Source: Acetobacter thailandicus (GTDB lineage Bacteria; Pseudomonadota; Alphaproteobacteria; Acetobacterales; Acetobacteraceae). From it: a stretch of DNA of 64,000 bases. The first letter of the stretch is position 1. Each line of letters opens with the position of its first letter. Below the pieces are notes generated by a model. The model was not told the origin of the DNA. It saw only the letters and a list, made by a program, of their open reading frames with translations, and did no database searches. Positions 1 through 64,000 of this stretch are shown here, piece by piece. Where the stretch lies: positions 62,001 to 126,000 of the forward strand of contig NZ_WOSV01000001.1 of the NCBI RefSeq assembly GCF_011516655.1, in the 5' to 3' direction. A program made the translations under genes and the position numbers.

Positions 1-344
1 CCTCATTATAACAGGGCACGACAATAACCAGCCGTGGCGCCGGGCGGGACATAACTGACATTCAATACAACTTTTAAAGGCTAATAAAATTTATCCGGTT
101 ATAATATTAACATTTATTCATAAATTTGGCGATAAATTTTATTATCAGATTCATGTTCAAAAAATCAAAAAGACCGGAAACAAAGCACGCCAGCAGACTC
201 CGGCCAGATAAATCCTCTGACCTGAATATTATCTCATTGTAAATAATATGTCTTTATTTTAATGACATTTTGTTCATAAGATTGACCACCCCCCAGGCGG
301 TGTTTGCTTCGCTATGCACTGCAACACATTAAAGAGAAAAAAGC
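1..344. other. Upstream region of the T6SS locus
   Basis: No gene is recognised in this stretch. The middle part (about 75-260) is AT-rich, and the bases just before the tssH start are purine-rich and can serve as its ribosome binding site. The promoter of the left T6SS operon probably lies here, but I could not assign -35/-10 or sigma-54 boxes with confidence. Confidence 0.4.
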
Positions 345-3002
345 ATGAGGCCTGTTGAACTGTCTAAACTTGTACAACGTTTAGACGATACATGTCGTCG
401 TCAGCTTGAAAACGCCGCTGGCATGGCAGTATCACGCACGCACTACGATGTAGAGGCCGAACACTGGTTCAGTTTCCTCCTCCAGGCTGAAAACAATGAT
501 ATCCTCAACATTACCAGAACACTTGGCCTGGACCCGGCACCTCTGCTTACCCACCTTGAGAAAATTCTCACGGGTCTGAAAACCGGCAATGGCAGAGCAC
601 CTGGCCTTTCACCCGATATTGTTCGCCTGATAAAATCAGCCTGGCTGGGCGCATCGGTTAACAGAAGTACCACCGCAATACGCTCAGCCGATCTGCTTCT
701 TGCTCTGGCAGCAGATACTGATAACTGCCTGAGTCTGCGCAACGCACTTAAGCCACTACTTGGTGCTGTGTCTCGCTGCACCGAAGCTGAAGTCTGGTCT
801 TTTTGCCAGGCAAGTGCCGAAGTGCCCCCTGCCCCGGCACCCCGGGAAATATCAGGAGATACGCAAGACGCGGTGCATGACGATAAACGCTTTGGAGCCG
901 CCTTATCACGCTACGCACAGGATCTTGTCACTCAGGCTGAAAAAGGAAAAATTGACCCTGTCCTGGGCCGCGACAGTGAAATACGACAAATGGCGGATAT
1001 TCTTCTGCGCCGTCGTCAGAATAATCCCATTCTGGTCGGTGAAGCCGGTGTTGGTAAGACAGCTCTGATCGAAGGACTCGCCCAGCGTCTGGCAGACGGT
1101 GATGTACCACCAGCTTTAAAAAACGTCCGTATTTTCACCCTTGACCTGGGCCTGCTACAGGCCGGAGCCGGTGTGAAAGGTGAATTCGAAAACCGCCTGA
1201 AAGACGTTATTGCCGACGTTGATGCCGCTCCTGTCCCTGTCATTTTATTTATTGATGAAGCTCACACTCTGATAGGTGCAGGTGCCGGAGGTACAACAGG
1301 CTCAGGTGATGCTGCTAATCTTCTCAAGCCGGCTCTCGCCCGGGGCAACCTGCGCGTTATCGCAGCCACCACCTGGGCGGAATATAAAAAATACTTCGAA
1401 AAAGATGCTGCTCTGACACGCAGGTTTCAGCCCGTAGCAGTAAACGAACCGAGCATCCCGGTAGCCACCGCAATGTTACGTGGCCTGACCAAAACACTCA
1501 GCGGGCATCATAACGTATTGATCCTTGAAGATGCCATCCACGCCGCTGTCTCTCTCTCAGCACGCTATATCACCGGACGACAACTGCCAGATAAAGCCGT
1601 GAGCCTGCTCGACACAGCCTGCGCGCGCGTCGCCATGAGTCAGAATACCACTCCGGCTCAGCTTGAAGACAGCGAGCGCAGACTAAGTATGCTGAACACA
1701 GAAATCAGCGCTCTTGAATCAGAAAGTATTTTCGACAAAGCCAGTCAGAAAGAACATCTCGCTACATTACAGGAACAACGTATAACCGAAGAAAATCGTC
1801 GCGCTGCTCTGGCTGACAAAGCTGCACAGGAATATGCCCTTGTTACAGAACTTGAGGCTCTTCAGACCCAGCTGAGCAGAGATTCAGAAGAAGATAAATC
1901 CGCTCTGAGCACAGCCTATCGTGATGCAATGGCCCGCCTTGAAATCGTTCAGGGTGACAATCCAATGATCTTCCCCATGGTAGACCATAATGCGGTTGCC
2001 GCCGTCGTTTCAGAATGGACCGGTATTCCGCTCGGACGCATGCAAAATAACCAGCTTCAGGCTGTGCTCTCTCTCGAAGAGACAATGAAACAGCGCATCA
2101 TCGGGCAGGACCATGCTCTTCACGCTATTGCTCTTGCCGTACAGACCTCACGCGCCGGTCTGAATGACCCACGTAAACCCGTAGGTGTTTTCCTGATGGC
2201 CGGCACATCCGGTGTGGGCAAAACAGAAACCGCGCTGGCTCTGGCAGACCTGCTCTATGGTGGAGAACAAAGCCTCACCATTATCAATATGTCTGAGTTT
2301 AAAGAGGAGCATAAAGTCAGCCTGCTGATGGGCAGCCCCCCCGGCTATATTGGTTACGGTGAAGGCGGCATTCTGACTGAAGCTGTGCGCCGCAAGCCAT
2401 ATTCTGTGCTACTTCTCGACGAAATGGAGAAAGCACATCCCGGCGTGCAGGAAGTCTTCTTCCAGGTGTTTGACAAAGGACACATGAAGGACGGCGAAGG
2501 ACGTGATATTGATTTTCGCAATACCCTGATCGTTATGACCTCTAATGCCGGCACAGAGTTAATTTCGAGCCTGTATGCTGACCCTGAAACAGCCCCGCCA
2601 CAGGAAACAGTTGATAAGCTGGTTTATGAAGAACTGCAAAAATCCTTTAAACCTGCTTTCCTCGGGCGGACAAAGGTTATCCCCTACATCCCTCTGAGCC
2701 GCGAGACATTACTGCGTATTGTTGACCTGCAACTGACCCGCGTGCGCGACCGGGTTAAGACACGCTTTGGCGTCACCGTTGAAATTGCAGAATCGGTCAG
2801 AGAAATGCTGATTAATCGCTGCGAAGAAGGAAGTGCCGGCGCACGTGCACTGGAAAGAGTTATTGCTGACACGCTCCTGCCAGCTCTTTCACGATATATT
2901 CTTGAAAGACTTACCGCCCGTGAAGATGAAAAAAACTTCATAATAGGGCAACTTTTTATTGACTTAAATTTAGAAATGCGGCCTTTTATAACAGAACTTT
3001 AA
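345..3002 (+). CDS. tssH: T6SS AAA+ ATPase TssH (ClpV)
   Basis: ClpV-type disaggregase that strips contracted TssB/TssC sheath so subunits can be reused; it acts in the cytoplasm as a hexamer. The 885-residue protein has a Clp N domain, a first AAA+ module (Walker A GEAGVGKT, Walker B VILFIDEAH), a coiled middle domain around residues 420-530 and a second AAA+ module (Walker A GTSGVGKT, then VLLLDEMEKAHPG). Length is normal for ClpV and the C-terminus fits the family. It is the first gene of the left T6SS operon; hcp follows after 25 bases, which supports ClpV over housekeeping ClpB. Confidence 0.95.
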   Translation: MRPVELSKLVQRLDDTCRRQLENAAGMAVSRTHYDVEAEHWFSFLLQAENNDILNITRTLGLDPAPLLTHLEKILTGLKTGNGRAPGLSPDIVRLIKSAWLGASVNRSTTAIRSADLLLALAADTDNCLSLRNALKPLLGAVSRCTEAEVWSFCQASAEVPPAPAPREISGDTQDAVHDDKRFGAALSRYAQDLVTQAEKGKIDPVLGRDSEIRQMADILLRRRQNNPILVGEAGVGKTALIEGLAQRLADGDVPPALKNVRIFTLDLGLLQAGAGVKGEFENRLKDVIADVDAAPVPVILFIDEAHTLIGAGAGGTTGSGDAANLLKPALARGNLRVIAATTWAEYKKYFEKDAALTRRFQPVAVNEPSIPVATAMLRGLTKTLSGHHNVLILEDAIHAAVSLSARYITGRQLPDKAVSLLDTACARVAMSQNTTPAQLEDSERRLSMLNTEISALESESIFDKASQKEHLATLQEQRITEENRRAALADKAAQEYALVTELEALQTQLSRDSEEDKSALSTAYRDAMARLEIVQGDNPMIFPMVDHNAVAAVVSEWTGIPLGRMQNNQLQAVLSLEETMKQRIIGQDHALHAIALAVQTSRAGLNDPRKPVGVFLMAGTSGVGKTETALALADLLYGGEQSLTIINMSEFKEEHKVSLLMGSPPGYIGYGEGGILTEAVRRKPYSVLLLDEMEKAHPGVQEVFFQVFDKGHMKDGEGRDIDFRNTLIVMTSNAGTELISSLYADPETAPPQETVDKLVYEELQKSFKPAFLGRTKVIPYIPLSRETLLRIVDLQLTRVRDRVKTRFGVTVEIAESVREMLINRCEEGSAGARALERVIADTLLPALSRYILERLTAREDEKNFIIGQLFIDLNLEMRPFITEL

Positions 3003-3027
3003 TTTTTAATCAGGGTGAGAGACGGCC

Positions 3028-3510
3028 GTGGCTATCTATATGCAGTACGAAGGCGTTGAAGGCAACGTTACCGAAGCCGGACACGAAGGATGGACCGAAC
3101 TGACCGGGTTTCAATGGGGTGTCGGTCGAGGCATTTCCAGCAGCGTTGGTTCGACAGCCGACCGTGAGTCAAGCGCACCAAGCGTTGGTGAAGTGATCGT
3201 TACAAAGAACAATGATATGTCGACCGGTGACCTGATGAGCGAGGCTCTGTCAGGTCATGGTGATAAAGTTATCAAAATCGACTTTACACGTACCTACAAA
3301 GATCAGCAGCAGGTTTACCTGTCGCTGGAACTTCAGCAGGCCATTATCAGCTCTTACTCTCACTCTTCAAGCGGCGACCGTCCTCACGAATCGCTGGCCT
3401 TTAATTTCAACCACGTCACGGTCAAAACCTATCAGATGAATGCTGATGGCAGCCAGGGCGGTCAGAAAGTAATCACCTACGATCTGGCGACAGCAAAAGC
3501 AAACACCTGA
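3028..3510 (+). CDS. hcp: T6SS inner tube protein Hcp (TssD)
   Basis: Hcp hexamers stack into the tube that is fired from the cell and carries effectors. The 160-residue protein has the family start (MAIYMQYEGVEGNVTEAGHEGW) in spaced agreement with other Hcps and the FQWGVGRGI segment. The start is a GTG after an AGGGTGAGAG ribosome binding site. It lies 25 bases after tssH and is followed by a strong hairpin with a T-rich flank, then a 190-base gap before tssB. That arrangement should give hcp separate, higher transcript levels, as expected for a protein needed in many copies. No C-terminal effector extension is present. Confidence 0.95.
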   Translation: MAIYMQYEGVEGNVTEAGHEGWTELTGFQWGVGRGISSSVGSTADRESSAPSVGEVIVTKNNDMSTGDLMSEALSGHGDKVIKIDFTRTYKDQQQVYLSLELQQAIISSYSHSSSGDRPHESLAFNFNHVTVKTYQMNADGSQGGQKVITYDLATAKANT

Positions 3511-3546
3511 TTATAAAATTCTGCACCTTCTGGTTCAGATATTTAA

Positions 3547-3585
3547 AAACCGGAAGAAATATTTTTTATTTCTCTCCGGTTTTAT
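3547..3585 (+). terminator. Hairpin terminator/attenuator after hcp
   Basis: An AAACCGGA...TCCGGTTT stem, extended inward by AGAAAT/ATTTCT with one bulged base and followed by TTATTTTA, starts about 36 bases after the hcp stop. It lies inside an otherwise co-directional gene run, so it probably limits read-through from tssH-hcp into tssB or stabilises the hcp transcript end. Confidence 0.75.
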
Positions 3586-3700
3586 TTTAAGACAGTCATC
3601 ATGTTCTGGAAAAATAAACAAAAGCGAACATAATGCACACCAGAATACATATAACTGATTCTGTCGAAACTTAAATAATACTCCAGAATGAGGTAATCAT

Positions 3701-4207
3701 ATGAGCGGCAGTGTGCATGATAAATTAAAGAACGTTCGTAAACCGCGTGTCCACATTACCTATGATGTGGAAACAGAAGGTGCCGAAATTATAAGAGAAC
3801 TTCCTTTCGTCGTTGGCGTTATGGGAGATTTTTCAGGCGACCCGCGCAAACCATTACGCCCGCTGGCTGAACGTAAATTTGTTCAGATTGACCGGGATAA
3901 TTTTGATGAGGTTATGGCCCGACTGGCCCCGGGCCTTCATATGTCAGTACGCAATACCCTGACAAATGACGGTTCTGACCTTGTTACTGATCTGAAGTTT
4001 AACTCCACAGCTGATTTTGAACCTGCACAGGTTATCGACCAGGTGCCAGCACTTAAGGCCCTTCTCGAAACACGCAACAAATTACGTGACCTGATGAGTA
4101 AAGCTGATCGCTCTGAAGAACTTGAGCAGCTGCTCGAGCAGATTCTGCAACAGAATAATAAATTAAATAGTGTAACTGAAGAACTTGCCGGTAAAGAGAA
4201 GGGCTAA
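3701..4207 (+). CDS. tssB: T6SS contractile sheath small subunit TssB
   Basis: Small subunit of the contractile sheath (VipA/ImpB), which pairs with TssC around the Hcp tube. The 168-residue protein shows the family signatures [13 protein letters not shown] and [13 protein letters not shown] near the N-terminus and a charged helical C-terminus (about residues 120-168) that packs against TssC. A good GAGG ribosome binding site precedes the ATG. tssC begins three bases after its stop, consistent with coupled translation of the two sheath partners. The 115 bases upstream, after the hcp terminator, may hold a separate promoter. Confidence 0.95.
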
Positions 4208-4210
4208 CTG

Positions 4211-5707
4211 ATGTCTGAAACCACATCACACTCAAAGTCAGCGACTTCAGGCAAAACTGAGGAGACCTCAGCATCCTTTCTGAGTCAGGTTGTTGCTGCA
4301 ACAAAGCAGACAGAACCAGATCGTGCTGAAGAGCTGGTTCGCACACTGGTAGAGCAGGCCGCGGCAGGCACGATCAGATTTGACCGTAATATGAACCGCA
4401 CGATTGAACGGGCTATTAAGCAGATTGATCAGAAACTCTCAGAACAACTTAATGAAATCATACATGATGAGCGCTTTCTGAAACTTGAGGGTTCATGGCG
4501 TGGCCTGCATTACCTGGTCAACAATTCCGAAACCAGCTCCAATCTTAAGATCCGGCTGCTCAACGTCTCCAAACGTGAGCTGAACCGTGATCTGACCCGC
4601 GCGACTGAATTTGACCAGTCCTCTTTGTTCCGCAAAATCTACGAAAGCGAATTCGGAACACCAGGAGGTGAACCTTATGGTGCACTAATTGGTGATTATG
4701 AATGGAATAACCACCCGGATGATGTCGAGACCCTGCGTCAGATATCCAACGTTAGTGCAGCAGCTTTTGCTCCTTTCATCTCGGGAGTGAGCCCGGCGAT
4801 GTTCGGTTTTGATGACTGGTCTCAGCTGGCGAAACCGCGCGATCTGAGCAAAATCTTTGATAGTGCCGAGTATATCAAATGGCGTAGTTTCCGCGACAGC
4901 GAAGATAGCCGCTTTGTTAACCTTGTCATGCCCCGCGTCATGGCACGTCTGCCCTATGGCAACACAACCCGCCCGGTTGACGAGTTCGACTATGAAGAAG
5001 CCCCGCAGGATGCAAACGGTCGCTCCGAGTCCATAGCACACAACAACTATTGCTGGATGAACGCCGCCTTCGTCATGGGGGCTCGTATGACAGATTCATT
5101 CGCGCGCACAGGCTTCTGCACCACGATACGAGGTGCAGAAGGCGGTGGCAAAGTGGAAAACCTGCCTTCACACACCTTCATGTCTGACGACGGAGACCTC
5201 GACACTAAATGCCCGACTGAAATTGGCATTACTGACCGCCGTGAACACGAGCTGTCTCAGCTGGGCTTCCTGCCACTTTGTCATTATAAAAATCATGACT
5301 ACGCAGTATTTTTTGGCGCGCAGAGCACACAAAAAGCAAAAGAATACGAACGCCCTGAAGCCACAGCCAACGCCCGTATTTCAACCCGCCTGCCCTGCGT
5401 TATGGCAACCAGCCGCTTTGCTCATTATCTTAAAGTGATGGCACGCGACAAGCTCGGGTCTTTTACAGAAGCTGAGGATTGCGAAATCTGGCTAAACCGC
5501 TGGATTATGAACTACGTCAATACCAACGAAAATGCCGGAGCCGAGAATAAAGCAAAATACCCTTTGCGTGAGGCTCGTGTTCAGGTGCGTGAAGTTCCTG
5601 GCAGCCCAGGATCCTACAACGCGGTTGCCTACCTGCGTCCGTGGCTGCAACTGGAAGAACTGACCACCAGTCTGCGTATGGTGGCACGGGTTCCTCAGAA
5701 AAGCTGA
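4211..5707 (+). CDS. tssC: T6SS contractile sheath large subunit TssC
   Basis: Large sheath subunit (VipB/ImpC/EvpB family) that forms the outer wall of the contractile sheath with TssB. The 498 residues match the full family length. Recognisable blocks are [18 protein letters not shown] around residue 90, [19 protein letters not shown] around 140, and [17 protein letters not shown] near 400. The N-terminal about 60 residues are Ser/Thr-rich and carry the segment where ClpV binds in other systems. It is followed nine bases later by a diverged paralogue, the ImpC/ImpD arrangement of alphaproteobacterial imp clusters. Confidence 0.95.
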
Positions 5708-5716
5708 GAACATCCC

Positions 5717-7234
5717 GTGACTGAACCTGCTTCCGACTCACCTCCTGCATTGCGTGATACGATCCTTTCAGGACGTTTTGTGCTTCAGGAAACAGGGGCG
5801 GAATCTTTTATCGCCTTTCTTTCAGCTCCTGGTTACCAGGGGCTGAAAGAGTGGTTCAGCATTGATACGCTAAGTCAGGCACGTCATGATCCACAGCTGA
5901 TCTGCGACATGATTGATTACGACATTACGCGTATCGACCGTATGCTGAGCACACAACTTGACATCATACTTCACGACGAATCTTTTCAAAAACTTGAAAG
6001 CGCATGGCGCGGTCTTTTATGGCTGACAGGAGGACTATCTCCCGAGTCACGGGTTTTTGTAAGAATGCTGTCTGTCAGCTGGCCGGAAATCTGCCGTGAT
6101 CTGCAACATGCCGTTGATTTTGATAAAAGCGCACTATTCAGACTGATTTATGAAAAAGAATTTGGTCAGGCCGGGGGCGAACCTTTTGGCCTGATGGTTA
6201 TCGACCATGAGTTTCGTCATACACCACCCCCACGCAGGCCGGGTGCCCCCCCTTCAACCGACGATATTGCCGCACTTAACAGCCTAGCGGGCATTGCTGC
6301 GGCCGCATTTTGTCCTATGGTTCTGGGTGTTTCACCTGTGTTATTTGGTGTTGAACGCTTTTGCGATCTCGCGACTGTTGTTGATCTTGTCGCCTCTCTT
6401 AAAGAAACAGATAAACGCCGGTGGGAAATGCTGCGTCGTCAGGCTGATGCGCGTTTTTTATGTGCCTGCCTGCCGCGTGTACTGGCGCGCCTGCCCTGGG
6501 GTCATGACCCGGCACGACGTGATGGTTTTTTCTACAGAGAGCGGGTTGTCCATAATAAAGAACGCCTCTGGTCCTCTGCTGCTTATGCCTTTGCATCAGT
6601 CGTTATTCGTGCACAGATGACCTATAACTGGCCGGCAGACATTCGTGGTGTTCCCATCGGCCGCACAGGTGGTGGTCTGGTGCCAGACCTTATAAGTGAA
6701 GCGTCTGCTACTGACAGACACCAGGTGTGGCACTACCCGCCGCTTGACCTGCAACTCTCCCCCGGGCAGGAGCGCGCACTGAGCAACGAAGGCTTTATGC
6801 CTCTTGTTTCTCTGCCTTTCGGTCCGGAAGCCTGCTTTAGCTCGGTCAGTAGTATCGCCAGAGCACAAGGCGGAGAAAGTGCTGCATCAGTCAATCACCA
6901 CTTATCTCTGCAAATGAATATGCTTCTCTGTGTCTCACGTTTTGCCCATTACATTAAAATTCTCGGCCGGTCAGCAATCGGCAGCATAACCAGTCAGGAT
7001 GCCCTGCAACGCCGTCTGCAAAACTGGCTGATGAGCTACACCAACAATAGTCAGCATGCTTCAGAGCAAACCCGAGCCAGATATCCTCTGATCGACAGTA
7101 AAGTAAAAGTTTCTGAAAAACCCGATAACCCGGGACACTTCTTTTGCGTGGTTCACCTTAAGCCACGCTACCAGCTTGACCAGATGAACATTGCTTTTAG
7201 CCTGACCACCGAACTCACCGGTCCAGCAGCCTGA
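5717..7234 (+). CDS. Second TssC-like sheath protein (ImpD/TssC40 type)
   Basis: A 505-residue paralogue of the preceding TssC, in the same orientation with a GTG start. Shared blocks include DESFQKLESAWRGLLWL, LFRLIYEKEFGQAGGEP, LGVSPVLFG and SRFAHYIKILGRSAIGS. The N-terminus is shorter and unrelated in sequence, and the middle carries a different insert (HTPPPRRPGAPP). This matches Agrobacterium ImpD (TssC40), which sits beside ImpC (TssC41). Its exact role in the sheath is not settled from sequence; it may form specialised sheath or baseplate-proximal subunits with TssB. Identity as an EvpB-family protein is secure. Confidence 0.88.
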   Translation: MTEPASDSPPALRDTILSGRFVLQETGAESFIAFLSAPGYQGLKEWFSIDTLSQARHDPQLICDMIDYDITRIDRMLSTQLDIILHDESFQKLESAWRGLLWLTGGLSPESRVFVRMLSVSWPEICRDLQHAVDFDKSALFRLIYEKEFGQAGGEPFGLMVIDHEFRHTPPPRRPGAPPSTDDIAALNSLAGIAAAAFCPMVLGVSPVLFGVERFCDLATVVDLVASLKETDKRRWEMLRRQADARFLCACLPRVLARLPWGHDPARRDGFFYRERVVHNKERLWSSAAYAFASVVIRAQMTYNWPADIRGVPIGRTGGGLVPDLISEASATDRHQVWHYPPLDLQLSPGQERALSNEGFMPLVSLPFGPEACFSSVSSIARAQGGESAASVNHHLSLQMNMLLCVSRFAHYIKILGRSAIGSITSQDALQRRLQNWLMSYTNNSQHASEQTRARYPLIDSKVKVSEKPDNPGHFFCVVHLKPRYQLDQMNIAFSLTTELTGPAA

Positions 7235-7266
7235 TATATTTTAGTGATTTATTACCGGAGTTTCTC

Positions 7267-8088
7267 ATGACGTCTGACAGTATAAGCACAACTGCTACTG
7301 AAGCTTTTCGCAGCGGCAATCCGGAACATGCTGTTGAGCTGGCCACTGCCGCCGTACGTGCAGCCCCGACACAAAGCCAGGCGCGCTTCAGACTGTTTGA
7401 AATGCTTCTGTTCAGCAACCAGTTTGAGAGAGCTGACAACGTTCTTGACGCTTTACAAAAACTCGACACTAAAGCAGCATTATATATTGCTGAGTGTCGA
7501 CAGTTACTCAGGGCTGAGGTTTCGCGCCAGAGTTACTGGAGCAGTGGCCAGCAACCAGAATTTTTGCAGGGCTGCGAGCCCGCTCAGGCACTCTGCCTGC
7601 GTGCTCTGACCGAACTTCATGCACAGGACAACGTAGCGGCAGCAACCACACTGGAAGAAGCCGAAAACATACGTCCGCACGCTCCGGGAGAAACTAACAA
7701 AGCTGAATTCTCTGACTTTCGGGATACTGATGACCTGTGTGCCGGCGCCCTTGAAGTGCTGACAACAACGGGACGCTATTTTCAGGTACCACTCTCACGC
7801 GTTGAAAGCGCCTCTTTCCTTCCGGTAAAATGTCACCGTGATTTGTACTGGCGAGGGTGCCACCTGAACATCACAAACGGGCCTGATGGTATTGTTTACA
7901 TCCCCGCTATTTACGGAGCGACCGCGACTCTGGCCGAGCACTTGCCAGAACGCGGCAAACTATTAACCGGACAGATGACAGAATGGACTGATGGAGATGT
8001 TGCTCGCGGTATCGGGCAGCGCCTCTTCCTCGCTGGTGATGAGGGGCTGACCCTGTATGATATCGGGGAGCTGACGTTTAAAGTATGA
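7267..8088 (+). CDS. tagJ: T6SS accessory protein TagJ (ImpE)
   Basis: ImpE/TagJ family accessory protein that, in studied systems, binds the TssB N-terminus and is thought to influence ClpV-dependent sheath disassembly. The 273 residues begin with a tetratricopeptide-like repeat region (AFRSGNPEHAVELATAAVRAAP, about residues 11-100) and end with a beta-rich domain containing CHRDLYWRGCHLNI and VYIPAIYGAT. A clear GGAG ribosome binding site precedes the ATG. Its last bases overlap the tssE start (ATGA), indicating translational coupling within the baseplate gene block. Confidence 0.88.
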   Translation: MTSDSISTTATEAFRSGNPEHAVELATAAVRAAPTQSQARFRLFEMLLFSNQFERADNVLDALQKLDTKAALYIAECRQLLRAEVSRQSYWSSGQQPEFLQGCEPAQALCLRALTELHAQDNVAAATTLEEAENIRPHAPGETNKAEFSDFRDTDDLCAGALEVLTTTGRYFQVPLSRVESASFLPVKCHRDLYWRGCHLNITNGPDGIVYIPAIYGATATLAEHLPERGKLLTGQMTEWTDGDVARGIGQRLFLAGDEGLTLYDIGELTFKV

Positions 8089-8624
8089 ATAAGCGCAAAG
8101 ACCGCATAAGACAGCCGGCAAGCCAGAACTCACGTCAGTCTGACACACAAAACACGCCTGTCAGACTCTCCGTTTTTGACCGTCTTATTGCACCAGAATC
8201 AGCACAGGCCAGTATTACAAACTCACGTACAGGCATTAAAACACTACAAAATGCTGTGTTACGCGATGTATCTCTCCTGCTTAACTCACGACGTTGCTGG
8301 TATCAGCCATCACGAGAGCAAAAAGACCTGCGCCGCTCTTTACTAACCTATGGTGTACCTGACTTCACCTCTGGCGAGCTGGGGGAGCAGGACAACCGTG
8401 AAATGCTGCGTGCTGCTATCGAACAAACGATCACACGCTTTGAAACGCGGCTGAATAATGTGCGGGTCGCACTCAGAGAAGAACGTGACCGTAGTCACGG
8501 AGTTCTTAAATTGCGAATTGATGCTTTACTTCACGTGGAGCCTTTGCAGACACCGATCTGTTTCGACACGGTTATTGACCTGGCCTCAGCACATGCTGAT
8601 GTTTTGCTAAACGAAGTGGTCTGA
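8085..8624 (+). CDS. tssE: T6SS baseplate protein TssE (gp25-like)
   Basis: Homologue of phage T4 gp25, which initiates sheath polymerisation at the baseplate. The 179-residue protein has the lead segment VRLSVFDRLI, then the gp25-like core with LLNSRRCW, SLLTYGVPDF and an EERDRSHGVLKLRIDALL segment corresponding to the conserved gp25 motif. The start overlaps the tagJ stop by four bases, and tssF follows four bases after its stop. Length is typical for TssE. Order tssE-tssF-tssG is the standard baseplate block. Confidence 0.9.
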   Translation: MNKRKDRIRQPASQNSRQSDTQNTPVRLSVFDRLIAPESAQASITNSRTGIKTLQNAVLRDVSLLLNSRRCWYQPSREQKDLRRSLLTYGVPDFTSGELGEQDNREMLRAAIEQTITRFETRLNNVRVALREERDRSHGVLKLRIDALLHVEPLQTPICFDTVIDLASAHADVLLNEVV

Positions 8625-8628
8625 CACT

Positions 8629-10461
8629 ATGGATGATCTTCTTTTTCGTTATTATAATCGTGAACTTTCAGCACTGCGTACACTTGCCGCTGATTTTGCA
8701 CAGGCTAACCCCAAAGCTGCCGCTCACCTGCGCATTAGTGCTGATACTGTTGATGACCCCCATGTTGCCCGGCTCCTCGAGGGCCTGGCTTTTCTTTCTG
8801 GCAGAGTGCATCAGCGACTTGATGATGAATTCCCCGAGCTGACAGAAGGATTGCTGGGGATATTATACCCGCATTATTTTGCGCCCGTTCCGGCGGCCTC
8901 CATTATCTCTCTGACTGCACGCGAGGGCACTAATACGCACGGACAAATTGTACCACGCGGCACCCTTGTCGCAACAGACCCGATTGGTGGCAAACCCTGC
9001 TTTTTCTCCACCACATCTGACACTTCTCTGTGGCCTGTAAGGGTATCACGCCTGACCCTGTCCGGACTGCCACTGGCAGCCCCGGCCAGCCCACTCACCC
9101 GTGGCGCCAGGTCTGTTTTACGTATTGTTCTGGAAACAACTGAAAAAGACATCTCTTTTTCTGATCTTTCCCTTGATAAGTTAAAATTTTTTCTGCGTGG
9201 ATCATCGCCAGGACAGAGCTTCGCTCTTCTTGAACTGTTATGCCGACATACAATATGTTTTGCCTGTGCAGCCTCCCCCAACGATCCGTCAGCAACTTTT
9301 TTACCTAAAACAGATTTACAGCCATGTGGTTTTGAGCAGAACGATGCTCTTTTACCATGGGAGGCAAGATCCTTCTCAGGCTTTCGCCTTCTGACAGAAT
9401 ATTTCGCATTTCCCGATAAATTTTTATTTGTGGAATTTGACAGACTGGATGCCCGCACCCTCGTCCATGACAGTCGGCAAATGGAAATTTTTGTCTATTT
9501 TGATATTTCATTACCTGAACTTGAGCGGACTCTGCCACAGGAAGCTCTGATACCAGGATGCGTACCCATCATTAACCTGTTCCCGCACCATTGTGAGCCT
9601 GTTTCGCTCACGCATGAAAATACTAACTATCACGTATCAGGCAGCCTGCACGATCCACAGCATTACGAAATCTGGAGCGTGCAACGCGTCAGAGAAATAC
9701 AGGGGAATGGCACTGCACAGACCTGGAGCCCGCTCTATCAGCGTAATCCCCACGAAGCAGAGCTGACAAATCAACACTCAATCTCTTATACCCTCAGCCG
9801 CAGGCCCGCACCGGCTGACATAACCGGCAGTGAGGTTTATCTTGCTCCTGTTTTACCAGACCTTGACCCCAATTCACCGGCAAATTCAATTCTGATGATT
9901 GATGCTCTGTGTACTAACCGTAACCTGCCTGAACGTCTGCCTTTTGGTGGTGGAGAACCTGCGTTACGTATGCCAGCCATGACTGATATTATCAGACAGG
10001 TTACCTGCCTGATGCCTTTTTCAGCGACACTTCGCCCCTCCCTTGAGGGTGATAATACCTGGCGGCTGATTTCACACCTGGCTCTGGGACATATCTCTCT
10101 GACAGAACATGATGCCGGACCACGTATTCTGCACGACCTGCTCACACTTTATGACTGCCGTGATACGCTGGAAACACGCCGTATTATCAGCGGCCTTGTT
10201 GACGTCAGTACCCGCCCTGGTCATGCCCGCCTGCCAGGCACACGTGCCGGTGGCTTTGTACGCGGCATTGATGTTACACTGACCTTTGATCCGGTCGCCT
10301 GGAAAGATAGCAGCTCTTATCTTCTTGCCAGTATTCTGGAGCGCTTTCTGGCCCTGCATGTCAGCATCAACTCATTTGTGCGCACATGCGTCATGCTTCA
10401 GGGCAAGCCTGGCATTGTTACGCAATTTCCACCACGCTGTGGCACACGGTCGCTATTATGA
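8629..10461 (+). CDS. tssF: T6SS baseplate protein TssF
   Basis: TssF (ImpG/VasA) is a gp6-like wedge subunit that joins TssG and TssE in the baseplate and contacts the membrane complex. The 610-residue product opens with the conserved LLFRYYNRELSALRTLAADF segment, followed by HVARLLEGLAFLSGRVHQRLDDEFPEL in separated blocks, both typical of the family, and ends with an intact C-terminal domain (residues about 500-610). The stop overlaps the downstream ATG of tssG (ATGA), so the two wedge partners should be translationally coupled. A long minus-strand open frame inside it is only a shadow. Confidence 0.92.
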   Translation: MDDLLFRYYNRELSALRTLAADFAQANPKAAAHLRISADTVDDPHVARLLEGLAFLSGRVHQRLDDEFPELTEGLLGILYPHYFAPVPAASIISLTAREGTNTHGQIVPRGTLVATDPIGGKPCFFSTTSDTSLWPVRVSRLTLSGLPLAAPASPLTRGARSVLRIVLETTEKDISFSDLSLDKLKFFLRGSSPGQSFALLELLCRHTICFACAASPNDPSATFLPKTDLQPCGFEQNDALLPWEARSFSGFRLLTEYFAFPDKFLFVEFDRLDARTLVHDSRQMEIFVYFDISLPELERTLPQEALIPGCVPIINLFPHHCEPVSLTHENTNYHVSGSLHDPQHYEIWSVQRVREIQGNGTAQTWSPLYQRNPHEAELTNQHSISYTLSRRPAPADITGSEVYLAPVLPDLDPNSPANSILMIDALCTNRNLPERLPFGGGEPALRMPAMTDIIRQVTCLMPFSATLRPSLEGDNTWRLISHLALGHISLTEHDAGPRILHDLLTLYDCRDTLETRRIISGLVDVSTRPGHARLPGTRAGGFVRGIDVTLTFDPVAWKDSSSYLLASILERFLALHVSINSFVRTCVMLQGKPGIVTQFPPRCGTRSLL

Positions 10462-11651
10462 ACAGCTCTGGCATTCCGTCAGGAACCACCACACAGGTCA
10501 TCTGCCTGACAGAAGAAGATAATGTAAACACGCAGGAAGATCTGAAACCACAGACACCCCTGACAACTTCACCTGTTGTCCGGGCAAATACACAACCAGC
10601 TGTGATCACAGAGCCCCCCGAAGCACCTGATAACGGGCTCATGGCTCAGTTCATAAAACAGCCCGGACAGTTCAGTTTTGATGCCGCGGTATTACTGATG
10701 CTGCGCGACAGAAAAAATGCTCCCATACAAAGTACTATCCGGTTTCACTCTCCCCAGGGCACCGCGTACCCGACAACTGACATCACCGCGATACAAAAAA
10801 ACGATACAACGTTTCATACAACAGTTACCCCAATTGGCTTAACTGGCCCTACCGGGGTATTACCGCTACACTACACTATGGAGCTGACAGCCGAGCATCG
10901 CCGGCGCGCTTCAGCTCTGAGCGATTTTTTTGAACTCCTCATACAACGCCCGCTCATACACTACGCAGAAAGTGGCATTAAATACCGCCTTGCCAGTGGG
11001 CATACCCTTCCCGAAAATTCAGGCAGCGCACCTTATGCCGCTCAGATATCTAAAGTTCTTTTAGCGATAGCTGGTTTTCAGTCATCAGCGACTGCGCGGT
11101 CACTCGGAGTAAATGCCGATACTGTTAAATTTTACTCGGGGTATTTTTCTTCTATGCCTCGTTCAACAGAGTGTCTTCGCTCCCTTTTAAGTGACTGGTT
11201 AAAGCTGCCTGTACGCATTGAAGAATTCACCCCACTCCGCATTAAAATAGAACGAGATCAGCAAAGCCGTTTACCTGTCACAGGATATAGCAGGGAAGAT
11301 CTGAACAATTTCAGTCAGCTGGGCGTTAATGCGACTATCGGGGAACGTTATCTCAATTATCAGTCGCAGTTTACAATGTGGATTGGACCGCTTGATCTGA
11401 CAACATTTCAAAGTCTGATACCAACAGGTCAGTTATTTAAAAAAATAATAAATATGTCAAAGGCTTATACCGGACCTGAATTGCAGATTATTATAAGGCC
11501 AATCCTTAAAAAAACTGGTGTCCCTGCTCTGCGTCTTCCTGCGAAGATCAATACAGACAACGAATTTCAACCTCGACTAGGCTGGAACAGCTGGTTAACA
11601 CCTGCGAAGCCTCGCACAAAAGATGTATCAGATGCTATTTTCACTGAATAA
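10458..11651 (+). CDS. tssG: T6SS baseplate protein TssG
   Basis: TssG (ImpH/VasB), gp7-like partner of TssF in the baseplate wedge. The ATG at 10458 overlaps the tssF stop (ATGA) and gives 397 residues; an in-frame ATG 72 bases upstream lies inside tssF and is less likely. The family pattern is seen: a start of the core at QFIKQPGQFSFDAAVLLM, then VRFHSP-like FHSPQGTAYP, LTGPTGVLPLHYT and SDFFELLIQRPLIHY. The N-terminal about 55 residues are a Thr/Pro-rich extension. It is the last gene of the left operon; a long AT-rich gap follows. Confidence 0.92.
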   Translation: MNSSGIPSGTTTQVICLTEEDNVNTQEDLKPQTPLTTSPVVRANTQPAVITEPPEAPDNGLMAQFIKQPGQFSFDAAVLLMLRDRKNAPIQSTIRFHSPQGTAYPTTDITAIQKNDTTFHTTVTPIGLTGPTGVLPLHYTMELTAEHRRRASALSDFFELLIQRPLIHYAESGIKYRLASGHTLPENSGSAPYAAQISKVLLAIAGFQSSATARSLGVNADTVKFYSGYFSSMPRSTECLRSLLSDWLKLPVRIEEFTPLRIKIERDQQSRLPVTGYSREDLNNFSQLGVNATIGERYLNYQSQFTMWIGPLDLTTFQSLIPTGQLFKKIINMSKAYTGPELQIIIRPILKKTGVPALRLPAKINTDNEFQPRLGWNSWLTPAKPRTKDVSDAIFTE

Positions 11652-12092
11652 TACCCTGAAATATTTTGATTGTTTGTTCTTTTATAATTTCTCTAAAATA
11701 GACCGGATATAATTCGTATACTGCCAACGCCCCTGGAACCATCACCACATATTGTGGATATTAATTCATAATTATTTACAAATATTACAAAAATAATTAT
11801 TTAAAAAAATCCATATTATATAGTTTTAAATCTCAAAAAATAAAAATAAAATATTTTAAAAAATTATTTTATTTATAATAATAAAATAATTACCTATAAA
11901 ATAAATCATAAATTATTTTTAATTCTTCTTTCTTGATTAATTATACATATAAAAACATATAATTAATATTTTTTATTTTTATATAACAATTTATTTTTTT
12001 GTTAAATTATCATTGCTGACATAACAGCAACAAAGTATAAACTATAATTCATAATATGAAATTGCATTTATAATAGTCCGTTTTTAAAAGGC
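11652..12092. other. AT-rich intergenic region between the two T6SS operons
   Basis: About 440 bases with no gene, dominated by A and T, especially 11760-12010 where long A/T runs alternate. A weak CCACA/TGTGG hairpin lies at 11748-11760. Its composition differs strongly from the coding DNA on both sides. It must contain the promoter of the right T6SS operon and is a plausible target for a silencing or nucleoid-associated protein; no specific box could be assigned. Confidence 0.6.
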
Positions 12093-13268
12093 ATGCAGGC
12101 ATATCACTGCACAGGTCAGCGTGTCCGGACTGAATGGAGAGAACCAGCCTTGCCGACGTACCTCAGTATTTGCCGGAGAAGCATTGCAGCTATTATGCTG
12201 GCATCGGTAGCATCAGGTCAACCCGGTGCGCAGGCTCAGTCCATAATCCCACCACCAACTTTCCTGATTATTGGAAACGGACACACAGAAGGCAGTAGCA
12301 CAATGCTGCCTTCATGTTCAGAAACAGCCCATCGCCTCTCGGGTCAGCTAAAATCTCAGAATTACAATGTATTTGAGGTCCTGAACCCATCAAGTGTTGA
12401 ACTGCGCGTTAGTTTATCCGGGTTTGCAAGACACGTTGATAATAAACGACCTGTCATTGCCTATTGCGGCATGGCATGGGTACAAAACGACCGTATTTTC
12501 CTTTCCCGTGACGAACAAAAAAGTGATCTTCTGCGCAATGCTGTTGTCGCTGACTCACTCATTCGCGCAGCGGATAAGCAAAACGGTTTCGTTTTTCTCG
12601 AACTACACCCTGTCCCCGGACAAAGTCAGGAACTTTCACGCGCTGTCGCCCTGCTTAAAAGCCGCACTGATACCTCACCATCTCTTACAGCAACGATTGT
12701 GCAATCCCCGGCAGCAGACCCGGTCATAGATGAGCTGACTTCCGCCATGCAACCAGGCTGGCAGTGGAATGATCTGGCTAATCTGACGCATGATAACGGA
12801 TTAAATCAGAAATCAAATCCTACACCAGATACTACAATCCCTTCTCCCCCTGCAGCATCGCCAGTACCCCCCTTACAGGCACCCCTCCCGTCAGTACCAG
12901 ATAGCCAGGACCCAGCCCCCACCCATTCTTCTGTAACTGCTACCGATACCTCCACAGTTAAAGAAGTTTCTCCCTCTCCTTCTGCCGCAGTAAATAATAA
13001 TACGTCTCAGCAACCCGCAGCCGTAACACCTCCCTCGCCTCCTCCGGTTAAAAAAGAAAATACACAGGTTGTAAAAGCGCGGGAAAAGGCTGTCAGGCAA
13101 CTACAGGTAAACCTGCTGGCAAGAGGGTACTACAGTGGTGTTATCAATGGGATAAAAACACCAGAAACTATTAATGCGATCAAAAAATTTCAAAAATCCA
13201 TGCATGCGCCTCAGACAGGAAACCTGACAGATTATCAGGCTGCAGCTCTTTTCAGTGCGGTACATTAA
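12093..13268 (+). CDS. Caspase-like (probably inactive) protein with C-terminal peptidoglycan-binding domain
   Basis: Exported protein, 391 residues from the ATG. A TTG at 12150 has a better ribosome binding site (GGAGAG, nine bases away) and would start directly at a signal peptide ending near AQAQ (residue 49). Residues 55-225 look like a caspase/C14 fold: LIIGNGH, NYNVFEVLNPSSVEL, then VIAYCGMAWVQNDRIFL where active enzymes have YYAGHG. The catalytic His of GHG is replaced (GMA), and the position of the catalytic Cys reads FLELHPVPG. Residues 240-330 are a Pro/Ser/Thr linker, and 333-390 match a PG_binding_1 domain (QLQVNLLARGYYSGVINGI). It heads the right T6SS operon. The caspase assignment is inference from pattern; the peptidoglycan-binding domain is firmer. 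Confidence 0.65.
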   Translation: MQAYHCTGQRVRTEWREPALPTYLSICRRSIAAIMLASVASGQPGAQAQSIIPPPTFLIIGNGHTEGSSTMLPSCSETAHRLSGQLKSQNYNVFEVLNPSSVELRVSLSGFARHVDNKRPVIAYCGMAWVQNDRIFLSRDEQKSDLLRNAVVADSLIRAADKQNGFVFLELHPVPGQSQELSRAVALLKSRTDTSPSLTATIVQSPAADPVIDELTSAMQPGWQWNDLANLTHDNGLNQKSNPTPDTTIPSPPAASPVPPLQAPLPSVPDSQDPAPTHSSVTATDTSTVKEVSPSPSAAVNNNTSQQPAAVTPPSPPPVKKENTQVVKAREKAVRQLQVNLLARGYYSGVINGIKTPETINAIKKFQKSMHAPQTGNLTDYQAAALFSAVH

Positions 13269-13269
13269 G

Positions 13270-14145
13270 ATGACACTCAGATTAAAACTCAACCTGACTC
13301 TCGTAACAGGCTTTCTGATAACACTGGCCGTTCTCGTACCTCTGCTGCGTAGCACCCTAAGTCAGACAGCCTATGATGCTGCGATAAGTCAGGCACAGCT
13401 CCTCAATCAGGTAAGTCAGATTACCGAACAGTATAACGAAAAAGAAATTACACCTCAGCTCCTTCAGAGCACCAGCATTGACTTCCCCCCTCAGAGTGTA
13501 CCTTTTTATGCTGTCTCACATCTTGGTGCACTTCTCAGACAGGATCACGTTGGCCTGAACATCAGGGCCACTGCACTCAACCCGACAAACCCGGCTGATG
13601 CCCCAACCCCGGTTGAAAGAAACCTTATCGAGCGGCTGCGTAGCCCTTCTGCACCAGCTATGCTGCTTTCGAACTCTACTGACTCAACTGGAAAACCGAC
13701 TCTTTTACTCGCAACTCCCATTCGTGTGACAAACTCAGGATGTCTCACCTGCCATTCTGATCCGGCCGTTGCTCCTGGAACAATGATTGATACCTACGGC
13801 AGCCAGAACGGCTTTGGCTGGAAACCAGGGGAGACTGTCGGCGCCAGCATTATCAGTATTCCTGTTGGCGCACTTCAGGCCGAAGCTACGGGCAAAATCT
13901 GGAAAATTATTCTGTGCCTGAGCGCCTTATTCCTGATCATTCTTGCCGTAATCAATATCATTATTGAAATCGCCTTTCTGCGGCCGCTACATGAAATGTC
14001 AGCCATTACCGGTCGGGTAAGCCGCGGTGATATGACCGCACCAGAGCTGGCCATTAATGATCATAATGAACTTGCACCTCTCGCCAGCGCCTTTACGCGC
14101 CTGCGGCGCAGCCTTGAGAGTGCCTTCAGCATGCTGGACGAATAA
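13270..14145 (+). CDS. Tll0287-like (DUF3365) haem-sensor protein with HAMP domain
   Basis: Inner-membrane sensor-like protein. From the ATG at 13270 it has 291 residues; a GTG 15 bases upstream, inside the previous gene, is an alternative. An N-terminal membrane helix (LTLVTGFLITLAVLVPLL) is followed by a periplasmic domain containing CLTCHSDPAVAP, a CxxCH c-type haem site, and GWKPGETVGASIISIPV, both typical of the DUF3365/Tll0287 family. A second membrane helix (about residues 212-236) leads to a HAMP segment (FLRPLHEMSAITGRVSRGDM). There is no output domain. The stop overlaps the start of the kinase gene (TAATG), so kinase and sensor probably work together. Redox or ligand sensing is inferred. 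Confidence 0.85.
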   Translation: MTLRLKLNLTLVTGFLITLAVLVPLLRSTLSQTAYDAAISQAQLLNQVSQITEQYNEKEITPQLLQSTSIDFPPQSVPFYAVSHLGALLRQDHVGLNIRATALNPTNPADAPTPVERNLIERLRSPSAPAMLLSNSTDSTGKPTLLLATPIRVTNSGCLTCHSDPAVAPGTMIDTYGSQNGFGWKPGETVGASIISIPVGALQAEATGKIWKIILCLSALFLIILAVINIIIEIAFLRPLHEMSAITGRVSRGDMTAPELAINDHNELAPLASAFTRLRRSLESAFSMLDE

Positions 14146-15767
14146 TGATGACACCTGATCTTCCAACAAATGCCGGACGATATTGCATTGAAGCTTTGCT
14201 TGGGCAGGGTGCAATGGGTGTGGTCTATAAAGCATGGGACCCTCTTGTACACCGTCATGTCGCAATTAAAATGGTCCGCGATAACCTGCTGGAAGGTCAG
14301 GAACGTGCTGACTATCTTGCTCGCTTTCTCAATGAAGCACGTCTTGGCGGTTTGTGTGACCACCCCAATATTGTCTCCCTTTATGATATGGGTGGATCTG
14401 ACGAAGAACCTTATCTCGTATTACAATATGTTGACGGACTGGGGCTCAATAAAGCTCTGCCAAAAGGAACAAAGCTCCCCCTGGACGAAGTAATCCCTAT
14501 TGCTTTGCAGGTACTGGCTGCACTTGAATACGCACATATGCAGGGCATCGTTCACCGCGATGTCAAACCTGCTAACATTATCCTGACCTATCAGGGGCGC
14601 CTGAAAATTACTGACTTTGGTGTATCTCACAGTGCTCTGCTCTCTGAGGCTGAGACCACACCGCTACTCATCGGCACACCTAACTATATGTCTCCCGAGC
14701 AATGTGCAGGCCGCCCTGTCGATTCACGAAGTGATCTGTTCTCTTTCGGCAGTGTCCTTTATGAAATGCTCAGTGGCAAAAAAGCCTTTGAAGGCCGTGA
14801 ATATAGCGACACCTCACTCCTGATCCTTAACACTGAACCAGAACCATTATGTGATCTGAGATCTGACCTCCCGGCAGGAATCGCAACAGCACTTAGTCGC
14901 ATTCTGGCAAAAGATCCCAATGACAGGTTTTCATCTGCCCGTGAGTTTTCTGATGTTCTCAGGCGCGCGACACCACAGTTTGACCTAAGCTCTCCACTGC
15001 CTCTGCCTCAACAGCAGTTTCACTCTGCACCAGAGCAAACTGTTTCTGATGATACAGCTGAAAATACATCTTACCATAAAGAAATATCTGAAAATGATGC
15101 ATCTCTCGTTCCGGATGATAACGATGATGATTATGACGGAGATGCAACTGTTATAATAGCCGCGGAAGATAACCTGCCTCCGTTATCACATCCTGTAGCA
15201 GAAACTGAATGGCTGAACGCCCTGGAGGCACATTTGCTGAACCTTTATGGCCCGGCAAGTCGTCAGTCATTAAGGAAGGCCTGTGAACAGGCAGAAACAA
15301 AAGAAGAAATCCTGGCATTAGTACTCAAAAACAAACGCCGCAAAAAAGATCTTCTCGCTCTGTTTTTGCCGGCACAACCTATAAATGAACAGGCTATTCA
15401 CTCAGAAGAAAACGAAACGCCCACTGAAAATATAGTTGAATTACAAAATACCGCTGAAGAGACACCTCTTCCTCAGACTGAGATCATACCTGAACACCAG
15501 AATGATCAGCATCCTGAAGAATTATCTTATGAGGAACCTCCTTACATTCAGCAGGAAGAAGATCCGCCCCTTACAGATGAAGATATTATCCAGGTCAGTG
15601 CCGCACTGTCTGATGTGCTTGGACCTGTTGCTACACCGGTCCTGCGCAGAGCCTCTCTCCGGGCCAAAAATTATCCGTCATTTGTCGCGCTGTGTGAGAC
15701 TTATATCAAACATCAGGGAGATCAGGAGCGTTTCCGTAATCTTCTTGCTGCGACTACACGTACCTGA
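14145..15767 (+). CDS. T6SS-associated Ser/Thr protein kinase (PpkA/TagE type)
   Basis: Hanks-type kinase predicted to phosphorylate a T6SS component so that the FHA protein can bind and trigger assembly. All catalytic motifs are present: glycine loop GQGAMG (20-25), Lys42, HRDVKPAN (137-144), DFG (157-159) and GTPNYMSPEQ. After residue 285 comes an acidic low-complexity stretch, then two related helical segments, LLNLYGPASRQSLRKAC (about 370) and LSDVLGPVATPVLRRAS (about 485), sharing a GPxA...LR+A pattern. No membrane helix is evident, unlike Pseudomonas PpkA. The adjacent haem-sensor gene may supply the membrane sensing half. Confidence 0.9.
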   Translation: MMTPDLPTNAGRYCIEALLGQGAMGVVYKAWDPLVHRHVAIKMVRDNLLEGQERADYLARFLNEARLGGLCDHPNIVSLYDMGGSDEEPYLVLQYVDGLGLNKALPKGTKLPLDEVIPIALQVLAALEYAHMQGIVHRDVKPANIILTYQGRLKITDFGVSHSALLSEAETTPLLIGTPNYMSPEQCAGRPVDSRSDLFSFGSVLYEMLSGKKAFEGREYSDTSLLILNTEPEPLCDLRSDLPAGIATALSRILAKDPNDRFSSAREFSDVLRRATPQFDLSSPLPLPQQQFHSAPEQTVSDDTAENTSYHKEISENDASLVPDDNDDDYDGDATVIIAAEDNLPPLSHPVAETEWLNALEAHLLNLYGPASRQSLRKACEQAETKEEILALVLKNKRRKKDLLALFLPAQPINEQAIHSEENETPTENIVELQNTAEETPLPQTEIIPEHQNDQHPEELSYEEPPYIQQEEDPPLTDEDIIQVSAALSDVLGPVATPVLRRASLRAKNYPSFVALCETYIKHQGDQERFRNLLAATTRT

Positions 15768-15782
15768 AAGGGATAATGCTCT

Positions 15783-17690
15783 ATGTCTTCAACAACCCCT
15801 ACATCGATATCAGGCACTGCAAACAAAGCCTCGCAGGCACGTGATGCTGTTCAGGGGGTGCGAAGTGTACTGGACAGCATATCGGGAGCTGATCCGCTCT
15901 CACCCCTTATGGAAACCAGCTCACCTCTGGGTGAAGATTTTTTGCCTAATCAGTCAGGCTCATTACATGCCATTGCCCTCAATGCACATGAAAGCATAAG
16001 CCAGCCTTTTCATGTTTCTCTGACCATTGTCACAACAGCAGGGCAGCTGTCTCCTGATCTGCTGCTTTACAATCCTTTTTGTGTGACCATTAAACGCTCT
16101 CCCTCTGCAGATCGTCATTTTAACGGCGTTGTGCAGCGTATGACGCCGGTCGGAAAAACTGAGCGCGGACGCTGGACATACCAGCTGGAGATTGTACCAA
16201 GATTATGGTTTCTCTCGCAGTCTGAGGATTGTCGTATTTTTCAAAACCAGTCTGTTGACCAGATTTTGACCACTTTGCTGTCTGAGCATGGGGTTCAGCC
16301 TTTTGAATTCAAAATTTATGGCGATAAACCTGTACGTGAGTACACCACACAGTTTAATGAAACTACACTCGGCTTTATGCACCGTTTATTGCAGGAAGAA
16401 GGCTGGTTTTACTTTTTTGAGCATAGTAAAAGCGAACATAAGCTTATTATTACCGACCGTAACGAATCATTTCTTCCTGTTTCCAGGCCGCTGCACCGGG
16501 TTGTACCCAAAGGTAATAATGTCGATATCATCGACCAGTGGGGCGGGGGTTCAGCCACAGCGCACGGTCAGGTCACTCTGACCGACTACGACCCCTCCCG
16601 CCCCGCGGTACCTATTCATGCGCAGGAGGTCACACTTTCAACAACAGCAGGCGCTGCAACCCGCAAAGTAGCACGCTGGCCGGCCCTGACAAAAGATCAG
16701 AAAACCGCAGATCGCCGGGCCAGAAGCCATATAGAGCATGCTGAGGCTTCCTCATCCCTTTGCCGCGGGCACGGGTACGATCCTGAGTTTATGCCCGGCC
16801 GACGTTTTCAGATCGAAAGCGACCCTCTGACTGGTAATGAAATGACAGAATATGCTTTGCAGTCTGTCTCACACCTGGCCAGTGATAATACCTGGGCGGG
16901 TCAGTCTTCAGGGGCACATTACGATTGCAGTTTTTCCTGTTTTCTTCAGGCCACTCCCTGGCGCGAGCCTGCAAACAACGCACGTCCTGCCATGACAGGT
17001 ATTTTCTCAGGCGTCGTCATTGGCCCTAAGGGGCAGCAAATTCACGCAGACTCTCTGGGACGTATCAAAGTACGGATTATATTTGATCACCGCAAAGAAA
17101 CATCATCAGGCTTTGCAACCTGGGTGCGTGTCATTCAACCCTGGGCTGGCGATAGCTGGGGCTGGCAGCATTTACCCCGCGTTGGCACTGAAGTCGCCGT
17201 TGCTTTTATGAACGGTGATCCGGATGAACCCGTTGTTATCGGTGGTTTATATAACCAGTCAATGCAGCCGGTTTTTGCTGTACCCAGCGAGCAGACAAAA
17301 AGTGGTTTCCGAAGTCGCTCTGTGCATGGAAGTTCATCAGAATTTTCCGAACTCTCTATCGATGATAATAAAGGTCAGGAAAAAATATACCTGCGATCCC
17401 AGCGTGATTTGCAAACCTACGTTCTGAATGATCGCAAAACTGATATCGATGGCTATAGTACGACAAATATTGAAAAAGATGTCAGCCTGACAACAAAAAA
17501 AGGATCGATGACAGTTACCTCTGAAACCGGAGCGGTAACCATCCAGGCTGAAACTGAAATTACACTTAAGGTTGGTGCGTCAACATTTCGGCTGACGCAG
17601 GATGGTATTACCCTTAACAGCGACAAAATAACGGGCACAGCCGGCAACACAATTACCTTCCTCGGCTCGACTATTCATCTAAATGGCTAA
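15783..17690 (+). CDS. vgrG: T6SS spike protein VgrG (TssI)
   Basis: Trimeric spike at the tip of the Hcp tube. The 635-residue protein has gp27-like domains (VQRMTPVGKTERGRWTYQL, LQEEGWFYFFEH), the gp5-like OB fold (GVVIGPKGQQIHADSLGRIK, FATWVRVIQPWAGDSWGWQ, PRVGTEVAVAFMNGDPDEP) and a beta-helical needle that ends in TITFLGSTIHLNG. There is a 65-residue N-terminal extension before the core. No enzymatic C-terminal extension follows the needle, so this is a structural, not an evolved, VgrG. It is embedded between the kinase and FHA genes with no effector, adaptor or PAAR gene beside it; its stop overlaps the FHA start. Confidence 0.95.
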   Translation: MSSTTPTSISGTANKASQARDAVQGVRSVLDSISGADPLSPLMETSSPLGEDFLPNQSGSLHAIALNAHESISQPFHVSLTIVTTAGQLSPDLLLYNPFCVTIKRSPSADRHFNGVVQRMTPVGKTERGRWTYQLEIVPRLWFLSQSEDCRIFQNQSVDQILTTLLSEHGVQPFEFKIYGDKPVREYTTQFNETTLGFMHRLLQEEGWFYFFEHSKSEHKLIITDRNESFLPVSRPLHRVVPKGNNVDIIDQWGGGSATAHGQVTLTDYDPSRPAVPIHAQEVTLSTTAGAATRKVARWPALTKDQKTADRRARSHIEHAEASSSLCRGHGYDPEFMPGRRFQIESDPLTGNEMTEYALQSVSHLASDNTWAGQSSGAHYDCSFSCFLQATPWREPANNARPAMTGIFSGVVIGPKGQQIHADSLGRIKVRIIFDHRKETSSGFATWVRVIQPWAGDSWGWQHLPRVGTEVAVAFMNGDPDEPVVIGGLYNQSMQPVFAVPSEQTKSGFRSRSVHGSSSEFSELSIDDNKGQEKIYLRSQRDLQTYVLNDRKTDIDGYSTTNIEKDVSLTTKKGSMTVTSETGAVTIQAETEITLKVGASTFRLTQDGITLNSDKITGTAGNTITFLGSTIHLNG

Positions 17691-19320
17691 TCTGAAAAAC
17701 AGAGCATTCTCCATGACCGCACTAACACTCAAAGTTATTTCTGCACCAGAAGGAATATCTTCAAAAGACCAGATTATAAAAGATGAAAAATTTATAATCG
17801 GCCGGGATCCTGGCTGTAACTGGTGCCTTGCAGATACAAACCGTGTTTTATCAAAAAAACACTGCGTTATTGAACGCCATGGTGAAGGATGGTGCCTGAG
17901 TGACACCAGCACAAACGGAACGTTTGTTAACCAGGATACTATGCCATTAAAAAAGAAAAAACATGACCTGCAGGATGGAGATATTATTGAATTTGCATCA
18001 TATAAAATTAAAGCCATAATAAGTGGGCCAGACAATATCACTATAAAGAATGAAAATTATCCTTCATTATCAGAAAATACTCATAATAACTCTTTTACAG
18101 GAAACGAGTTCAGTAGCTCACTAGCAAATCTTACCGATGATTTCTCTGCTTTTCCACCAAATGAAAATCTCCTGATATCAAAGGATAGTATCTCTATTAA
18201 CGAAATTCCATATATTGATACAACACCATCTGAGCGAGAAAACAGCCCGATACACGAAGCATATAAACCACCCAATGTTGTAAATGAAATTATCAGTGAC
18301 AACTGGGATGAAGATCCTGTAGATGATAAAGTTATTAGTAAAAAAGATGATTTTTCTGATAGCGATGTCATAAAAAACCATCTCTCTGATGAACATGATC
18401 TGACACCCTCTGAGGCTGAACAAACATCCCCTTCTGATCAGGATATTTTTTATTATCCAGATACACAAACCTCTGTTTCTGCCAGTTCTGTAACAGAATA
18501 TGAACAGGCCCCTGCCTATGAAGATATCCAGGCAGAATACAGGGCATCATCTGTGTCAGATACATTTATCCACGAAGAAGTTTCACCTCATGCTGAGGAA
18601 AACATACAAGCGGGTATATTTACTGACTCTGCCACTCCTGATTCAGAGCAATGTGATGACAGTATATCTGGTTACAATGCATTTTCTCTGAAGGCTTTTT
18701 TACAGGGAGCCGGGATGGAAAAGATTATTGATCTCTCTGATCTGACCCCTGAGATCATGAACGAACTTGGCAAAAGTTTTCGGGCAATGATTCATGGTCT
18801 GCGTCAGATCATGATTGCAAGAGCAACCATCAAAGGAGAGTTTCGCATTGAGCAAACCATGATTCAGGCAGCTGGCAATAATCCTCTGAAATTCTCATCA
18901 GATGATGACGATGCCCTCATGGCCATGATTGGTATAGGTCGCAGGAGCGGTATGCCACCGTCGCAGGCCATTACCGAATCTCTTAATGATATGAGCTTAC
19001 ATGAATTTGCGGTGATTAATGCAATGCAAAGCGCCGTATTACATATGCTGACCCGTATGGAACCTGCACGTTTTACGGAAGATGCCGGAGACCGCTTTTT
19101 CGACTTCCTTCCGGCCAATAAAGCCGGACGCGCTTTTGCATTCTATGCAGATACACATAAAAATCTGACTTCTGCCCTGAAAGACGATTTTGACAGTAGT
19201 TTTGGCAAAGATTTTGCACGTTCTTATGAAAAAGCACTGACCAGTGCAGAAAAATCACTAAAAAATACCACCCATAAAGCTGAAAAAAATATTCCTTCTG
19301 CCGATGGAGATGCACAGTGA
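17683..19320 (+). CDS. tagH: T6SS FHA-domain protein Fha (TagH)
   Basis: Phosphothreonine-binding scaffold that couples kinase activity to T6SS assembly. The 545 residues begin with an FHA domain (about 20-105) carrying GRDPGCNW, SKKHCVIERH and DTSTNGTFVN. A long acidic, Ser/Asp/Glu-rich linker follows (about 120-330), and a helical T6SS-specific FHA C-terminal domain (about 345-530) contains SFRAMIHGLRQIMIARATIKGEFRIEQT in separable blocks. The start overlaps the vgrG stop; an ATG ten codons in is an alternative. Linker codons are AT-richer than neighbours. tssK overlaps its stop. Confidence 0.9.
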   Translation: MANLKNRAFSMTALTLKVISAPEGISSKDQIIKDEKFIIGRDPGCNWCLADTNRVLSKKHCVIERHGEGWCLSDTSTNGTFVNQDTMPLKKKKHDLQDGDIIEFASYKIKAIISGPDNITIKNENYPSLSENTHNNSFTGNEFSSSLANLTDDFSAFPPNENLLISKDSISINEIPYIDTTPSERENSPIHEAYKPPNVVNEIISDNWDEDPVDDKVISKKDDFSDSDVIKNHLSDEHDLTPSEAEQTSPSDQDIFYYPDTQTSVSASSVTEYEQAPAYEDIQAEYRASSVSDTFIHEEVSPHAEENIQAGIFTDSATPDSEQCDDSISGYNAFSLKAFLQGAGMEKIIDLSDLTPEIMNELGKSFRAMIHGLRQIMIARATIKGEFRIEQTMIQAAGNNPLKFSSDDDDALMAMIGIGRRSGMPPSQAITESLNDMSLHEFAVINAMQSAVLHMLTRMEPARFTEDAGDRFFDFLPANKAGRAFAFYADTHKNLTSALKDDFDSSFGKDFARSYEKALTSAEKSLKNTTHKAEKNIPSADGDAQ

Positions 19321-20645
19321 GCTGGAACAACCGTGTCGCCTGGGAGGAGGGCATGTTCCTCCGCGCACAACATTTCCAGCAACAGGACCGCTGGACAGAA
19401 GAACAGATACGCCAGACATTACGTTTTGTCAGACCCGATGGATGGGGTTTTGTACACCTGCAAATCAGCCAGGACCTCCTGACATCCGGGCGCTTCGCCC
19501 TGACATATGCCTCCGGAGTATTTGATGATGGCACCCCTTTCAGCATGCCCGGAGAAGCTGATCTGCCTCCACCGCTTGAGATACCAGATACAACACGCGA
19601 TGCGCTGATTTATCTCGCTCTGCCTGTTCGTCAGGCAGGCGCAATGGAGATGATTGCCGACGGCCGAAAAGACGGGCGTTATGCTGTATCAACCTTCGAA
19701 GCATTTGACACACAATCAGGCTCCTCCCAGCCAAGTGAAATTGATATCGGGCGTCTGAGCACAATACTTCTGACAGAAAACAGTGATCACGAAGGGTATC
19801 TGTGCCTGCCTGTCGCACGCGTACGCGAAGTTCTGCCCAGCCAGCAGGTCGTGCTTGACCAGGGATGGATCCCTCCGTCTCTGACCTGTTATGCAACGAC
19901 ACAGCTCTCTGCCCTGGCTATCGAGCTGACTGGCATGCTCAACCAGCGCGGCAATGCTATTGCGGCCCGTCTGACATCACCTGGCGGCAAAGGGAGTGCT
20001 GAAGTTGCAGATTTCCTCCTGCTTCAGTCAATCAATGGCTGGCAAAATCTGATGTCACATTTTGCTGAAACAGGCACTGTTCATCCCGAAGATTTTTATC
20101 GTTTTCTGATCTGTGTTGCCGGAGAGCTCTCAACATTTACAGCTCCTGACAAACGTCCTTCACAATACCAACCCTATCGCCACAAAGATATCCAGGCGAG
20201 TTTCGCACCTGTTGTTGCTGATATACGCCGTTCACTTTCTGCTGTGTATGAACAGACTGCCGTAATGATCGAGCTCAATCTGCGTCGTCATGGCATTCGC
20301 ACGGGCACTATTCATGACCGCTCGCTTCTGGCTAAAGCCAGTTTTATCCTTGCTATTACAGCAGAGATGCCAACAGAAGAACTTCGCCGCCTTTTTCCTC
20401 ATACTGTTAAAATTGGTGCTGTTGAGCATATCCGTGAGCTTGTTAACGTTGCTATGCCAGGCATCGGCTTACGACCACTTCCTGTTGCTCCGCGACAAAT
20501 GCCATTTTATGCGGGCGCAACCTATTTTGAGCTTGATCGCAACTCTCCCTCCTGGCAGAGCCTTAACAGTTCAGGGGGTATTGCTCTTCATGTTTCCGGT
20601 GACTTTCCCGGTCTGAAAATTGAACTCTGGGCAATTCGTTCATGA
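19317..20645 (+). CDS. tssK: T6SS baseplate protein TssK
   Basis: TssK (ImpJ/VasE) trimers connect the baseplate wedge TssFG to the TssL/TssM membrane complex. The 442-residue product starts at a GTG overlapping the FHA stop and shows the family opening VAWEEGMFLRAQHFQQQD and the later FEAFDTQSGS and PLPVAPRQMPFYAGATYFELD blocks in separate positions. It ends in the compact C-terminal receptor domain (IALHVSGDFPGLKIELWAI). Its stop overlaps the tssL ATG (ATGA), the usual tssK-tssL-tssM order. Confidence 0.95.
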   Translation: MSWNNRVAWEEGMFLRAQHFQQQDRWTEEQIRQTLRFVRPDGWGFVHLQISQDLLTSGRFALTYASGVFDDGTPFSMPGEADLPPPLEIPDTTRDALIYLALPVRQAGAMEMIADGRKDGRYAVSTFEAFDTQSGSSQPSEIDIGRLSTILLTENSDHEGYLCLPVARVREVLPSQQVVLDQGWIPPSLTCYATTQLSALAIELTGMLNQRGNAIAARLTSPGGKGSAEVADFLLLQSINGWQNLMSHFAETGTVHPEDFYRFLICVAGELSTFTAPDKRPSQYQPYRHKDIQASFAPVVADIRRSLSAVYEQTAVMIELNLRRHGIRTGTIHDRSLLAKASFILAITAEMPTEELRRLFPHTVKIGAVEHIRELVNVAMPGIGLRPLPVAPRQMPFYAGATYFELDRNSPSWQSLNSSGGIALHVSGDFPGLKIELWAIRS

Positions 20646-22021
20646 CCGGCAACCCTTTTCTTGAGCCCGATGATAACGAGCAGACCATTATCCGCCCTTT
20701 ACCTGGAGGGCGCCCTCCCCAGCCCGAAAAAACTGAGCCAGAGCAACCTCTCAGTCCCGCACAGCAGCAGATAAATGTACAACCGGCGAATGCGCTGCGT
20801 TTTGAAGATATTCAGCATTCGTCACAATCCATCATTGTCGCCGCTGCTGCCGGGTGCCTGAGTTTCCTCAGCCGTATTCATAACACCTACACTGCCCCTG
20901 ACCCCACGCAACTAAGACAAAATGCAATTGCTGCCCTGAAACAATTTGAACAGGTTCTGCGTGATAATAATGTGCCAATGGATGAAATCCGCCCCGCACA
21001 TTATGCGCTCTGCGCAAGCATGGATGACGTAGTACATTCTACCCCCTGGGGTAGTCAGGGAATATGGAGCGCAGCCTCCCTCGTCTCCACCTTCCACCAG
21101 GAAGTGCAGTCGGGTGAACGTTTTTTTGACGTGCTGGTACGTATTTCGCGCAGCCCTGGTCGTATGCTTGGTGTGCTGGAGCTGATGTATCTCTGCATCT
21201 GTCTCGGTATGCAGGGGCGATATCGCCTCTCACCCCGCGGCCCGGCTGATCTGGACCGTATACGCGAAGAAATATTCATTCTCATTATGCGCAACAGGCC
21301 AGCAGTAGAGCGTGAACTTTCACCGCACTGGCAGGGAGTCAGCGCACCCTACCGCCCGCAACGATTTGGCGTGCCGGTATGGCTTGCTGCCGTGGCCGGC
21401 CTGACCCTGATTAGTTTTATTTATGTGTGGGTCACACTGGGAGCGGCACGCCTTTCATCAAACCTGTTTGCCTCAGCCCTCTCCATCCCGCCAGGGCAGC
21501 AGCCTCAGATTGCCCGCGTTGCACCGGTTGAAGACCTGCCTCCTCCTCCTGAACCCGTTCACGGGGAACGCGAACGCCTGGAAACTTTCCTTGCCCCTGA
21601 AGTGCAGCAAAAACTAGTCTCTATTGAAGGCACAGACGCCGTTCCTGTTATACGCATAATGGGTAAAGGCATGTTTCTGTCTGGTACTGAACAGCTTGAC
21701 CGTAATACGCTACCACTCCTGCACCGTATTGGTCTGGCTCTGGCCACAGAAAAAGGCTGGGCTGAGATTATCGGCTATACAGACAGCCGGCCTATTCACA
21801 CCATTCGTTTCCCGTCCAACCTTGAGCTTTCACGCGCCAGGGCAGAAACCGCTGCTACCTTCATTCGTGAAACCGGAGGCACTGGTATGCCACTCCATAT
21901 TCAGGGTGCCGGTGCCTCTAACCCCATCGCTTCCAATGATACACCTCAGGGGCAGCAAATGAACCGCCGCATCGAAATTGTTCTGCATCGCCAGACGCCA
22001 GACCAGGACAAGCAGCCGTGA
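20642..22021 (+). CDS. tssL: T6SS membrane protein TssL with C-terminal OmpA-like domain
   Basis: Inner-membrane component (DotU/IcmH/ImpK) of the T6SS envelope complex. Residues 1-60 form a Pro-rich cytoplasmic tail with the motif EQTIIRPLPGGRPP, whose Thr15 is a candidate phosphorylation site. The DotU domain spans about 75-235, a single membrane helix lies at about 243-264 (VWLAAVAGLTLISFIYVW), and an OmpA-like peptidoglycan-binding domain fills 320-455 (LSRARAETAATFI, QMNRRIEIVL). Such TssL-OmpA fusions anchor the complex to the cell wall and are usual in imp-type clusters that lack TssJ, as here. GTGA overlap with tssM. Confidence 0.95.
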   Translation: MTGNPFLEPDDNEQTIIRPLPGGRPPQPEKTEPEQPLSPAQQQINVQPANALRFEDIQHSSQSIIVAAAAGCLSFLSRIHNTYTAPDPTQLRQNAIAALKQFEQVLRDNNVPMDEIRPAHYALCASMDDVVHSTPWGSQGIWSAASLVSTFHQEVQSGERFFDVLVRISRSPGRMLGVLELMYLCICLGMQGRYRLSPRGPADLDRIREEIFILIMRNRPAVERELSPHWQGVSAPYRPQRFGVPVWLAAVAGLTLISFIYVWVTLGAARLSSNLFASALSIPPGQQPQIARVAPVEDLPPPPEPVHGERERLETFLAPEVQQKLVSIEGTDAVPVIRIMGKGMFLSGTEQLDRNTLPLLHRIGLALATEKGWAEIIGYTDSRPIHTIRFPSNLELSRARAETAATFIRETGGTGMPLHIQGAGASNPIASNDTPQGQQMNRRIEIVLHRQTPDQDKQP

Positions 22022-25000
22022 GCCTTATTTCAGACGGTAATATCCCTCCTTTCCTCTCAGCCATAGCCGGACGCTGGAGTATGAGCTTTATGGGAGCAGC
22101 AATGGCTGGTGCTCTCATCTGGTTCCTGGGAGAGCTTGTCCCTGGCCTGCGTACACCTGCAGCCCGCATTATCTGTGTTATTATCGTTCTCATCATATGG
22201 GCGGGAGTAAACAGCCTGCTGTCATGGCGCGCCAGACACAAAGATAAAACCCTGATGGCAGGCGCCACAGAAGGTGATAACTCTGATGACGCGATGGCAG
22301 CACAGGCAGAGGCCCAGGAAGAAGCCCGTAATCTGCGTGAGCGACTTCAAAAATCACTCCAGATTCTGAAAAAAACACGCAAAGGGCGCGGCTATCTTTA
22401 CGAGCAGCCCTGGTTTGTTCTGATCGGCCCTCCCGGCAGCGGCAAAACAACCCTGCTCACTCAATCGGGCCTGCGCTTTCCACTGGCACAGCCTGATGGT
22501 ATCGGTGGCCTGGCACCTGGCGCAGTAGCTGGTATTGGCGGCACGCGCCTGTGTGACTGGTGGTTTGCCGATGAAGCTGTACTGATCGATACTGCCGGTC
22601 GCTTTACCACACAGGATTCCAACAAAACAGTTGACCGTTCAGGCTGGCTGAACTTCCTGGGCCTGCTAAAGCGCACCCGCTCACGACAGCCGCTTAACGG
22701 GGTCATTGTAATGATCTCGCTGGCCGATGTGGTCACAGTCTCACAAAGCGAACGGCTGTTTCATGCCCGCATGATTCGTGACCGTATCCGTGAACTGACC
22801 GAGCGCCTTGGCGTACGTATCCCGGTTTATGCTATTTTCACCAAAGCAGACCGCATTGCTGGTTTTACAGAATTTTTTGATGATCTCGACCGCGACTATC
22901 GCCGTCAGGTCTGGGGCATGACATTTCAGCTTCAGCATGGCATCGAAGACTTTACGAACGAATTTCATCTCCTGACAAACCGCCTGAATGACCGCCTGTT
23001 TGAACGGCTTCAGCAGGAACGCATTCCTGCAAGGCGTGCCATTATTGCTTCTTTTCCATTACAGATGGAAACACTCAATGATGCACTCAACGAATTTCTG
23101 AATGCTGCTTTTGGCAGCACACGTCTCGACCCGGCCCCTTTTATTCGTGGCATTTATTTTACCTCCAGTGCACAGGAAGGCACACCGGTTGACCGGCTAA
23201 GCAGCATGCTGGCCCGCAGCTTTGGCATCGACCAGCGTCGTATGCCGGCCCTCCGTTCAGATACAAAACGCGCCTATTTTGTCGAACGTCTGCTCAGCGA
23301 GGTGATTCTTGGTGAAGCACGTCTCGTCTCGTCTTCTCCCACACGGCAACGCCGCCGCCTGATGCTGCGTCGCTCAGGTTTTGCTGCTGTAGCGCTTGTT
23401 ACTGTCTTATCCTGCATCTTTTTGTGGCAACGTAATATTGAAAACCGACAGATTATTGCCCACAACGAAGACGCAATTAACATTTATCGCAGCAAGCTGG
23501 AGAACCTGCACCTGGACCCTGTGGCAGACGATAACCTGCCAGCCGTCCTTCCTGCTCTCAATGCCGCCCGGGCCCTTCCTGATGCCCGTACACTGGCATC
23601 CCGTCATCGTGTCTGGCCAGGAATGGCCTTTAACGAAGATGCTGACATCGGCATGACGAACCACCTGATTTATCAGGCGGCGCTCCAGCGGCTTCTACTG
23701 CCTCGTCTGATGTGGCGCCTGGAAAATCAGATTCAGGAACATTTCAGCCAGCCAGCCTTTCTTTACGAAGCAACCCGTATTTACCTTATGCTCAGCAACC
23801 AGGGTTCACTTGAACCTGAAATGATCAGAGACTGGATGCTGCTCGACTGGGAAAGTCGTTTTCCTGGCCCAAGTGCAAAAATACAGCGCGACCAGCTGAT
23901 GGAGCATCTCAATGCTCTGCTTGAAACGCCTCTCCCAAGCCTGCAGGTTAACGGGGGCATGGTAAAACAGGCTCGTGCTGCCTTTAGTCGTGTCAGCCCG
24001 GCTGAACGGGTCTATGGCCGCATCAGAGCCAGTGCCATGTCGGTTCCCGACTGGTCACCTGAGACCGTACTGGGCCACGGGCAAAAGCAATTTACGCGCC
24101 TGTCGGGTCGTCCCATGACAGACACAATCCCCGGTTTTTACACCAGTGCTGGTTTCAGGCAGATTCTTCTGCCGGCTCTGCCTTCTGCCGCGCAGGATGT
24201 CGCAAGCGAAAGCTGGGTACTGGGCAGCAGTGACCATAGTCTCAATGGCACAACACCTGCGAGCCTGGAAAACGGCGTTCTTGACCTGTATACTGCCGAC
24301 TACATTCGCCACTGGGATGATATGCTGAACGACCTGGCCCTTGTACCCTTTTCGGGTCACTCAGACCTGGTACAGAGGTTATATGTTCTGTCATCACCAC
24401 AATCACCCATGCGTGACTTCCTGGTCGCAATCACTCATGAACTCACACCGGCTACAGATGCACAAAATGAACAGCGTGGTGAAGATAAACAAAAAGCTGA
24501 CCCCGAAAAAAGCCGTCTTGGAGCATTTTTCAACAGATCAAAAGGCAGTAACCCTGCAGCCCCTGTGCCTGGCACAGAGATTGATCTGCACTTTGCTCCT
24601 CTGGTGATCTTTACCGGACGTACTGGCCAGGCTCCTCCAATTAATGGAGTGATGCAAATCCTGAACCAGTTCGAGGGAGCCATTGCCCAATTACCTAATG
24701 CCGATAATCCTGCGCAGCTGCTACAGTCAACACAAAACCCTGTACAATCTATTCAGGCAGAATCTCTGCGGCAGCCACAGCCTGTTTCCCGCTGGCTTAA
24801 CCAGATCGCAACGGCAGGTGACAGCACAATGGCAGGTGATGCAAAACGCACAGCAGCCGCTGCCTATAGCAGCGCGCAGGGGCCTGCTCAGTTATGTATG
24901 GCAGTCGTAAAAAATCACTACCCGTTTGACCCGAATGCCGAGCAGGATGCACCTCTTGATCAGTTTATTCGTCTGTTTACACCCGGAGGTGTGCTGGACA

Positions 25001-25563
25001 CGTATTTCACAACACAGCTTGCTGCCTACGTCGATACAAAAGGGCCTGTCTGGCGGGCTCACAACCTTGGCAACACTCCACCTCCGGTTTCGGCTGCGGC
25101 ACTCGCTCAGTTTCAGCAGGCAGCCCGAATTCGCTCCCTTCTCTTCCCTGGTAACATGGCAGTACCTGCAATACATCTGCACATCACGCCTCTGGCGGCT
25201 GACCCGCTGTCAAAAATAGTGAATTTCAGATTTGGTTCACTCAATGTCGTATGGAAAGCCGGCGTCAACGGCACTCTTGGACAGGCGCTTGGTGCATCAA
25301 TGACATGGCCTGGTGATAATATCTCCAATATTGCACTCGACTTTGTGCCAGAGGCCGCCTTTCCTCGCCGCCAGCAGGGCAGCTGGGCATTCTTCCATCT
25401 CCTCGACAGCGGAGTAATAACCCCGACAGGCAAACCTGATCATCTCGACATAACCTTCCGCTCAGGAGACCGAAGCGTTACCTATGATCTGGAAACATCA
25501 ACACCTGAACAGGTTTTTGATCATACCCTTTTCTCACATTTTCACTGTCCGATACTGCAATAG
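22018..25563 (+). CDS. tssM: T6SS membrane core protein TssM (IcmF)
   Basis: Large inner-membrane protein that with TssL forms the trans-envelope channel. The 1181 residues are full family length. Two membrane helices lie near residues 22-40 and 49-68, a Walker A motif GPPGSGKT at 137-144 with a downstream DTAGR switch, and a third helix near 450-470, followed by the long periplasmic domain ending in SGVITPTGKPDHLDITF. The nucleotide-binding site is intact, so ATP/GTP binding is expected. With no tssJ in the locus, the periplasmic tip must reach the outer membrane without the usual lipoprotein, or through an unlinked one. Confidence 0.95.
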   Translation: MSLISDGNIPPFLSAIAGRWSMSFMGAAMAGALIWFLGELVPGLRTPAARIICVIIVLIIWAGVNSLLSWRARHKDKTLMAGATEGDNSDDAMAAQAEAQEEARNLRERLQKSLQILKKTRKGRGYLYEQPWFVLIGPPGSGKTTLLTQSGLRFPLAQPDGIGGLAPGAVAGIGGTRLCDWWFADEAVLIDTAGRFTTQDSNKTVDRSGWLNFLGLLKRTRSRQPLNGVIVMISLADVVTVSQSERLFHARMIRDRIRELTERLGVRIPVYAIFTKADRIAGFTEFFDDLDRDYRRQVWGMTFQLQHGIEDFTNEFHLLTNRLNDRLFERLQQERIPARRAIIASFPLQMETLNDALNEFLNAAFGSTRLDPAPFIRGIYFTSSAQEGTPVDRLSSMLARSFGIDQRRMPALRSDTKRAYFVERLLSEVILGEARLVSSSPTRQRRRLMLRRSGFAAVALVTVLSCIFLWQRNIENRQIIAHNEDAINIYRSKLENLHLDPVADDNLPAVLPALNAARALPDARTLASRHRVWPGMAFNEDADIGMTNHLIYQAALQRLLLPRLMWRLENQIQEHFSQPAFLYEATRIYLMLSNQGSLEPEMIRDWMLLDWESRFPGPSAKIQRDQLMEHLNALLETPLPSLQVNGGMVKQARAAFSRVSPAERVYGRIRASAMSVPDWSPETVLGHGQKQFTRLSGRPMTDTIPGFYTSAGFRQILLPALPSAAQDVASESWVLGSSDHSLNGTTPASLENGVLDLYTADYIRHWDDMLNDLALVPFSGHSDLVQRLYVLSSPQSPMRDFLVAITHELTPATDAQNEQRGEDKQKADPEKSRLGAFFNRSKGSNPAAPVPGTEIDLHFAPLVIFTGRTGQAPPINGVMQILNQFEGAIAQLPNADNPAQLLQSTQNPVQSIQAESLRQPQPVSRWLNQIATAGDSTMAGDAKRTAAAAYSSAQGPAQLCMAVVKNHYPFDPNAEQDAPLDQFIRLFTPGGVLDTYFTTQLAAYVDTKGPVWRAHNLGNTPPPVSAAALAQFQQAARIRSLLFPGNMAVPAIHLHITPLAADPLSKIVNFRFGSLNVVWKAGVNGTLGQALGASMTWPGDNISNIALDFVPEAAFPRRQQGSWAFFHLLDSGVITPTGKPDHLDITFRSGDRSVTYDLETSTPEQVFDHTLFSHFHCPILQ

Positions 25564-25593
25564 TTCATGCAGAACCTTGAGGAATACCCACCT

Positions 25594-26136
25594 ATGCCTG
25601 AACAGGCCGGATTTTGTGGCAAACTCCCCGCCAGAGGAGACTTTATCCGGCGAGGGCTTTCAGAAACACTGGTCTCATGCTGGGATAACTGGGTAGCCCG
25701 CAACCTGGCCTATACTCACACTGTTATTACTCAGGATGAGTGGGTAAAAGGCTGGGTTATCGCGCCGCTATGGCGTTTATCTCTTCCTGCCGGGCATTTA
25801 TCTGAGCAGCCCGTAAGTGGTCTGATAATGCCCAGTATTGACAAAGCCGGTCGCTATTTCCCATTTTTTGCCGGAGTGGAAGGTATTTCTGCGGCTATCA
25901 ACACCGGCTCTTTCTGGCATGAGATGGAACATGCCTGCCGTGATGCTCTGATGCATACTATAGAACCTGATGAACTTTTTCTTCAGCTACAGAATATTCC
26001 TGCTCCCGAGGAAACATCCTGTATGACGGAACAGGGGCTGTGGATGACAGAAGGTAATAACACTATCCCTGCCCAGACTCTGACATATCAGGAGCTCCCC
26101 GAGCAGGAACTTTTTGCAAAGTTGTTCTGGGCATGA
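25594..26136 (+). CDS. tagF: T6SS-associated protein TagF (ImpM)
   Basis: TagF (DUF2094) family protein; in Pseudomonas and Agrobacterium it represses T6SS assembly post-translationally, in Agrobacterium as part of a TagF-PppA fusion. The ATG at 25594, after GAGG, gives 180 residues starting directly with the family opening GFCGKLPARGDFIRRGL; an upstream ATG at 25567 adds nine residues and has no evident ribosome binding site. Other matches are WRLSLPAG and GLIMPSIDKAGRYFPF. Here TagF and the PP2C phosphatase are separate genes overlapping by four bases, effectively a coupled version of the Agrobacterium fusion. Confidence 0.9.
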   Translation: MPEQAGFCGKLPARGDFIRRGLSETLVSCWDNWVARNLAYTHTVITQDEWVKGWVIAPLWRLSLPAGHLSEQPVSGLIMPSIDKAGRYFPFFAGVEGISAAINTGSFWHEMEHACRDALMHTIEPDELFLQLQNIPAPEETSCMTEQGLWMTEGNNTIPAQTLTYQELPEQELFAKLFWA

Positions 26137-26882
26137 CTGAAACAATACGATACTCCGCATCAACACATCAGGGTGTTGTCAGAGCTGAAAATCAGGATGC
26201 CTATCTGTGCCGTCCTGATCTGCAGATTTTTGCCGTCGCAGATGGTGCAGGCGGGCATGATGACGGACAGTGGGCGGCACAACGGGTCATTGACAGCCTG
26301 GCGTCACTCCCTGCTGATCTCCGGCCCAGCGAACTTTTACAGCGTATTCGACACCGCCTGACAATGGCACATGAACAGCTGAAAATGGAAGCACTGCGAC
26401 GTGACAGCCAGAAAGGTATGGCTTCGACTATCGTTGTTCTAATTTTAACGGAAGAGTATTTTGCCTGTCTCTGGCTGGGAGATTCCCGTATTTATATGAT
26501 GCGGGATGGTGAGTTAATTCAATTAACAAAAGATCACTCCCACACACAGGCTTTAGTTGATGCAGGCCTTCTGCGTGTTGAGGAAATGGAATTACACCCC
26601 CAGGCAAATGTCATTATCAAAGCCATTGGTGCGGGGTCACAGCCACTTATGATTGATAAATGCACAGGCCCGCTTCTGCCTTACGACAGGTTTTTATTAT
26701 GTTCTGATGGCCTGACAAAATCGGTTAATGACAGCAACATTCTTAAATGCCTTGAAACAGGAGTGAACTCTGCAGATCTTCTGGTAAAAACTGCTCTGCA
26801 AAACCATGCACGCGACAATGTTACAGCCATTGTTGTCAGCATTGAAGATGAAGAAAAATGGCCTTCAAATAACGATATTTAA
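26133..26882 (+). CDS. T6SS-associated PP2C-family protein phosphatase (PppA)
   Basis: Metal-dependent Ser/Thr phosphatase expected to reverse the kinase-driven activation of the T6SS. The 249-residue protein carries the PP2C motifs STHQGVVRAENQD, VADGAGGH (aspartates for metal binding), LWLGDSRIYMMRDG, LLCSDGLTKSV and HARDNVTAIVV. It has no membrane segment or signal peptide, so it acts in the cytoplasm. It is the last gene of the right operon; its stop is only 11 bases from the convergent tssA stop, leaving no room for a normal terminator. Confidence 0.92.
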   Translation: MTETIRYSASTHQGVVRAENQDAYLCRPDLQIFAVADGAGGHDDGQWAAQRVIDSLASLPADLRPSELLQRIRHRLTMAHEQLKMEALRRDSQKGMASTIVVLILTEEYFACLWLGDSRIYMMRDGELIQLTKDHSHTQALVDAGLLRVEEMELHPQANVIIKAIGAGSQPLMIDKCTGPLLPYDRFLLCSDGLTKSVNDSNILKCLETGVNSADLLVKTALQNHARDNVTAIVVSIEDEEKWPSNNDI

Positions 26883-26893
26883 AAATTATTATA

Positions 26894-28039
26894 TTATTTT
26901 TCATCGGAAGCTGCCGGTGTAATACCAAGTTTAGACAGAATAGCAGCGCGTGTGCTCCCGTCTTCAATCAGGTCAACCAGAAGCTCACGCCATGATAGTC
27001 GTGCACGCCTTACCGCTTCATATAATGTTCCTGAAATTGGTGACTGAGGCTCATTTTTTTCAAAATACTGTGCTACATAAATAAGATGATTAAGCATATC
27101 ATCACGCGTTGGCTCTTTAGGATTTGTCATACACTGCGCCTCAGAAAGACACTCAGAAGAAGTCTCTCTTCCTGTTGTTATTGCAATACTCTCTTCCTGT
27201 TTCAGCTCCTGCTCAGTTAATATAGCCTCCTGCACAACAGGAAGTGTAATATAACGAGCTGCTATTTTCTCAGCTTTTGTCAGAAGAGCCATAATCCGAC
27301 TGGTAGGCGGTGAATCGTGACCAAGACGTTCAGTCATTAGTTTATCAAGCATTTTCCAGCTTTTTAAAGCCCGTCTGCTACCATGATAAACCTCCGACAA
27401 AGTGGTTTGCCCTAAACGGGCAGCTTCATCTTCAACCTCAGAAAAAGGCAGAATACCTGAAGCAAGACGCTGTTTGCGTCGTGCCGTGTCACCTATACCC
27501 TGCACCTCTTCTGACTGTTCATACTGCCATAATAAAAAAGGGGTTCCATCTGCGCGAGCAAACAAAGGAGTTTTTCGTAAAGCCTGCATCAAACTCCCAT
27601 CTGAACTCACACCATTCAGCCCGGTTAGTGCTGCAAAACGCGCCTCAGGTCCATCCTCATCGTTCCTAGGGAAGAAGTCAGGCCAGTAATCAGTAAATAA
27701 TCCAAGTGCAACATCTATGCCGTCAGCCAGTCCGTTCAGGCCATCAAGACGAATCAGCGCCTCAATCAACCAGGAAGAGACTTCAATATCTTTCCCTACC
27801 GACCGGAGGATTTTCGCAGAAAAATTACGTACAGCTATCCAGTGCTGCAAAGCCGCAGCACTTTCAGCCGGATCATACTCCCCTCGTCTTTCTGCCGCTC
27901 GGGCATCTGACCGTGCATCACGCAGCTGAAAATAAGGCGACGATGGTGAAATATCGAGGCGCGGGTCTGTACCCTGTGGAAGTTCTTCCGTGACAGGTTG
28001 CAATAAAGCATGTGGCGTATAGTCTTCTCTCTGAGCCAT
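26894..28039 (-). CDS. tssA: T6SS protein TssA (ImpA N-terminal family)
   Basis: TssA organises baseplate and sheath-tube extension. The 381-residue protein has the ImpA_N domain in its first half (DISPSSPYFQLRDARSDAR; LIEALIRLDGLNGLADGI; FTDYWPDFFPRNDEDG in separate blocks) and a C-terminal region (about 300-381) with EPQSPISGTLYEAVRRARLSW as seen in short TssA forms. It is the only T6SS gene on the minus strand, convergent with the phosphatase gene, and is expressed from its own promoter in the 370-base gap shared with the divergent yceI gene. Confidence 0.9.
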   Translation of the reverse strand: MAQREDYTPHALLQPVTEELPQGTDPRLDISPSSPYFQLRDARSDARAAERRGEYDPAESAAALQHWIAVRNFSAKILRSVGKDIEVSSWLIEALIRLDGLNGLADGIDVALGLFTDYWPDFFPRNDEDGPEARFAALTGLNGVSSDGSLMQALRKTPLFARADGTPFLLWQYEQSEEVQGIGDTARRKQRLASGILPFSEVEDEAARLGQTTLSEVYHGSRRALKSWKMLDKLMTERLGHDSPPTSRIMALLTKAEKIAARYITLPVVQEAILTEQELKQEESIAITTGRETSSECLSEAQCMTNPKEPTRDDMLNHLIYVAQYFEKNEPQSPISGTLYEAVRRARLSWRELLVDLIEDGSTRAAILSKLGITPAASDEK

Positions 28040-28410
28040 CAGGCGACTGCTCCGGATTATTTCAGATTATTTTCATCGCGCTTTTACCTGGCGACAGAAG
28101 AGCTGTCTTAAGCTTACACAGATAACATGTAAAATATGTAATGTATAAAAATTCATTTTTTACACGTATTATCAAAAGAATACCTTCAGGTGCGACCAGG
28201 AAACAACACTCTGACACACCCCCTTACCGAACCCGCCCGTAAACCACCATTATGTAAAAAATAGAAACATTAGTTTTCTATTATTGTTATTTATTACATT
28301 ATCAATACCCCGTAAAAAAGACACAGAAGGAACAGACCTCACATTCACTGTTCCGCCAGAACATCGCGTTTTTTGTCCTGCCACTTTCTGTTTTACGGAG
28401 TAATTTCCTC
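28040..28410. other. Divergent promoter region between tssA and yceI
   Basis: No gene is seen. The region separates two outward-facing genes, so it should hold both promoters. The part at 28130-28310 is AT-rich. A GGAG element about 12 bases before the yceI ATG can act as its ribosome binding site. No operator could be assigned. Confidence 0.4.
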
Positions 28411-29025
28411 ATGAAACTCTCTCTGCTTTCTCTTCCCGCTGCTGCACTTGCACTGGGCCTTACCGCTGCCCCTGCTTCTGCTCAGGTTGTAACCAATGCC
28501 TCTCAGGTTCAGTCCGGCACCTATGCTGTTGAGCCTGGCCACACACAGGTTGGCTTCTCTGTGCTGCATTTTGGCTTCACTAACTATCAGGGTGTTTTCT
28601 CAAACGTTTCAGGCACTCTGCACCTCGATGCCAAAAAACCGGCAGAATCGACATTGTCAGTAACCATTCCTGTCAGCTCTGTGCAGACAACCAGCACAAA
28701 ACTTGATGAAGAACTGAAAAGCGACCAGTGGTTTGATGCTGCAAAATTCCCTGATGCCACATTTGTCTCAACATCTGTGCATACGAATGGTCATAACGAC
28801 GCCACTGTAACCGGCAACCTGACCCTGCATGGTGTAACAAAACCAGAAACCCTGAAAGTACATTTCATTGGTGCTGGCGTTAACGCACTCGACAAAAAAT
28901 ACACAACAGGGTTTGAAGCAACAGCCACCATTAAACGCAGCGACTTTGGCGTAAAAATGTATGTTCCTTACGTTTCTGACGAAGTACGCCTGCATATTGC
29001 CGGCGCATTCGAAAAACAGGACTAA
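28411..29025 (+). CDS. YceI-family periplasmic protein
   Basis: YceI-like lipocalin-fold protein; members bind isoprenoid or polyprenyl ligands in the periplasm, and E. coli yceI responds to pH and osmolarity. The 204 residues start with a clear signal peptide ending at APASAQ and continue with YAVEPGHTQVGFSVLHFGFTNY, SDQWFDAAKFPDATFVST and TVTGNLTLHGVTKPETL in separated positions, all YceI signatures. It is first in a compact operon with a cytochrome b561 and a second YceI protein. The ligand is not predictable from sequence. Confidence 0.92.
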   Translation: MKLSLLSLPAAALALGLTAAPASAQVVTNASQVQSGTYAVEPGHTQVGFSVLHFGFTNYQGVFSNVSGTLHLDAKKPAESTLSVTIPVSSVQTTSTKLDEELKSDQWFDAAKFPDATFVSTSVHTNGHNDATVTGNLTLHGVTKPETLKVHFIGAGVNALDKKYTTGFEATATIKRSDFGVKMYVPYVSDEVRLHIAGAFEKQD

Positions 29026-29030
29026 CAGCC

Positions 29031-29654
29031 ATGACGCTCCCTGCACACTTAAACGCCGGGAGCACACGCTACTCAACGGTTGCGATCATCCTGCACTGGA
29101 TGATCGCCTTCGGGATACTGGTCCTGATCGCAATGGGGCTGATCATGGATCACCTTCATCTCGACCCCATGCGTGTGTTCCAGCTTTATCAGCTTCATAA
29201 ATCTATCGGCATTACAGTTCTTCTGCTCGTTATCATACGTATTGGCTGGCGCCTGTTACACCGTGCTCCTCCCCTGCCTGACACGATGCCGGTGACAGAG
29301 AAAAAATTGGCGCATCTGGCGCATCTGGCTCTCTATGTATTGCAGATCATCCTGCCACTCAGTGGCTGGGCAATGGTTTCAGTATCGGTGTTTGCCATAC
29401 CAACAGTACTCTTTAGTGTTGTGCCATGGCCTGACCTGCCTGTTCTGCCAACACTTGAAAATAAAGCACCGGTTGAGGACGCGCTAAAAACAGTGCATCA
29501 TTGGCTTGCCTGGGGGCTTTTGGCTCTGATCACAGCACACGTTGCAGCCGCACTCCGGCACCGTTTTATTTTACACGATTCAGTTCTTGCACAAATGCTT
29601 CCCTCACTGAAGAAATCAGTGCCTCTATCACGCCGGAAGGATCACACATCATGA
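29031..29654 (+). CDS. Cytochrome b561 family protein
   Basis: Four-helix membrane dihaem cytochrome of the YceJ type. The 207-residue protein has helices with histidine ligands: ILHWMIAFGILVLIAMGL near the N-terminus, LHKSIGITVLLLVIIRIGW, then ALYVLQIILPLSGWAMV and VHHWLAWGLLALITAHVAAALRH split across the last helices. It presumably passes electrons from the quinone pool to a periplasmic partner. Its position between two YceI genes, five bases after the first and overlapping the second, mirrors the E. coli yceI-yceJ pairing and suggests a shared function. Confidence 0.9.
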   Translation: MTLPAHLNAGSTRYSTVAIILHWMIAFGILVLIAMGLIMDHLHLDPMRVFQLYQLHKSIGITVLLLVIIRIGWRLLHRAPPLPDTMPVTEKKLAHLAHLALYVLQIILPLSGWAMVSVSVFAIPTVLFSVVPWPDLPVLPTLENKAPVEDALKTVHHWLAWGLLALITAHVAAALRHRFILHDSVLAQMLPSLKKSVPLSRRKDHTS

Positions 29655-30220
29655 CGTCTCTGCGCACTCTTCTCCCCGCGTTCATAGCAGGAGCAACACT
29701 GTTCTCTGCTCCGGCTATGGCCGCAGACTGGATACTTCAGGATGGCAGCGGCGTTGTAGGCTTTTCCGGCACACAAACCGGCAAAACTTTTCATGGCCAT
29801 TTCACCCGCTATCATGGCACGATCTCTTTTGACCCCGCACAGCCTGAAGCAGGACATGCCAAAATTATCATAGAAATGGCCAGCGCTGTTACCGGAGATA
29901 AACAACGTGACGAAGCTTTACCTGGCCATGACTGGTTTGACATAAAAGCCTTTCCTGATGCTGTGTTTGACGTAACCACCTTCAAACACCAGAGTGGCAA
30001 TCACTATAATGCCGAAGGCACCCTCACCATTAAAGGTGTCAGCAAACCTGTGACTCTGCCTCTTTCTATCGATATCGCAGGCACAAGCGGTCTGCATGCA
30101 AGAGGCAGTCTTCAACTGGCCCGCACGACCTTTAATGTTGGTTTAGGACCATGGCAGTCACCTCAGTGGGTAGCGCTTGAAGTCAACGTTGATGTTGACG
30201 TTACGGCTCACGACCGCTGA
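29651..30220 (+). CDS. Second YceI-family periplasmic protein
   Basis: Diverged YceI paralogue, 189 residues from the ATG at 29651 that overlaps the cytochrome stop (ATGA). A signal peptide ends near APAMAADW. The core shows SGVVGFSGTQTGKTFHG, GHDWFDIKAFPDAVFDV and GTLTIKGVSKPVTLPLSI, the YceI pattern, although the family opening differs from the first copy. Two YceI proteins flanking one cytochrome suggests different ligands or a relay. A GACCG/CGGTC hairpin overlaps its stop and may mark the transcript end. Confidence 0.88.
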   Translation: MTSLRTLLPAFIAGATLFSAPAMAADWILQDGSGVVGFSGTQTGKTFHGHFTRYHGTISFDPAQPEAGHAKIIIEMASAVTGDKQRDEALPGHDWFDIKAFPDAVFDVTTFKHQSGNHYNAEGTLTIKGVSKPVTLPLSIDIAGTSGLHARGSLQLARTTFNVGLGPWQSPQWVALEVNVDVDVTAHDR

Positions 30221-30239
30221 GAAAACGGTCTTATCGTCT

Positions 30240-31178
30240 TCAGAGGCAAGCCTCGGCCTGCCTCTCCTCCTTTGCCCATGGCGGATGTTCAAACGCCTTC
30301 ACGAGGTAATCAAGCAACGCTGTTAGCCGGGCTGGCCTCACGGTACTGGCTGGTGTTACAAGATATAACGTAATCACAGGCCCTTCCCACCCAGGCAGCA
30401 AACGTTCAATGCGGCCGGTGCGCAGGCCCTCCCACACCATAAATTCAGGAAACAGCCCGTATCCCAGGCCTGCCTCAAGAGAAGGTAAAAAAGCCTCAGA
30501 GTTATCTGCGCTGAAACTCGATTTCTGAGCCAGAACATACTCTTTTCCTGATTTACTTTCTCTTAAACGCACCATACCTGGCGCTGCATTATTTGTATAA
30601 ACAAAGCTCTTACGGGTTTCGAGGTCGCGCGGGTGCTCTGGACGCTCACTCTTTTCAAGCCATGATGGCGCCGCAACAAGCAAAAGCCTGACATCACATA
30701 ACCGCCGGGCTCTCAATGATGAATCTGCCAGCGAGGCAATACGCAAAGCCGCATCATATCCATCTGCTACCAGATCAACAACAGCATCACTAAAATCGAC
30801 TGACAGATTAATAGCAGGATACTGCTCCAGAAAACCAGGCAGCACCGGTGCGAGATGGCGCACTCCAAATGTTGTAGGTGCGGCAAGACGAAGACGCCCT
30901 GAAGGGCGCTGCATATCGCCACGCGCCTGCACCTCTGCCGCTTCGGCCTCTGCCACGATACGACTGGCATACCCCAGCAGGCTACGCCCTGTTTCTGTCA
31001 GTGACATATGCCGCGAATTACGATTAAACAGCGATATCCCCAGCGAACGCTCAAGACGACTCACCGCTTTGGAAACTGTAGGTTTAGAAAGCTGAATTTC
31101 TTCAGCAGCACGGGCAAAAGAACCAAATTCTGCCACTTTTGCAAACACAGCCCAGGCTTCAAAATCTGGCAGACGCAT
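30240..31178 (-). CDS. LysR-family transcriptional regulator
   Basis: LysR-type regulator of 312 residues from the ATG at 31178, which is preceded by a strong AGGGGAGAAG ribosome binding site; longer in-frame versions are unlikely. The N-terminal winged helix-turn-helix is typical (FAKVAEFGSFARAAEEIQLS; KPTVSKAVSRLERSLGISLF; NRNSRHMSLTETGRSLL). The effector-binding domain (about 90-300) most resembles the AaeR/DmlR-like group with RLRLAAPTTFGVRHLAPVLP. It is divergent from a pirin gene 165 bases away, the classic layout for a LysR regulator and its target. Confidence 0.9.
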   Translation of the reverse strand: MRLPDFEAWAVFAKVAEFGSFARAAEEIQLSKPTVSKAVSRLERSLGISLFNRNSRHMSLTETGRSLLGYASRIVAEAEAAEVQARGDMQRPSGRLRLAAPTTFGVRHLAPVLPGFLEQYPAINLSVDFSDAVVDLVADGYDAALRIASLADSSLRARRLCDVRLLLVAAPSWLEKSERPEHPRDLETRKSFVYTNNAAPGMVRLRESKSGKEYVLAQKSSFSADNSEAFLPSLEAGLGYGLFPEFMVWEGLRTGRIERLLPGWEGPVITLYLVTPASTVRPARLTALLDYLVKAFEHPPWAKEERQAEACL

Positions 31179-31343
31179 CTTCTCTCCCCTGCACCACAAA
31201 CAATAGAGCCAGCCTAAGACAAAAATACCTGTTTGGCAAAAATCAGAAACAATCCTTTTCCATAATTTCCATATACGCACCCATCACCCTGGAGGTATAT
31301 TTTCAGACAACAGCTCTCAGATCTTTTTAAATAAGAGGCTTAC

Positions 31344-32054
31344 ATGATCGATATTCGCCCCCATAACCAGCTTGGCCACGCTAACCACGGCTGGCTTGAT
31401 GCCAGACATCATTTTTCATTCGCTGACTACTATGATTCTGCACGTATGCACTGGGGTGCCATACGTGTGTGGAATGATGATGCGATTGCGCCCGGCACAG
31501 GTTTTGGTAAGCATCCGCACAAAAATATGGAGATCATTACTTACATTCGGGAAGGCGCTATTACTCACGAGGACAGCCTGGGGAACAAAGGCCGCACTGA
31601 AGCCGGAGATGTACAGGTTATGTCAGCTGGCACTGGTATTTTTCATAGTGAACATAACCTGGAAGATATCACCACCCGCCTGTTTCAGATCTGGATTATT
31701 CCTGACCGTTCAGGACATGCGCCCTCATGGGGTACACGTACCTTCCCCAAAGGAGAACGGGCCGGAAAATTTGTTGCTCTTGCCTCTGGATATCAGGAGG
31801 ATAAAGAAGCTCTTCCCCTGAATGCACAAGCTCGTGTTATGGGGGCATCACTTAAGAAAAATGAAAGCCTAGAGTATAATTTTCCTGATAAAAACTTAGG
31901 ATATCTGGTTGTCGCAAAAGGCTCAGTCGTTATCGACGGCAAGACTGCTAACGAAGGGGACGGCGCAGCGATCTCACAAACTGATACCATCACCGTTACT
32001 GCAACTGAAGATGCAGAAATAATTCTCGTAGAAACCAGGCCTGTCACAGACTAA
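31344..32054 (+). CDS. Pirin-family protein (YhhW-like bicupin)
   Basis: Pirin/YhhW-like bicupin of 236 residues; some members have quercetin 2,3-dioxygenase activity. The metal-site histidines and glutamate are visible: FGKHPHKNMEIITYI with GAITHEDSLGN, then SAGTGIFHSEHN. The N-terminus HANHGWLDARHHFSFADYYD is characteristic. The second cupin (about 140-236) is degenerate. No signal peptide, so cytoplasmic. It is divergent from the LysR gene and probably controlled by it. The natural substrate is unknown. Confidence 0.9.
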   Translation: MIDIRPHNQLGHANHGWLDARHHFSFADYYDSARMHWGAIRVWNDDAIAPGTGFGKHPHKNMEIITYIREGAITHEDSLGNKGRTEAGDVQVMSAGTGIFHSEHNLEDITTRLFQIWIIPDRSGHAPSWGTRTFPKGERAGKFVALASGYQEDKEALPLNAQARVMGASLKKNESLEYNFPDKNLGYLVVAKGSVVIDGKTANEGDGAAISQTDTITVTATEDAEIILVETRPVTD

Positions 32055-32072
32055 AATAAACTTCCATAACCA

Positions 32073-32100
32073 GACCACAGTTTTTTAATATTCTGTGGTC
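32073..32100. terminator. Hairpin between convergent pirin and GT61 genes
   Basis: A perfect GACCACAG/CTGTGGTC stem with a T-rich loop lies 19 bases after the pirin stop and overlaps the stop codon of the minus-strand glycosyltransferase gene. It could end transcripts from either side, though no T-tract follows the stem on the plus strand. Confidence 0.45.
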
Positions 32101-33247
32101 ATGCATGCAACGCTGACAAAAACCTCTCAGCTGTTATCGGGCTGCCACCCATATTATAAAATTTATAGTGAATACCACGATTAGCTGCGATAAGATAAAA
32201 GCAGTTTCTCAAATGATTCTGGTTATCCAGTCTGCGATTTAATTCCAGAAGTTTTGTACCTTTTCTGGAAAAAACCAGATTAGCAAGCCCTGCACCATGA
32301 GGAGCTATAATGCTTGTGGCCTGCCGGAAAAGAGCAACCTGAGTCCTGAAGTCCATTCCCTCCAGAAACACTTTTGTATACCCTTCCTGTTCAAGGATCG
32401 GGTCAATCAAAGCCTGCTCATCTGGTGTAATACGCCCGCTTCCGTCCATAGCACGACCGACATAAAAGCGCTCTGGCAATTCGGGGTTATGGGGCACATC
32501 GAAAAGATCAAACAAGCGATGCGGAGCTTCCATATTCAAATAAAGCTCTGGCATTGTAGGTGAGTGCCAGAGGTAGTGAATACGTCGTGCTCTATAAATG
32601 CCATCTTCAAGCGGCGTCACCCTATCACTAAGACCAGCAACGGCCAGAGAGCTGTTAAAAACTTCCTGTGAAAATGCCGGGTTACGCGTAGCAAAACTTT
32701 TTATAGCATCAGGAATAATAAATTTTACAAAATCCGGCAAAATTCTTTTTGCTATCTGCATTTTTGAAACAGCATATAAAAGCCAGTGATAATAATTGCG
32801 TGCTGCGCCATCAAAGCTCAGAAACACATCGTCATTCAGTTCATGATAAGGCAAATCAGGAAGGCGTTTTGAAACATTATAAAGGCCATGATTACAAAAG
32901 CAGGATGGCTCTGACATCACCCGGTCCTGATTATCAATAATCATTCCATCCAGACCATGACCTATAACAAAACGCCCGTTCTCAACAGTGAGCAGCCGTA
33001 ATACTGTCTGCCTGATGCTGATATATTCTGAATCACCAACAAGGCGCGCACCGTAAAAACTCAGGCCACACCGAAAATCATCCATATTCTGAGAGGGGTA
33101 AGCCTCAGCGGGTGGAATAAGTTTTGTGTGACCAGCCTTCATAAGGTCTGTTTTACGTGCGGCATGAAAAGAAGAAATTGTATTCTTAATATGAAAAGGG
33201 TCACTCTGAATCGATGGCATCACATTATTCCGCATCCATAATATCAC
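32099..33247 (-). CDS. GT61-family (DUF563) glycosyltransferase
   Basis: Glycosyltransferase family 61 protein, about 382 residues from a GTG; ATG codons at residues 5 and 10 (33235, 33220) are alternatives. The GT61 pattern is present: YYHWLLYAVSKM in the centre, LPERFYVGR, then FRQATSIIAPHGAGLANLVFS and TKLLELNR near the C-terminus. No membrane segment is seen. The family adds sugars such as xylose or GlcNAc to glycans; the acceptor here is unknown. It stands alone in an AT-rich accessory stretch, which suggests surface polysaccharide modification. Confidence 0.85.
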   Translation of the reverse strand: MILWMRNNVMPSIQSDPFHIKNTISSFHAARKTDLMKAGHTKLIPPAEAYPSQNMDDFRCGLSFYGARLVGDSEYISIRQTVLRLLTVENGRFVIGHGLDGMIIDNQDRVMSEPSCFCNHGLYNVSKRLPDLPYHELNDDVFLSFDGAARNYYHWLLYAVSKMQIAKRILPDFVKFIIPDAIKSFATRNPAFSQEVFNSSLAVAGLSDRVTPLEDGIYRARRIHYLWHSPTMPELYLNMEAPHRLFDLFDVPHNPELPERFYVGRAMDGSGRITPDEQALIDPILEQEGYTKVFLEGMDFRTQVALFRQATSIIAPHGAGLANLVFSRKGTKLLELNRRLDNQNHLRNCFYLIAANRGIHYKFYNMGGSPITAERFLSALHA

Positions 33248-33840
33248 GCTCTTATATTTCTGGTTGTATCAGCTAGCAGCATCCAGCGCAAAGAGACATG
33301 CTACGTGTACATCTTAAAAACTGATTTTTAATAATTAATATTTTATAATAATTGTTCTTTTCTCTCTTATGTAATTTTCAATATAATAAAAAATATAGAA
33401 TTATTATACTTTAAAATACTGTTTCTTTAATCCAAATAAAAAATATTTACTCCGTCAGAAAAACAAAACTTGAAGTAAAAACCCAACATAAGCTCTGATA
33501 CGCTCTATTCCCCGGAAAAAAGTCGGGAGGTTACCTGCGCGCTTCATATGAAAAAGCAACAGGACACTCTTCAGCGCCAGAAAAATCATGCGACTTTATA
33601 CCATCCTTCCCAGGTAACCACAGGAATTAGCAAATTGCTGCACATCAATCAAAACGAGAAGATTTTCACAACCAGTCAGGCACTTCCGTTCCCACCTGAC
33701 GGGGCACTCTTACGATACAGAAGCTAAAGAAATACATATCCTGTCTTTTGCATTTATCCACAGATTTCGGGGATGAATATGTGGGCACCCTTGTGGAAAA
33801 CGGGTACCCACACTCTGAACAACTGAAAAGACTAAACTAA
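33248..33840. other. Gene-free region with several inverted repeats
   Basis: No convincing open frame. The first 200 bases are very AT-rich. Further on are GGTTACCTG (33529-33537) and its exact reverse complement CAGGTAACC (33611-33619), a GTCAGG/CCTGAC hairpin (33675-33700), and a nine-of-ten stem GTGGGCACCC/GGGTACCCAC (33781-33811). The last lies just downstream of the minus-strand lipoprotein gene and may end its transcript, though it lacks a T-tract. The nested pairs could belong to an unannotated small RNA. Confidence 0.4.
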
Positions 33841-34317
33841 TTAATCCTGGAAACCAAACGGCCCTATACCGGGATCCCAGTTACCCCATGCAGGATTCCA
33901 TGAGGGATTCCAGTTATTCCAGGCCGGACCAGCCTGCCAGTCTCCCCAGTTCCACGAGCCATCCTGATACTCAACTGCAGTATCCTGCTGCTGATTAACC
34001 AGAGCCTGCTGCTGACGATACTGCTCATAAGCGTCATATGCTTTCTGGTCACCGACATACAGGCAGTCACAAATCGTCGGATCAGCGTAAACATAGAAAA
34101 CCTTACCATCATGCATACGCCTGATAAAGCGGTGCGCTGGCAGTTTATCGAGCATTTTCTGACGCTTAACTGTATTAGCCGGGTGAAAGGCAAAGCCTGC
34201 CGCTGCCAGATGATCTTCTTTATGAGCAATTTTAAGAGGCTGACTGGCACAGGCGCTTAGCAGCATAATACCTGCGCAGACTGCACCAGATTGCACGAGA
34301 AAACGAGAAAACATCAT
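33841..34317 (-). CDS. Predicted lipoprotein with Trp/Asn/Pro-rich C-terminus
   Basis: A 158-residue protein of unknown function. The N-terminus is a lipoprotein signal with lipobox LSAC (Cys23). The mature part contains LDKLPAHRFIRRMHDGKVFYVYADPTICDCLYVG in consecutive blocks (a compact domain with a CDC pair), a Gln-rich helix (YEQYRQQQALVNQQQD), and a tail built of WNNWNP, SWNPAW and GNWDPG units. Lipid anchoring in the envelope is likely; the tail may bind glycan or remain disordered. I recognise no named family beyond proteobacterial lipoproteins. Confidence 0.75.
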   Translation of the reverse strand: MMFSRFLVQSGAVCAGIMLLSACASQPLKIAHKEDHLAAAGFAFHPANTVKRQKMLDKLPAHRFIRRMHDGKVFYVYADPTICDCLYVGDQKAYDAYEQYRQQQALVNQQQDTAVEYQDGSWNWGDWQAGPAWNNWNPSWNPAWGNWDPGIGPFGFQD

Positions 34318-34554
34318 TTTTTCCTTATACTCACGTAAGCCTTTACCCTATGGCTCTCCGTGTCTTGTTCTCTGTTTCAGACAAGAATTCATATCATGAC
34401 CATTTTTTTTGTCATTAAAAACCGAACAAGGATGATAAGCAGAGTTCTCTCCCCTGAAATTATTTGTTAGGTTATAATAAGCAATTCGGTCTAGTGTTAT
34501 ACAACCCTGCTTCAGGACATAATACCCTGATCCTGACATTTCCGGAGAGAATGC

Positions 34555-35658
34555 GTGAAAGTAAAACCCTTATTGAACCTGCTTCTCCCATCACTACTGC
34601 TCATGCCATTACCCGGGAAAGCATGTTCCAGTCTGGCAATTACAGATAGCAGCGGGCACGTCTTTCACGGCCGCACACTTGAACTGTCTGAAGATCTGCC
34701 TTCATGGCTGACCTACTACCCTAAAGGTACAGCCTTTCAGAAAAAAGCACCTGATGGCAGCAATGCGGCAAGTTACCAGGCATTATACCCTGTATTGTCC
34801 GTCACAACCGAAGTCTATCAGGATGGTGATGACCATAATATGCTTGAAGGTGTGAACGGAGCCGGCCTTTCGTTCAGTGCCAACATGGTACCCGAAGCCA
34901 ACCTGACACCCCTGACCAAAGATGAATATAAAACATCTGTTCCTGTCACCTCAATTGGGGAGTGGGCACTGGCAAATTTTGCCACTGTTGAAGAAGTCAG
35001 AGAAGCCGTAAAAAAAGGTCATTTCTGGTCCCCCGTGCTGACACGTCTTGGCGGCGTGAAATCACCATTCCACTTTGCTTTTTACGACAAAAAAGGCGGC
35101 AGTATCGTTGTTGAGGCCCTTAACGGCACATTTCACGTCTATGATAACCCGACAAAAGTTATGACCAATGGTCCTGACTTTCCGTGGCATCTGCAAAACC
35201 TGAATAACTACACGCAACTTACAAACAAGGACCGGTCAGAGGCCGTGCTGGGCACCCTGAAACTGGTTCAGCCTGACAGTGGCATTGCAGCAGAAGCACT
35301 TCCTTCCTCTGACACATCAGTCGGGCGTTTTATTCGTGGTGTGTATTATACAACGTACGCACCGGTTGCTAAATCCACCGGCGATTCATTCAATGTTCTG
35401 GCACACATTATGAACCGCTTTGACCGGATGAAAAACATCACAACCGATACGCTTGGCGGCGAATCAACCATAAAAACAGGTAAAACACTGTCAGAATATA
35501 CTGTCTGGACCTCTCTCACAGACCTGAGCGATGGTATCATGCTCATTCGGGGTTACAGTGATATCGGTTACAAAAAATTCTCTCTCGAGGCATTTCACGA
35601 CGTGAAAAAGCCCGTCTTTGAAAGAATAAATGACGCGAATACGGCCCTCTCTTACTAA
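34555..35658 (+). CDS. Secreted linear amide C-N hydrolase, choloylglycine hydrolase family
   Basis: Ntn hydrolase related to bile salt hydrolase and penicillin V acylase. The 367 residues start at a GTG after CCGGAGAGAA. A signal peptide runs to GKA, and Cys24 (ACSSLAITDSSG) is the predicted catalytic nucleophile exposed by signal cleavage. Downstream are HGRTLELSEDLPSW, LEGVNGAGLSFSANMV and GSIVVEALNGTFHVYDNP with NGPDFPWHLQNLNNY, all family-typical. It is periplasmic or exported. The true substrate (bile salts, acyl-homoserine lactones, beta-lactams, other amides) cannot be told from sequence. A strong terminator follows. Confidence 0.88.
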   Translation: MKVKPLLNLLLPSLLLMPLPGKACSSLAITDSSGHVFHGRTLELSEDLPSWLTYYPKGTAFQKKAPDGSNAASYQALYPVLSVTTEVYQDGDDHNMLEGVNGAGLSFSANMVPEANLTPLTKDEYKTSVPVTSIGEWALANFATVEEVREAVKKGHFWSPVLTRLGGVKSPFHFAFYDKKGGSIVVEALNGTFHVYDNPTKVMTNGPDFPWHLQNLNNYTQLTNKDRSEAVLGTLKLVQPDSGIAAEALPSSDTSVGRFIRGVYYTTYAPVAKSTGDSFNVLAHIMNRFDRMKNITTDTLGGESTIKTGKTLSEYTVWTSLTDLSDGIMLIRGYSDIGYKKFSLEAFHDVKKPVFERINDANTALSY

Positions 35659-35665
35659 TTGTTTT

Positions 35666-35703
35666 AAAGAGGACGTTTTGAAGAAAAGCGTCCTCTTTTT
35701 TGA
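35666..35703 (+). terminator. Rho-independent terminator after the amidase gene
   Basis: A perfect ten-base stem AAAGAGGACG/CGTCCTCTTT with a 13-base loop is followed by a T-run. It begins seven bases after the amidase stop. Confidence 0.9.
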
Positions 35704-36070
35704 ATTTTACTGATAAGCGCTCTCACATATTCAATAAAGCATGAAGACATCAGGTAAGATAAATACCTTGCCTACCTCATGCACAAACCTGACTGCCTGA
35801 ACACTCACATTACGTTTCTTAAAAGTATAAAATCAGGCAAACCGGAATATCTCCCAGTCACAGGGTCATTTTAATTAAATGCTCATCCTGCTGACACAAA
35901 GGAGAGAGCCCACCCTGCCCTGACTTTCTTTCATTATAATTTTACTGATATATGTCAGAAAAACTAACCTGCCCGATACGAGTGGTTCGGGCACATTATC
36001 TCCTGTTTCCCCGCATAATATAATGCGCTGATCACACTCGTTACCGCTCTTAGATATAAGGATAAACATC
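35704..36070. other. Intergenic region before the AbrB-family gene
   Basis: No gene recognised. The stretch is moderately AT-rich. An AAGGA ribosome binding site precedes the ATG at 36071. The promoter of the AbrB-family gene should lie here but was not assigned. Confidence 0.35.
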
Positions 36071-37126
36071 ATGTCAGCTTCAGAAGATTTAGCATGGTCT
36101 TTACCTTTACGCTGGGGCGCTCTGCTGCTGCTCTCTCTTATTTTTTCTGTTTTCCTTGAATGGCTCGGTTTACCTGCGGCTCCGCTCCTTGGCCCACTCG
36201 CCGCAGCAGTGATGCTGTCTATGCGAGGTCAGAAAATTAAACTCCCCAAGCCTGCTTTTGTATATGCCCAGGGCGTTGTCGGGGTCATGATCGCCAGCTA
36301 TCTTCCGCACACAATCTTTCAGCAAATTTTGTCTGACTGGCCCGTCTTTCTGGGTGGCACGTTATCAACCCTTTCAGCTGCAGCATTTCTGGGCTGGTTC
36401 CTTACACGGTCAAAAATGCTGCCGGGCACGACTGCTATATGGGGATTTTCACCAGGGGCAGCGACAGTCATGACGCTCATGTCTGCCTCCTATGGTGCTG
36501 ATATGCGGCTTGTTGCCTTCATGCAATATCTCAGGGTTGTCTGCTGCGCTGTAATAGCAGCCTGTATGACGCGTATACTTGGCACTCCGGCTGTTGCACA
36601 AAGTGCTGCACATGTCATTTCACCGGCCACTATACTAACAGGTCTGGGGCTAGTGCTTACGGGCAGCACTATAGGGTTATGGCTGAACATTCCCGCCGGG
36701 GGGCTTTTGCTCCCCATGGCACTGGGCATGATTGCGCGACTTGGTTTTTCGATACACCTTGAACAACCATTCCTTCTGCGCGTCGTCGCTTATGCTGTTG
36801 TCGGCTGGGCTATAGGCATGCGTTTTACACCTGATATTTTATTGCATGCTGCCCGGGTGTTACCACGTCTGCTGAGCACAATTATTGCTCTTATTGTTAT
36901 TTGCTTCGGCTTTGCCGTGGTTCTCGCTCATATAGCACATGTTGATCTGCTAACGGCTTACCTGGCGACCAGTCCGGGAGGGGCAGATTCTGTAGCAATT
37001 ATTGCTTCAACTACGCAGGTTGATATGCCGTTTGTCATTGCAATGCAGATTGCCAGGTTCTTTTGTGTTCTGATCACCGGGCCAACTCTGGCACGATTTC
37101 TGTCACGCCGGACCGAAGACAGTTAA
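36071..37126 (+). CDS. AbrB-family integral membrane protein
   Basis: Polytopic membrane protein of 351 residues in the AbrB/DUF3852 family (PF05145), often labelled putative ammonia monooxygenase without support. It contains about ten hydrophobic helices in two related halves: LEWLGLPAAPLLGPLAAAVML near the N-terminus and LNIPAGGLLLPMALGMIA in the second half echo each other, as do WGFSPGAATVMTLMS and YLATSPGGADSVAII. The paired SPGGA-type motifs suggest an internal duplication of a transporter. The substrate is unknown. Confidence 0.85.
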   Translation: MSASEDLAWSLPLRWGALLLLSLIFSVFLEWLGLPAAPLLGPLAAAVMLSMRGQKIKLPKPAFVYAQGVVGVMIASYLPHTIFQQILSDWPVFLGGTLSTLSAAAFLGWFLTRSKMLPGTTAIWGFSPGAATVMTLMSASYGADMRLVAFMQYLRVVCCAVIAACMTRILGTPAVAQSAAHVISPATILTGLGLVLTGSTIGLWLNIPAGGLLLPMALGMIARLGFSIHLEQPFLLRVVAYAVVGWAIGMRFTPDILLHAARVLPRLLSTIIALIVICFGFAVVLAHIAHVDLLTAYLATSPGGADSVAIIASTTQVDMPFVIAMQIARFFCVLITGPTLARFLSRRTEDS

Positions 37127-37150
37127 GCACCTGACTACACAACCAGCCTT

Positions 37151-37843
37151 TTAAAAACGTCCCAGCTTTGTATAGCCGCAGGCCAGAGCAAAACGCTGCG
37201 CCAGCCTGCGTGTCCGCCTGACAGGCATTTTGCGCAACACAACGTCACAATACATATGGTCGTGCAACGCGAAAGCGACCATCTCCCATCCGTGATGCAG
37301 CATAAACTCGTGCCCGGCCTGGATAACACCATAAGGGCTGGCACCGTCACTCATGATATAATCGTTAAGAATAAGAAGCCCGGTGTGAGGCTTCATTTTC
37401 TTACGGGCAATCTCCAGGTCACGCACCACAGCATGGTAATTATGGTCGGCATCAAGATAAACGACATCCAGGCTCTCATCCGCAAGGGATGCAAGCATCG
37501 TTCCGCTATCACCTTCCATAACCACAACCTGACCACTGGCGACCTGCGAAGCAAACCGATCTTTAAAAAACTGCCCGTGCGTTTTATTTTCAAACAGATC
37601 TGATGTCTTCTGCCCCCATACTTCCGGCAGCTTATGAACCATGAATTCGTCAATGGCATAAAACTTAGAAGGCTTGCAGATTTTTAGAAATTTCTCTGAA
37701 AAATCACCCTTCATCACGCCAACTTCAGCAATGTGAGCATGACGTGGCAGAAGAGGCAGAATATCATCACGCGATGACAGGAGCCGGGCGTTTCTTAACA
37801 GACATGAAGGTAATGCCGCTACTGCAGGAACCGCCTGAGACAT
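37151..37843 (-). CDS. Class I SAM-dependent methyltransferase
   Basis: Methyltransferase of the type 24 fold, 230 residues from the ATG at 37843, which has AAAGG seven bases upstream; a longer in-frame version overlapping the next gene is less likely. The SAM-binding loop is AEVGVMKGDFSEKFL, with an acidic YAIDEF strand end; LDVVYLDADHNYHAVVRDLE provides the metal/substrate aspartates typical of the family. The C-terminus is basic. It is just downstream of, and co-directional with, a DUF2142 membrane protein, so both may act in cell-surface glycan synthesis. Confidence 0.8.
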   Translation of the reverse strand: MSQAVPAVAALPSCLLRNARLLSSRDDILPLLPRHAHIAEVGVMKGDFSEKFLKICKPSKFYAIDEFMVHKLPEVWGQKTSDLFENKTHGQFFKDRFASQVASGQVVVMEGDSGTMLASLADESLDVVYLDADHNYHAVVRDLEIARKKMKPHTGLLILNDYIMSDGASPYGVIQAGHEFMLHHGWEMVAFALHDHMYCDVVLRKMPVRRTRRLAQRFALACGYTKLGRF

Positions 37844-37886
37844 CAAAACACCTTTCTTGACTGAGAATGAAACACCTTTAAATGCC

Positions 37887-39293
37887 TTACCAGTACTGAG
37901 CAATAAGCGTTTTATAAAGCGTGATACACGACGCACATATGAAAACAATAACCGTGATATTTATCAGAACATCAGAAAGAAACGAAATATTATACTCATA
38001 ACGGGTAAAAGGCTTATCTGACATACTTAACAAAGCCGGCAACAAAGACAATGCCATCAGCACAGGTAAAAAATAACGCCCCTGAACCCCCTGAACCATG
38101 GGCGCCTGCACAGCTGTCCAGGTCACGTACAATGCAACGAAAATACCCAGACACACCATCGCGAGAACAACAAGCAACCCCAGGCTACGAGCGAGCCCCG
38201 AGCGGCTCAGGCCGACTGGCCACCTCAAAAAAAAGGACAACACAAACACAATACCCGACACCCAGTATGCCAGCGTATAAAAGCCCACAGGCAACAGCAC
38301 ATTGAGCCACCCCAGAACACCAACACTCTCACGCAGCATAATCCACCAGCGTACATGCACGGTGTGCAATACGACATGGAGTGTAAACGGGATATGATGA
38401 AGCACAAAAATCATCTGGTCAGCTGCCATCACGCCAGGCACCTGAAAATTAATGATAACGGGGCCGCTGCCAAACAATGCCCACAACGCAAAAACTATAA
38501 ACCCGGTGAGTGAGGCCAGTAATGCTGACAAAAAATTCTTATGCCCTGCACATAAAAAAGGAAGACACAGAAATAAAGCATACGGCATTTTTGCTGCCGC
38601 CACACACCCTGAAACCAGCCCGGCAATAATGAGAATTTTCCCCTGACAAAGACGGGCCTGTGCAGATAACCCGCAAAAATATGACAACAGCGCAACGGCA
38701 AGAGCCATCAGCGCCAGCACCATACCATCCTGAGAGCAGGATGCCGTCAGACTCACACTCATTGGCAACGCAAGGATAAGAAGCAGCAAAACAGCCGTAC
38801 AATCCTGTGCAATACATAATGCCAGTGTGCCAACTGCTGTATTAACGAGAAGATTGCCCGCACGTGCCAGATAAAACATGCCCAGCATACTCGAGTGCAG
38901 CTTTTTCCCCACTAATACACCTGCAACTGCACCTGTATAAGAAACCGGGGGATAAAGCACACTGTTTGGAAAGCCTGCAAACTCCGTTGTTTTATTAAAG
39001 GGAAGCACCATAGAAGCAGCAATCTTCCCCGCCATAATCTGTGTTTTATCTGTGCCGCCACTGTCCTGAAATATGTTGATCAGCTGCCTGACAGAAACAG
39101 GCAAAACACCACCACTCTCAGACGAGGAGCGCTTCACACCAACAAGCCCTCCACCCGCAATCTGAAATGTACGCATAAAATGAGCAGGCTCATCCGCAAC
39201 CTGAAAAGGGGGAGTAAGAATAATACAAAATAAACCTGCCACAAACATATAAGCAGCATATAAAAAAGGAAGAAACCTGCGCTGCATCAGCAT
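37887..39293 (-). CDS. DUF2142-family polytopic membrane protein
   Basis: Membrane protein of 468 residues with about ten to eleven hydrophobic helices. The first extracytoplasmic loop carries LTPPFQVADEPAHFMRTFQ, the DUF2142 hallmark, resembling the first loop (DExxH/R) of lipid-linked sugar glycosyltransferases of the GT-C fold. Other loops contain YPPVSY and QGVQGRYFLPVLMAL. It likely uses polyprenyl-linked sugars in surface polysaccharide assembly, but this is inference. The following methyltransferase gene is 43 bases away on the same strand. Confidence 0.8.
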   Translation of the reverse strand: MLMQRRFLPFLYAAYMFVAGLFCIILTPPFQVADEPAHFMRTFQIAGGGLVGVKRSSSESGGVLPVSVRQLINIFQDSGGTDKTQIMAGKIAASMVLPFNKTTEFAGFPNSVLYPPVSYTGAVAGVLVGKKLHSSMLGMFYLARAGNLLVNTAVGTLALCIAQDCTAVLLLLILALPMSVSLTASCSQDGMVLALMALAVALLSYFCGLSAQARLCQGKILIIAGLVSGCVAAAKMPYALFLCLPFLCAGHKNFLSALLASLTGFIVFALWALFGSGPVIINFQVPGVMAADQMIFVLHHIPFTLHVVLHTVHVRWWIMLRESVGVLGWLNVLLPVGFYTLAYWVSGIVFVLSFFLRWPVGLSRSGLARSLGLLVVLAMVCLGIFVALYVTWTAVQAPMVQGVQGRYFLPVLMALSLLPALLSMSDKPFTRYEYNISFLSDVLINITVIVFICASCITLYKTLIAQYW

Positions 39294-39476
39294 GAAAAAT
39301 CACCTGAAAAATGCTTTTTTAAATCTTTATTATCCACAAAAAATATTCCTTCATTTTATAATTTTTCAATAATGTATTAAGATACGACCTTAGGATGATT
39401 AACGCGAAGAAATATCTTTATCTCAGTCGTCATACATTTTTTAAATACCTCTGACCTCCATTATGAGCGCCACTTA

Positions 39477-40586
39477 ATGAGTGTTACTCCCCCCTCATCG
39501 CATCTGACCCGAGCCGTTCTGAGCGCTATGATGACATGCGTCATGATTTTATTTTCACTGTGGGTCATACGGCCGTTTTTACCCGCAACAATCTGGGCCA
39601 TGACAATTGGCATCACCACCTGGCCTTTATTGCTAAGCCTGCAAAAAATACTGTGGGGCAGCAGGCCTCTTGCCATCGCTGTGACCACTTTATTTGCACT
39701 TATGGTTTTTGTTTTGCCTTTTTTTCTGGCAGCTCTCACTGTCATACAATACAGCAGCACTCTGATTGCTTTCGCGCATAGCACCGCCTCTTTTCGCATC
39801 CCCCCTGAGCCCGCATGGCTGACCAACATGCCTTATATCGGGCCATATACACACTCAGCATGGCACCGGATAGAAAATACCCGCCTGCCACAACTGCTAA
39901 CCGGGCACCTGCCTGGCACAAATGAAATTCTTCGCTGGCTGCTCAATAACCTGGGTGGCTTTAGCATGCTCACCATTCAGTTTTTACTTATGCTGGTCAT
40001 TATGGCGTTTATGCATGCAAAGGGAGAAAAGATTACGCAGGTTATGCTGGGACTGGGTTACTCCCTGGCAGGAATAAAAGGCCAGAATATGATGCTTCAG
40101 GCCGGGCATACCATTCGTGGTGTTGCTATTGCTGTAACAATTACTGCCCTGGCTGAAACAGCCGTAGCCGGCGCCGGGCTGATTGCAACTGACGTACCAG
40201 GAGCCACGGTATTAACAGCTATTACCTTTATGGTCTGCCTGCTTCAGGCTGGTCCAGGCCTGACACTTATCCCTATTGTTATCTGGATGTTTATCGCCGG
40301 GAACCCACTGAAAGCGACCATCCTGATGGCCATAACGATAGTAACGATCGCAATTGACAACCTGCTGCGCCCCTACCTGATTCGTAAACAGGCCAGTATT
40401 CCACTCATACTCATTATGGTTGGTGTGATGGGTGGACTTGCAGGCTTTGGTCTGATTGGTATTTTTATCGGCCCTGTTATTTTATCAGTAACCTATACTC
40501 TGATAAAAAGCTGGCTGGAGACTTCAGCTCCGGTTACTCCTGCATCTGATGATACACACGACACAATGGAATCAGGTTCACCATGA
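39477..40586 (+). CDS. AI-2E family transporter (YdiK/PerM-like)
   Basis: Membrane protein of 369 residues in the AI-2E exporter/PerM family. It has the usual pattern of three N-terminal helices, a soluble loop with amphipathic helices (about 95-155), and a C-terminal group of helices with GFGLIGIFIGPVILSVTYTL near the end, the family signature. Despite the family name, most members have unproven substrates, and a sodium/proton-linked permease role is equally possible. It stands alone between the DUF2142 gene and an ion-channel gene. Confidence 0.85.
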   Translation: MSVTPPSSHLTRAVLSAMMTCVMILFSLWVIRPFLPATIWAMTIGITTWPLLLSLQKILWGSRPLAIAVTTLFALMVFVLPFFLAALTVIQYSSTLIAFAHSTASFRIPPEPAWLTNMPYIGPYTHSAWHRIENTRLPQLLTGHLPGTNEILRWLLNNLGGFSMLTIQFLLMLVIMAFMHAKGEKITQVMLGLGYSLAGIKGQNMMLQAGHTIRGVAIAVTITALAETAVAGAGLIATDVPGATVLTAITFMVCLLQAGPGLTLIPIVIWMFIAGNPLKATILMAITIVTIAIDNLLRPYLIRKQASIPLILIMVGVMGGLAGFGLIGIFIGPVILSVTYTLIKSWLETSAPVTPASDDTHDTMESGSP

Positions 40587-40710
40587 TAAGAACAGAAACA
40601 AAACAGAAAACCAGTCTCTTTTCGGTCTCTCGTTTCTTTGTTCTGCACGCGGAGAGCAGGCCCTGTAAGGTTAATATTATATTACAGAAAAACCACAAAG
40701 ATTCTTAAAA

Positions 40711-41238
40711 ATGAGATTTCTTTATATAAAAAATGAAAAAATTTCATTATTTTCAATAATTTATATTATAATAATATCAATTCAGGCTGTATCGATATTA
40801 TTATACAGCATTAATTTAATAACGAAAGAATTTTCAATATTTATAGGGATAATAACATCCCTTGCCAGCCCGATATTAAGCCTTGTTGTTGGCACAAGGC
40901 TTTTTACAAAACATAATCCACCCAAGATCGTCGCTTCATTTTTTACTTTTATAACTTATTTATTTACATGCGTTTCTTTCGCTATAATATATCTTATATT
41001 AAACGACAATATAGATCATTCTTTTTCCATTCCCTCATCGGAAACATATTTCTCTCTTCCTATCGCTCTTTATTTCAGCCTTATCACCATTACAACAACA
41101 GGATATGGAGATATATATCCTACCGCCGACCTGTCACGGCTTGTTGTCGGTTGTGAGATTTTTACAGGGCTGCTCTATCAGTTCTCAATTTTTTCTTTAC
41201 TCACAACCTTTATAGCCTCATCAAAATCAAACCATTAG
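40711..41238 (+). CDS. Two-pore-domain-like potassium/ion channel protein
   Basis: Small membrane protein of 175 residues with four hydrophobic helices. Between the last two is TITTTGYGDIYPTADLSR, a potassium selectivity filter (TTGYGD) in an Ion_trans_2 pore. There is no RCK or cyclic-nucleotide domain, so gating is unknown. Base composition is distinctly AT-rich with Ile/Leu/Phe/Ser codons ending in A or T, unlike the neighbouring AI-2E and uvrB genes, suggesting acquisition from a low-GC donor. Confidence 0.85.
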   Translation: MRFLYIKNEKISLFSIIYIIIISIQAVSILLYSINLITKEFSIFIGIITSLASPILSLVVGTRLFTKHNPPKIVASFFTFITYLFTCVSFAIIYLILNDNIDHSFSIPSSETYFSLPIALYFSLITITTTGYGDIYPTADLSRLVVGCEIFTGLLYQFSIFSLLTTFIASSKSNH

Positions 41239-41278
41239 TCAGTGCTCTTTCTCTGCCATGACACCAGGCATAAACCTG

Positions 41279-43462
41279 TCACTTTCTCTTACGCCGGTTA
41301 CCCGGCGCTCTGGCCGCGATTTGCGCTGATGGGTCAAAAACAGGTGGTGGTGGTTCAATACCCAGCTGCAAAGCCTCCAGCCGCTTAACTTCGTCGCGCA
41401 GGCGGGCCGCAGTTTCAAACTCCAGATTAGCCGCTGCCTGACGCATCTCTTTCTCAAGCCGGACAATCACCACACTCAGCTCCTGCCCGGTGGGCATGTG
41501 TGGTGTCGTTACTTCTCCTGCCCTGGTGGTTTCTGCCTCAGCTTTTTCAAAAGCAGCTGCTACGGGCTCTCCTACGGTTTTCTGCACACTGCGGGGGGTA
41601 ATGCCATGCGCTGTGTTCCAGTCAATCTGCTTCTCACGCCGCCTTGCCGTCTCTTCAATCGCATAGCGCAGGGAATCAGTCATTTTATCAGCATAGAAAA
41701 TAACGCGCCCGTTCACATTACGGGCTGCGCGCCCTACGGTCTGAATCAGAGATGTACGGGAGCGTAAAAAACCTTCTTTATCCGCATCAAGAATAGCGAC
41801 CAGAGCACACTCGGGGATATCAAGCCCTTCACGCAGCAGGTTAATACCTATCAGCACATCAAAAGTGCCCATACGCAGGTCACGGATAATCTCAATACGC
41901 TCAAGTGTATCAATATCAGAATGTAGATACCTGACTTTGACACCGGCCTCAGACAAATACTCGGTCAGGTCTTCTGCCATGCGCTTGGTCAGCGTCGTCA
42001 CCAGAATGCGCCCGCCGGCTTCAACCGTAGTACGGCACTCGGCAAGCAGATCATCCACCTGATGCTCAACCGGACGAATATCTGTGACCGGATCAACCAG
42101 CCCTGTCGGACGAATTACCTGCTCTGCGAACACACCACCGGTACGCTCCATCTCCCACGGACCAGGTGTCGCACTGACAAAAATAGTCTGCGGCCTGAAA
42201 GTATCCCATTCAGCAAAATTCAGAGGCCGGTTATCCAGGCAGGAAGGCAACCTGAAACCAAATTCAGCGAGTGTTGACTTACGTGCATTATCCCCTCGCT
42301 CCATACCACCAATCTGCGGCACAGTGACATGACTTTCATCAACAATCAGCAGAGCATCTTCAGGCAGATATTCAAATAACGTAGGGGGCGGATCGCCCGG
42401 CCTGCGCCCTGAAAGATAACGGGAGTAATTTTCGATACCTTTACATACGCCCGTGGTTTCAAGCATCTCAAGGTCAAAGGTTGTGCGCTGCTGCAAACGC
42501 TCAGCCTCAAGCAGCTTGCCCTGCTGGTTAAAAAGATCAAGCTGCTCACGCAGTTCATCCTTAATCCCGACCATGGCCTGCTTCAGCGTGGGTCTGGGCG
42601 TGACATAATGGCTGTTCGCGTAAATAGCGATATGTTGCAAATCAGCCGTTTTTTCGCCTGTCAGAGGATCAAATTCAGTAATACCGTCAATTTCATCTCC
42701 AAACAGCGAAATACGCCAGGCACGATCCTCGTTCTGCACAGGGAAAATATCGATCGTCTCACCCCGCACACGAAAGCACCCGCGCGCGAAAGCCATATCA
42801 TTACGACGATACTGCAATTCGACCAGCCGCTGTATCAGCTGCTCACGGTTCAGTTCGTCACCATTGACTACTCTGATAACCATATCCGAATATGTTTCAG
42901 GTGAGCCGATACCATAAATACACGACACCGAGGCAACGATAATAACGTCGTTACGCTCAAGCAAAGCCTGCGTCGCAGCATGGCGCATACGGTCAATCTG
43001 CTCGTTAATCTGACTATCTTTTTCAATAAATGTATCAGAGCGCGGCACATAAGCCTCAGGCTGATAATAGTCATAATAACTGACAAAATACTCGACTGCG
43101 TTATGAGGGAAAAACTGCTTCATCTCGCCATAAAGCTGAGCTGCCAGTGTTTTATTAGGAGCAAGAATAAGCGTTGGCTTTTGCGTAGCCTGAATGACCT
43201 GAGCCATACTGAAGGTTTTACCCGACCCCGTAACCCCCAGCAGAACCTGATCGCGCTCCCCCTGTTCAACGCCGGCCACAAGCTCACCGATAGCACGCGG
43301 CTGATCACCGGCAGGCTCGTATTCAGACACAACCTCCATTCTGCGCAGCCTGGGACGAGGTGACTGCTTTTCCGGCGCGAAGGTAACCGGAGGAAGAGCT
43401 GCGGCTCTCTCACTCAGAGAAGAACGCCGGGACGCTGCACGGGGAGAGGATTTTGTTGCCAT
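41279..43462 (-). CDS. uvrB: Excinuclease ABC subunit UvrB
   Basis: DNA-damage recognition helicase of nucleotide excision repair, acting with UvrA and UvrC. The 727 residues include Walker A GVTGSGKT (76-83), the damage-probing beta-hairpin [12 protein letters not shown], helicase motifs [14 protein letters not shown] and QTVGRAARN, and a C-terminal UVR motif ([22 protein letters not shown], split). An N-terminal basic/Ser-rich extension of about 40 residues and a C-terminal basic tail make it slightly longer than E. coli UvrB. Confidence 0.97.
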
Positions 43463-43636
43463 GTGCCAAAGATGGCGCTTAACCAGTTGACCTGCAAGGG
43501 TGCATGAGCAGGCGTATATTTTTATGCGTTTGTCTTTACGACTATATTAATAAAAGTTAATATTAAATGATAACCAGACAATATTTCCATTCAATATGCT
43601 GATTTATAGCACCGTTTTTTAAATGTAGTGTGATTC

Positions 43637-44239
43637 ATGAAATATCAGAGACTTTCTCCGTCATCCGCCTACAGTCAGTCGACTCGTATAACGCCAGGCG
43701 AAACCCAGACGAATACGCGCTCAGAAATAAAGACTGAAGCTCAGACAAAAGCGAAAGCTACCTCAAAAACCCATGCAGACCCGACAAAGCCACCAGTCGT
43801 GCCGCGTGCTGGCGTGATTTCTGTTGTGCGCAGACAAAACCTGTTTTTGCTTGTCCGACGCCTGAATGCGCCTGACGCAGGGCTATGGGGCTTTCCCGGA
43901 GGAAAAGTCGAGCCGGGCGAACGTTTGTTCAGCGCAGCAGAGCGCGAGTTAAAAGAAGAAACCGACCTGACCAGCACAGCGACCCATATCGCTGATATTA
44001 TCGAAACCATACGCCATGCCGCTGACGGCACACTGCTCTTTCATTATGTGATTACGGCTATCTGCTGCATCGAGACAGGAGATGAACAAACACCCGTTGC
44101 AGCCAGCGACGACGCCATGGAAGCACGCTGGTTCTCTCTTGCTGAGATTGGCCAGCTTGGCACCCAGGCAAGTTCAGGCCTGTATAATCTGGCCATACGT
44201 GTTGCTGAACAGGACAGAACAAACACTTTAATTCGCTAA
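43637..44239 (+). CDS. Nudix hydrolase
   Basis: Nudix-family pyrophosphohydrolase of 200 residues. The Nudix box is complete: GGKVEPGERLFSAAERELKEET (read in two parts) with the metal-binding REL-EE core, preceded by LWGFPG. The first 55 residues are a Thr/Lys/Gln-rich low-complexity extension with no recognisable domain; the real start could be later. The C-terminal MEARWFSLAEIGQL is family-typical. The substrate may be ADP-ribose, an oxidised nucleotide or other NDP-X; it cannot be decided here. Confidence 0.88.
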   Translation: MKYQRLSPSSAYSQSTRITPGETQTNTRSEIKTEAQTKAKATSKTHADPTKPPVVPRAGVISVVRRQNLFLLVRRLNAPDAGLWGFPGGKVEPGERLFSAAERELKEETDLTSTATHIADIIETIRHAADGTLLFHYVITAICCIETGDEQTPVAASDDAMEARWFSLAEIGQLGTQASSGLYNLAIRVAEQDRTNTLIR

Positions 44240-44251
44240 GGCACTATCAAA

Positions 44252-44277
44252 CAGGCTGAAAAAGATTTTTCAGCCTG
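44252..44277. terminator. Palindromic hairpin after the Nudix gene
   Basis: CAGGCTGAAAAA and its complement TTTTTCAGCCTG form a near-perfect palindrome 13 bases after the Nudix stop. The T-run is inside the stem rather than after it, so termination is plausible but not certain. Confidence 0.55.
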
Positions 44278-45133
44278 CCAAGAGTATCAGTCAGCCGGGT
44301 ATTTTACAGCCAAAAACTTTTACAAATTACTAAGCGTACTTTGCAAAAAGCAGATAAAGCAAGATTGTTATTCCAAGCCAATGTTGTTCGGTTAATGAAT
44401 AAAGAAGGCCTGTCACCAAGGTTAACAGCATACGGAGCAGAAAGCATGACCAGCGATGCACCAGCCCCTACCAACAATGACATGATTGCACGAAATATTA
44501 AAAAACATCACTTCTCTTTTATTTGTAATAATAAAAACAAATTAAAAGAAAATAACACTTACAATCGCTCGGATATCAGATTGATATTACAGCAAAAGAG
44601 AATTTTATTCTTACATTCGTAATGGTAATAACTAGCGGACTGAGAATTTAATCTTTTATTATATCTTTTATTGAAGGCTTTTTCTCCAGAATATGCAAAA
44701 CATGCAATGACAATAGGCATATTTACAGCATTTGTATTTGCATATTATGTGCAGAAAAACTCACGAAAAGCATTAAAAACAAAAGACAACGAAAAGAGAA
44801 TTATTTTATTAAAGAAAACGAAGAAATTTATCAATTTATCAATTTATCAATTTATCAATTTATCAATTTATCAATTTATCAATTTATCAATATTTTTATA
44901 TATTAAAGGCTTATTTTCAACAATAATTGTTTATAATTTCCCACCACATTTTACAGAGAATTAAAGTAGTGAATTATTAGATTTTCAGGTTAGCTGTTTT
45001 ATGTCGATAATATTCTGTGCTGGCAGTACTTTTTTCATCCCACTTGCTTTAATGGGACACCGTGTCAGCTGGTTGAAAAACCCGAGGTAACCACACGTCA
45101 GGCTTCCCCAACAAAGAGCCTGACGCAAATAAT
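44278..45133. other. AT-rich gene-poor region
   Basis: About 850 bases with no convincing gene. Two short frames exist (44341-44622 and a TTG-started 44671-44964) but they lack ribosome binding sites and family resemblance. The second contains one hydrophobic helix (TIGIFTAFVFAYYV) and is fused to an octanucleotide repeat, so it may be a gene remnant. The dsbB gene ends at the right border. Confidence 0.5.
44827..44890. repeat. Eight tandem copies of TTTATCAA
   Basis: Eight uninterrupted perfect copies of the octamer TTTATCAA (64 bases). The unit length is not a multiple of three, so copy-number change would shift any reading frame that crosses it; in the frame at 44671-44964 it encodes repeated FINLSIYQ units. 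Confidence 0.95.
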
Positions 45134-45622
45134 TTAACGAAAAACCCGCTTTTTCATCAGTTTGAGTTTTACAAATATCAGCAGAACAACAGCCGCATAT
45201 CCTCCCCCCATAACACTCATAGAAACAGGCAGGTCAGGAATAAGATATGTTGGTGCATCACACGGTTTAGACGGGAAACGTGGCATCGAAGCCAGCCGCT
45301 CTGCCATTGTAGTGCCTGTCACATGCGGAGCCCGACACGCCGGGAACGGACTTGGCCACCAGTGCCACTCTACCCCGGCGTGACAAACAGCCAGAGCGCA
45401 GGAAGCAAGCAGAACCGGAGCGGCAAGCCACAATACTACCCCTCCTGCGGCTCCAGGCAACAAAACATCAACCAGACCAATAACCAGCAGAATACGCCAG
45501 GGCCAGCGTTCAGCCAGGCAAAGCTCGCACGGCATAACTGACATCACATGCTCAACAAACCACGCCACCCCCAGCGCCATACAGGAGGCAGCGATCAGAA
45601 ACAAACCTGTTTTACGTGACAT
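45134..45622 (-). CDS. dsbB: Disulfide bond formation protein DsbB family
   Basis: Membrane quinone reductase that reoxidises periplasmic DsbA. From the ATG at 45622 (GAGAGG upstream; a TTG one codon earlier is not needed) it has 162 residues and four membrane helices. The first periplasmic loop carries the CELC redox pair (Cys32/Cys35), and the second loop carries a further pair in FPACRAPHV and SKPCDAPTYL. It lies nine bases after otsA on the same strand, so it is probably co-transcribed with the trehalose genes, although no functional link is known. Confidence 0.9.
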   Translation of the reverse strand: MSRKTGLFLIAASCMALGVAWFVEHVMSVMPCELCLAERWPWRILLVIGLVDVLLPGAAGGVVLWLAAPVLLASCALAVCHAGVEWHWWPSPFPACRAPHVTGTTMAERLASMPRFPSKPCDAPTYLIPDLPVSMSVMGGGYAAVVLLIFVKLKLMKKRVFR

Positions 45623-45631
45623 CAAAACCTC

Positions 45632-46978
45632 TCACTCAGGCCTGTCTTTTGACAATTCCTCAAGAAAATCACGTGCCCAGCTGCTGGCAGTGACACGCCA
45701 GACGCTCTCTCTAAGCTTTTTACCGCGTGCAAGTCTTTCAGCCTTAGGCATAATCAGCGCACGATGAAGCGCATCCGAAATTTCTTCCGGATCATGCGGA
45801 TTAACCAGTAAAGCATCTTCCATCTCGGCTGCAGCACCGGCAAAACGCGACAAAATTAACGAACCGGGGTTATGTTCCTTCTGCGCAGCAACAAACTCTT
45901 TTGCTACCAGATTCATCCCGTCACGCAGCGGTGTCACCAATGCTGCATCTGCCAGGCGATAGAACCCCGCCAGAAGATGGCGCGGCACTGACTGTGTCAG
46001 GTAACGAATAGGCGTCCAGTCAAAATCACCATACATGCCGTTAATACGGCCTGCAGTTTCATCAAGGTCACGCTTCAGTGCTTTATAATCCGCCACATTC
46101 CCGCGAGAAACAGGCGTGATCTGCAAATACATCACCTTACCTTTATGCTCCGGGAAACGTTTAAGAAACGCCTCATATCCCAGAAAACGCTCAGGCAGAC
46201 CTTTAGAATAATCAAGACGATCAACCCCGATAACCAGAGGACGACCGCGCAGACTGGCCTTCAGGCGGTGTACTTCGGCATCATGCTCACCGGCTTCAGC
46301 CTGCCGGGCAAAACTGTCAGGATCAATACCAATAGGAAAAGCCTGAGCACGCGGGCCAAACCCGCACTGCATAAACCCGTCATTCATGTTGCGGGCATCA
46401 TCTTCTGTCTGCAAACCGATGACATCATATGCCTGCATATTTTTCAGCAGCGAGACAGCACTCGGCAGGGACTTCATCAGGCTCCATGGCGGAAACGGAA
46501 TATGCAGGAAGAAGCCAATTTTATTCTTCACACCCAAATTGCGCAGAGCCTGAGCAAAGGGAAACAGGTGATAATCATGCACCCAGATAATATCGTCAGG
46601 TCGCAGAAGGTCCCTGAGCTTACGGGCATAAAATTTATTCACATCGAGATAAATTTCCCGGTCTCTGCGAATAAAATCCATCAGGCCGGCCCGATAATGA
46701 CACAGAGGCCAGAGAATGCCGTTTGAATATTTCTGATAGAACCCATCAAACTCAGAGTGTGTCAGGTCAATTGTGGCATATGTTACATTCTCCACCTGTT
46801 CCTGACTTACCGTGCGGCTGTGCTTTTCTTCCTCCGCAACCTGTTTGCCAGACCAGCCAAACCAGAGCGATTCGCCACGCCGTAATGCGTCCTGCAACGC
46901 AACAGCGAGCCCTCCGGCCGGATGGTGGCGATCAGATGAAGAGGGAACTCTGTTAGAAACAACAACAAGACGCCCCAT
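45632..46978 (-). CDS. otsA: Trehalose-6-phosphate synthase OtsA
   Basis: GT20 enzyme joining UDP-glucose and glucose-6-phosphate to trehalose-6-phosphate, a compatible solute precursor. The 448 residues show VVVSNRVPSS at the start, the HPAGGLAVAL loop, WVHDYHLFPFAQALR, GFFLHIPFPPW, IGVDRLDYSKGLPERF and the PLRDGMNLVAKEFVA donor-site motif. It follows otsB by five bases on the same strand, giving the complete OtsA-OtsB route for osmotic or acid/ethanol stress protection. Confidence 0.96.
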   Translation of the reverse strand: MGRLVVVSNRVPSSSDRHHPAGGLAVALQDALRRGESLWFGWSGKQVAEEEKHSRTVSQEQVENVTYATIDLTHSEFDGFYQKYSNGILWPLCHYRAGLMDFIRRDREIYLDVNKFYARKLRDLLRPDDIIWVHDYHLFPFAQALRNLGVKNKIGFFLHIPFPPWSLMKSLPSAVSLLKNMQAYDVIGLQTEDDARNMNDGFMQCGFGPRAQAFPIGIDPDSFARQAEAGEHDAEVHRLKASLRGRPLVIGVDRLDYSKGLPERFLGYEAFLKRFPEHKGKVMYLQITPVSRGNVADYKALKRDLDETAGRINGMYGDFDWTPIRYLTQSVPRHLLAGFYRLADAALVTPLRDGMNLVAKEFVAAQKEHNPGSLILSRFAGAAAEMEDALLVNPHDPEEISDALHRALIMPKAERLARGKKLRESVWRVTASSWARDFLEELSKDRPE

Positions 46979-46983
46979 AACTC

Positions 46984-47727
46984 CTATCCCTCCTCTTTAA
47001 CAAGGGCTGATAACCAGGCGCGTAACGCAGCAGGATTTGCAAAATTGGTCGGAATACGCAAACCAACACCGCCCAGTCGTTTTGCAGCGGCAATACCATC
47101 CTCATCAGTTACATCATCGCCGACAAAAACCGGCTTACGCCCGGCGAACGGGAAATGTTCCATCAGAGCGGCAACAGCATAACCTTTATCAATACCGGTG
47201 GGCCTTACCTCCCACGCCATCTTGGCTGCCTGCAGGTGAAATGCTCCCTTTGCGCTCGTAAGCCAGTTTGAAGCCTCTTTCTTCAGTATGTTACCGGCTT
47301 CAGGTGCCCCACGGTAATGCAGCACAAAACCAGCCTGCTTATGCTCGAGGCGTGTGCCAGGCCAGGCATCAGTCAGCTTCTGTGCTTCTGCCAGCCACAG
47401 TGGGGGCACAACAGGCAAAGCTGCTTTCTCAATTTCTCCGCCCGGACGATGACGAATAGCTATGCCGTGTTCACCCGCAACAGCAAACGGAATATCACCC
47501 AGAAAATGATCTATCTGGTCAATAGGCCTGCCAGACACAACAGCCAGGGCATCACCACACAACGCACGCAATTTACGCAAAACCTGCGGTAATGTCTCAG
47601 GCACAATGACCGATTCAGGGGTCGGGGCAATATCAACAAGAGTTCCGTCAAAATCCAGAAGAAATGCGGCCTGACTCAGTGCAGGGATCTGAAGGGGGCT
47701 TTCGTGTTCTGAAACTGGACCACTCAC
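46984..47727 (-). CDS. otsB: Trehalose-phosphatase OtsB
   Basis: HAD-family phosphatase that converts trehalose-6-phosphate to trehalose. The 247 residues start at a GTG with AGAGG eight bases upstream. Motifs are LDFDGTLVDIAPTPESV (nucleophile Asp in DxDGT), VVSGRPIDQI, GEHGI and FVGDDVTDEDGIAAA. It is first gene of the otsB-otsA-dsbB operon, in the reverse of the order meaning product enzyme precedes synthase, which is common in alphaproteobacteria. Confidence 0.95.
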   Translation of the reverse strand: MSGPVSEHESPLQIPALSQAAFLLDFDGTLVDIAPTPESVIVPETLPQVLRKLRALCGDALAVVSGRPIDQIDHFLGDIPFAVAGEHGIAIRHRPGGEIEKAALPVVPPLWLAEAQKLTDAWPGTRLEHKQAGFVLHYRGAPEAGNILKKEASNWLTSAKGAFHLQAAKMAWEVRPTGIDKGYAVAALMEHFPFAGRKPVFVGDDVTDEDGIAAAKRLGGVGLRIPTNFANPAALRAWLSALVKEEG

Positions 47728-47872
47728 GTGCTATACCTCTTTATTGCATATCGCATGTCGGCTCCACGCGACATCTGTCACACAAAACCATCTTCTCCGA
47801 GAAGATACCGACACATCCTGTCTTAAAAATGGTCTGCCTGCACAATTGTAATCACAGATGAGTGACAGACCC

Positions 47873-48460
47873 TTAATATTCACCACCTGTTTCCGGCCCC
47901 GCTGACGGAGAAGGAAGCGCTTCGGCAGGAGACTGCAAAGCTGAACCTGACGATGATCCGTCGAGTGTCGGTGGCGCAGCTCTCAGTGACGGAACTGCCG
48001 GCACAGGCAAAGCTGGCAGAGCCGGCGACGCGTCCTGCCCTTCACAACGCACCATACGCACGTCATAGCCAGCACTCTCAAATACACCAGCCCATGGCTC
48101 TGCCTCCAGCATCCAGCCATTAAAGACTGCACCCTCTTTGCGGGTATCATGCAGATCCAGCCATGCAGCTGAATCAGGTGACAAAGTTGGCGGCCGCTGC
48201 AGGCAGCGACGCGGCGTTATATCGAGACTTTTATAATGCCCGGTCGTGCCAACAGGCACAGTGACCAGCTCGACATGAGCATCAAGCCTGTCGAGTACCC
48301 TGACAACTGCAACTGACTTACCCTGCCACGTATCAGCGGGGTAAATCGCAGGCGGGGCCAGTGGCGTCAGCTGCGCCAGTGCAGCGGATACAGGCGCAAC
48401 AGCTGTTATAAAACAGCCTGCTATGAACACCGTATTTTTGTGCAATACAGAGCGCCTCAT
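47873..48460 (-). CDS. DUF2155 domain-containing exported protein
   Basis: Exported protein of 195 residues. A signal peptide ends near AALAQ. The DUF2155 domain (about 45-145) has AVVRVLDRLDAHVEL, VPVGTTGHYKSLDI, CLQRPPTLSPDSAAWL and FNGWMLEAEPWAGVFESAGYDV, ending with a second cysteine, which suggests a disulfide. The C-terminal 50 residues are Pro/Ala/Ser-rich. Its start overlaps the preceding small gene (ATGA). DUF2155 is widespread in alphaproteobacteria near complex I or lipid-transport genes; function is unknown. Confidence 0.85.
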   Translation of the reverse strand: MRRSVLHKNTVFIAGCFITAVAPVSAALAQLTPLAPPAIYPADTWQGKSVAVVRVLDRLDAHVELVTVPVGTTGHYKSLDITPRRCLQRPPTLSPDSAAWLDLHDTRKEGAVFNGWMLEAEPWAGVFESAGYDVRMVRCEGQDASPALPALPVPAVPSLRAAPPTLDGSSSGSALQSPAEALPSPSAGPETGGEY

Positions 48461-48702
48461 ACGTCGCCTGACCTCTGAGGCGAAGTCAGTGAGGATACAA
48501 GATTTATCAGGTGCTCGCGCATAACCTGTTCTCCGACACCCATCAGAAGGGCATCATCGAAGGCATCCTGCATGACATCCCTGAGCTCTGACCAGTTCTC
48601 TTGCAAAACCCGTATCTTTTCAACACATGTTACAGGGTGTCCGTTCTCCTGCAACCAGAGCTCAGGCGCGACAGTCATTGACTCTTTTATCTCCGGCGTC
48701 AT
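48457..48702 (-). CDS. Small protein of unknown function
   Basis: An 81-residue acidic, helical protein without signal peptide or membrane segment. The start at 48702 lies 14 bases after mlaD, and the stop overlaps the DUF2155 start (ATGA), so it is probably a genuine, translationally coupled member of this operon. An internal ATG at 48678 with GGAG upstream is an alternative start. Visible features are CVEKIRVLQENWSEL and DVMQDAFDDALLMG. No family recognised. Confidence 0.6.
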   Translation of the reverse strand: MTPEIKESMTVAPELWLQENGHPVTCVEKIRVLQENWSELRDVMQDAFDDALLMGVGEQVMREHLINLVSSLTSPQRSGDV

Positions 48703-48716
48703 GAACTGATGAGCAG

Positions 48717-49241
48717 TCAGGGCGCATCAGCTCCGTTTTTATTTGCAGCATCTTTATTAGCGCGCGTCAGTGTATCGGTTACAGAAAAGATAAACTTACT
48801 CAGTAACTGTTCAAGACTGATCGCACCCTGTGTCTGGGTCAATGTGTCGCCAGGTTTCAGGTTTTTGTCATCCCCCCCCGGAGAAAGGGCAATATACTTA
48901 CCACCCAGCAGGCTGTCGCTTGTGACAATCGCCCCGGTATCTGCCGATAATTTAATATCCGGCCTGACCGTAAAAGTCACTTCTGCCCTGTAGTTAGCGG
49001 GATTCACCCGCTCTGATGTAACCTGACCGACCGTGACCCCGGCCAGACGCACATCTGAACCAGGACCCAGACCGTCAATATGGTCAAAACTGGCATGCAG
49101 CACATAACCTGTACTGTCTGTACTACGCCCTTCACTGACAACAGCAACAACCAGCATGATCGCCAGAGCGAGCAAAACGATTACACCGGTCAGAAGTTCT
49201 GCCGCACTGCGCCGCCCCTGCACTTTTACTACCGAAGCCAT
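48717..49241 (-). CDS. mlaD: MlaD-family lipid-transport protein
   Basis: Periplasmic substrate-binding subunit of the Mla phospholipid transport system, with 174 residues. One N-terminal membrane helix (TGVIVLLALAIMLVVAVVS) is followed by a single MCE domain: YVLHASFDHIDGLGPGSDVRLAGVTVGQV, in separable parts, and LLGGKYIALSPGG, then a short C-terminal helix. MlaE and MlaF partners are not in this window, whereas mlaA and mlaC lie 12 kb away on the other strand. It is between NDUFA12 and a small ORF in one minus-strand operon. Confidence 0.92.
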   Translation of the reverse strand: MASVVKVQGRRSAAELLTGVIVLLALAIMLVVAVVSEGRSTDSTGYVLHASFDHIDGLGPGSDVRLAGVTVGQVTSERVNPANYRAEVTFTVRPDIKLSADTGAIVTSDSLLGGKYIALSPGGDDKNLKPGDTLTQTQGAISLEQLLSKFIFSVTDTLTRANKDAANKNGADAP

Positions 49242-49301
49242 GACTACTCCGCACTCCCTGTCTGTCTTATCTGAACTCTCTAACAGAGAGTGCCTGTCAG
49301 A

Positions 49302-49670
49302 TCACGTCTCTGGTGACCAGGCGTCATATTCTCCCGTACCCGGCGGGGTTACCCCTGTCTTATACAGGCTGCCCGGCGGACGATAGGCCTCGGCTGTGCC
49401 CGTCAGATTCGGCTCATGCGGCAACTGCCAGGGCTTACGCTCAGCCTGAGGAATCGGCGCATCAAAGGTATGATGCAGCCAGCCCCACCATTCTGCCGGC
49501 ACGGCTGAAGGATCTTCCCCCTTAAGGTAGATCACCCAGCGCTCAACACGGTCGGTGCCACCACCGCGCCGCGCCGGGCCAGTCGATTCGTAATAACAGC
49601 GCCCATGGTCATCTTTGCCAACCAGGCGTCCTTTGCGGCGTGTGTAAAGCCGTGTTCCAAGATTTGCCAT
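49302..49670 (-). CDS. NDUFA12-type NADH:ubiquinone oxidoreductase subunit
   Basis: B17.2/NDUFA12 family, an accessory subunit of respiratory complex I found in alphaproteobacteria and mitochondria. The 122-residue protein has GTRLYTRRKGRLVGKDDHGRCYYE, then RWVIYLKGEDPSAVPAEWWGWLHHT, and the tail KPHEPNLTGT-like PWQLPHEPNLTGTAEAYRPPG, all diagnostic when read in order. It is first gene of the minus-strand operon continuing with mlaD. This gene is a good marker for alphaproteobacterial origin of the window. Confidence 0.93.
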   Translation of the reverse strand: MANLGTRLYTRRKGRLVGKDDHGRCYYESTGPARRGGGTDRVERWVIYLKGEDPSAVPAEWWGWLHHTFDAPIPQAERKPWQLPHEPNLTGTAEAYRPPGSLYKTGVTPPGTGEYDAWSPET

Positions 49671-49850
49671 GTCTGAACTTTAATGCGCTCACGGGGGGAA
49701 GGTCTACTCTCTTTTAACTTTTATTCTCATCACCATCTGCTGAGCTGAAAAAAGTTATCCCCCATATCCTCGTAATACCCGATATTATGGGGACAGAATC
49801 TGCCTCCTGACGGGTTTCACTGCCCCATACAGGGGGCGTAAACTTAACCT

Positions 49851-51392
49851 ATGACAAGAGCCAGACATCACTGGAATGGTGTTCTCATGAACACACACCA
49901 GACCGCAGCTGACCCGGATGCCCCTCTCCGCTCCGTTACGCTGCCCGCAGAATGGGACACCGATGCCGCCGCTGCTCTGGCACAGCTTGTGCCTGGACGC
50001 GGAGCCGTCAACATTTCAGCTGCAGCATCATGCTGGGTTGAGGCACTGACTCATGATGAAGCAACGGCCCGCTCTCTCACCTGGCTCTTACTTATGAGGC
50101 AGGCTGCCCCCACTGAAAGCCTGTGGTCATGCAGTTTTGACCGTTCTCCCGGTTTTGTTGTCAATCTCGCAGCTTTTGTCACACCAGGCGAAGGGTTTGC
50201 ATCAGAAACATTCGTAGCGGCACTGCGTCTGCTCTGCTCAATTCTGCGCGAAACCACACGCTCAAAAGCAGAACTGCGTAATGGTGAGCTGCCCCTGCCT
50301 GAGATGTTCCCCGCTCATCGCCAGAGCGAAGAAAAAGAAACTCTGCCGGAAGCTCCTGCCACAGCAGGCACAATCCTCCTGACCAACCTGGACGCCTGCC
50401 TGGCCGGAGTCGGTCTTGGTTATGACAGTGAGGACGGACGTGCAGCCGCCTGTGCCATTGCCGCCCTGGCTACACTGACAACCCATTGTGGCTGTGGCCC
50501 CGACTCCCTGCCTCTACCGCCGGTACGTACTGTTTTACCTGGCCTTGACCAGAGCCTGCGCGCAGTCTGGAATGAGGCAGCAACAGAAACAGAAACTCCT
50601 CTGCTTCCTGTCGAGACAGGTTTTTCTGCCCCAGGCCCGGTTGATGGCCTGCTCGGCGCTGAAGCCTGCGGTCTGGCACCGGTCTTTTCACTGCTGCGCC
50701 CCAGCGGACAACTGGCAAAAAGCACGCTCGACCGCCTGCGTGCACGCAATTTCACAGCCGAAACAGCTCTGGCTGCGGCTCTGGCAGGCGAGGAAGTTCT
50801 GCCCCTGCCCGCGGCCTCTGCCCATATGGCGATGTATCGCGCCCTGACCGGCTTTGTAGACCATATGCCTGCACGCCCCGACCCGGAAGCCCCGCCTCTT
50901 AACCGCCACCTTGAGCGCGGTATGAGACGGGCTCTGCCTCACCGTCATGGTGGATTCGTACAAAAAACCACGATTGGCGGACACCGGCTGTTTTTACGCA
51001 CCGGAGAATATGATGACGGCACCCTGGGTGAGTTGTCCCTGACCCCCACCCGCGAAAGTGCTATGGCAAAAGGTCTGATGGAAAGCTTTGGTGAAGCTGT
51101 CAGCATTGGCCTGCAATATGGTGCCCCGCTTGAGGAATATATCAACAGCTTTGCCTATTCCTGCTTCGGACCGGCCGGTACAGTTGAGGGTGACCCTGTG
51201 GCAGAATATGCAACGTCAATGCTCGATTATGCTTTTCGTGCCCTGTCAGATGCTTACCTGGGCAAACGTATGCCCGACAGCCCGCCTGATGCCCATGAAA
51301 CTGACCCTAATCCGCTTCTTCCCCTTGATTTTGCCGACGATGACGGCAACCCTCCACCACACCGACGGGGGCTTCGCCTCGTCGTAAGCTGA
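49851..51392 (+). CDS. TSCPD-domain protein, degenerate ribonucleotide-reductase-like
   Basis: A 513-residue protein (an ATG at residue 13, 49887, is an alternative). Residues about 355-465 match the TSCPD/NrdJ C-terminal region: RRALPHRHGGFVQKTTIGG, LFLRTGEYDDGTLGELSL, SIGLQYGAPLEEYINSFAYS and ATSMLDYAFRALSDAYL. The upstream half recalls class II ribonucleotide reductase in places (NLAAFVTPGEG; LGYDSEDGRAAACAI), but it is far too short for NrdJ (usually over 900 residues), and I see no NPCSE motif or active-site cysteines. It is probably a non-catalytic paralogue; function unknown. Confidence 0.8.
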   Translation: MTRARHHWNGVLMNTHQTAADPDAPLRSVTLPAEWDTDAAAALAQLVPGRGAVNISAAASCWVEALTHDEATARSLTWLLLMRQAAPTESLWSCSFDRSPGFVVNLAAFVTPGEGFASETFVAALRLLCSILRETTRSKAELRNGELPLPEMFPAHRQSEEKETLPEAPATAGTILLTNLDACLAGVGLGYDSEDGRAAACAIAALATLTTHCGCGPDSLPLPPVRTVLPGLDQSLRAVWNEAATETETPLLPVETGFSAPGPVDGLLGAEACGLAPVFSLLRPSGQLAKSTLDRLRARNFTAETALAAALAGEEVLPLPAASAHMAMYRALTGFVDHMPARPDPEAPPLNRHLERGMRRALPHRHGGFVQKTTIGGHRLFLRTGEYDDGTLGELSLTPTRESAMAKGLMESFGEAVSIGLQYGAPLEEYINSFAYSCFGPAGTVEGDPVAEYATSMLDYAFRALSDAYLGKRMPDSPPDAHETDPNPLLPLDFADDDGNPPPHRRGLRLVVS

Positions 51393-51441
51393 CGCACACC
51401 GCACTTCCTTTTCCGCGTCAGCCACCTGAACGGAGTCTAAA

Positions 51442-51906
51442 ATGAGCACCACACCTGAAGAACGTCTTGCAGACTTACATATTACTTTACCTGTCCCCGC
51501 GACGCCGGTAGCCAATTACGTTTCTTACGTACAGAGCGGCTCCCTTCTGGTTGTTTCAGGGCAGCTGCCTCTGGTGAATGGCAAGCTGTTTGCCACAGGC
51601 AAACTTGGCGGTGCAGTCTCTGTCGAAACAGCCGTTGAAGCAGCTTATCACAGCATGATTAACGTCATTGCCCAGGTAAAAGCCGCCACAGGTGACCTGA
51701 GCCGTGTTAAACGTGTGGTGCGCCTGGGCGGGTTTATTGCCTGCACTCCTGAGTTTACAAACCACGCAGCTGTAATGAATGGTGCATCAGACCTGGCGGT
51801 TAAAGTTTTTGGTGATGCCGGCCGCCACGCACGCTCAACAGTTGGTGTACCCTCGCTGCCGCTTGACGCACCTGTTGAAGTTGAAGGTATGTTCGAAATA
51901 GGCTGA
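51442..51906 (+). CDS. RidA-family (YjgF/YER057c/UK114) protein
   Basis: RidA-like enamine/imine deaminase family, 154 residues, in the longer subgroup. Family features are VANYVSYVQSGSLLVVSGQLPLVNGKLFATGKLGG near the N-terminus in successive blocks, LSRVKRVVRLGGFIACTPEF and GDAGRHARSTVGVPSLPLDAPVEVEG at the C-terminus. The conserved Arg in HARSTVGV that holds the carboxylate is present. It would protect pyridoxal-phosphate enzymes from 2-aminoacrylate. Downstream FemAB-like gene is 21 bases away and possibly co-transcribed. Confidence 0.92.
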   Translation: MSTTPEERLADLHITLPVPATPVANYVSYVQSGSLLVVSGQLPLVNGKLFATGKLGGAVSVETAVEAAYHSMINVIAQVKAATGDLSRVKRVVRLGGFIACTPEFTNHAAVMNGASDLAVKVFGDAGRHARSTVGVPSLPLDAPVEVEGMFEIG

Positions 51907-51927
51907 CGACAAAAGGAGAGACACAAA

Positions 51928-53073
51928 ATGTCCGACTGGTCTGTCAAACTCCACGAGGGCATTCATGCCATCCCCGCAAAAATATGGGATGGCTGTGCGG
52001 GGGCTGATAATCCATTTATCAGCCATGCTTTTCTCTCCGCCCTGGAAGACAGTAAATCTGTCTGCCCTGATGCCGGATGGATGCCACGGCACATTGCTCT
52101 GCATGCGCCAGACGGCACTCTGGCTGGCCTTTGCCCTGCTTATTTCAAAATGCACTCATGGGGCGAATATGTTTTTGATCAGAGGTGGGCTCAGGCGTTT
52201 GAAGCTGCAGGAGGGCACTATTACCCCAAGCTTCTCAGTGCTGTGCCCTTCTCGCCTGTAACCGGCCCGCGCCTGCTTATACATCCCGATGCTCCGGCAG
52301 AAACATCCGTCATCATGACAGATGCCATACGTCAGATTTGCGAAAGCCTGGAATTTTCATCCGCTCATATTACCTTTTGCACCGTGGAGGAAAGTAACAT
52401 CACGACAGGCCGTGACTGGCTGCCCCGCCTTGGTGTGCAATATCACTGGCATAATAACGGATATAAGAGCTTTGATGATTTTCTGGCCGCTCTTTCCTCA
52501 CGCAAACGTAAAACTATCAAACGTGAACGCCGTGATACTACTGCTGACCTGACTTTTCATGTGCTGCGAGGCACGGACATTACTGAAGCTGACTGGGCCG
52601 ATTTTTACCGTTTTTATGAAAACACGATCGACCGCAAATGGAGCAGTGCTTACCTGACACCAGAGTTTTTCACCCTCCTTTCTCAAAGACTGGGGGAGCG
52701 TGTAGTTCTGATGCAGGCACGCTCAGGCACACGTACTGTTGCCGCGGCACTCAACCTCATGGGCACTGACACACTCTATGGTCGTAACTGGGGCTGTGAA
52801 GGAGAGTGGCCGTTTCTGCATTTTGAACTCTGTTATTATCAGGCAATCGACTTTGCCATTGCCCATGGGCTCAAACGTGTTGAAGCCGGTGCGCAGGGTG
52901 AACACAAAATACAACGCGGCTATCAGCCTGTGCTGACACACTCGGCACACTGGCTGTGCAACTCTTCCTTTCGCAACAGTGTTTCGACCTTCCTTGAGCA
53001 TGAGCGTGCGGCCATAAAAGAGCGTATTGCTGAGCTTAATACGCTCTCTCCCTATCGCAGTGACGAAAGCTGA
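51928..53073 (+). CDS. FemAB-like (DUF482) GNAT-fold protein
   Basis: FemAB_like/DUF482 family protein of 381 residues with tandem GNAT folds. Signatures include [15 protein letters not shown] near the N-terminus, [19 protein letters not shown]-type strand, [33 protein letters not shown] in successive parts, and a C-terminal [19 protein letters not shown]. The family is often labelled peptidoglycan biosynthesis protein, but aminoacyl or acyl transfer to another substrate is equally possible. It lacks a signal peptide and is cytoplasmic. The KRKTIKRER stretch could bind RNA or phosphates. Confidence 0.85.
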
Positions 53074-53159
53074 CCATTGTCGTCACTGCATTTTTTGCGT
53101 ATGCGTCACCCACTAAAAGGTGCACCCTCTCCCTCTGTTTCCCTTGTATAGCAGGAACG

Positions 53160-54068
53160 ATGAGCACAACTCTTTCTTCTCCCTCCTCCGACCACGCTTC
53201 TCTCATTGACGGCAAGGCCTTTGCTACCGGCCTGCGTGAGACCATTCGCGAAGACGTGCGCGTCTTTCACGATAAGCATCATGTCACCCCGGGGCTTGCT
53301 GTCATTCTGGTGGGCAATGACCCTGCCAGCGAAGTATATGTACGCAACAAAGCCATTCAGACACACCACGCAGGCATGCGCTCTTTCATGCACATGCTGC
53401 CTGAAACAACGACAGAAGCAGAGCTGCTCACGCTGATTAAGCGCCTGAATACTGACCCTGAAATTCATGGTATTCTGGTACAGCTGCCCCTGCCTGCCGG
53501 GCTGGATGCGCGCACCGTGACAAATGCCATTTTGCCTGAAAAAGATGTTGATGGTCTGGGTGAGATTAATGCAGGCCGTCTGGCATCGGGTAAGCCAGGC
53601 CTGATCCCCTGCACACCACTGGGCTGCCTTATGCTACTCAGACATGAGCTGGGCGACATGAAGGGCAAACATGCTGTTGTCATTGGCTGCTCAAACCTGG
53701 TAGGCAAACCCCTCGCGCTGCTGCTGCTCGAAGAAGGCTGTACGGTCTCTGTCGCACATATTCACACTAGAAACCCTAAAGAACTGGCACAGCAGGCTGA
53801 TATTCTGGTTGTCGCAACCGGCGTGCAGGGTCTGGTAAAAGGGGACTGGATTAAACCGGATGCTACGGTCATTGATGTCGGCATTACCCGCATCACACTT
53901 GATAACGGCAAAACACGCCTTGCCGGAGATGTTGTGTTTGATGAGGCCGTCAGGACAGCGGGGCGCATTACCCCTGTTCCAGGCGGGGTTGGCCCTATGA
54001 CGATTGCCTGTCTGTTGAAAAACACACTAACAGCAGCGCAGCTTCTGGTCACAGGACAGGCAGAATGA
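53160..54068 (+). CDS. folD: Methylenetetrahydrofolate dehydrogenase/cyclohydrolase FolD
   Basis: Bifunctional enzyme interconverting 5,10-methylene- and 10-formyl-tetrahydrofolate with NADP. The 302 residues contain [17 protein letters not shown] (catalytic Lys), [48 protein letters not shown] (nucleotide loop) and [17 protein letters not shown]-type [12 protein letters not shown]. The nucleotide loop has GCS where many FolDs have GRS, as in the GAS of E. coli. The stop overlaps the next gene start (ATGA), so it is coupled to an MTHFR-family gene in one-carbon metabolism. Confidence 0.96.
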
Positions 54069-54814
54069 GCCTGTCACGCCTGTCTGTTGAACTGATCCCC
54101 CGCAGTCCCGAACATCTGCTGGAAGATGTTGCTCAGGTTAAAGCTCTGCTTCCTGCTGCTGACACACTGAATATTCCTGATCTGCGGCGATTTGCGCTCC
54201 GCAGCTACCAGGCAACTGATCTCGTTCGTCCGCTGTTTGCACAGGCTATTCCGCATATTCGTGCCATTGATATCGCACCTGACGCTCCCCTGCCCGGTGC
54301 TGAACAGGAAGGTCTGAGCGAAGTACTGATCATTCATGGTGATCCGCCACCTGATCTGTCTTACCGCACATATCCAAACAGCACAGAGACCATTATACGT
54401 CGGTATCGCAAAGAAGCGCCGCATCTGAAAGTTTATGCTGCCTTTGACCCGTATCGTCGGGCACCATGGCAGGAGCTTGAAGATGTTGCCCGTAAAAAAG
54501 AAGCCGGAGCACAGGGGTTTTTTACACAACCTGTATTTGACCTTAAACTGTTTGACCTGTGCCAGGAGTGGCTTGAAGGTGAAACTGTATTCTGGGGTCT
54601 GTCACCGGTTATTGGCCCACGCTCACGCTCTTACTGGGAAACGACAAACCGTGTGATTTTTCCTAATAATTTTATACCAACGCTTGAAGAAAATATCCGG
54701 TTTGCACAGGCGGTATTACGTACCCTGTCACAAACAGAAGGGCGGGCCTACCTGATGCCTCTGCGCGTTAAGCTGGAGAACTATCTGCCACCGCTTCTTG
54801 AGGCCCTAAACTAA
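54065..54814 (+). CDS. Methylenetetrahydrofolate-reductase-family protein
   Basis: MTHFR-like TIM barrel of 249 residues, shorter than MetF (about 290). Features are [10 protein letters not shown] at strand one, [50 protein letters not shown] (the TQ-F motif) and [19 protein letters not shown]. Typical MetF N-terminal SFEFFPPK is not present, so it is a diverged member that may act as reductase on folate or another substrate. Its overlap with folD strongly supports a one-carbon role. Two hairpins follow its stop. Confidence 0.72.
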
Positions 54815-54818
54815 AACT

Positions 54819-54862
54819 TTCATAAACTGTCTCATTATTTTAATAACAGGGCAGTTTATGAA
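54819..54862. terminator. Hairpin after the MTHFR-family gene
   Basis: A perfect 11-base stem TTCATAAACTG/CAGTTTATGAA, with a further short AT pairing in its loop, begins five bases after the stop codon. It has no following T-tract, and the stronger terminator downstream may be the real end. Confidence 0.5.
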
Positions 54863-54920
54863 CTACTTTATTCAAAATAAATTTTCAGAACTCATCCTGA
54901 AAATTTCAGATTTTATCATT

Positions 54921-54960
54921 AAATCACCCTTACTTTATGATGCAGTAAGGGTGATTTTTT
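54921..54960. terminator. Strong bidirectional terminator
   Basis: A perfect 13-base stem AAATCACCCTTAC/GTAAGGGTGATTT with an 11-base loop and a following T-run. It lies between the convergent MTHFR-family gene and the PEBP gene, whose stop is at 54963, and can serve both. Confidence 0.9.
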
Positions 54961-54962
54961 AA

Positions 54963-55451
54963 TTATTCTCCGCCATATAATGCTGTCAGAGTGGCATGCC
55001 CTAATGTGTGGTGGTGCACATAAAACCCAACAGCGGCAGCGCTGGTCTGCTCACTGACATCAATAACGGGGATATCGAGCGCATCCACACGAAAAATATA
55101 GCGATGTGGTTTACCTGGCGGCGGAGCTGCGCCACCGTAACCTGGTACCCCGAAGTCTGTTCTGACCTGAGCGGCAGCGGGTGGCAGCCCTCCTTTGCCT
55201 GAACCTGCTCCTTCAGGCAGGCTGGTTACATCAGAGGGAATATTTGCAACGACCCAGTGCCACCAGCCTGAACCTGTCGGGGCATCAGGATCATAAACCG
55301 TGACAACAAAGCTTTTGGTGCCCTCCGGTGCGCCTTTCCAGGACAAAGCCGGAGACAGGTTCCCCCCGCTCTGCCCCATGCCGTTATAAACCTGTGCCTG
55401 GGGCATAATCTGCCCTTCGGTAAAAGCCGGGCTTGTCAGAACAAATGTCAT
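54963..55451 (-). CDS. YbhB/YbcL family (PEBP / Raf kinase inhibitor-like) protein
   Basis: Phosphatidylethanolamine-binding-protein fold, 162 residues, cytoplasmic since no signal peptide is present. Family motifs are LSPALSWKGAPEGTKSFVVTVYDPDAPTGSGWWHWVVANIP in consecutive blocks (DPDAP is the hallmark), LPEGAG and PHRYIFRVDALD. The anion-binding His and Asp are retained. Bacterial members are of unknown role. A small minus-strand gene of unknown function lies 22 bases upstream and may share the transcript. Confidence 0.93.
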   Translation of the reverse strand: MTFVLTSPAFTEGQIMPQAQVYNGMGQSGGNLSPALSWKGAPEGTKSFVVTVYDPDAPTGSGWWHWVVANIPSDVTSLPEGAGSGKGGLPPAAAQVRTDFGVPGYGGAAPPPGKPHRYIFRVDALDIPVIDVSEQTSAAAVGFYVHHHTLGHATLTALYGGE

Positions 55452-55472
55452 GAGCTGCGCTCCTTAAATATC

Positions 55473-55691
55473 TTACCAGTTCTGGCTGATGAGCCAGAAT
55501 TCTTCAGATGTCAGCGTAACCGCTTTTCCTGCATCAGACTCTGCTGCAGCCTGCGCCAGTGCCTCAATACGCTCAATCATAATCACTTTACGCTGATGGG
55601 CTTCAGTTTTTTCTGTGACAGACTGCAGCACACCAAGTGATGTTTTAGCTGCACAGGCAACGCGGGCAGCATCAAGCAAAGCATAAGACAT
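55473..55691 (-). CDS. Small protein of unknown function
   Basis: A 72-residue protein from the ATG at 55691, which is preceded by AGGAG ten bases away; an in-frame upstream start is less likely. It is Ala-rich and helical (MSYALLDAARVACAAKTS; IERIEALAQAAAESD) and ends with VTLTSEEFWLISQNW. No signal, membrane segment or known family was recognised. The good ribosome binding site and location just upstream of the PEBP gene support a real gene. Confidence 0.6.
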   Translation of the reverse strand: MSYALLDAARVACAAKTSLGVLQSVTEKTEAHQRKVIMIERIEALAQAAAESDAGKAVTLTSEEFWLISQNW

Positions 55692-55804
55692 CGTTTTCAC
55701 ACTCCTGTAGATATAAATAAAACGCTCCGGGAATCTGGCTATTAAACAGTTTTTATTCAACCCCTCTGGCGCGCACCCGCACGATTGCGTAAACCCAAGC
55801 TGTC

Positions 55805-56887
55805 ATGAGCAACCGTACCGAAGATTTTGATTTTCACCTGCCCGATGCCCTCATCGCACAGGAACCCGCCCGCCCGCGTGAGAGCGCACGTCTGCTGGAT
55901 GTGCCTCTGCATGGTGCGTTTTCTGACAAACGCATGTCTGACTTCCCTGGCTTTCTGAAACCGGGCGACCTGCTTGTTGCAAATGATACCCGTGTTATCC
56001 GTGCCAGCATTCAGGCCTGTCGGGGTGAAGCCCGTATTGGCATTACCCTTGACCGCATTCTGCCAGATACATCATGGCATGTGCTGCTGCGCAACGCCCG
56101 TCGGGTCAAAGCAGGAGATACACTGACTTTCCCGACCTCAGCCCACACAGCAACGGTGCTGGCTCGTGAAGAAGGCGGTGGTGCCATCCTGCGCTTTTCA
56201 GCCGAGGGCAGTGATTTTGATACCTTCCTCAGCGAAGCAGGCACACTGGCCCTGCCTCCTTATATTCACCGCCCTGACGGCCCGACTGAACAGGATGCCC
56301 ACGACTACGCCACCATCTTCGCACAGCATAAAGGGGCCGTTGCAGCCCCCACAGCCGGGCTACACTTTACGCCGGCTCTGCTCAGCGCCATTGATGCCAC
56401 AGGGGCAGGCCGCTGCACTCTGACGCTCCATGTCGGGGCGGGTACCTTCCTGCCAGTGCGCAGTGATGATATTTCTTCACACCATATGCATGCCGAGCAT
56501 GGCATTATTACACCCGAAACTGCTGAGCGTATCAACGCGACACGTCAGGCTGGCGGCCGCATTATTGCTGTTGGCACCACAAGCCTGCGCCTGCTTGAGA
56601 GTGCGGCTGATGAACATGGAGTTGTTCATCCTTTCAACCAGGAAACCTCTATTTTTATCCGGCCGGGCTATCGTTTCCGTGCTGCAGATATGCTACTGAC
56701 TAACTTCCATTTACCGCGCTCCACTCTCTTTATGCTGGTGAGTGCCTTTGCCGGCCATGAACGCATGCGCCAGGCATATGCCCATGCTGTAGAGACAGGT
56801 TATCGCTTTTATTCCTATGGCGATGCCTGCCTGCTGCGCTGCGCCAGCTCTGTACACACAGCTCCCTCCCCCGCACAGTCATCATAG
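55805..56887 (+). CDS. queA: tRNA preQ1(34) S-adenosylmethionine ribosyltransferase-isomerase QueA
   Basis: Adds the epoxycyclopentane-diol ribose ring from SAM to preQ1 in tRNA during queuosine synthesis. The 360 residues show DFDFHLPDALIAQEPARPRESARLL at the start in blocks, LLVANDTRVIRA, LALPPYIHR, GAVAAPTAGLHFTPALL and LLTNFHLPRSTLFMLVSAFAG. It is first in a tight plus-strand operon with tgt and queG, covering the last three steps of queuosine formation on tRNA. Confidence 0.96.
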   Translation: MSNRTEDFDFHLPDALIAQEPARPRESARLLDVPLHGAFSDKRMSDFPGFLKPGDLLVANDTRVIRASIQACRGEARIGITLDRILPDTSWHVLLRNARRVKAGDTLTFPTSAHTATVLAREEGGGAILRFSAEGSDFDTFLSEAGTLALPPYIHRPDGPTEQDAHDYATIFAQHKGAVAAPTAGLHFTPALLSAIDATGAGRCTLTLHVGAGTFLPVRSDDISSHHMHAEHGIITPETAERINATRQAGGRIIAVGTTSLRLLESAADEHGVVHPFNQETSIFIRPGYRFRAADMLLTNFHLPRSTLFMLVSAFAGHERMRQAYAHAVETGYRFYSYGDACLLRCASSVHTAPSPAQSS

Positions 56888-56896
56888 AGGCTGACT

Positions 56897-58057
56897 ATGA
56901 CCCGTTTTCACTGGACCTGCGAAAGCACTGATGGCGCAGCCCGTGCCGGCACACTCCACACGGCCCACGGCCCTGTTGCCACGCCCGTTTTCATGCCTGT
57001 GGGAACGGCAGGCACAGTCAAAGCCATGACGATGGATTCTGTGCGTTCAACCGGAGCAGGTATTGTTCTGGGCAATACCTACCACCTTATGCTGCGCCCG
57101 GGTGCAGACCAGGTTCAGCGTCTGGGCGGGCTGCATAAATTTATGGACTGGCCAGGCCCGATTCTCACCGATTCAGGCGGGTTTCAGGTCATGTCGCTGG
57201 GAGCTTTGCGCAAACTCGACCAGGACGGCGTCACCTTCCGCTCGCACATTGACGGGTCATACCACCGCCTGACCCCTGAAAGTTCGACAGACATTCAGCA
57301 TAAGCTCGATGCAACCATTACAATGTGCTTTGACGAATGCCCTGCCCTGCCGGCACCGACAGAGAGCATTGCCGCCTCTATGCGTCTTTCCATGCGCTGG
57401 GCTGCACGCTCACGTGAGGCCTTTATCGCCCGCCCGGGTTACGGCCAGTTTGGCATTGTCCAGGGAGGCACCGAAGCTGACCTGCGCGCAGAAAGTGTAA
57501 AAGCTCTGACCGATATCGGCTTTGAAGGCTATGCTATTGGCGGCCTCGCCGTGGGGGAAGGTCAGGAACTGATGTTCTCTACCCTCGACAGCACCGTGCC
57601 ACTAATGCCTGAAAATACTCCGCGTTATCTCATGGGTGTTGGCACACCTGATGACCTGCTGGGAAGCGTTATGCGCGGTGTCGATATGTTTGACTGCGTG
57701 ATGCCAACCCGCGCCGGTCGTACTGCACGAGCCTATACCGAGCGCGGCACCCTCAACCTGCGCAACGCCCGCCACGCTGACGACTCACGTCCTATTTCTC
57801 CTCATTGTGACTGTCTGGCCTGTTCACGCCATAGCCGGGCCTACCTGCATCATCTATTCCGTGCCCGCGAAATTCTTGGCCCCATGCTGCTGACATGGCA
57901 TAACATTGCCTATTATCAGCGCCTGATGCGCCAGATCCGCGAAGCAATTACTGAAAAACGCCTTGATGCTCTGGCGAGCAGGCTCAGGGCAGAATGGGCT
58001 ATGGATGACTGGAGCGAAGATGAAATGCCTCGCCCGATAATACCACCGGTACCCTGA
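56897..58057 (+). CDS. tgt: tRNA-guanine transglycosylase Tgt
   Basis: Exchanges guanine 34 for preQ1 in tRNAs with GUN anticodons. The 386 residues contain [42 protein letters not shown] (catalytic Asp region), [21 protein letters not shown], the nucleophilic region [17 protein letters not shown] and a zinc site [17 protein letters not shown]. It is nine bases after queA. Confidence 0.97.
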
Positions 58058-58061
58058 CCTG

Positions 58062-59174
58062 GTGCCGGCGCCCGACCACACTGCGCCAGCGGCTCTGACC
58101 AGACTGGCAGAGCGGATCAGACACAAAGCCCTCACCCTTGGTTTTAATGCCGTAGGCTTTTGCCCGGCACATCTTGGCCCTGAGGTACGCCACCGCCTGA
58201 AAGATTTTCTGGCACAGGGGTATCATGGCGAAATGGGCTGGCTGGCAACCCGCACTGACGAACGTGCTGACCCTCAAAGCCTGTGGCCCGAAGCCAGAAG
58301 CGTCATTGCACTGGGCCTGTCTTACGCCCCTGAAGGTGACCCGCTGGCAACACTGGCCCGGCCCGAATGCGGTAATATTTCTGTTTATGCCAGGCACCGT
58401 GATTATCATGATGTTGTTAAGGGCATGCTCAAACATCTGGCACAGTTTGTCGTCAACGAAGGTAAAGCAACCCTAAGCAGGCAAAACCTGCACGACCAGA
58501 TCCCTCCTGAGGTCAAGGTATTTGTGGATACAGCACCAGTTGCTGAAAAACCCCTGGCTGAACAGGCAGGCCTTGGCTGGCAGGGTAAACACACAAACCT
58601 CGTTTCACGCACAGAAGGCAGCTGGCTTTTTCTGGGAGAAATTTATACCACCCTTGCTCTCCCCACATCACCTCCTTCAGGGGGGCAGTGCGGCAGCTGT
58701 ACACGCTGCCTTGAAGCCTGCCCGACACAGGCCTTTCCCGAGCCTTATAAAATGGACGCCCGGCGCTGTATCTCTTACCTGACTATCGAACATGCCGGTC
58801 CTATACCGCACGATTTACGCCCTGCCATAGGCACACATATTTACGGTTGTGATGACTGCCTGGCCGCCTGCCCCTGGAACCGCTTCGCCCGGACCTCACG
58901 ACATATCAAACTTCAGGCGCGCCCTGACCTGACAGCACCTGCCCTCAAAGACCTGGTTCAGCTTGACGACGCAGCTTTTCGTAAATTATTCGCAGGCTCA
59001 CCCGTTAAGCGCATCGGCCGCAATCGCTTTATTCGCAATGTACTCATTGCAATCGGTAATAGTGGCCAGACCGACCTGCGCTCTGTTATACAGCCCTTGC
59101 GGCATGATTCTGACCCAATCGTAGCAGAAGCTGCAGACTGGGCAGAGGCCCGCCTTAAGGAGACCCTGCCATGA
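58062..59174 (+). CDS. queG: Epoxyqueuosine reductase QueG
   Basis: Cobalamin-dependent iron-sulfur enzyme that reduces epoxyqueuosine to queuosine. The 370 residues begin at a GTG four bases after the tgt stop, with no better in-frame ATG nearby. Two 4Fe-4S motifs are visible: CGSCTRCLEACPTQAF and CDDCLAACPWNRFA. FVDTAPVAEKPLAEQAGLGWQGKHTNL (in parts) and the C-terminal HEAT-like RFIRNVLIAIGNSG are typical. Its stop overlaps the ribbon-helix-helix gene (ATGA). Its need for cobalamin implies the cell makes or imports it. Confidence 0.95.
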   Translation: MPAPDHTAPAALTRLAERIRHKALTLGFNAVGFCPAHLGPEVRHRLKDFLAQGYHGEMGWLATRTDERADPQSLWPEARSVIALGLSYAPEGDPLATLARPECGNISVYARHRDYHDVVKGMLKHLAQFVVNEGKATLSRQNLHDQIPPEVKVFVDTAPVAEKPLAEQAGLGWQGKHTNLVSRTEGSWLFLGEIYTTLALPTSPPSGGQCGSCTRCLEACPTQAFPEPYKMDARRCISYLTIEHAGPIPHDLRPAIGTHIYGCDDCLAACPWNRFARTSRHIKLQARPDLTAPALKDLVQLDDAAFRKLFAGSPVKRIGRNRFIRNVLIAIGNSGQTDLRSVIQPLRHDSDPIVAEAADWAEARLKETLP

Positions 59175-59425
59175 GTGCCCATTTGCGTAAGCGCACGCTT
59201 ATTTTATCAGGACACGATACCAGCGTCGCTCTTGAGCCTGAGTTCTGGGATGTTCTTGACGATATTGCTGCAGACAACAAACAATCTGTTCCTGTGCTTG
59301 TTGCCACCATTGATGCAAAGCGTACACCACCCCAGTCTCTGGCCTCCGCATTACGCGTGCATGCTCTGACAACAGTCATCAGCCGCCATGCATCACAGAC
59401 GGCTTTGCAGGAAAATTCTCCCTGA
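59171..59425 (+). CDS. Ribbon-helix-helix (RHH_4) domain protein
   Basis: Small putative DNA-binding protein of 84 residues in the RHH_4 family common in alphaproteobacteria. The N-terminal strand (LRKRTLILSGHDTSVAL) and following helices (EPEFWDVLDDIAADNKQSVPVLVATIDAKRTPPQSLASALRVHAL, in order) fit the ribbon-helix-helix layout. The start overlaps queG (ATGA), so it is translated with the queuosine operon, but a regulatory link to queuosine is only inference. Confidence 0.85.
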   Translation: MSAHLRKRTLILSGHDTSVALEPEFWDVLDDIAADNKQSVPVLVATIDAKRTPPQSLASALRVHALTTVISRHASQTALQENSP

Positions 59426-59529
59426 CAGGGCGCTTTTCTTCTCCTCTCCTTTTTATACTGCTATAACTTGTTACCAGCGGGCATGGCCGTGTGCCTTCGC
59501 AAACGCAACAGAGGACTGAGACAAACAGG

Positions 59530-60354
59530 ATGGCTATCTGGGGCAAAATTTTCGGGGGTGTTACCGGCTTTGCTGTTGGGGGGCCCGCAGGCGCGGCATT
59601 AGGAGTCGCACTGGGGCATGCGGCTGATACCGGTGCTCTGCTTCAGCCAGAGAGCGGATGGAGCGACCGCTTTGCCGCACGAACCAACCCTGACCCTGGT
59701 GGAGCAGCGACCTTTATGGCTGCAAAGCTGGCCGCAGCTATGGGTAAAAAAGAACAGCTCTACGGCCTGTGCAGCGTCATTTTATGTGCCAAGCTCGCGA
59801 AATGTGATGCCCCTGTGAACCGCCACGAAATTAATGCTTTCAAGGCCCGCTTTCGCGTTCCTCAGGAAAATATGCGCGAACTGGGCCGCCTGTTTGATAT
59901 GTCACGCCAGCGCACAGATGATTATGATAAATTTGCCCGCGAACTGGGGCAAACCTACGCTGATGATAAACAGGCCCTTGAAAACCTGCTGGCTGTTTTA
60001 TTTGCCATCGCCCGCGCTGACCTGAAAGCCGGTGAACCTCTCGCCCCTGAAGAGTTACGCTTTCTCAGGCAGGTCCATTCGCTGTTTGGTCTTGGAAAAG
60101 GCGCATGGGACAGGGCAGATCAGGGCATGGCCAGCCCTGCAATGGCTGAAAACGATGCTTACATGATCATGGGTATCGAGTCGTCTGCTTCAAACGAAGA
60201 AATTCGTGCGCACTGGAAAATGCTCGTAAGGCAATATCACCCTGATGTTATGGCCGCACGCAATGCATCCGCCGCAGAAATCGAAGTAGCTTCGGCTAAA
60301 ATTTCACGAATCAACGCAGCATGGGATATTGTAAAAAAAGAACGGGGCATCTGA
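59530..60354 (+). CDS. TerB/DnaJ-domain co-chaperone-like protein (DjlA-like)
   Basis: J-domain protein of 274 residues from the ATG at 59530; a GTG 39 bases upstream is less likely. The N-terminus is a Gly/Ala-rich membrane-type segment (FGGVTGFAVGGPAGAALGVALGH), as in DjlA. Residues about 55-190 form a TerB-like helical domain (ICAKLAKCDAPVNRHEINAFK-type), and a C-terminal J domain (about 210-272) has NEEIRAHWKMLVRQYHPDV with the HPD motif. DjlA-type proteins stimulate DnaK at the membrane. Confidence 0.9.
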   Translation: MAIWGKIFGGVTGFAVGGPAGAALGVALGHAADTGALLQPESGWSDRFAARTNPDPGGAATFMAAKLAAAMGKKEQLYGLCSVILCAKLAKCDAPVNRHEINAFKARFRVPQENMRELGRLFDMSRQRTDDYDKFARELGQTYADDKQALENLLAVLFAIARADLKAGEPLAPEELRFLRQVHSLFGLGKGAWDRADQGMASPAMAENDAYMIMGIESSASNEEIRAHWKMLVRQYHPDVMAARNASAAEIEVASAKISRINAAWDIVKKERGI

Positions 60355-60636
60355 CACCAGGTAACAAGAACGCTACCCGGAGAAAATGCTCTGTGATCTG
60401 ATGTAATGAAGCAACAAAGACTGTAAAATTTTACCTGCAAAGCGTATGATCTGTTCAGTCCATATTGCTTTTTTTATACCCTGCTCTCAGTGCAGGGGTG
60501 TTTTGCGTTGCATGGCTCCGTTCTCGTGCTAGATAAGTTGCGTACCAGACGGGAACTACAACACGATCTGACCGTATTCTAACTACGGCATCTCGTCTTT
60601 CATGGCGATATGGCAGAGTAAAGGTGACAGGTAACA

Positions 60637-61506
60637 ATGAATTCCGGACGAAACGGTGCGAGGGTCTGCTCTCACGCTCAGAGAAGCAACAGACAGAACC
60701 AGACACACACACAGGCTCGTGGCCGTTTCGCCATACGAAGTGCTGTCGTGGTGTGCTCTTTCATGGTGCTGGCAGGATGCAGCAGCATTAAAGCACCTGT
60801 GCCAACAGACCCTGACGCTCTGGCTGACTATAAGCAGGCTAACGACCCGTATGAGCCGCTGAACCGTAAGATCTTCACCGTCACTATGAAGGTCGATAAA
60901 TGGGTTCTTCACCCGGTTGCTAAAGCCTATGTCTGGTCTGTTCCGCACCCTGTTCGTAATGCCATCGGCAATATGATCACAACAATGAATGAACCATCCG
61001 TCTTCTTTAACGATGTCGGGGCAGGCAAACCGCGCCTGGCAGGCGATGCGTTTGTACGCTGGTGCATTAATATGTCAGCCGGGCTGGGCGGATTGATTGA
61101 CGTCGCTAAAATGGCCGGCTACCCCCATCATAATAACGATGGTGGCATTACAATGGCTAACTGGGGCATCGCTTCAGGGCCTTATCTTTTCCTGCCAATG
61201 GGCCCCTCCTCTTTCCGTGATGGCATTGGCTATGGTATTGATCAGGGCCTGTCACCGTGGAATTATGTCCCGCGTGGATATGGTCTTGTAAGCTTTAACT
61301 GGGCCTATAACATGATGGGTATCGTCCATAGTCGTTCAGAGCATCTGGATGACCTTGATGCGCTCCAGCGTGACGCTCTCGACCCTTATGCAACTATTCG
61401 CAGCGCTTACCAGCAGCAGCGCAAAGCACAGGCTGAAGCTATTAAAAACGACCACCGTGCCACCGTGCCTTTGTGGTACCATGTTAAGAACCGACAGCAG
61501 GGATAA
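60637..61506 (+). CDS. mlaA: MlaA (VacJ) outer-membrane lipoprotein
   Basis: Outer-membrane component of the Mla system that removes mislocalised phospholipids from the outer leaflet. The 289 residues have a long polar N-terminus, then a lipoprotein signal with lipobox LAGC (Cys48). The body has NDPYEPLNRKIFTVTMKVDKWV, PHPVRNAIGNMITTMNEPSVFFND, GGITMANWGIASGPYLFLPMGPSSFRDGIGYG and NWAYNMMGIVHSRSE in successive order, all MlaA signatures. The following mlaC is eight bases downstream. Confidence 0.94.
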   Translation: MNSGRNGARVCSHAQRSNRQNQTHTQARGRFAIRSAVVVCSFMVLAGCSSIKAPVPTDPDALADYKQANDPYEPLNRKIFTVTMKVDKWVLHPVAKAYVWSVPHPVRNAIGNMITTMNEPSVFFNDVGAGKPRLAGDAFVRWCINMSAGLGGLIDVAKMAGYPHHNNDGGITMANWGIASGPYLFLPMGPSSFRDGIGYGIDQGLSPWNYVPRGYGLVSFNWAYNMMGIVHSRSEHLDDLDALQRDALDPYATIRSAYQQQRKAQAEAIKNDHRATVPLWYHVKNRQQG

Positions 61507-61513
61507 ATCAAAG

Positions 61514-62137
61514 ATGAAATTTTTGCCTGGCCGCCGATTTGTTCTCAGATCTGCCAGTCTCTTTATGGCATGCAGCCTTTTTGTTGCACCGGCATGGGCA
61601 GCCCAGAGCGCAAGGGACTTTGTTAACAGCCTGGGCACACAACTGGTGACAATCGTTAATAGTCCTATTTCTCTCCCTGAAAAGAGGGAGAAAGTGCTGC
61701 CACTGCTACAAAAAAATGTCGATATTGATGCCATTGCCCGTTACTGCCTCGGTCGCTACTGGAAAGTCGCCACCCCGGAAGAGCAAAAAGAATATCTGCA
61801 GCTTTTTCATCAGACTCTGGTCGGTGCCATTACCGATAAACTTGGTGATTACCGCGGCGTCAGTTTCTCAATCGGTGCGGTGACCTCATCAGGAAATGAA
61901 GACTCCGTAGAAACCACTCTCGTCCGCCCGCAACAGCCACCTGCTAAAATGCAATGGATTGTAAGCCGGGCATCGGGCTCAGAGAAAGTCGTTGACGTCA
62001 TTGGCGAAGGTGCCAGCCTGCGCATGACCCAACGCCAGGATTATGCCTCTTACATTGCCCGAAACGGCGGCAAGGTCAGCGCACTAATCAGCGCACTAAA
62101 ACGCCAGATTGCCAACCACAGCGCAGCGCAGCAGTAA
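61514..62137 (+). CDS. mlaC: MlaC periplasmic phospholipid-binding protein
   Basis: Periplasmic shuttle of the Mla phospholipid pathway (Tgt2/Ttg2D fold), 207 residues from the ATG at 61514; longer in-frame versions run into mlaA. A signal peptide ends near APAWAAQ. Core features are DIDAIARYCLGRYWKVATPEEQKEYLQLFHQTLV in order, KLGDYRGVSFSIGAV and the C-terminal VVDVIGEGASLRMTQRQDYASYIARNGG, which is highly characteristic. It is coupled to mlaA. MlaD is encoded elsewhere (48717-49241), and MlaE/F/B are outside the window. Confidence 0.94.
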   Translation: MKFLPGRRFVLRSASLFMACSLFVAPAWAAQSARDFVNSLGTQLVTIVNSPISLPEKREKVLPLLQKNVDIDAIARYCLGRYWKVATPEEQKEYLQLFHQTLVGAITDKLGDYRGVSFSIGAVTSSGNEDSVETTLVRPQQPPAKMQWIVSRASGSEKVVDVIGEGASLRMTQRQDYASYIARNGGKVSALISALKRQIANHSAAQQ

Positions 62138-62152
62138 TCTTGCAAAACAGCG

Positions 62153-62184
62153 ACGCCTGATATTTTTCATTTAACGTATCAGGC
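62153..62184. terminator. Hairpin between convergent mlaC and GNAT genes
   Basis: A nine-base perfect stem CGCCTGATA/TATCAGGCG with a T-rich loop begins 16 bases after the mlaC stop and runs into the end of the convergent minus-strand gene. It is a likely bidirectional terminator. Confidence 0.6.
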
Positions 62185-62722
62185 GCGCTCTTCTTCTGTC
62201 AGAAAACGCAGGAAGGCGCGGCGCTGGCCGGAAGCTTTCATAAACCAGCATACGCTGGCCATCACGTTCAAACGTATCACACTGCCGCATCCCTATCCCT
62301 TTAAGAATGCTGCATGAGGAAAGATTACTTTCCTTAGCAACGGCGATAAGACGTTCAACACCGGCATCATGTGAAAAATTAAGCGCAGCACTCGCCGCCT
62401 CACGTGCGATTCCTCGCCCGCTTGCCCAGGGGTAAAGCGAAAAACGCAAACTAAAGCCACGACCATCCGGACGGTCGTGCACACCGGTCATACCAACGAA
62501 CCGGTTTTCTTCATGAATAGTAAGAATACCAACCTTGTGACATGCCCAGAAGGCAATATCGTCAGCCATATCCTGCTCAGCCTGCTGCCGTGTCCGTACA
62601 CCACCGAGCATCTGCCCAAAAGCACTGCCATCCTGCTTCAGGCGCACCATATCTTCCATATCAGACCAGCTGACAGGCTTTAGCAGAAGTCGGCCTGTGC
62701 GCACGGTACGCGCATCAGTCAT
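62171..62722 (-). CDS. GNAT-family N-acetyltransferase (RimJ/RimL-like)
   Basis: Acetyl-CoA-dependent acetyltransferase of 183 residues. The RimJ/RimL pattern is seen: RTGRLLLKPVSWSDMEDMVRL at the N-terminus, ENRFVGMTGVHDRPDG, the acetyl-CoA loop YPWASGRGIAREAASAALNF, and AVAKESNLSSCSILKGIGM. The acceptor (ribosomal protein, antibiotic or amino acid) is not predictable. It runs convergent to mlaC. Confidence 0.88.
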   Translation of the reverse strand: MTDARTVRTGRLLLKPVSWSDMEDMVRLKQDGSAFGQMLGGVRTRQQAEQDMADDIAFWACHKVGILTIHEENRFVGMTGVHDRPDGRGFSLRFSLYPWASGRGIAREAASAALNFSHDAGVERLIAVAKESNLSSCSILKGIGMRQCDTFERDGQRMLVYESFRPAPRLPAFSDRRRARLIR

Positions 62723-62792
62723 TGGGCAAGCCCTCTTTTCAGAAAAGCCTCTCCGGCATCAATACTAAAGAACACGAGCGAACAACCGTAGC

Positions 62793-62829
62793 TAAAAAAA
62801 AAGCACTGACACAAGAGCGCCAGTGCTTT
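62793..62829 (-). terminator. Rho-independent terminator of ettA
   Basis: On the minus strand, AAAGCACTG pairs with CAGTGCTTT around a 12-base loop and is followed by a long T-tract (the A-run at 62794-62800). It lies nine bases after the ettA stop. Confidence 0.88.
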
Positions 62830-62837
62830 CAGCCTGA

Positions 62838-64000
62838 TCAGCGCGCTATAGGGCGATATCTGATACGGCTGGGCTCTGTTGCATTTGGCCCCAGGCGGCG
62901 GCGTTTATCTTCTTCATAGGCTTCGAAGTTTCCTTCAAACCATTCAACGTGAGAATCACCTTCAAACGCAAGAATATGCGTAGCCAGACGGTCGAGGAAC
63001 CAGCGGTCATGGGTGATCACCACAGCACAGCCAGGGAACTCAGCCAGAGCCTCCTCAAGTGCACGCAGGGTATCAACGTCAAGATCGTTAGTAGGTTCGT
63101 CAAGCAGCAGAACGTTACTTTCCTGGCGCAGCATTTTAGCCATATGCACGCGGTTACGCTCACCACCGGAAAGGATGCCGACCTTCTTCTGCTGGTCTGA
63201 GCCTTTAAAGTTAAAGGCACCGGTATAAGCACGCGATGGCACAGCCCGTTTACCCAGATAAATCACATCAGTGCCGCCGGAGATCTCTTCCCACACTGTT
63301 TTTTCAGGGTCCAGATCATCGCGAGACTGGTCAACATAACCAAGCTTAACAGTTTCACCAATTTTCAGCGAACCCGCATCTGGCTTTTCTGCGCCAATAA
63401 TCATTTTAAACAGGGTCGATTTACCCGCACCGTTTGGCCCGATCACCCCAACAATGCCGCCTGGTGGCAACTTGAAGTTAAGATTATCAATAAGCAGACG
63501 CTCACCAAAGCCTTTGCTCAGGTCTTCGGCCTCAATAACGGTGCTGCCCAGGCGCGGACCGGGCGCAATAACGATATCTGCAACGCCGTTCTGCTTCTCA
63601 GCACTCTGCGCCAGCATTTCTTCATAGCGGGCAATACGTGACTTACTTTTAGCCTGACGCGCTTTAGGGCTTGACCCAATCCACTCCTGCTCAGCAGCAA
63701 GAGCGCGCTGACGGGCACTTTCTTCTTTCTCTTCCTGAGCAAGACGTTTGCGTTTCTGCTCAAGCCATGAAGAATAATTGCCCTCGAAGGGGATGCCACG
63801 GCCACGCTCGATCTCAAGGATCCAGTTGGTCACATTATCAAGGAAGTAACGGTCATGGGTGATGACCATAACTGTGCCGCTGTAATCCTGAAGTGTTTTT
63901 TCCAGCCATGCAACGCTCTCAGCGTCAAGATGGTTGGTTGGTTCATCAAGCAGAAGAATGTCAGGTTTCTCAAGCAGCAGACGGCACAGTGCCACACGAC
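62838..64000 (-). CDS. ettA: Energy-dependent translational throttle protein EttA (partial, 3' part)
   Basis: ABC-F family ATPase that binds the ribosomal E site and throttles translation at low energy. Only the C-terminal about 385 residues are inside the window; the start lies beyond 64000. Seen are the end of the first ABC domain ([19 protein letters not shown]), the long charged linker ([22 protein letters not shown] region), the second domain with Walker [10 protein letters not shown], signature [35 protein letters not shown] and the EttA-type C-terminal end ([10 protein letters not shown]). The product follows EttA rather than Uup, as the C-terminal coiled coil is absent. Confidence 0.9.

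Follow-up and report, generated by a model that had tools for sequence, protein, structure and literature searches.

A conserved pair of haem-Cache HAMP sensor and Ser/Thr kinase genes, and a putative docking domain, in a T6SS cluster of Acetobacter thailandicus

How could a cytosolic Ser/Thr kinase encoded in a T6SS cluster receive a signal from the periplasm? The question is raised by two overlapping genes in a stretch of 64,000 nucleotides from Acetobacter thailandicus (contig NZ_WOSV01000001.1 of assembly GCF_011516655.1), called the window here. An earlier note on this DNA had described a DUF3365 protein with a CxxCH site and a HAMP domain, ending without an output domain and overlapping the start of the kinase gene. 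This description is right according to Pfam, a scan for Cys residues and transmembrane (TM) segments and the exact coordinates. The features are as follows.

13270–14145, + strand: haem-Cache (Tll0287/DUF3365) HAMP sensor, 291 residues (Pfam, TM/Cys scan, AlphaFold, Foldseek)
13741–13755, + strand: CLTCH haem c attachment motif, residues 158–162 (sequence)
14080–14142, + strand: HAMP AS2 helix and C-terminal tail LASAFTRLRRSLESAFSMLDE, proposed output face (sequence, tail/kinase co-occurrence)
14145–15767, + strand: soluble Hanks-type Ser/Thr kinase, 540 residues (Pfam, hydropathy, AlphaFold)

The sensor gene runs from an ATG at 13270 to a TAA stop at 14143–14145. Its product matches PF11845 (Tll0287-like) at residues 32–198 (E 5e-32; 111.7 bits against a curated cut-off of 24.1) and HAMP at residues 236–283 (E 7.7e-7); since the chain ends at residue 291, there is no room for an output domain behind the HAMP domain. 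Two hydrophobic segments, at about residues 8–26 and 214–232, show Kyte–Doolittle means of 2.14 and 3.12, and the single Cys outside the CLTCH motif, Cys216, lies inside the second segment (TM2). The AlphaFold model has a pLDDT of 88.7 and matches Tll0287 (PDB 5b82) in Foldseek with an E-value of 3.5e-7 and a TM-score of 0.68 by target length. This sensor is the one PF11845 match in its own genome, where a CcmF/NrfE-type maturation gene is also present. Both Cys residues of the CxxC pair are invariant across 29 kinase-linked sensors (alignment A1), and the periplasmic part contains no other Cys in 106 of 107 kinase-linked sensors.

The start codon of the kinase (14145–14147) overlaps the sensor stop by a single base (TAATG), with a further ATG at 14148, and the kinase stop ends at 15767. 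The Pkinase match covers residues 15–264 (E 1.7e-50) with the VAIK, HRD and DFG motifs all present, and it is the one match above the cut-off in the genome, where the second match, at 20.7 bits, is sub-threshold. With a mean hydropathy of at most 1.36 over any 19 residues, the kinase gives no sign of a hidden membrane helix. The AlphaFold model shows a kinase domain, linkers and two small helical domains, which bears out the claim of a kinase without a membrane helix.

The further proposal that the two genes encode a two-gene receptor kinase is well supported by comparison of sequences, through the pairing, the sensor tail, the partner domain and a contrast within the genus. In 249 genomes of the same family, a kinase gene lies directly downstream at 34 of 51 PF11845 places (52 places were found outside the own genome, and one, G167, was left out). 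An RRS-type tail and a downstream kinase occur together in 34 of 44 same-family sensors and the other ten have neither, by a tail rule that was fixed after the tails had been inspected. With rows of identical sequence merged, the pair was found again at 106 other loci, which include other Alpha-, Beta- and Gammaproteobacteria, so the arrangement is not due to chance; judged by these comparisons, sensor and kinase are a conserved two-gene module. Eighty loci, out of 251 relatives in named genomes, were picked up by the tail pattern, and thus their tails are not independent evidence. No Pseudomonas appeared by title among these 80 of 251 relatives or among the plasmid protein matches, and the locus ORFs searched for a fused sensor–HAMP–kinase protein (Rosetta stone) contained none. 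A literature search that covered few subscription papers found no published report of the pair or of the domain described below. We take the archaeal HAMP protein Af1503 to lack an output domain as well. No PDB sequence matches the sensor profile better (4gn0, 2l7h), and its RLRRSLKVAMESLEE tail is very similar; unlike the sensor, these chains show no haem-domain match.

The C-terminal part of the kinase contains two copies of a helical domain of about 53 residues, called GP here.

15195–15368, + strand: GP copy 1 of the kinase, divergent (alignment A3 and AlphaFold helices 354–407; not reported by the HMM)
15570–15764, + strand: GP copy 2 of the kinase, proposed docking module (HMM E 1.1e-8; AlphaFold helices 478–538)

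In copy 1, G369-P370 corresponds to the invariant column of alignment A3, and copy 2 is the sole GP match in the own genome among the best first-look candidates scored. The domain had no convincing match among the Pfam and NCBIfam models scanned, and the best match of its profile in the PDB has an E-value of 0.37. It is present in one to three copies per partner protein and is the one part common to the kinases, kinase-cyclases, cyclases, MscS channels and a TIR protein. A GP protein adjoins 123 of the 130 full-length sensors (130 of 135 rows, each covering 0.95 or more of the profile and scoring 150 bits or more); because the GP model was seeded from kinases adjoining sensors, finding GP in that group is in part built into the model. 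The phylum-wide search of 398 genomes found GP in five, exactly the five with a sensor above 320 bits. Twenty named genomes, hand-picked from the 80 loci to span the partner types, were searched whole, and each contains one sensor. In 19 of them GP lies in one or two adjoining proteins, and in the twentieth the GP kinase is about 260 kb away from the sensor, so the association of sensor and GP outlasts the loss of linkage. Scoring in the whole-genome searches covered the leading first-look candidates of each genome (up to 26, 16 or 150, depending on the search); thus, weak GP copies may be missed. Five plasmid matches were examined; a cyanobacterial plasmid among them carries a sensor and, about 5.5 kb from it if the record is read across its start, a caspase-domain protein with three weak GP matches. 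The sensor of locus L035 and the second one of L034 are not followed by GP proteins of their own. From this co-occurrence we propose GP as the module by which an output enzyme docks onto the haem receptor; it could instead serve for dimerisation or for binding a third partner.

The pair is placed between TssG and VgrG/TagH, in a cluster that also contains TssH, TssB, TssC, TssE, TssF, TssK, TssM and the following genes.

12093–13268, + strand: exported-looking protein upstream of the sensor, with a C-terminal PG_binding_1 domain and a weak caspase-like stretch (Pfam)
17683–19320, + strand: TagH, FHA-domain protein, expected phosphothreonine reader (Pfam)
20642–22021, + strand: TssL/DotU (sequence)
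25567–26136, + strand: TagF (Pfam)
26133–26882, + strand: PP2C phosphatase, in place of PppA (PP2C_2, E 1.3e-15)

In the N-terminal part of TssL, Thr15 within DDNEQTIIRPLPGG (codon 20684–20686) is a candidate target of the kinase by analogy with Thr14 of Agrobacterium TssL, as described in PMC3953482. The earlier note had tied the pair to T6SS firing and suggested a search for it in other T6SS loci. Within the genus the tie holds: a full-length sensor is present in six of the ten genomes with TssK and in none of the 39 others. The T6SS loci of the genus that lack the sensor have kinases without GP, one of them with its own TM helix. As a general rule it fails. The pair does recur with at least two T6SS core genes at 25 of 107 kinase-linked loci, but the fetched flanks of the other 82 show fewer than two, which makes the T6SS link lineage-specific. 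At least 11 changes of T6SS placement are required on a FastTree of 126 sensors, a count that short flanks, which can hide T6SS genes, may affect; the pattern suggests repeated recruitment of the pair by T6SS clusters.

With regard to the signal, a redox or gas stimulus, as first suggested, is plausible by analogy. The sensor resembles the sCache_heme (DUF3365/Tll0287) proteins, which combine PF11845 with CxxCH (Deshpande et al., bioRxiv 2026, PMC12889525), and in particular Target 2 of P. azotoformans, which has two TM helices, a HAMP domain and no axial Cys. By these same features the sensor would, from its sequence, belong to the signalling (NO-sensor) type. In that source, the one HAMP-bearing relative studied lacks the axial Cys, binds NO tightly, releases it slowly and forms no stable O2 complex, and a stand-alone protein that does have a Cys as axial ligand appeared redox-like. 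From this one studied relative we infer that nitric oxide, rather than oxygen, is the likely signal. The output fusions described there are HK, MCP, GGDEF/EAL and cyclase; a kinase as separate partner, a GP domain or a link to T6SS was not seen, and the terms 'type vi', 'thr kinase' and 'operon' do not occur in its main text.

Acetic acid bacteria oxidize substrates in the periplasm. This, together with the predicted periplasmic c-type haem, would fit a sensor that reads the redox state by electron transfer via haem c and not NO, and seven related sensors carry CxxCY, with both Cys residues kept, as a possible thiol switch. The contrast between the axial-Cys and HAMP proteins in PMC12889525 points the other way, as the sensors here have no such Cys, and we regard a redox sensor as possible though rather doubtful. 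A single-base overlap is common to many operons, and the two genes might be mere neighbours, with a constitutive PpkA-like kinase and a sensor that reports elsewhere. We consider this very unlikely, since the pairing holds across classes, in altered order (the GP kinase lies upstream of the sensor at L168 and L179), without T6SS, with non-kinase GP partners and, once, without linkage.

It is also unlikely, in our view, that GP is a self-association or scaffold domain and that sensor and enzyme share a pathway but make contact elsewhere, for instance via the kinase domain or the upstream PG_binding/caspase-like protein. Two GP copies, detected in 85 of 107 kinases, do fit oligomerisation, and a PG_binding-type gene lies beside 43 of the 107 kinase-linked sensors, window included. 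However, these loci are nearly all alphaproteobacterial while GP and sensor remain paired beyond them, and a general dimerisation domain would be expected without the sensor too, of which the 398 genomes gave no case. A regular expression for the caspase-type His motif matched few of 50 upstream-protein ORFs. A mutual-information scan of 102 pairs (Neff about 70) gives no HAMP–GP signal, which counts against the proposed docking and fits a scaffold: one HAMP/tail–GP coupling is in the top 100, fewer than the 5.6 expected, and the ranking is headed by Cache–kinase-domain pairs that look like lineage effects. The minority of kinase-linked loci with T6SS core genes would, finally, be consistent with a general stress or biofilm regulator that sits in the T6SS cluster by happenstance and does not control firing. 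This, too, seems improbable, given the confinement of the sensor to T6SS genomes within the genus, the position of the pair inside the cluster and the repeated recruitment suggested by the FastTree, as far as the short flanks allow.

We therefore consider it probable that the products of the two genes form a single receptor kinase made of two polypeptides, in which the kinase docks via GP and phosphorylates T6SS targets in this organism. The first protein would be an inner-membrane receptor, probably dimeric, with a periplasmic Cache domain that carries covalent haem c. Ligand binding or a redox change at the haem would shift TM2 and the HAMP domain; because the chain ends just past HAMP, the signal would exit via the exposed AS2 helix and the tail (FxRxRRSLxxAxxML-stop). 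The cytosolic kinase would dock here by its C-terminal GP domains and would thereby be brought to the membrane and switched. It may then phosphorylate TssL Thr15, TagH or both, with the FHA domain reading the phosphorylation and PP2C and TagF opposing it. The docking, the direction of regulation and the substrates are the parts that we infer.

The enzyme is a Hanks-type kinase encoded alongside FHA, PP2C and TagF in a T6SS cluster, and in this it resembles PpkA of the threonine phosphorylation pathway in P. aeruginosa, S. marcescens and A. tumefaciens. PpkA of P. aeruginosa and S. marcescens possesses a periplasmic domain (PMC6082577); unlike the P. aeruginosa type, with its TM helix and periplasmic sensing domain, the kinase here is soluble and ends in GP domains. 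In Serratia marcescens the periplasmic protein RtkS, which has no recognised relatives, binds the periplasmic domain of PpkA according to the same source, and a separate extracytoplasmic protein as kinase input is thus common to both systems. In contrast to RtkS, the receptor here is a membrane-spanning protein with a HAMP domain and a haem motif, and its signal has to be passed on in the cytosol; the kinase has no periplasmic part.

Beyond this cluster, we lean slightly towards a plug-in system in which one output-less haem-Cache HAMP receptor serves unrelated outputs that share a dedicated GP docking domain (Ser/Thr kinase, class III cyclase, both fused, MscS channel, TIR and perhaps the cyanobacterial caspase-domain protein), sometimes two at once, and in which several T6SS clusters have recruited the system and so coupled firing to a periplasmic gas or redox signal. 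With its chain ending at HAMP, the receptor provides a clean way to study HAMP signalling in trans. From the GP domain one can predict the enzymes that respond to the haem receptor, and two small proteins would suffice to test this claim. Some T6SS clusters have a kinase that lacks its own sensor, and for them the pair offers a concrete periplasmic input, probably NO. MscS channels and cyclases that use the same receptor might likewise be under NO or redox control. If the docking is true, a small GP domain would join one haem receptor to quite different enzymes and channels.

The haem-HAMP sensor and the Ser/Thr kinase are two genes as the earlier note described, at confirmed coordinates.

13270–14145, + strand: sensor gene, from the ATG at 13270 to a TAA ending at 14145
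14145–15767, + strand: kinase gene, whose start codon shares the last base of the sensor stop (TAATG)

The sensor chain ends at residue 291 and contains a Tll0287-like domain (PF11845; residues 32–198, E = 5e-32) and a HAMP domain (residues 236–283, E = 7.7e-7). Its haem motif, CLTCH, occupies residues 158–162, and the sole further cysteine lies in TM2. The AlphaFold model (pLDDT 88.7) displays a mixed alpha/beta domain framed by two long helices, and Foldseek relates it to Tll0287 (5b82; E = 3.5e-7). By sequence, motif and predicted fold, the sensor is a member of the sCache_heme family, and the genome encodes a CcmF/NrfE-type protein of haem c attachment. The kinase domain (residues 15–264, E = 1.7e-50) retains VAIK, HRD and DFG and is followed in the AlphaFold model by a disordered linker, a helical domain (354–407), a second linker and a second helical domain (478–538). 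The highest 19-residue hydropathy mean of 1.36 agrees with the earlier view that the kinase has no membrane helix; since it has neither a membrane nor a periplasmic part, it is not of the Pseudomonas aeruginosa PpkA type. PF11845 has a single match in the window's genome, and only one protein there exceeds the Pkinase cut-off. The pair would act as though a single-chain receptor kinase had been cut behind HAMP, and it is not of the RtkS kind (PMC6082577). In the parts of the literature that we consulted, no description of the pair or of the GP domain introduced below was found.

The earlier note called for a search for the pair in other T6SS loci, and the pair does recur. PF11845 occurs in 50 of 249 genomes of the family; 51 of its 52 places outside the window's own genome were fetched (the one in sampled genome G167 was left out), and a Ser/Thr kinase lies directly downstream on the same strand in 34 of the 51. 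Scanning named genomes with the sensor-tail pattern gave 258 stretches, 251 of which encode relatives. The best 80 of these 251 were kept; their titles cover Alpha-, Beta- and Gammaproteobacteria, Myxococcaceae and a Lentisphaeria bin, and a kinase is directly downstream in 64 of their 77 loci after merging of identical sequences. Annotated plasmids of Skermanella and two Caballeronia carry the same pair adjoining T6SS genes, under no annotation beyond 'DUF3365 domain-containing protein' and 'serine/threonine-protein kinase'. The pair is also on a Rhodovulum plasmid, where the stretch displayed contains no T6SS genes. No fused sensor–kinase was found among the ORFs of the loci examined. The sensors paired with a Ser/Thr kinase (107 with the window, called kinase-linked here) share a conserved C-terminal tail that reads approximately F(N/T)R(M/L)RRSLxxAMxML and lies a few residues ahead of the stop. 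The family set had not been selected by tail; in it, the RRS-type tail and the downstream kinase occur together in 34 of 44 sensors and are both absent from the other ten (Fisher p = 4e-10, for a rule formulated after the data were seen). As judged from sequence, the sensor–kinase pair is a module.

Other neighbours accompany the pair. The window gene at 12093–13268 and genes in 42 other kinase-linked loci encode a protein that looks exported, with PG_binding_1 at its C-terminus and a caspase-like stretch that is often degenerate; in the fetched loci L186 and L207 this companion is on the opposite strand. Elsewhere a small exported-looking protein with a FWPTWP...FSLIGF motif and no Pfam match precedes the sensor (L219:9499–9972, L149:9252–9983, L173:8855–9937).

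The kinase alignment contains two C-terminal repeats centred on Gly-Pro (the GP domain), and the same repeat was found in proteins of other types adjoining the sensor in other loci.

Class III cyclases: Marinobacter (L146), L220, L211, L212, L219
Kinase-cyclases: L195, L159
Seven MscS-type channels: L063, L068, L071, L075, L079, L080, L082
TIR-domain protein with C-terminal GP, neighbour of the sensor: Duganella, L193:10531–11586
Myxococcaceae proteins carrying the repeat three times and matching no Pfam model at E 0.001: L149, L172, L203

A 53-position GP HMM matches 101 of the 107 adjacent kinases, with two copies in 85. Of the other six, three are truncated at contig ends (L038, L054, L184) and three are fragmented (L037, L140, L192), with GP in a following piece. 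For 123 of 130 full-length sensors (coverage of at least 0.95 and at least 150 bits), a GP protein is encoded alongside on the same strand. Three of the remaining seven have kinases cut by contig ends, and the L133 and L134 sensors are themselves on longer open frames of another type; the GP kinase lies ∼20 kb away in L044 and ∼260 kb off in the same genome in L173. Below or outside the full-length set, two more sensors have no GP partner of their own: that of L035, which does not match HAMP in full, and the second one of L034, for which the closest GP kinase is that of the first sensor. GP repeat fragments gave no convincing match to Pfam or NCBIfam models, and a profile search of PDB chains returned nothing below E = 0.37. 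In the seven channel loci, the MscS-type gene downstream of the sensor ends in the GP domain, and in L068, L079 and L080 it overlaps the sensor gene by 4 bases; this is possibly a haem-controlled channel. One sensor is adjoined by two GP outputs, a kinase and a cyclase, in L169, L208 and L219, suggesting one receptor with two clients.

Because the HMM was seeded from sensor-adjacent kinases, the evidential weight lies on non-kinase partners, genome-wide co-occurrence and unlinked cases. Among 398 phylum-wide genomes, GP was found in five, exactly the five with a sensor match above 320 bits; a sixth match (248 bits) covers profile residues 3–244, and all others are below 180 bits. The chance of this coincidence is ∼1e-11, with relatedness ignored and only the best candidates per genome scored. 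In the family sample, 42 of the 43 GP genomes (of 249) have PF11845, the exception being G074, whose GP match lies at the end of a contig of 4.9 kb. Eight PF11845 genomes have no GP match: in four (L046, L047, L049 and L050) the haem protein is separate and precedes a two-TM protein, which in L046 is a hybrid histidine kinase; the others are L043 (a 191-aa protein), L038 (the contig-cut kinase), L035 and the unfetched G167. Twenty named genomes chosen from the best 80 of 251 relatives and searched whole have one sensor each at an E of 1e-30 and GP in only one or two proteins, adjoining the sensor in 19. The sensor-adjacent kinase carries GP on the Skermanella, Rhodovulum and two Caballeronia plasmids. 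The plasmid of the cyanobacterium Rippkaea orientalis (NC_011721.1, a 50.9-kb circle) has a full-length sensor, behind which lie small hypothetical genes lacking GP; the circle also encodes a caspase-domain protein (L258:2889–5276) that GP matches weakly at three places (E = 4.7e-8 to 4.5e-5, calculated for that record).

We propose that sensor and kinase are in direct contact, with GP as the docking domain. The tail of the archaeal HAMP model protein Af1503 (PDB 4gn0, 2l7h), LRRSLKVAMESLEE, is almost identical to that of the sensors. Mutual information across 102 pairs speaks against such contact, having placed fewer HAMP/tail–GP pairs among the top couplings than expected. Alternatively, GP may dimerise the output enzymes instead of docking to the sensor. 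Docking is the reading we propose from the distribution of GP.

The T6SS genes around the pair were confirmed with NCBIfam models. The proposed tie to T6SS holds in the window's genus, where TssK occurs in 10 of 49 genomes and the full-length sensor in six, all within the ten (nine additional weak sensor matches span the HAMP region only), but not generally: within the fetched flanks, at least two T6SS core genes were seen at 25 of the 107 kinase-linked loci, the window among them, and at 23 of the 73 loci that have 8 kb on either side. At least 11 changes are needed to explain T6SS placement on a FastTree built from 126 sensors. The four T6SS genomes of the genus without the sensor have no GP domain in the stretches fetched. 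In G650 the kinase carries a membrane helix of its own and an extended C-terminal part, resembling one-chain PpkA. The G683 and G661 kinases are short and lack a TM, and the G660 kinase, in pieces ∼9 kb from VgrG, says little. An N-terminal TssL threonine (Thr15 in the window) lies in a T(I/V/L)(I/V/L/M)xP motif in 11 of 14 loci, the exceptions being L053, a near-match missed by the pattern, and L202 and L215, with open frames too extended to judge. We expect TssL and/or TagH to be kinase substrates.

One seven-member sensor branch, explained by one change on the tree, has CxxCY instead of CxxCH.

L048:8483–9370, L051, L052, L053, L139, L140, L141: kinase-linked CATCY sensors that retain the two Cys and have Tyr in place of the haem-ligand His

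Six of the seven are in T6SS loci, and L051 is contig-cut on the upstream side. In a 2026 preprint (PMC12889525), a HAMP-bearing P. azotoformans relative, studied at full length, bound NO with slow release and formed no stable O2 complex, whereas another relative, which stands alone and has an axial Cys, behaved in a redox-like way. In 106 of the 107 kinase-linked sensors, the CxxC pair supplies the only Cys residues of the periplasmic part, the exception (L165) being a partial ORF. Given the NO-binding relative and the lack of extra periplasmic Cys, NO is our best guess for the ligand, with about an even chance of being right against redox or another ligand.
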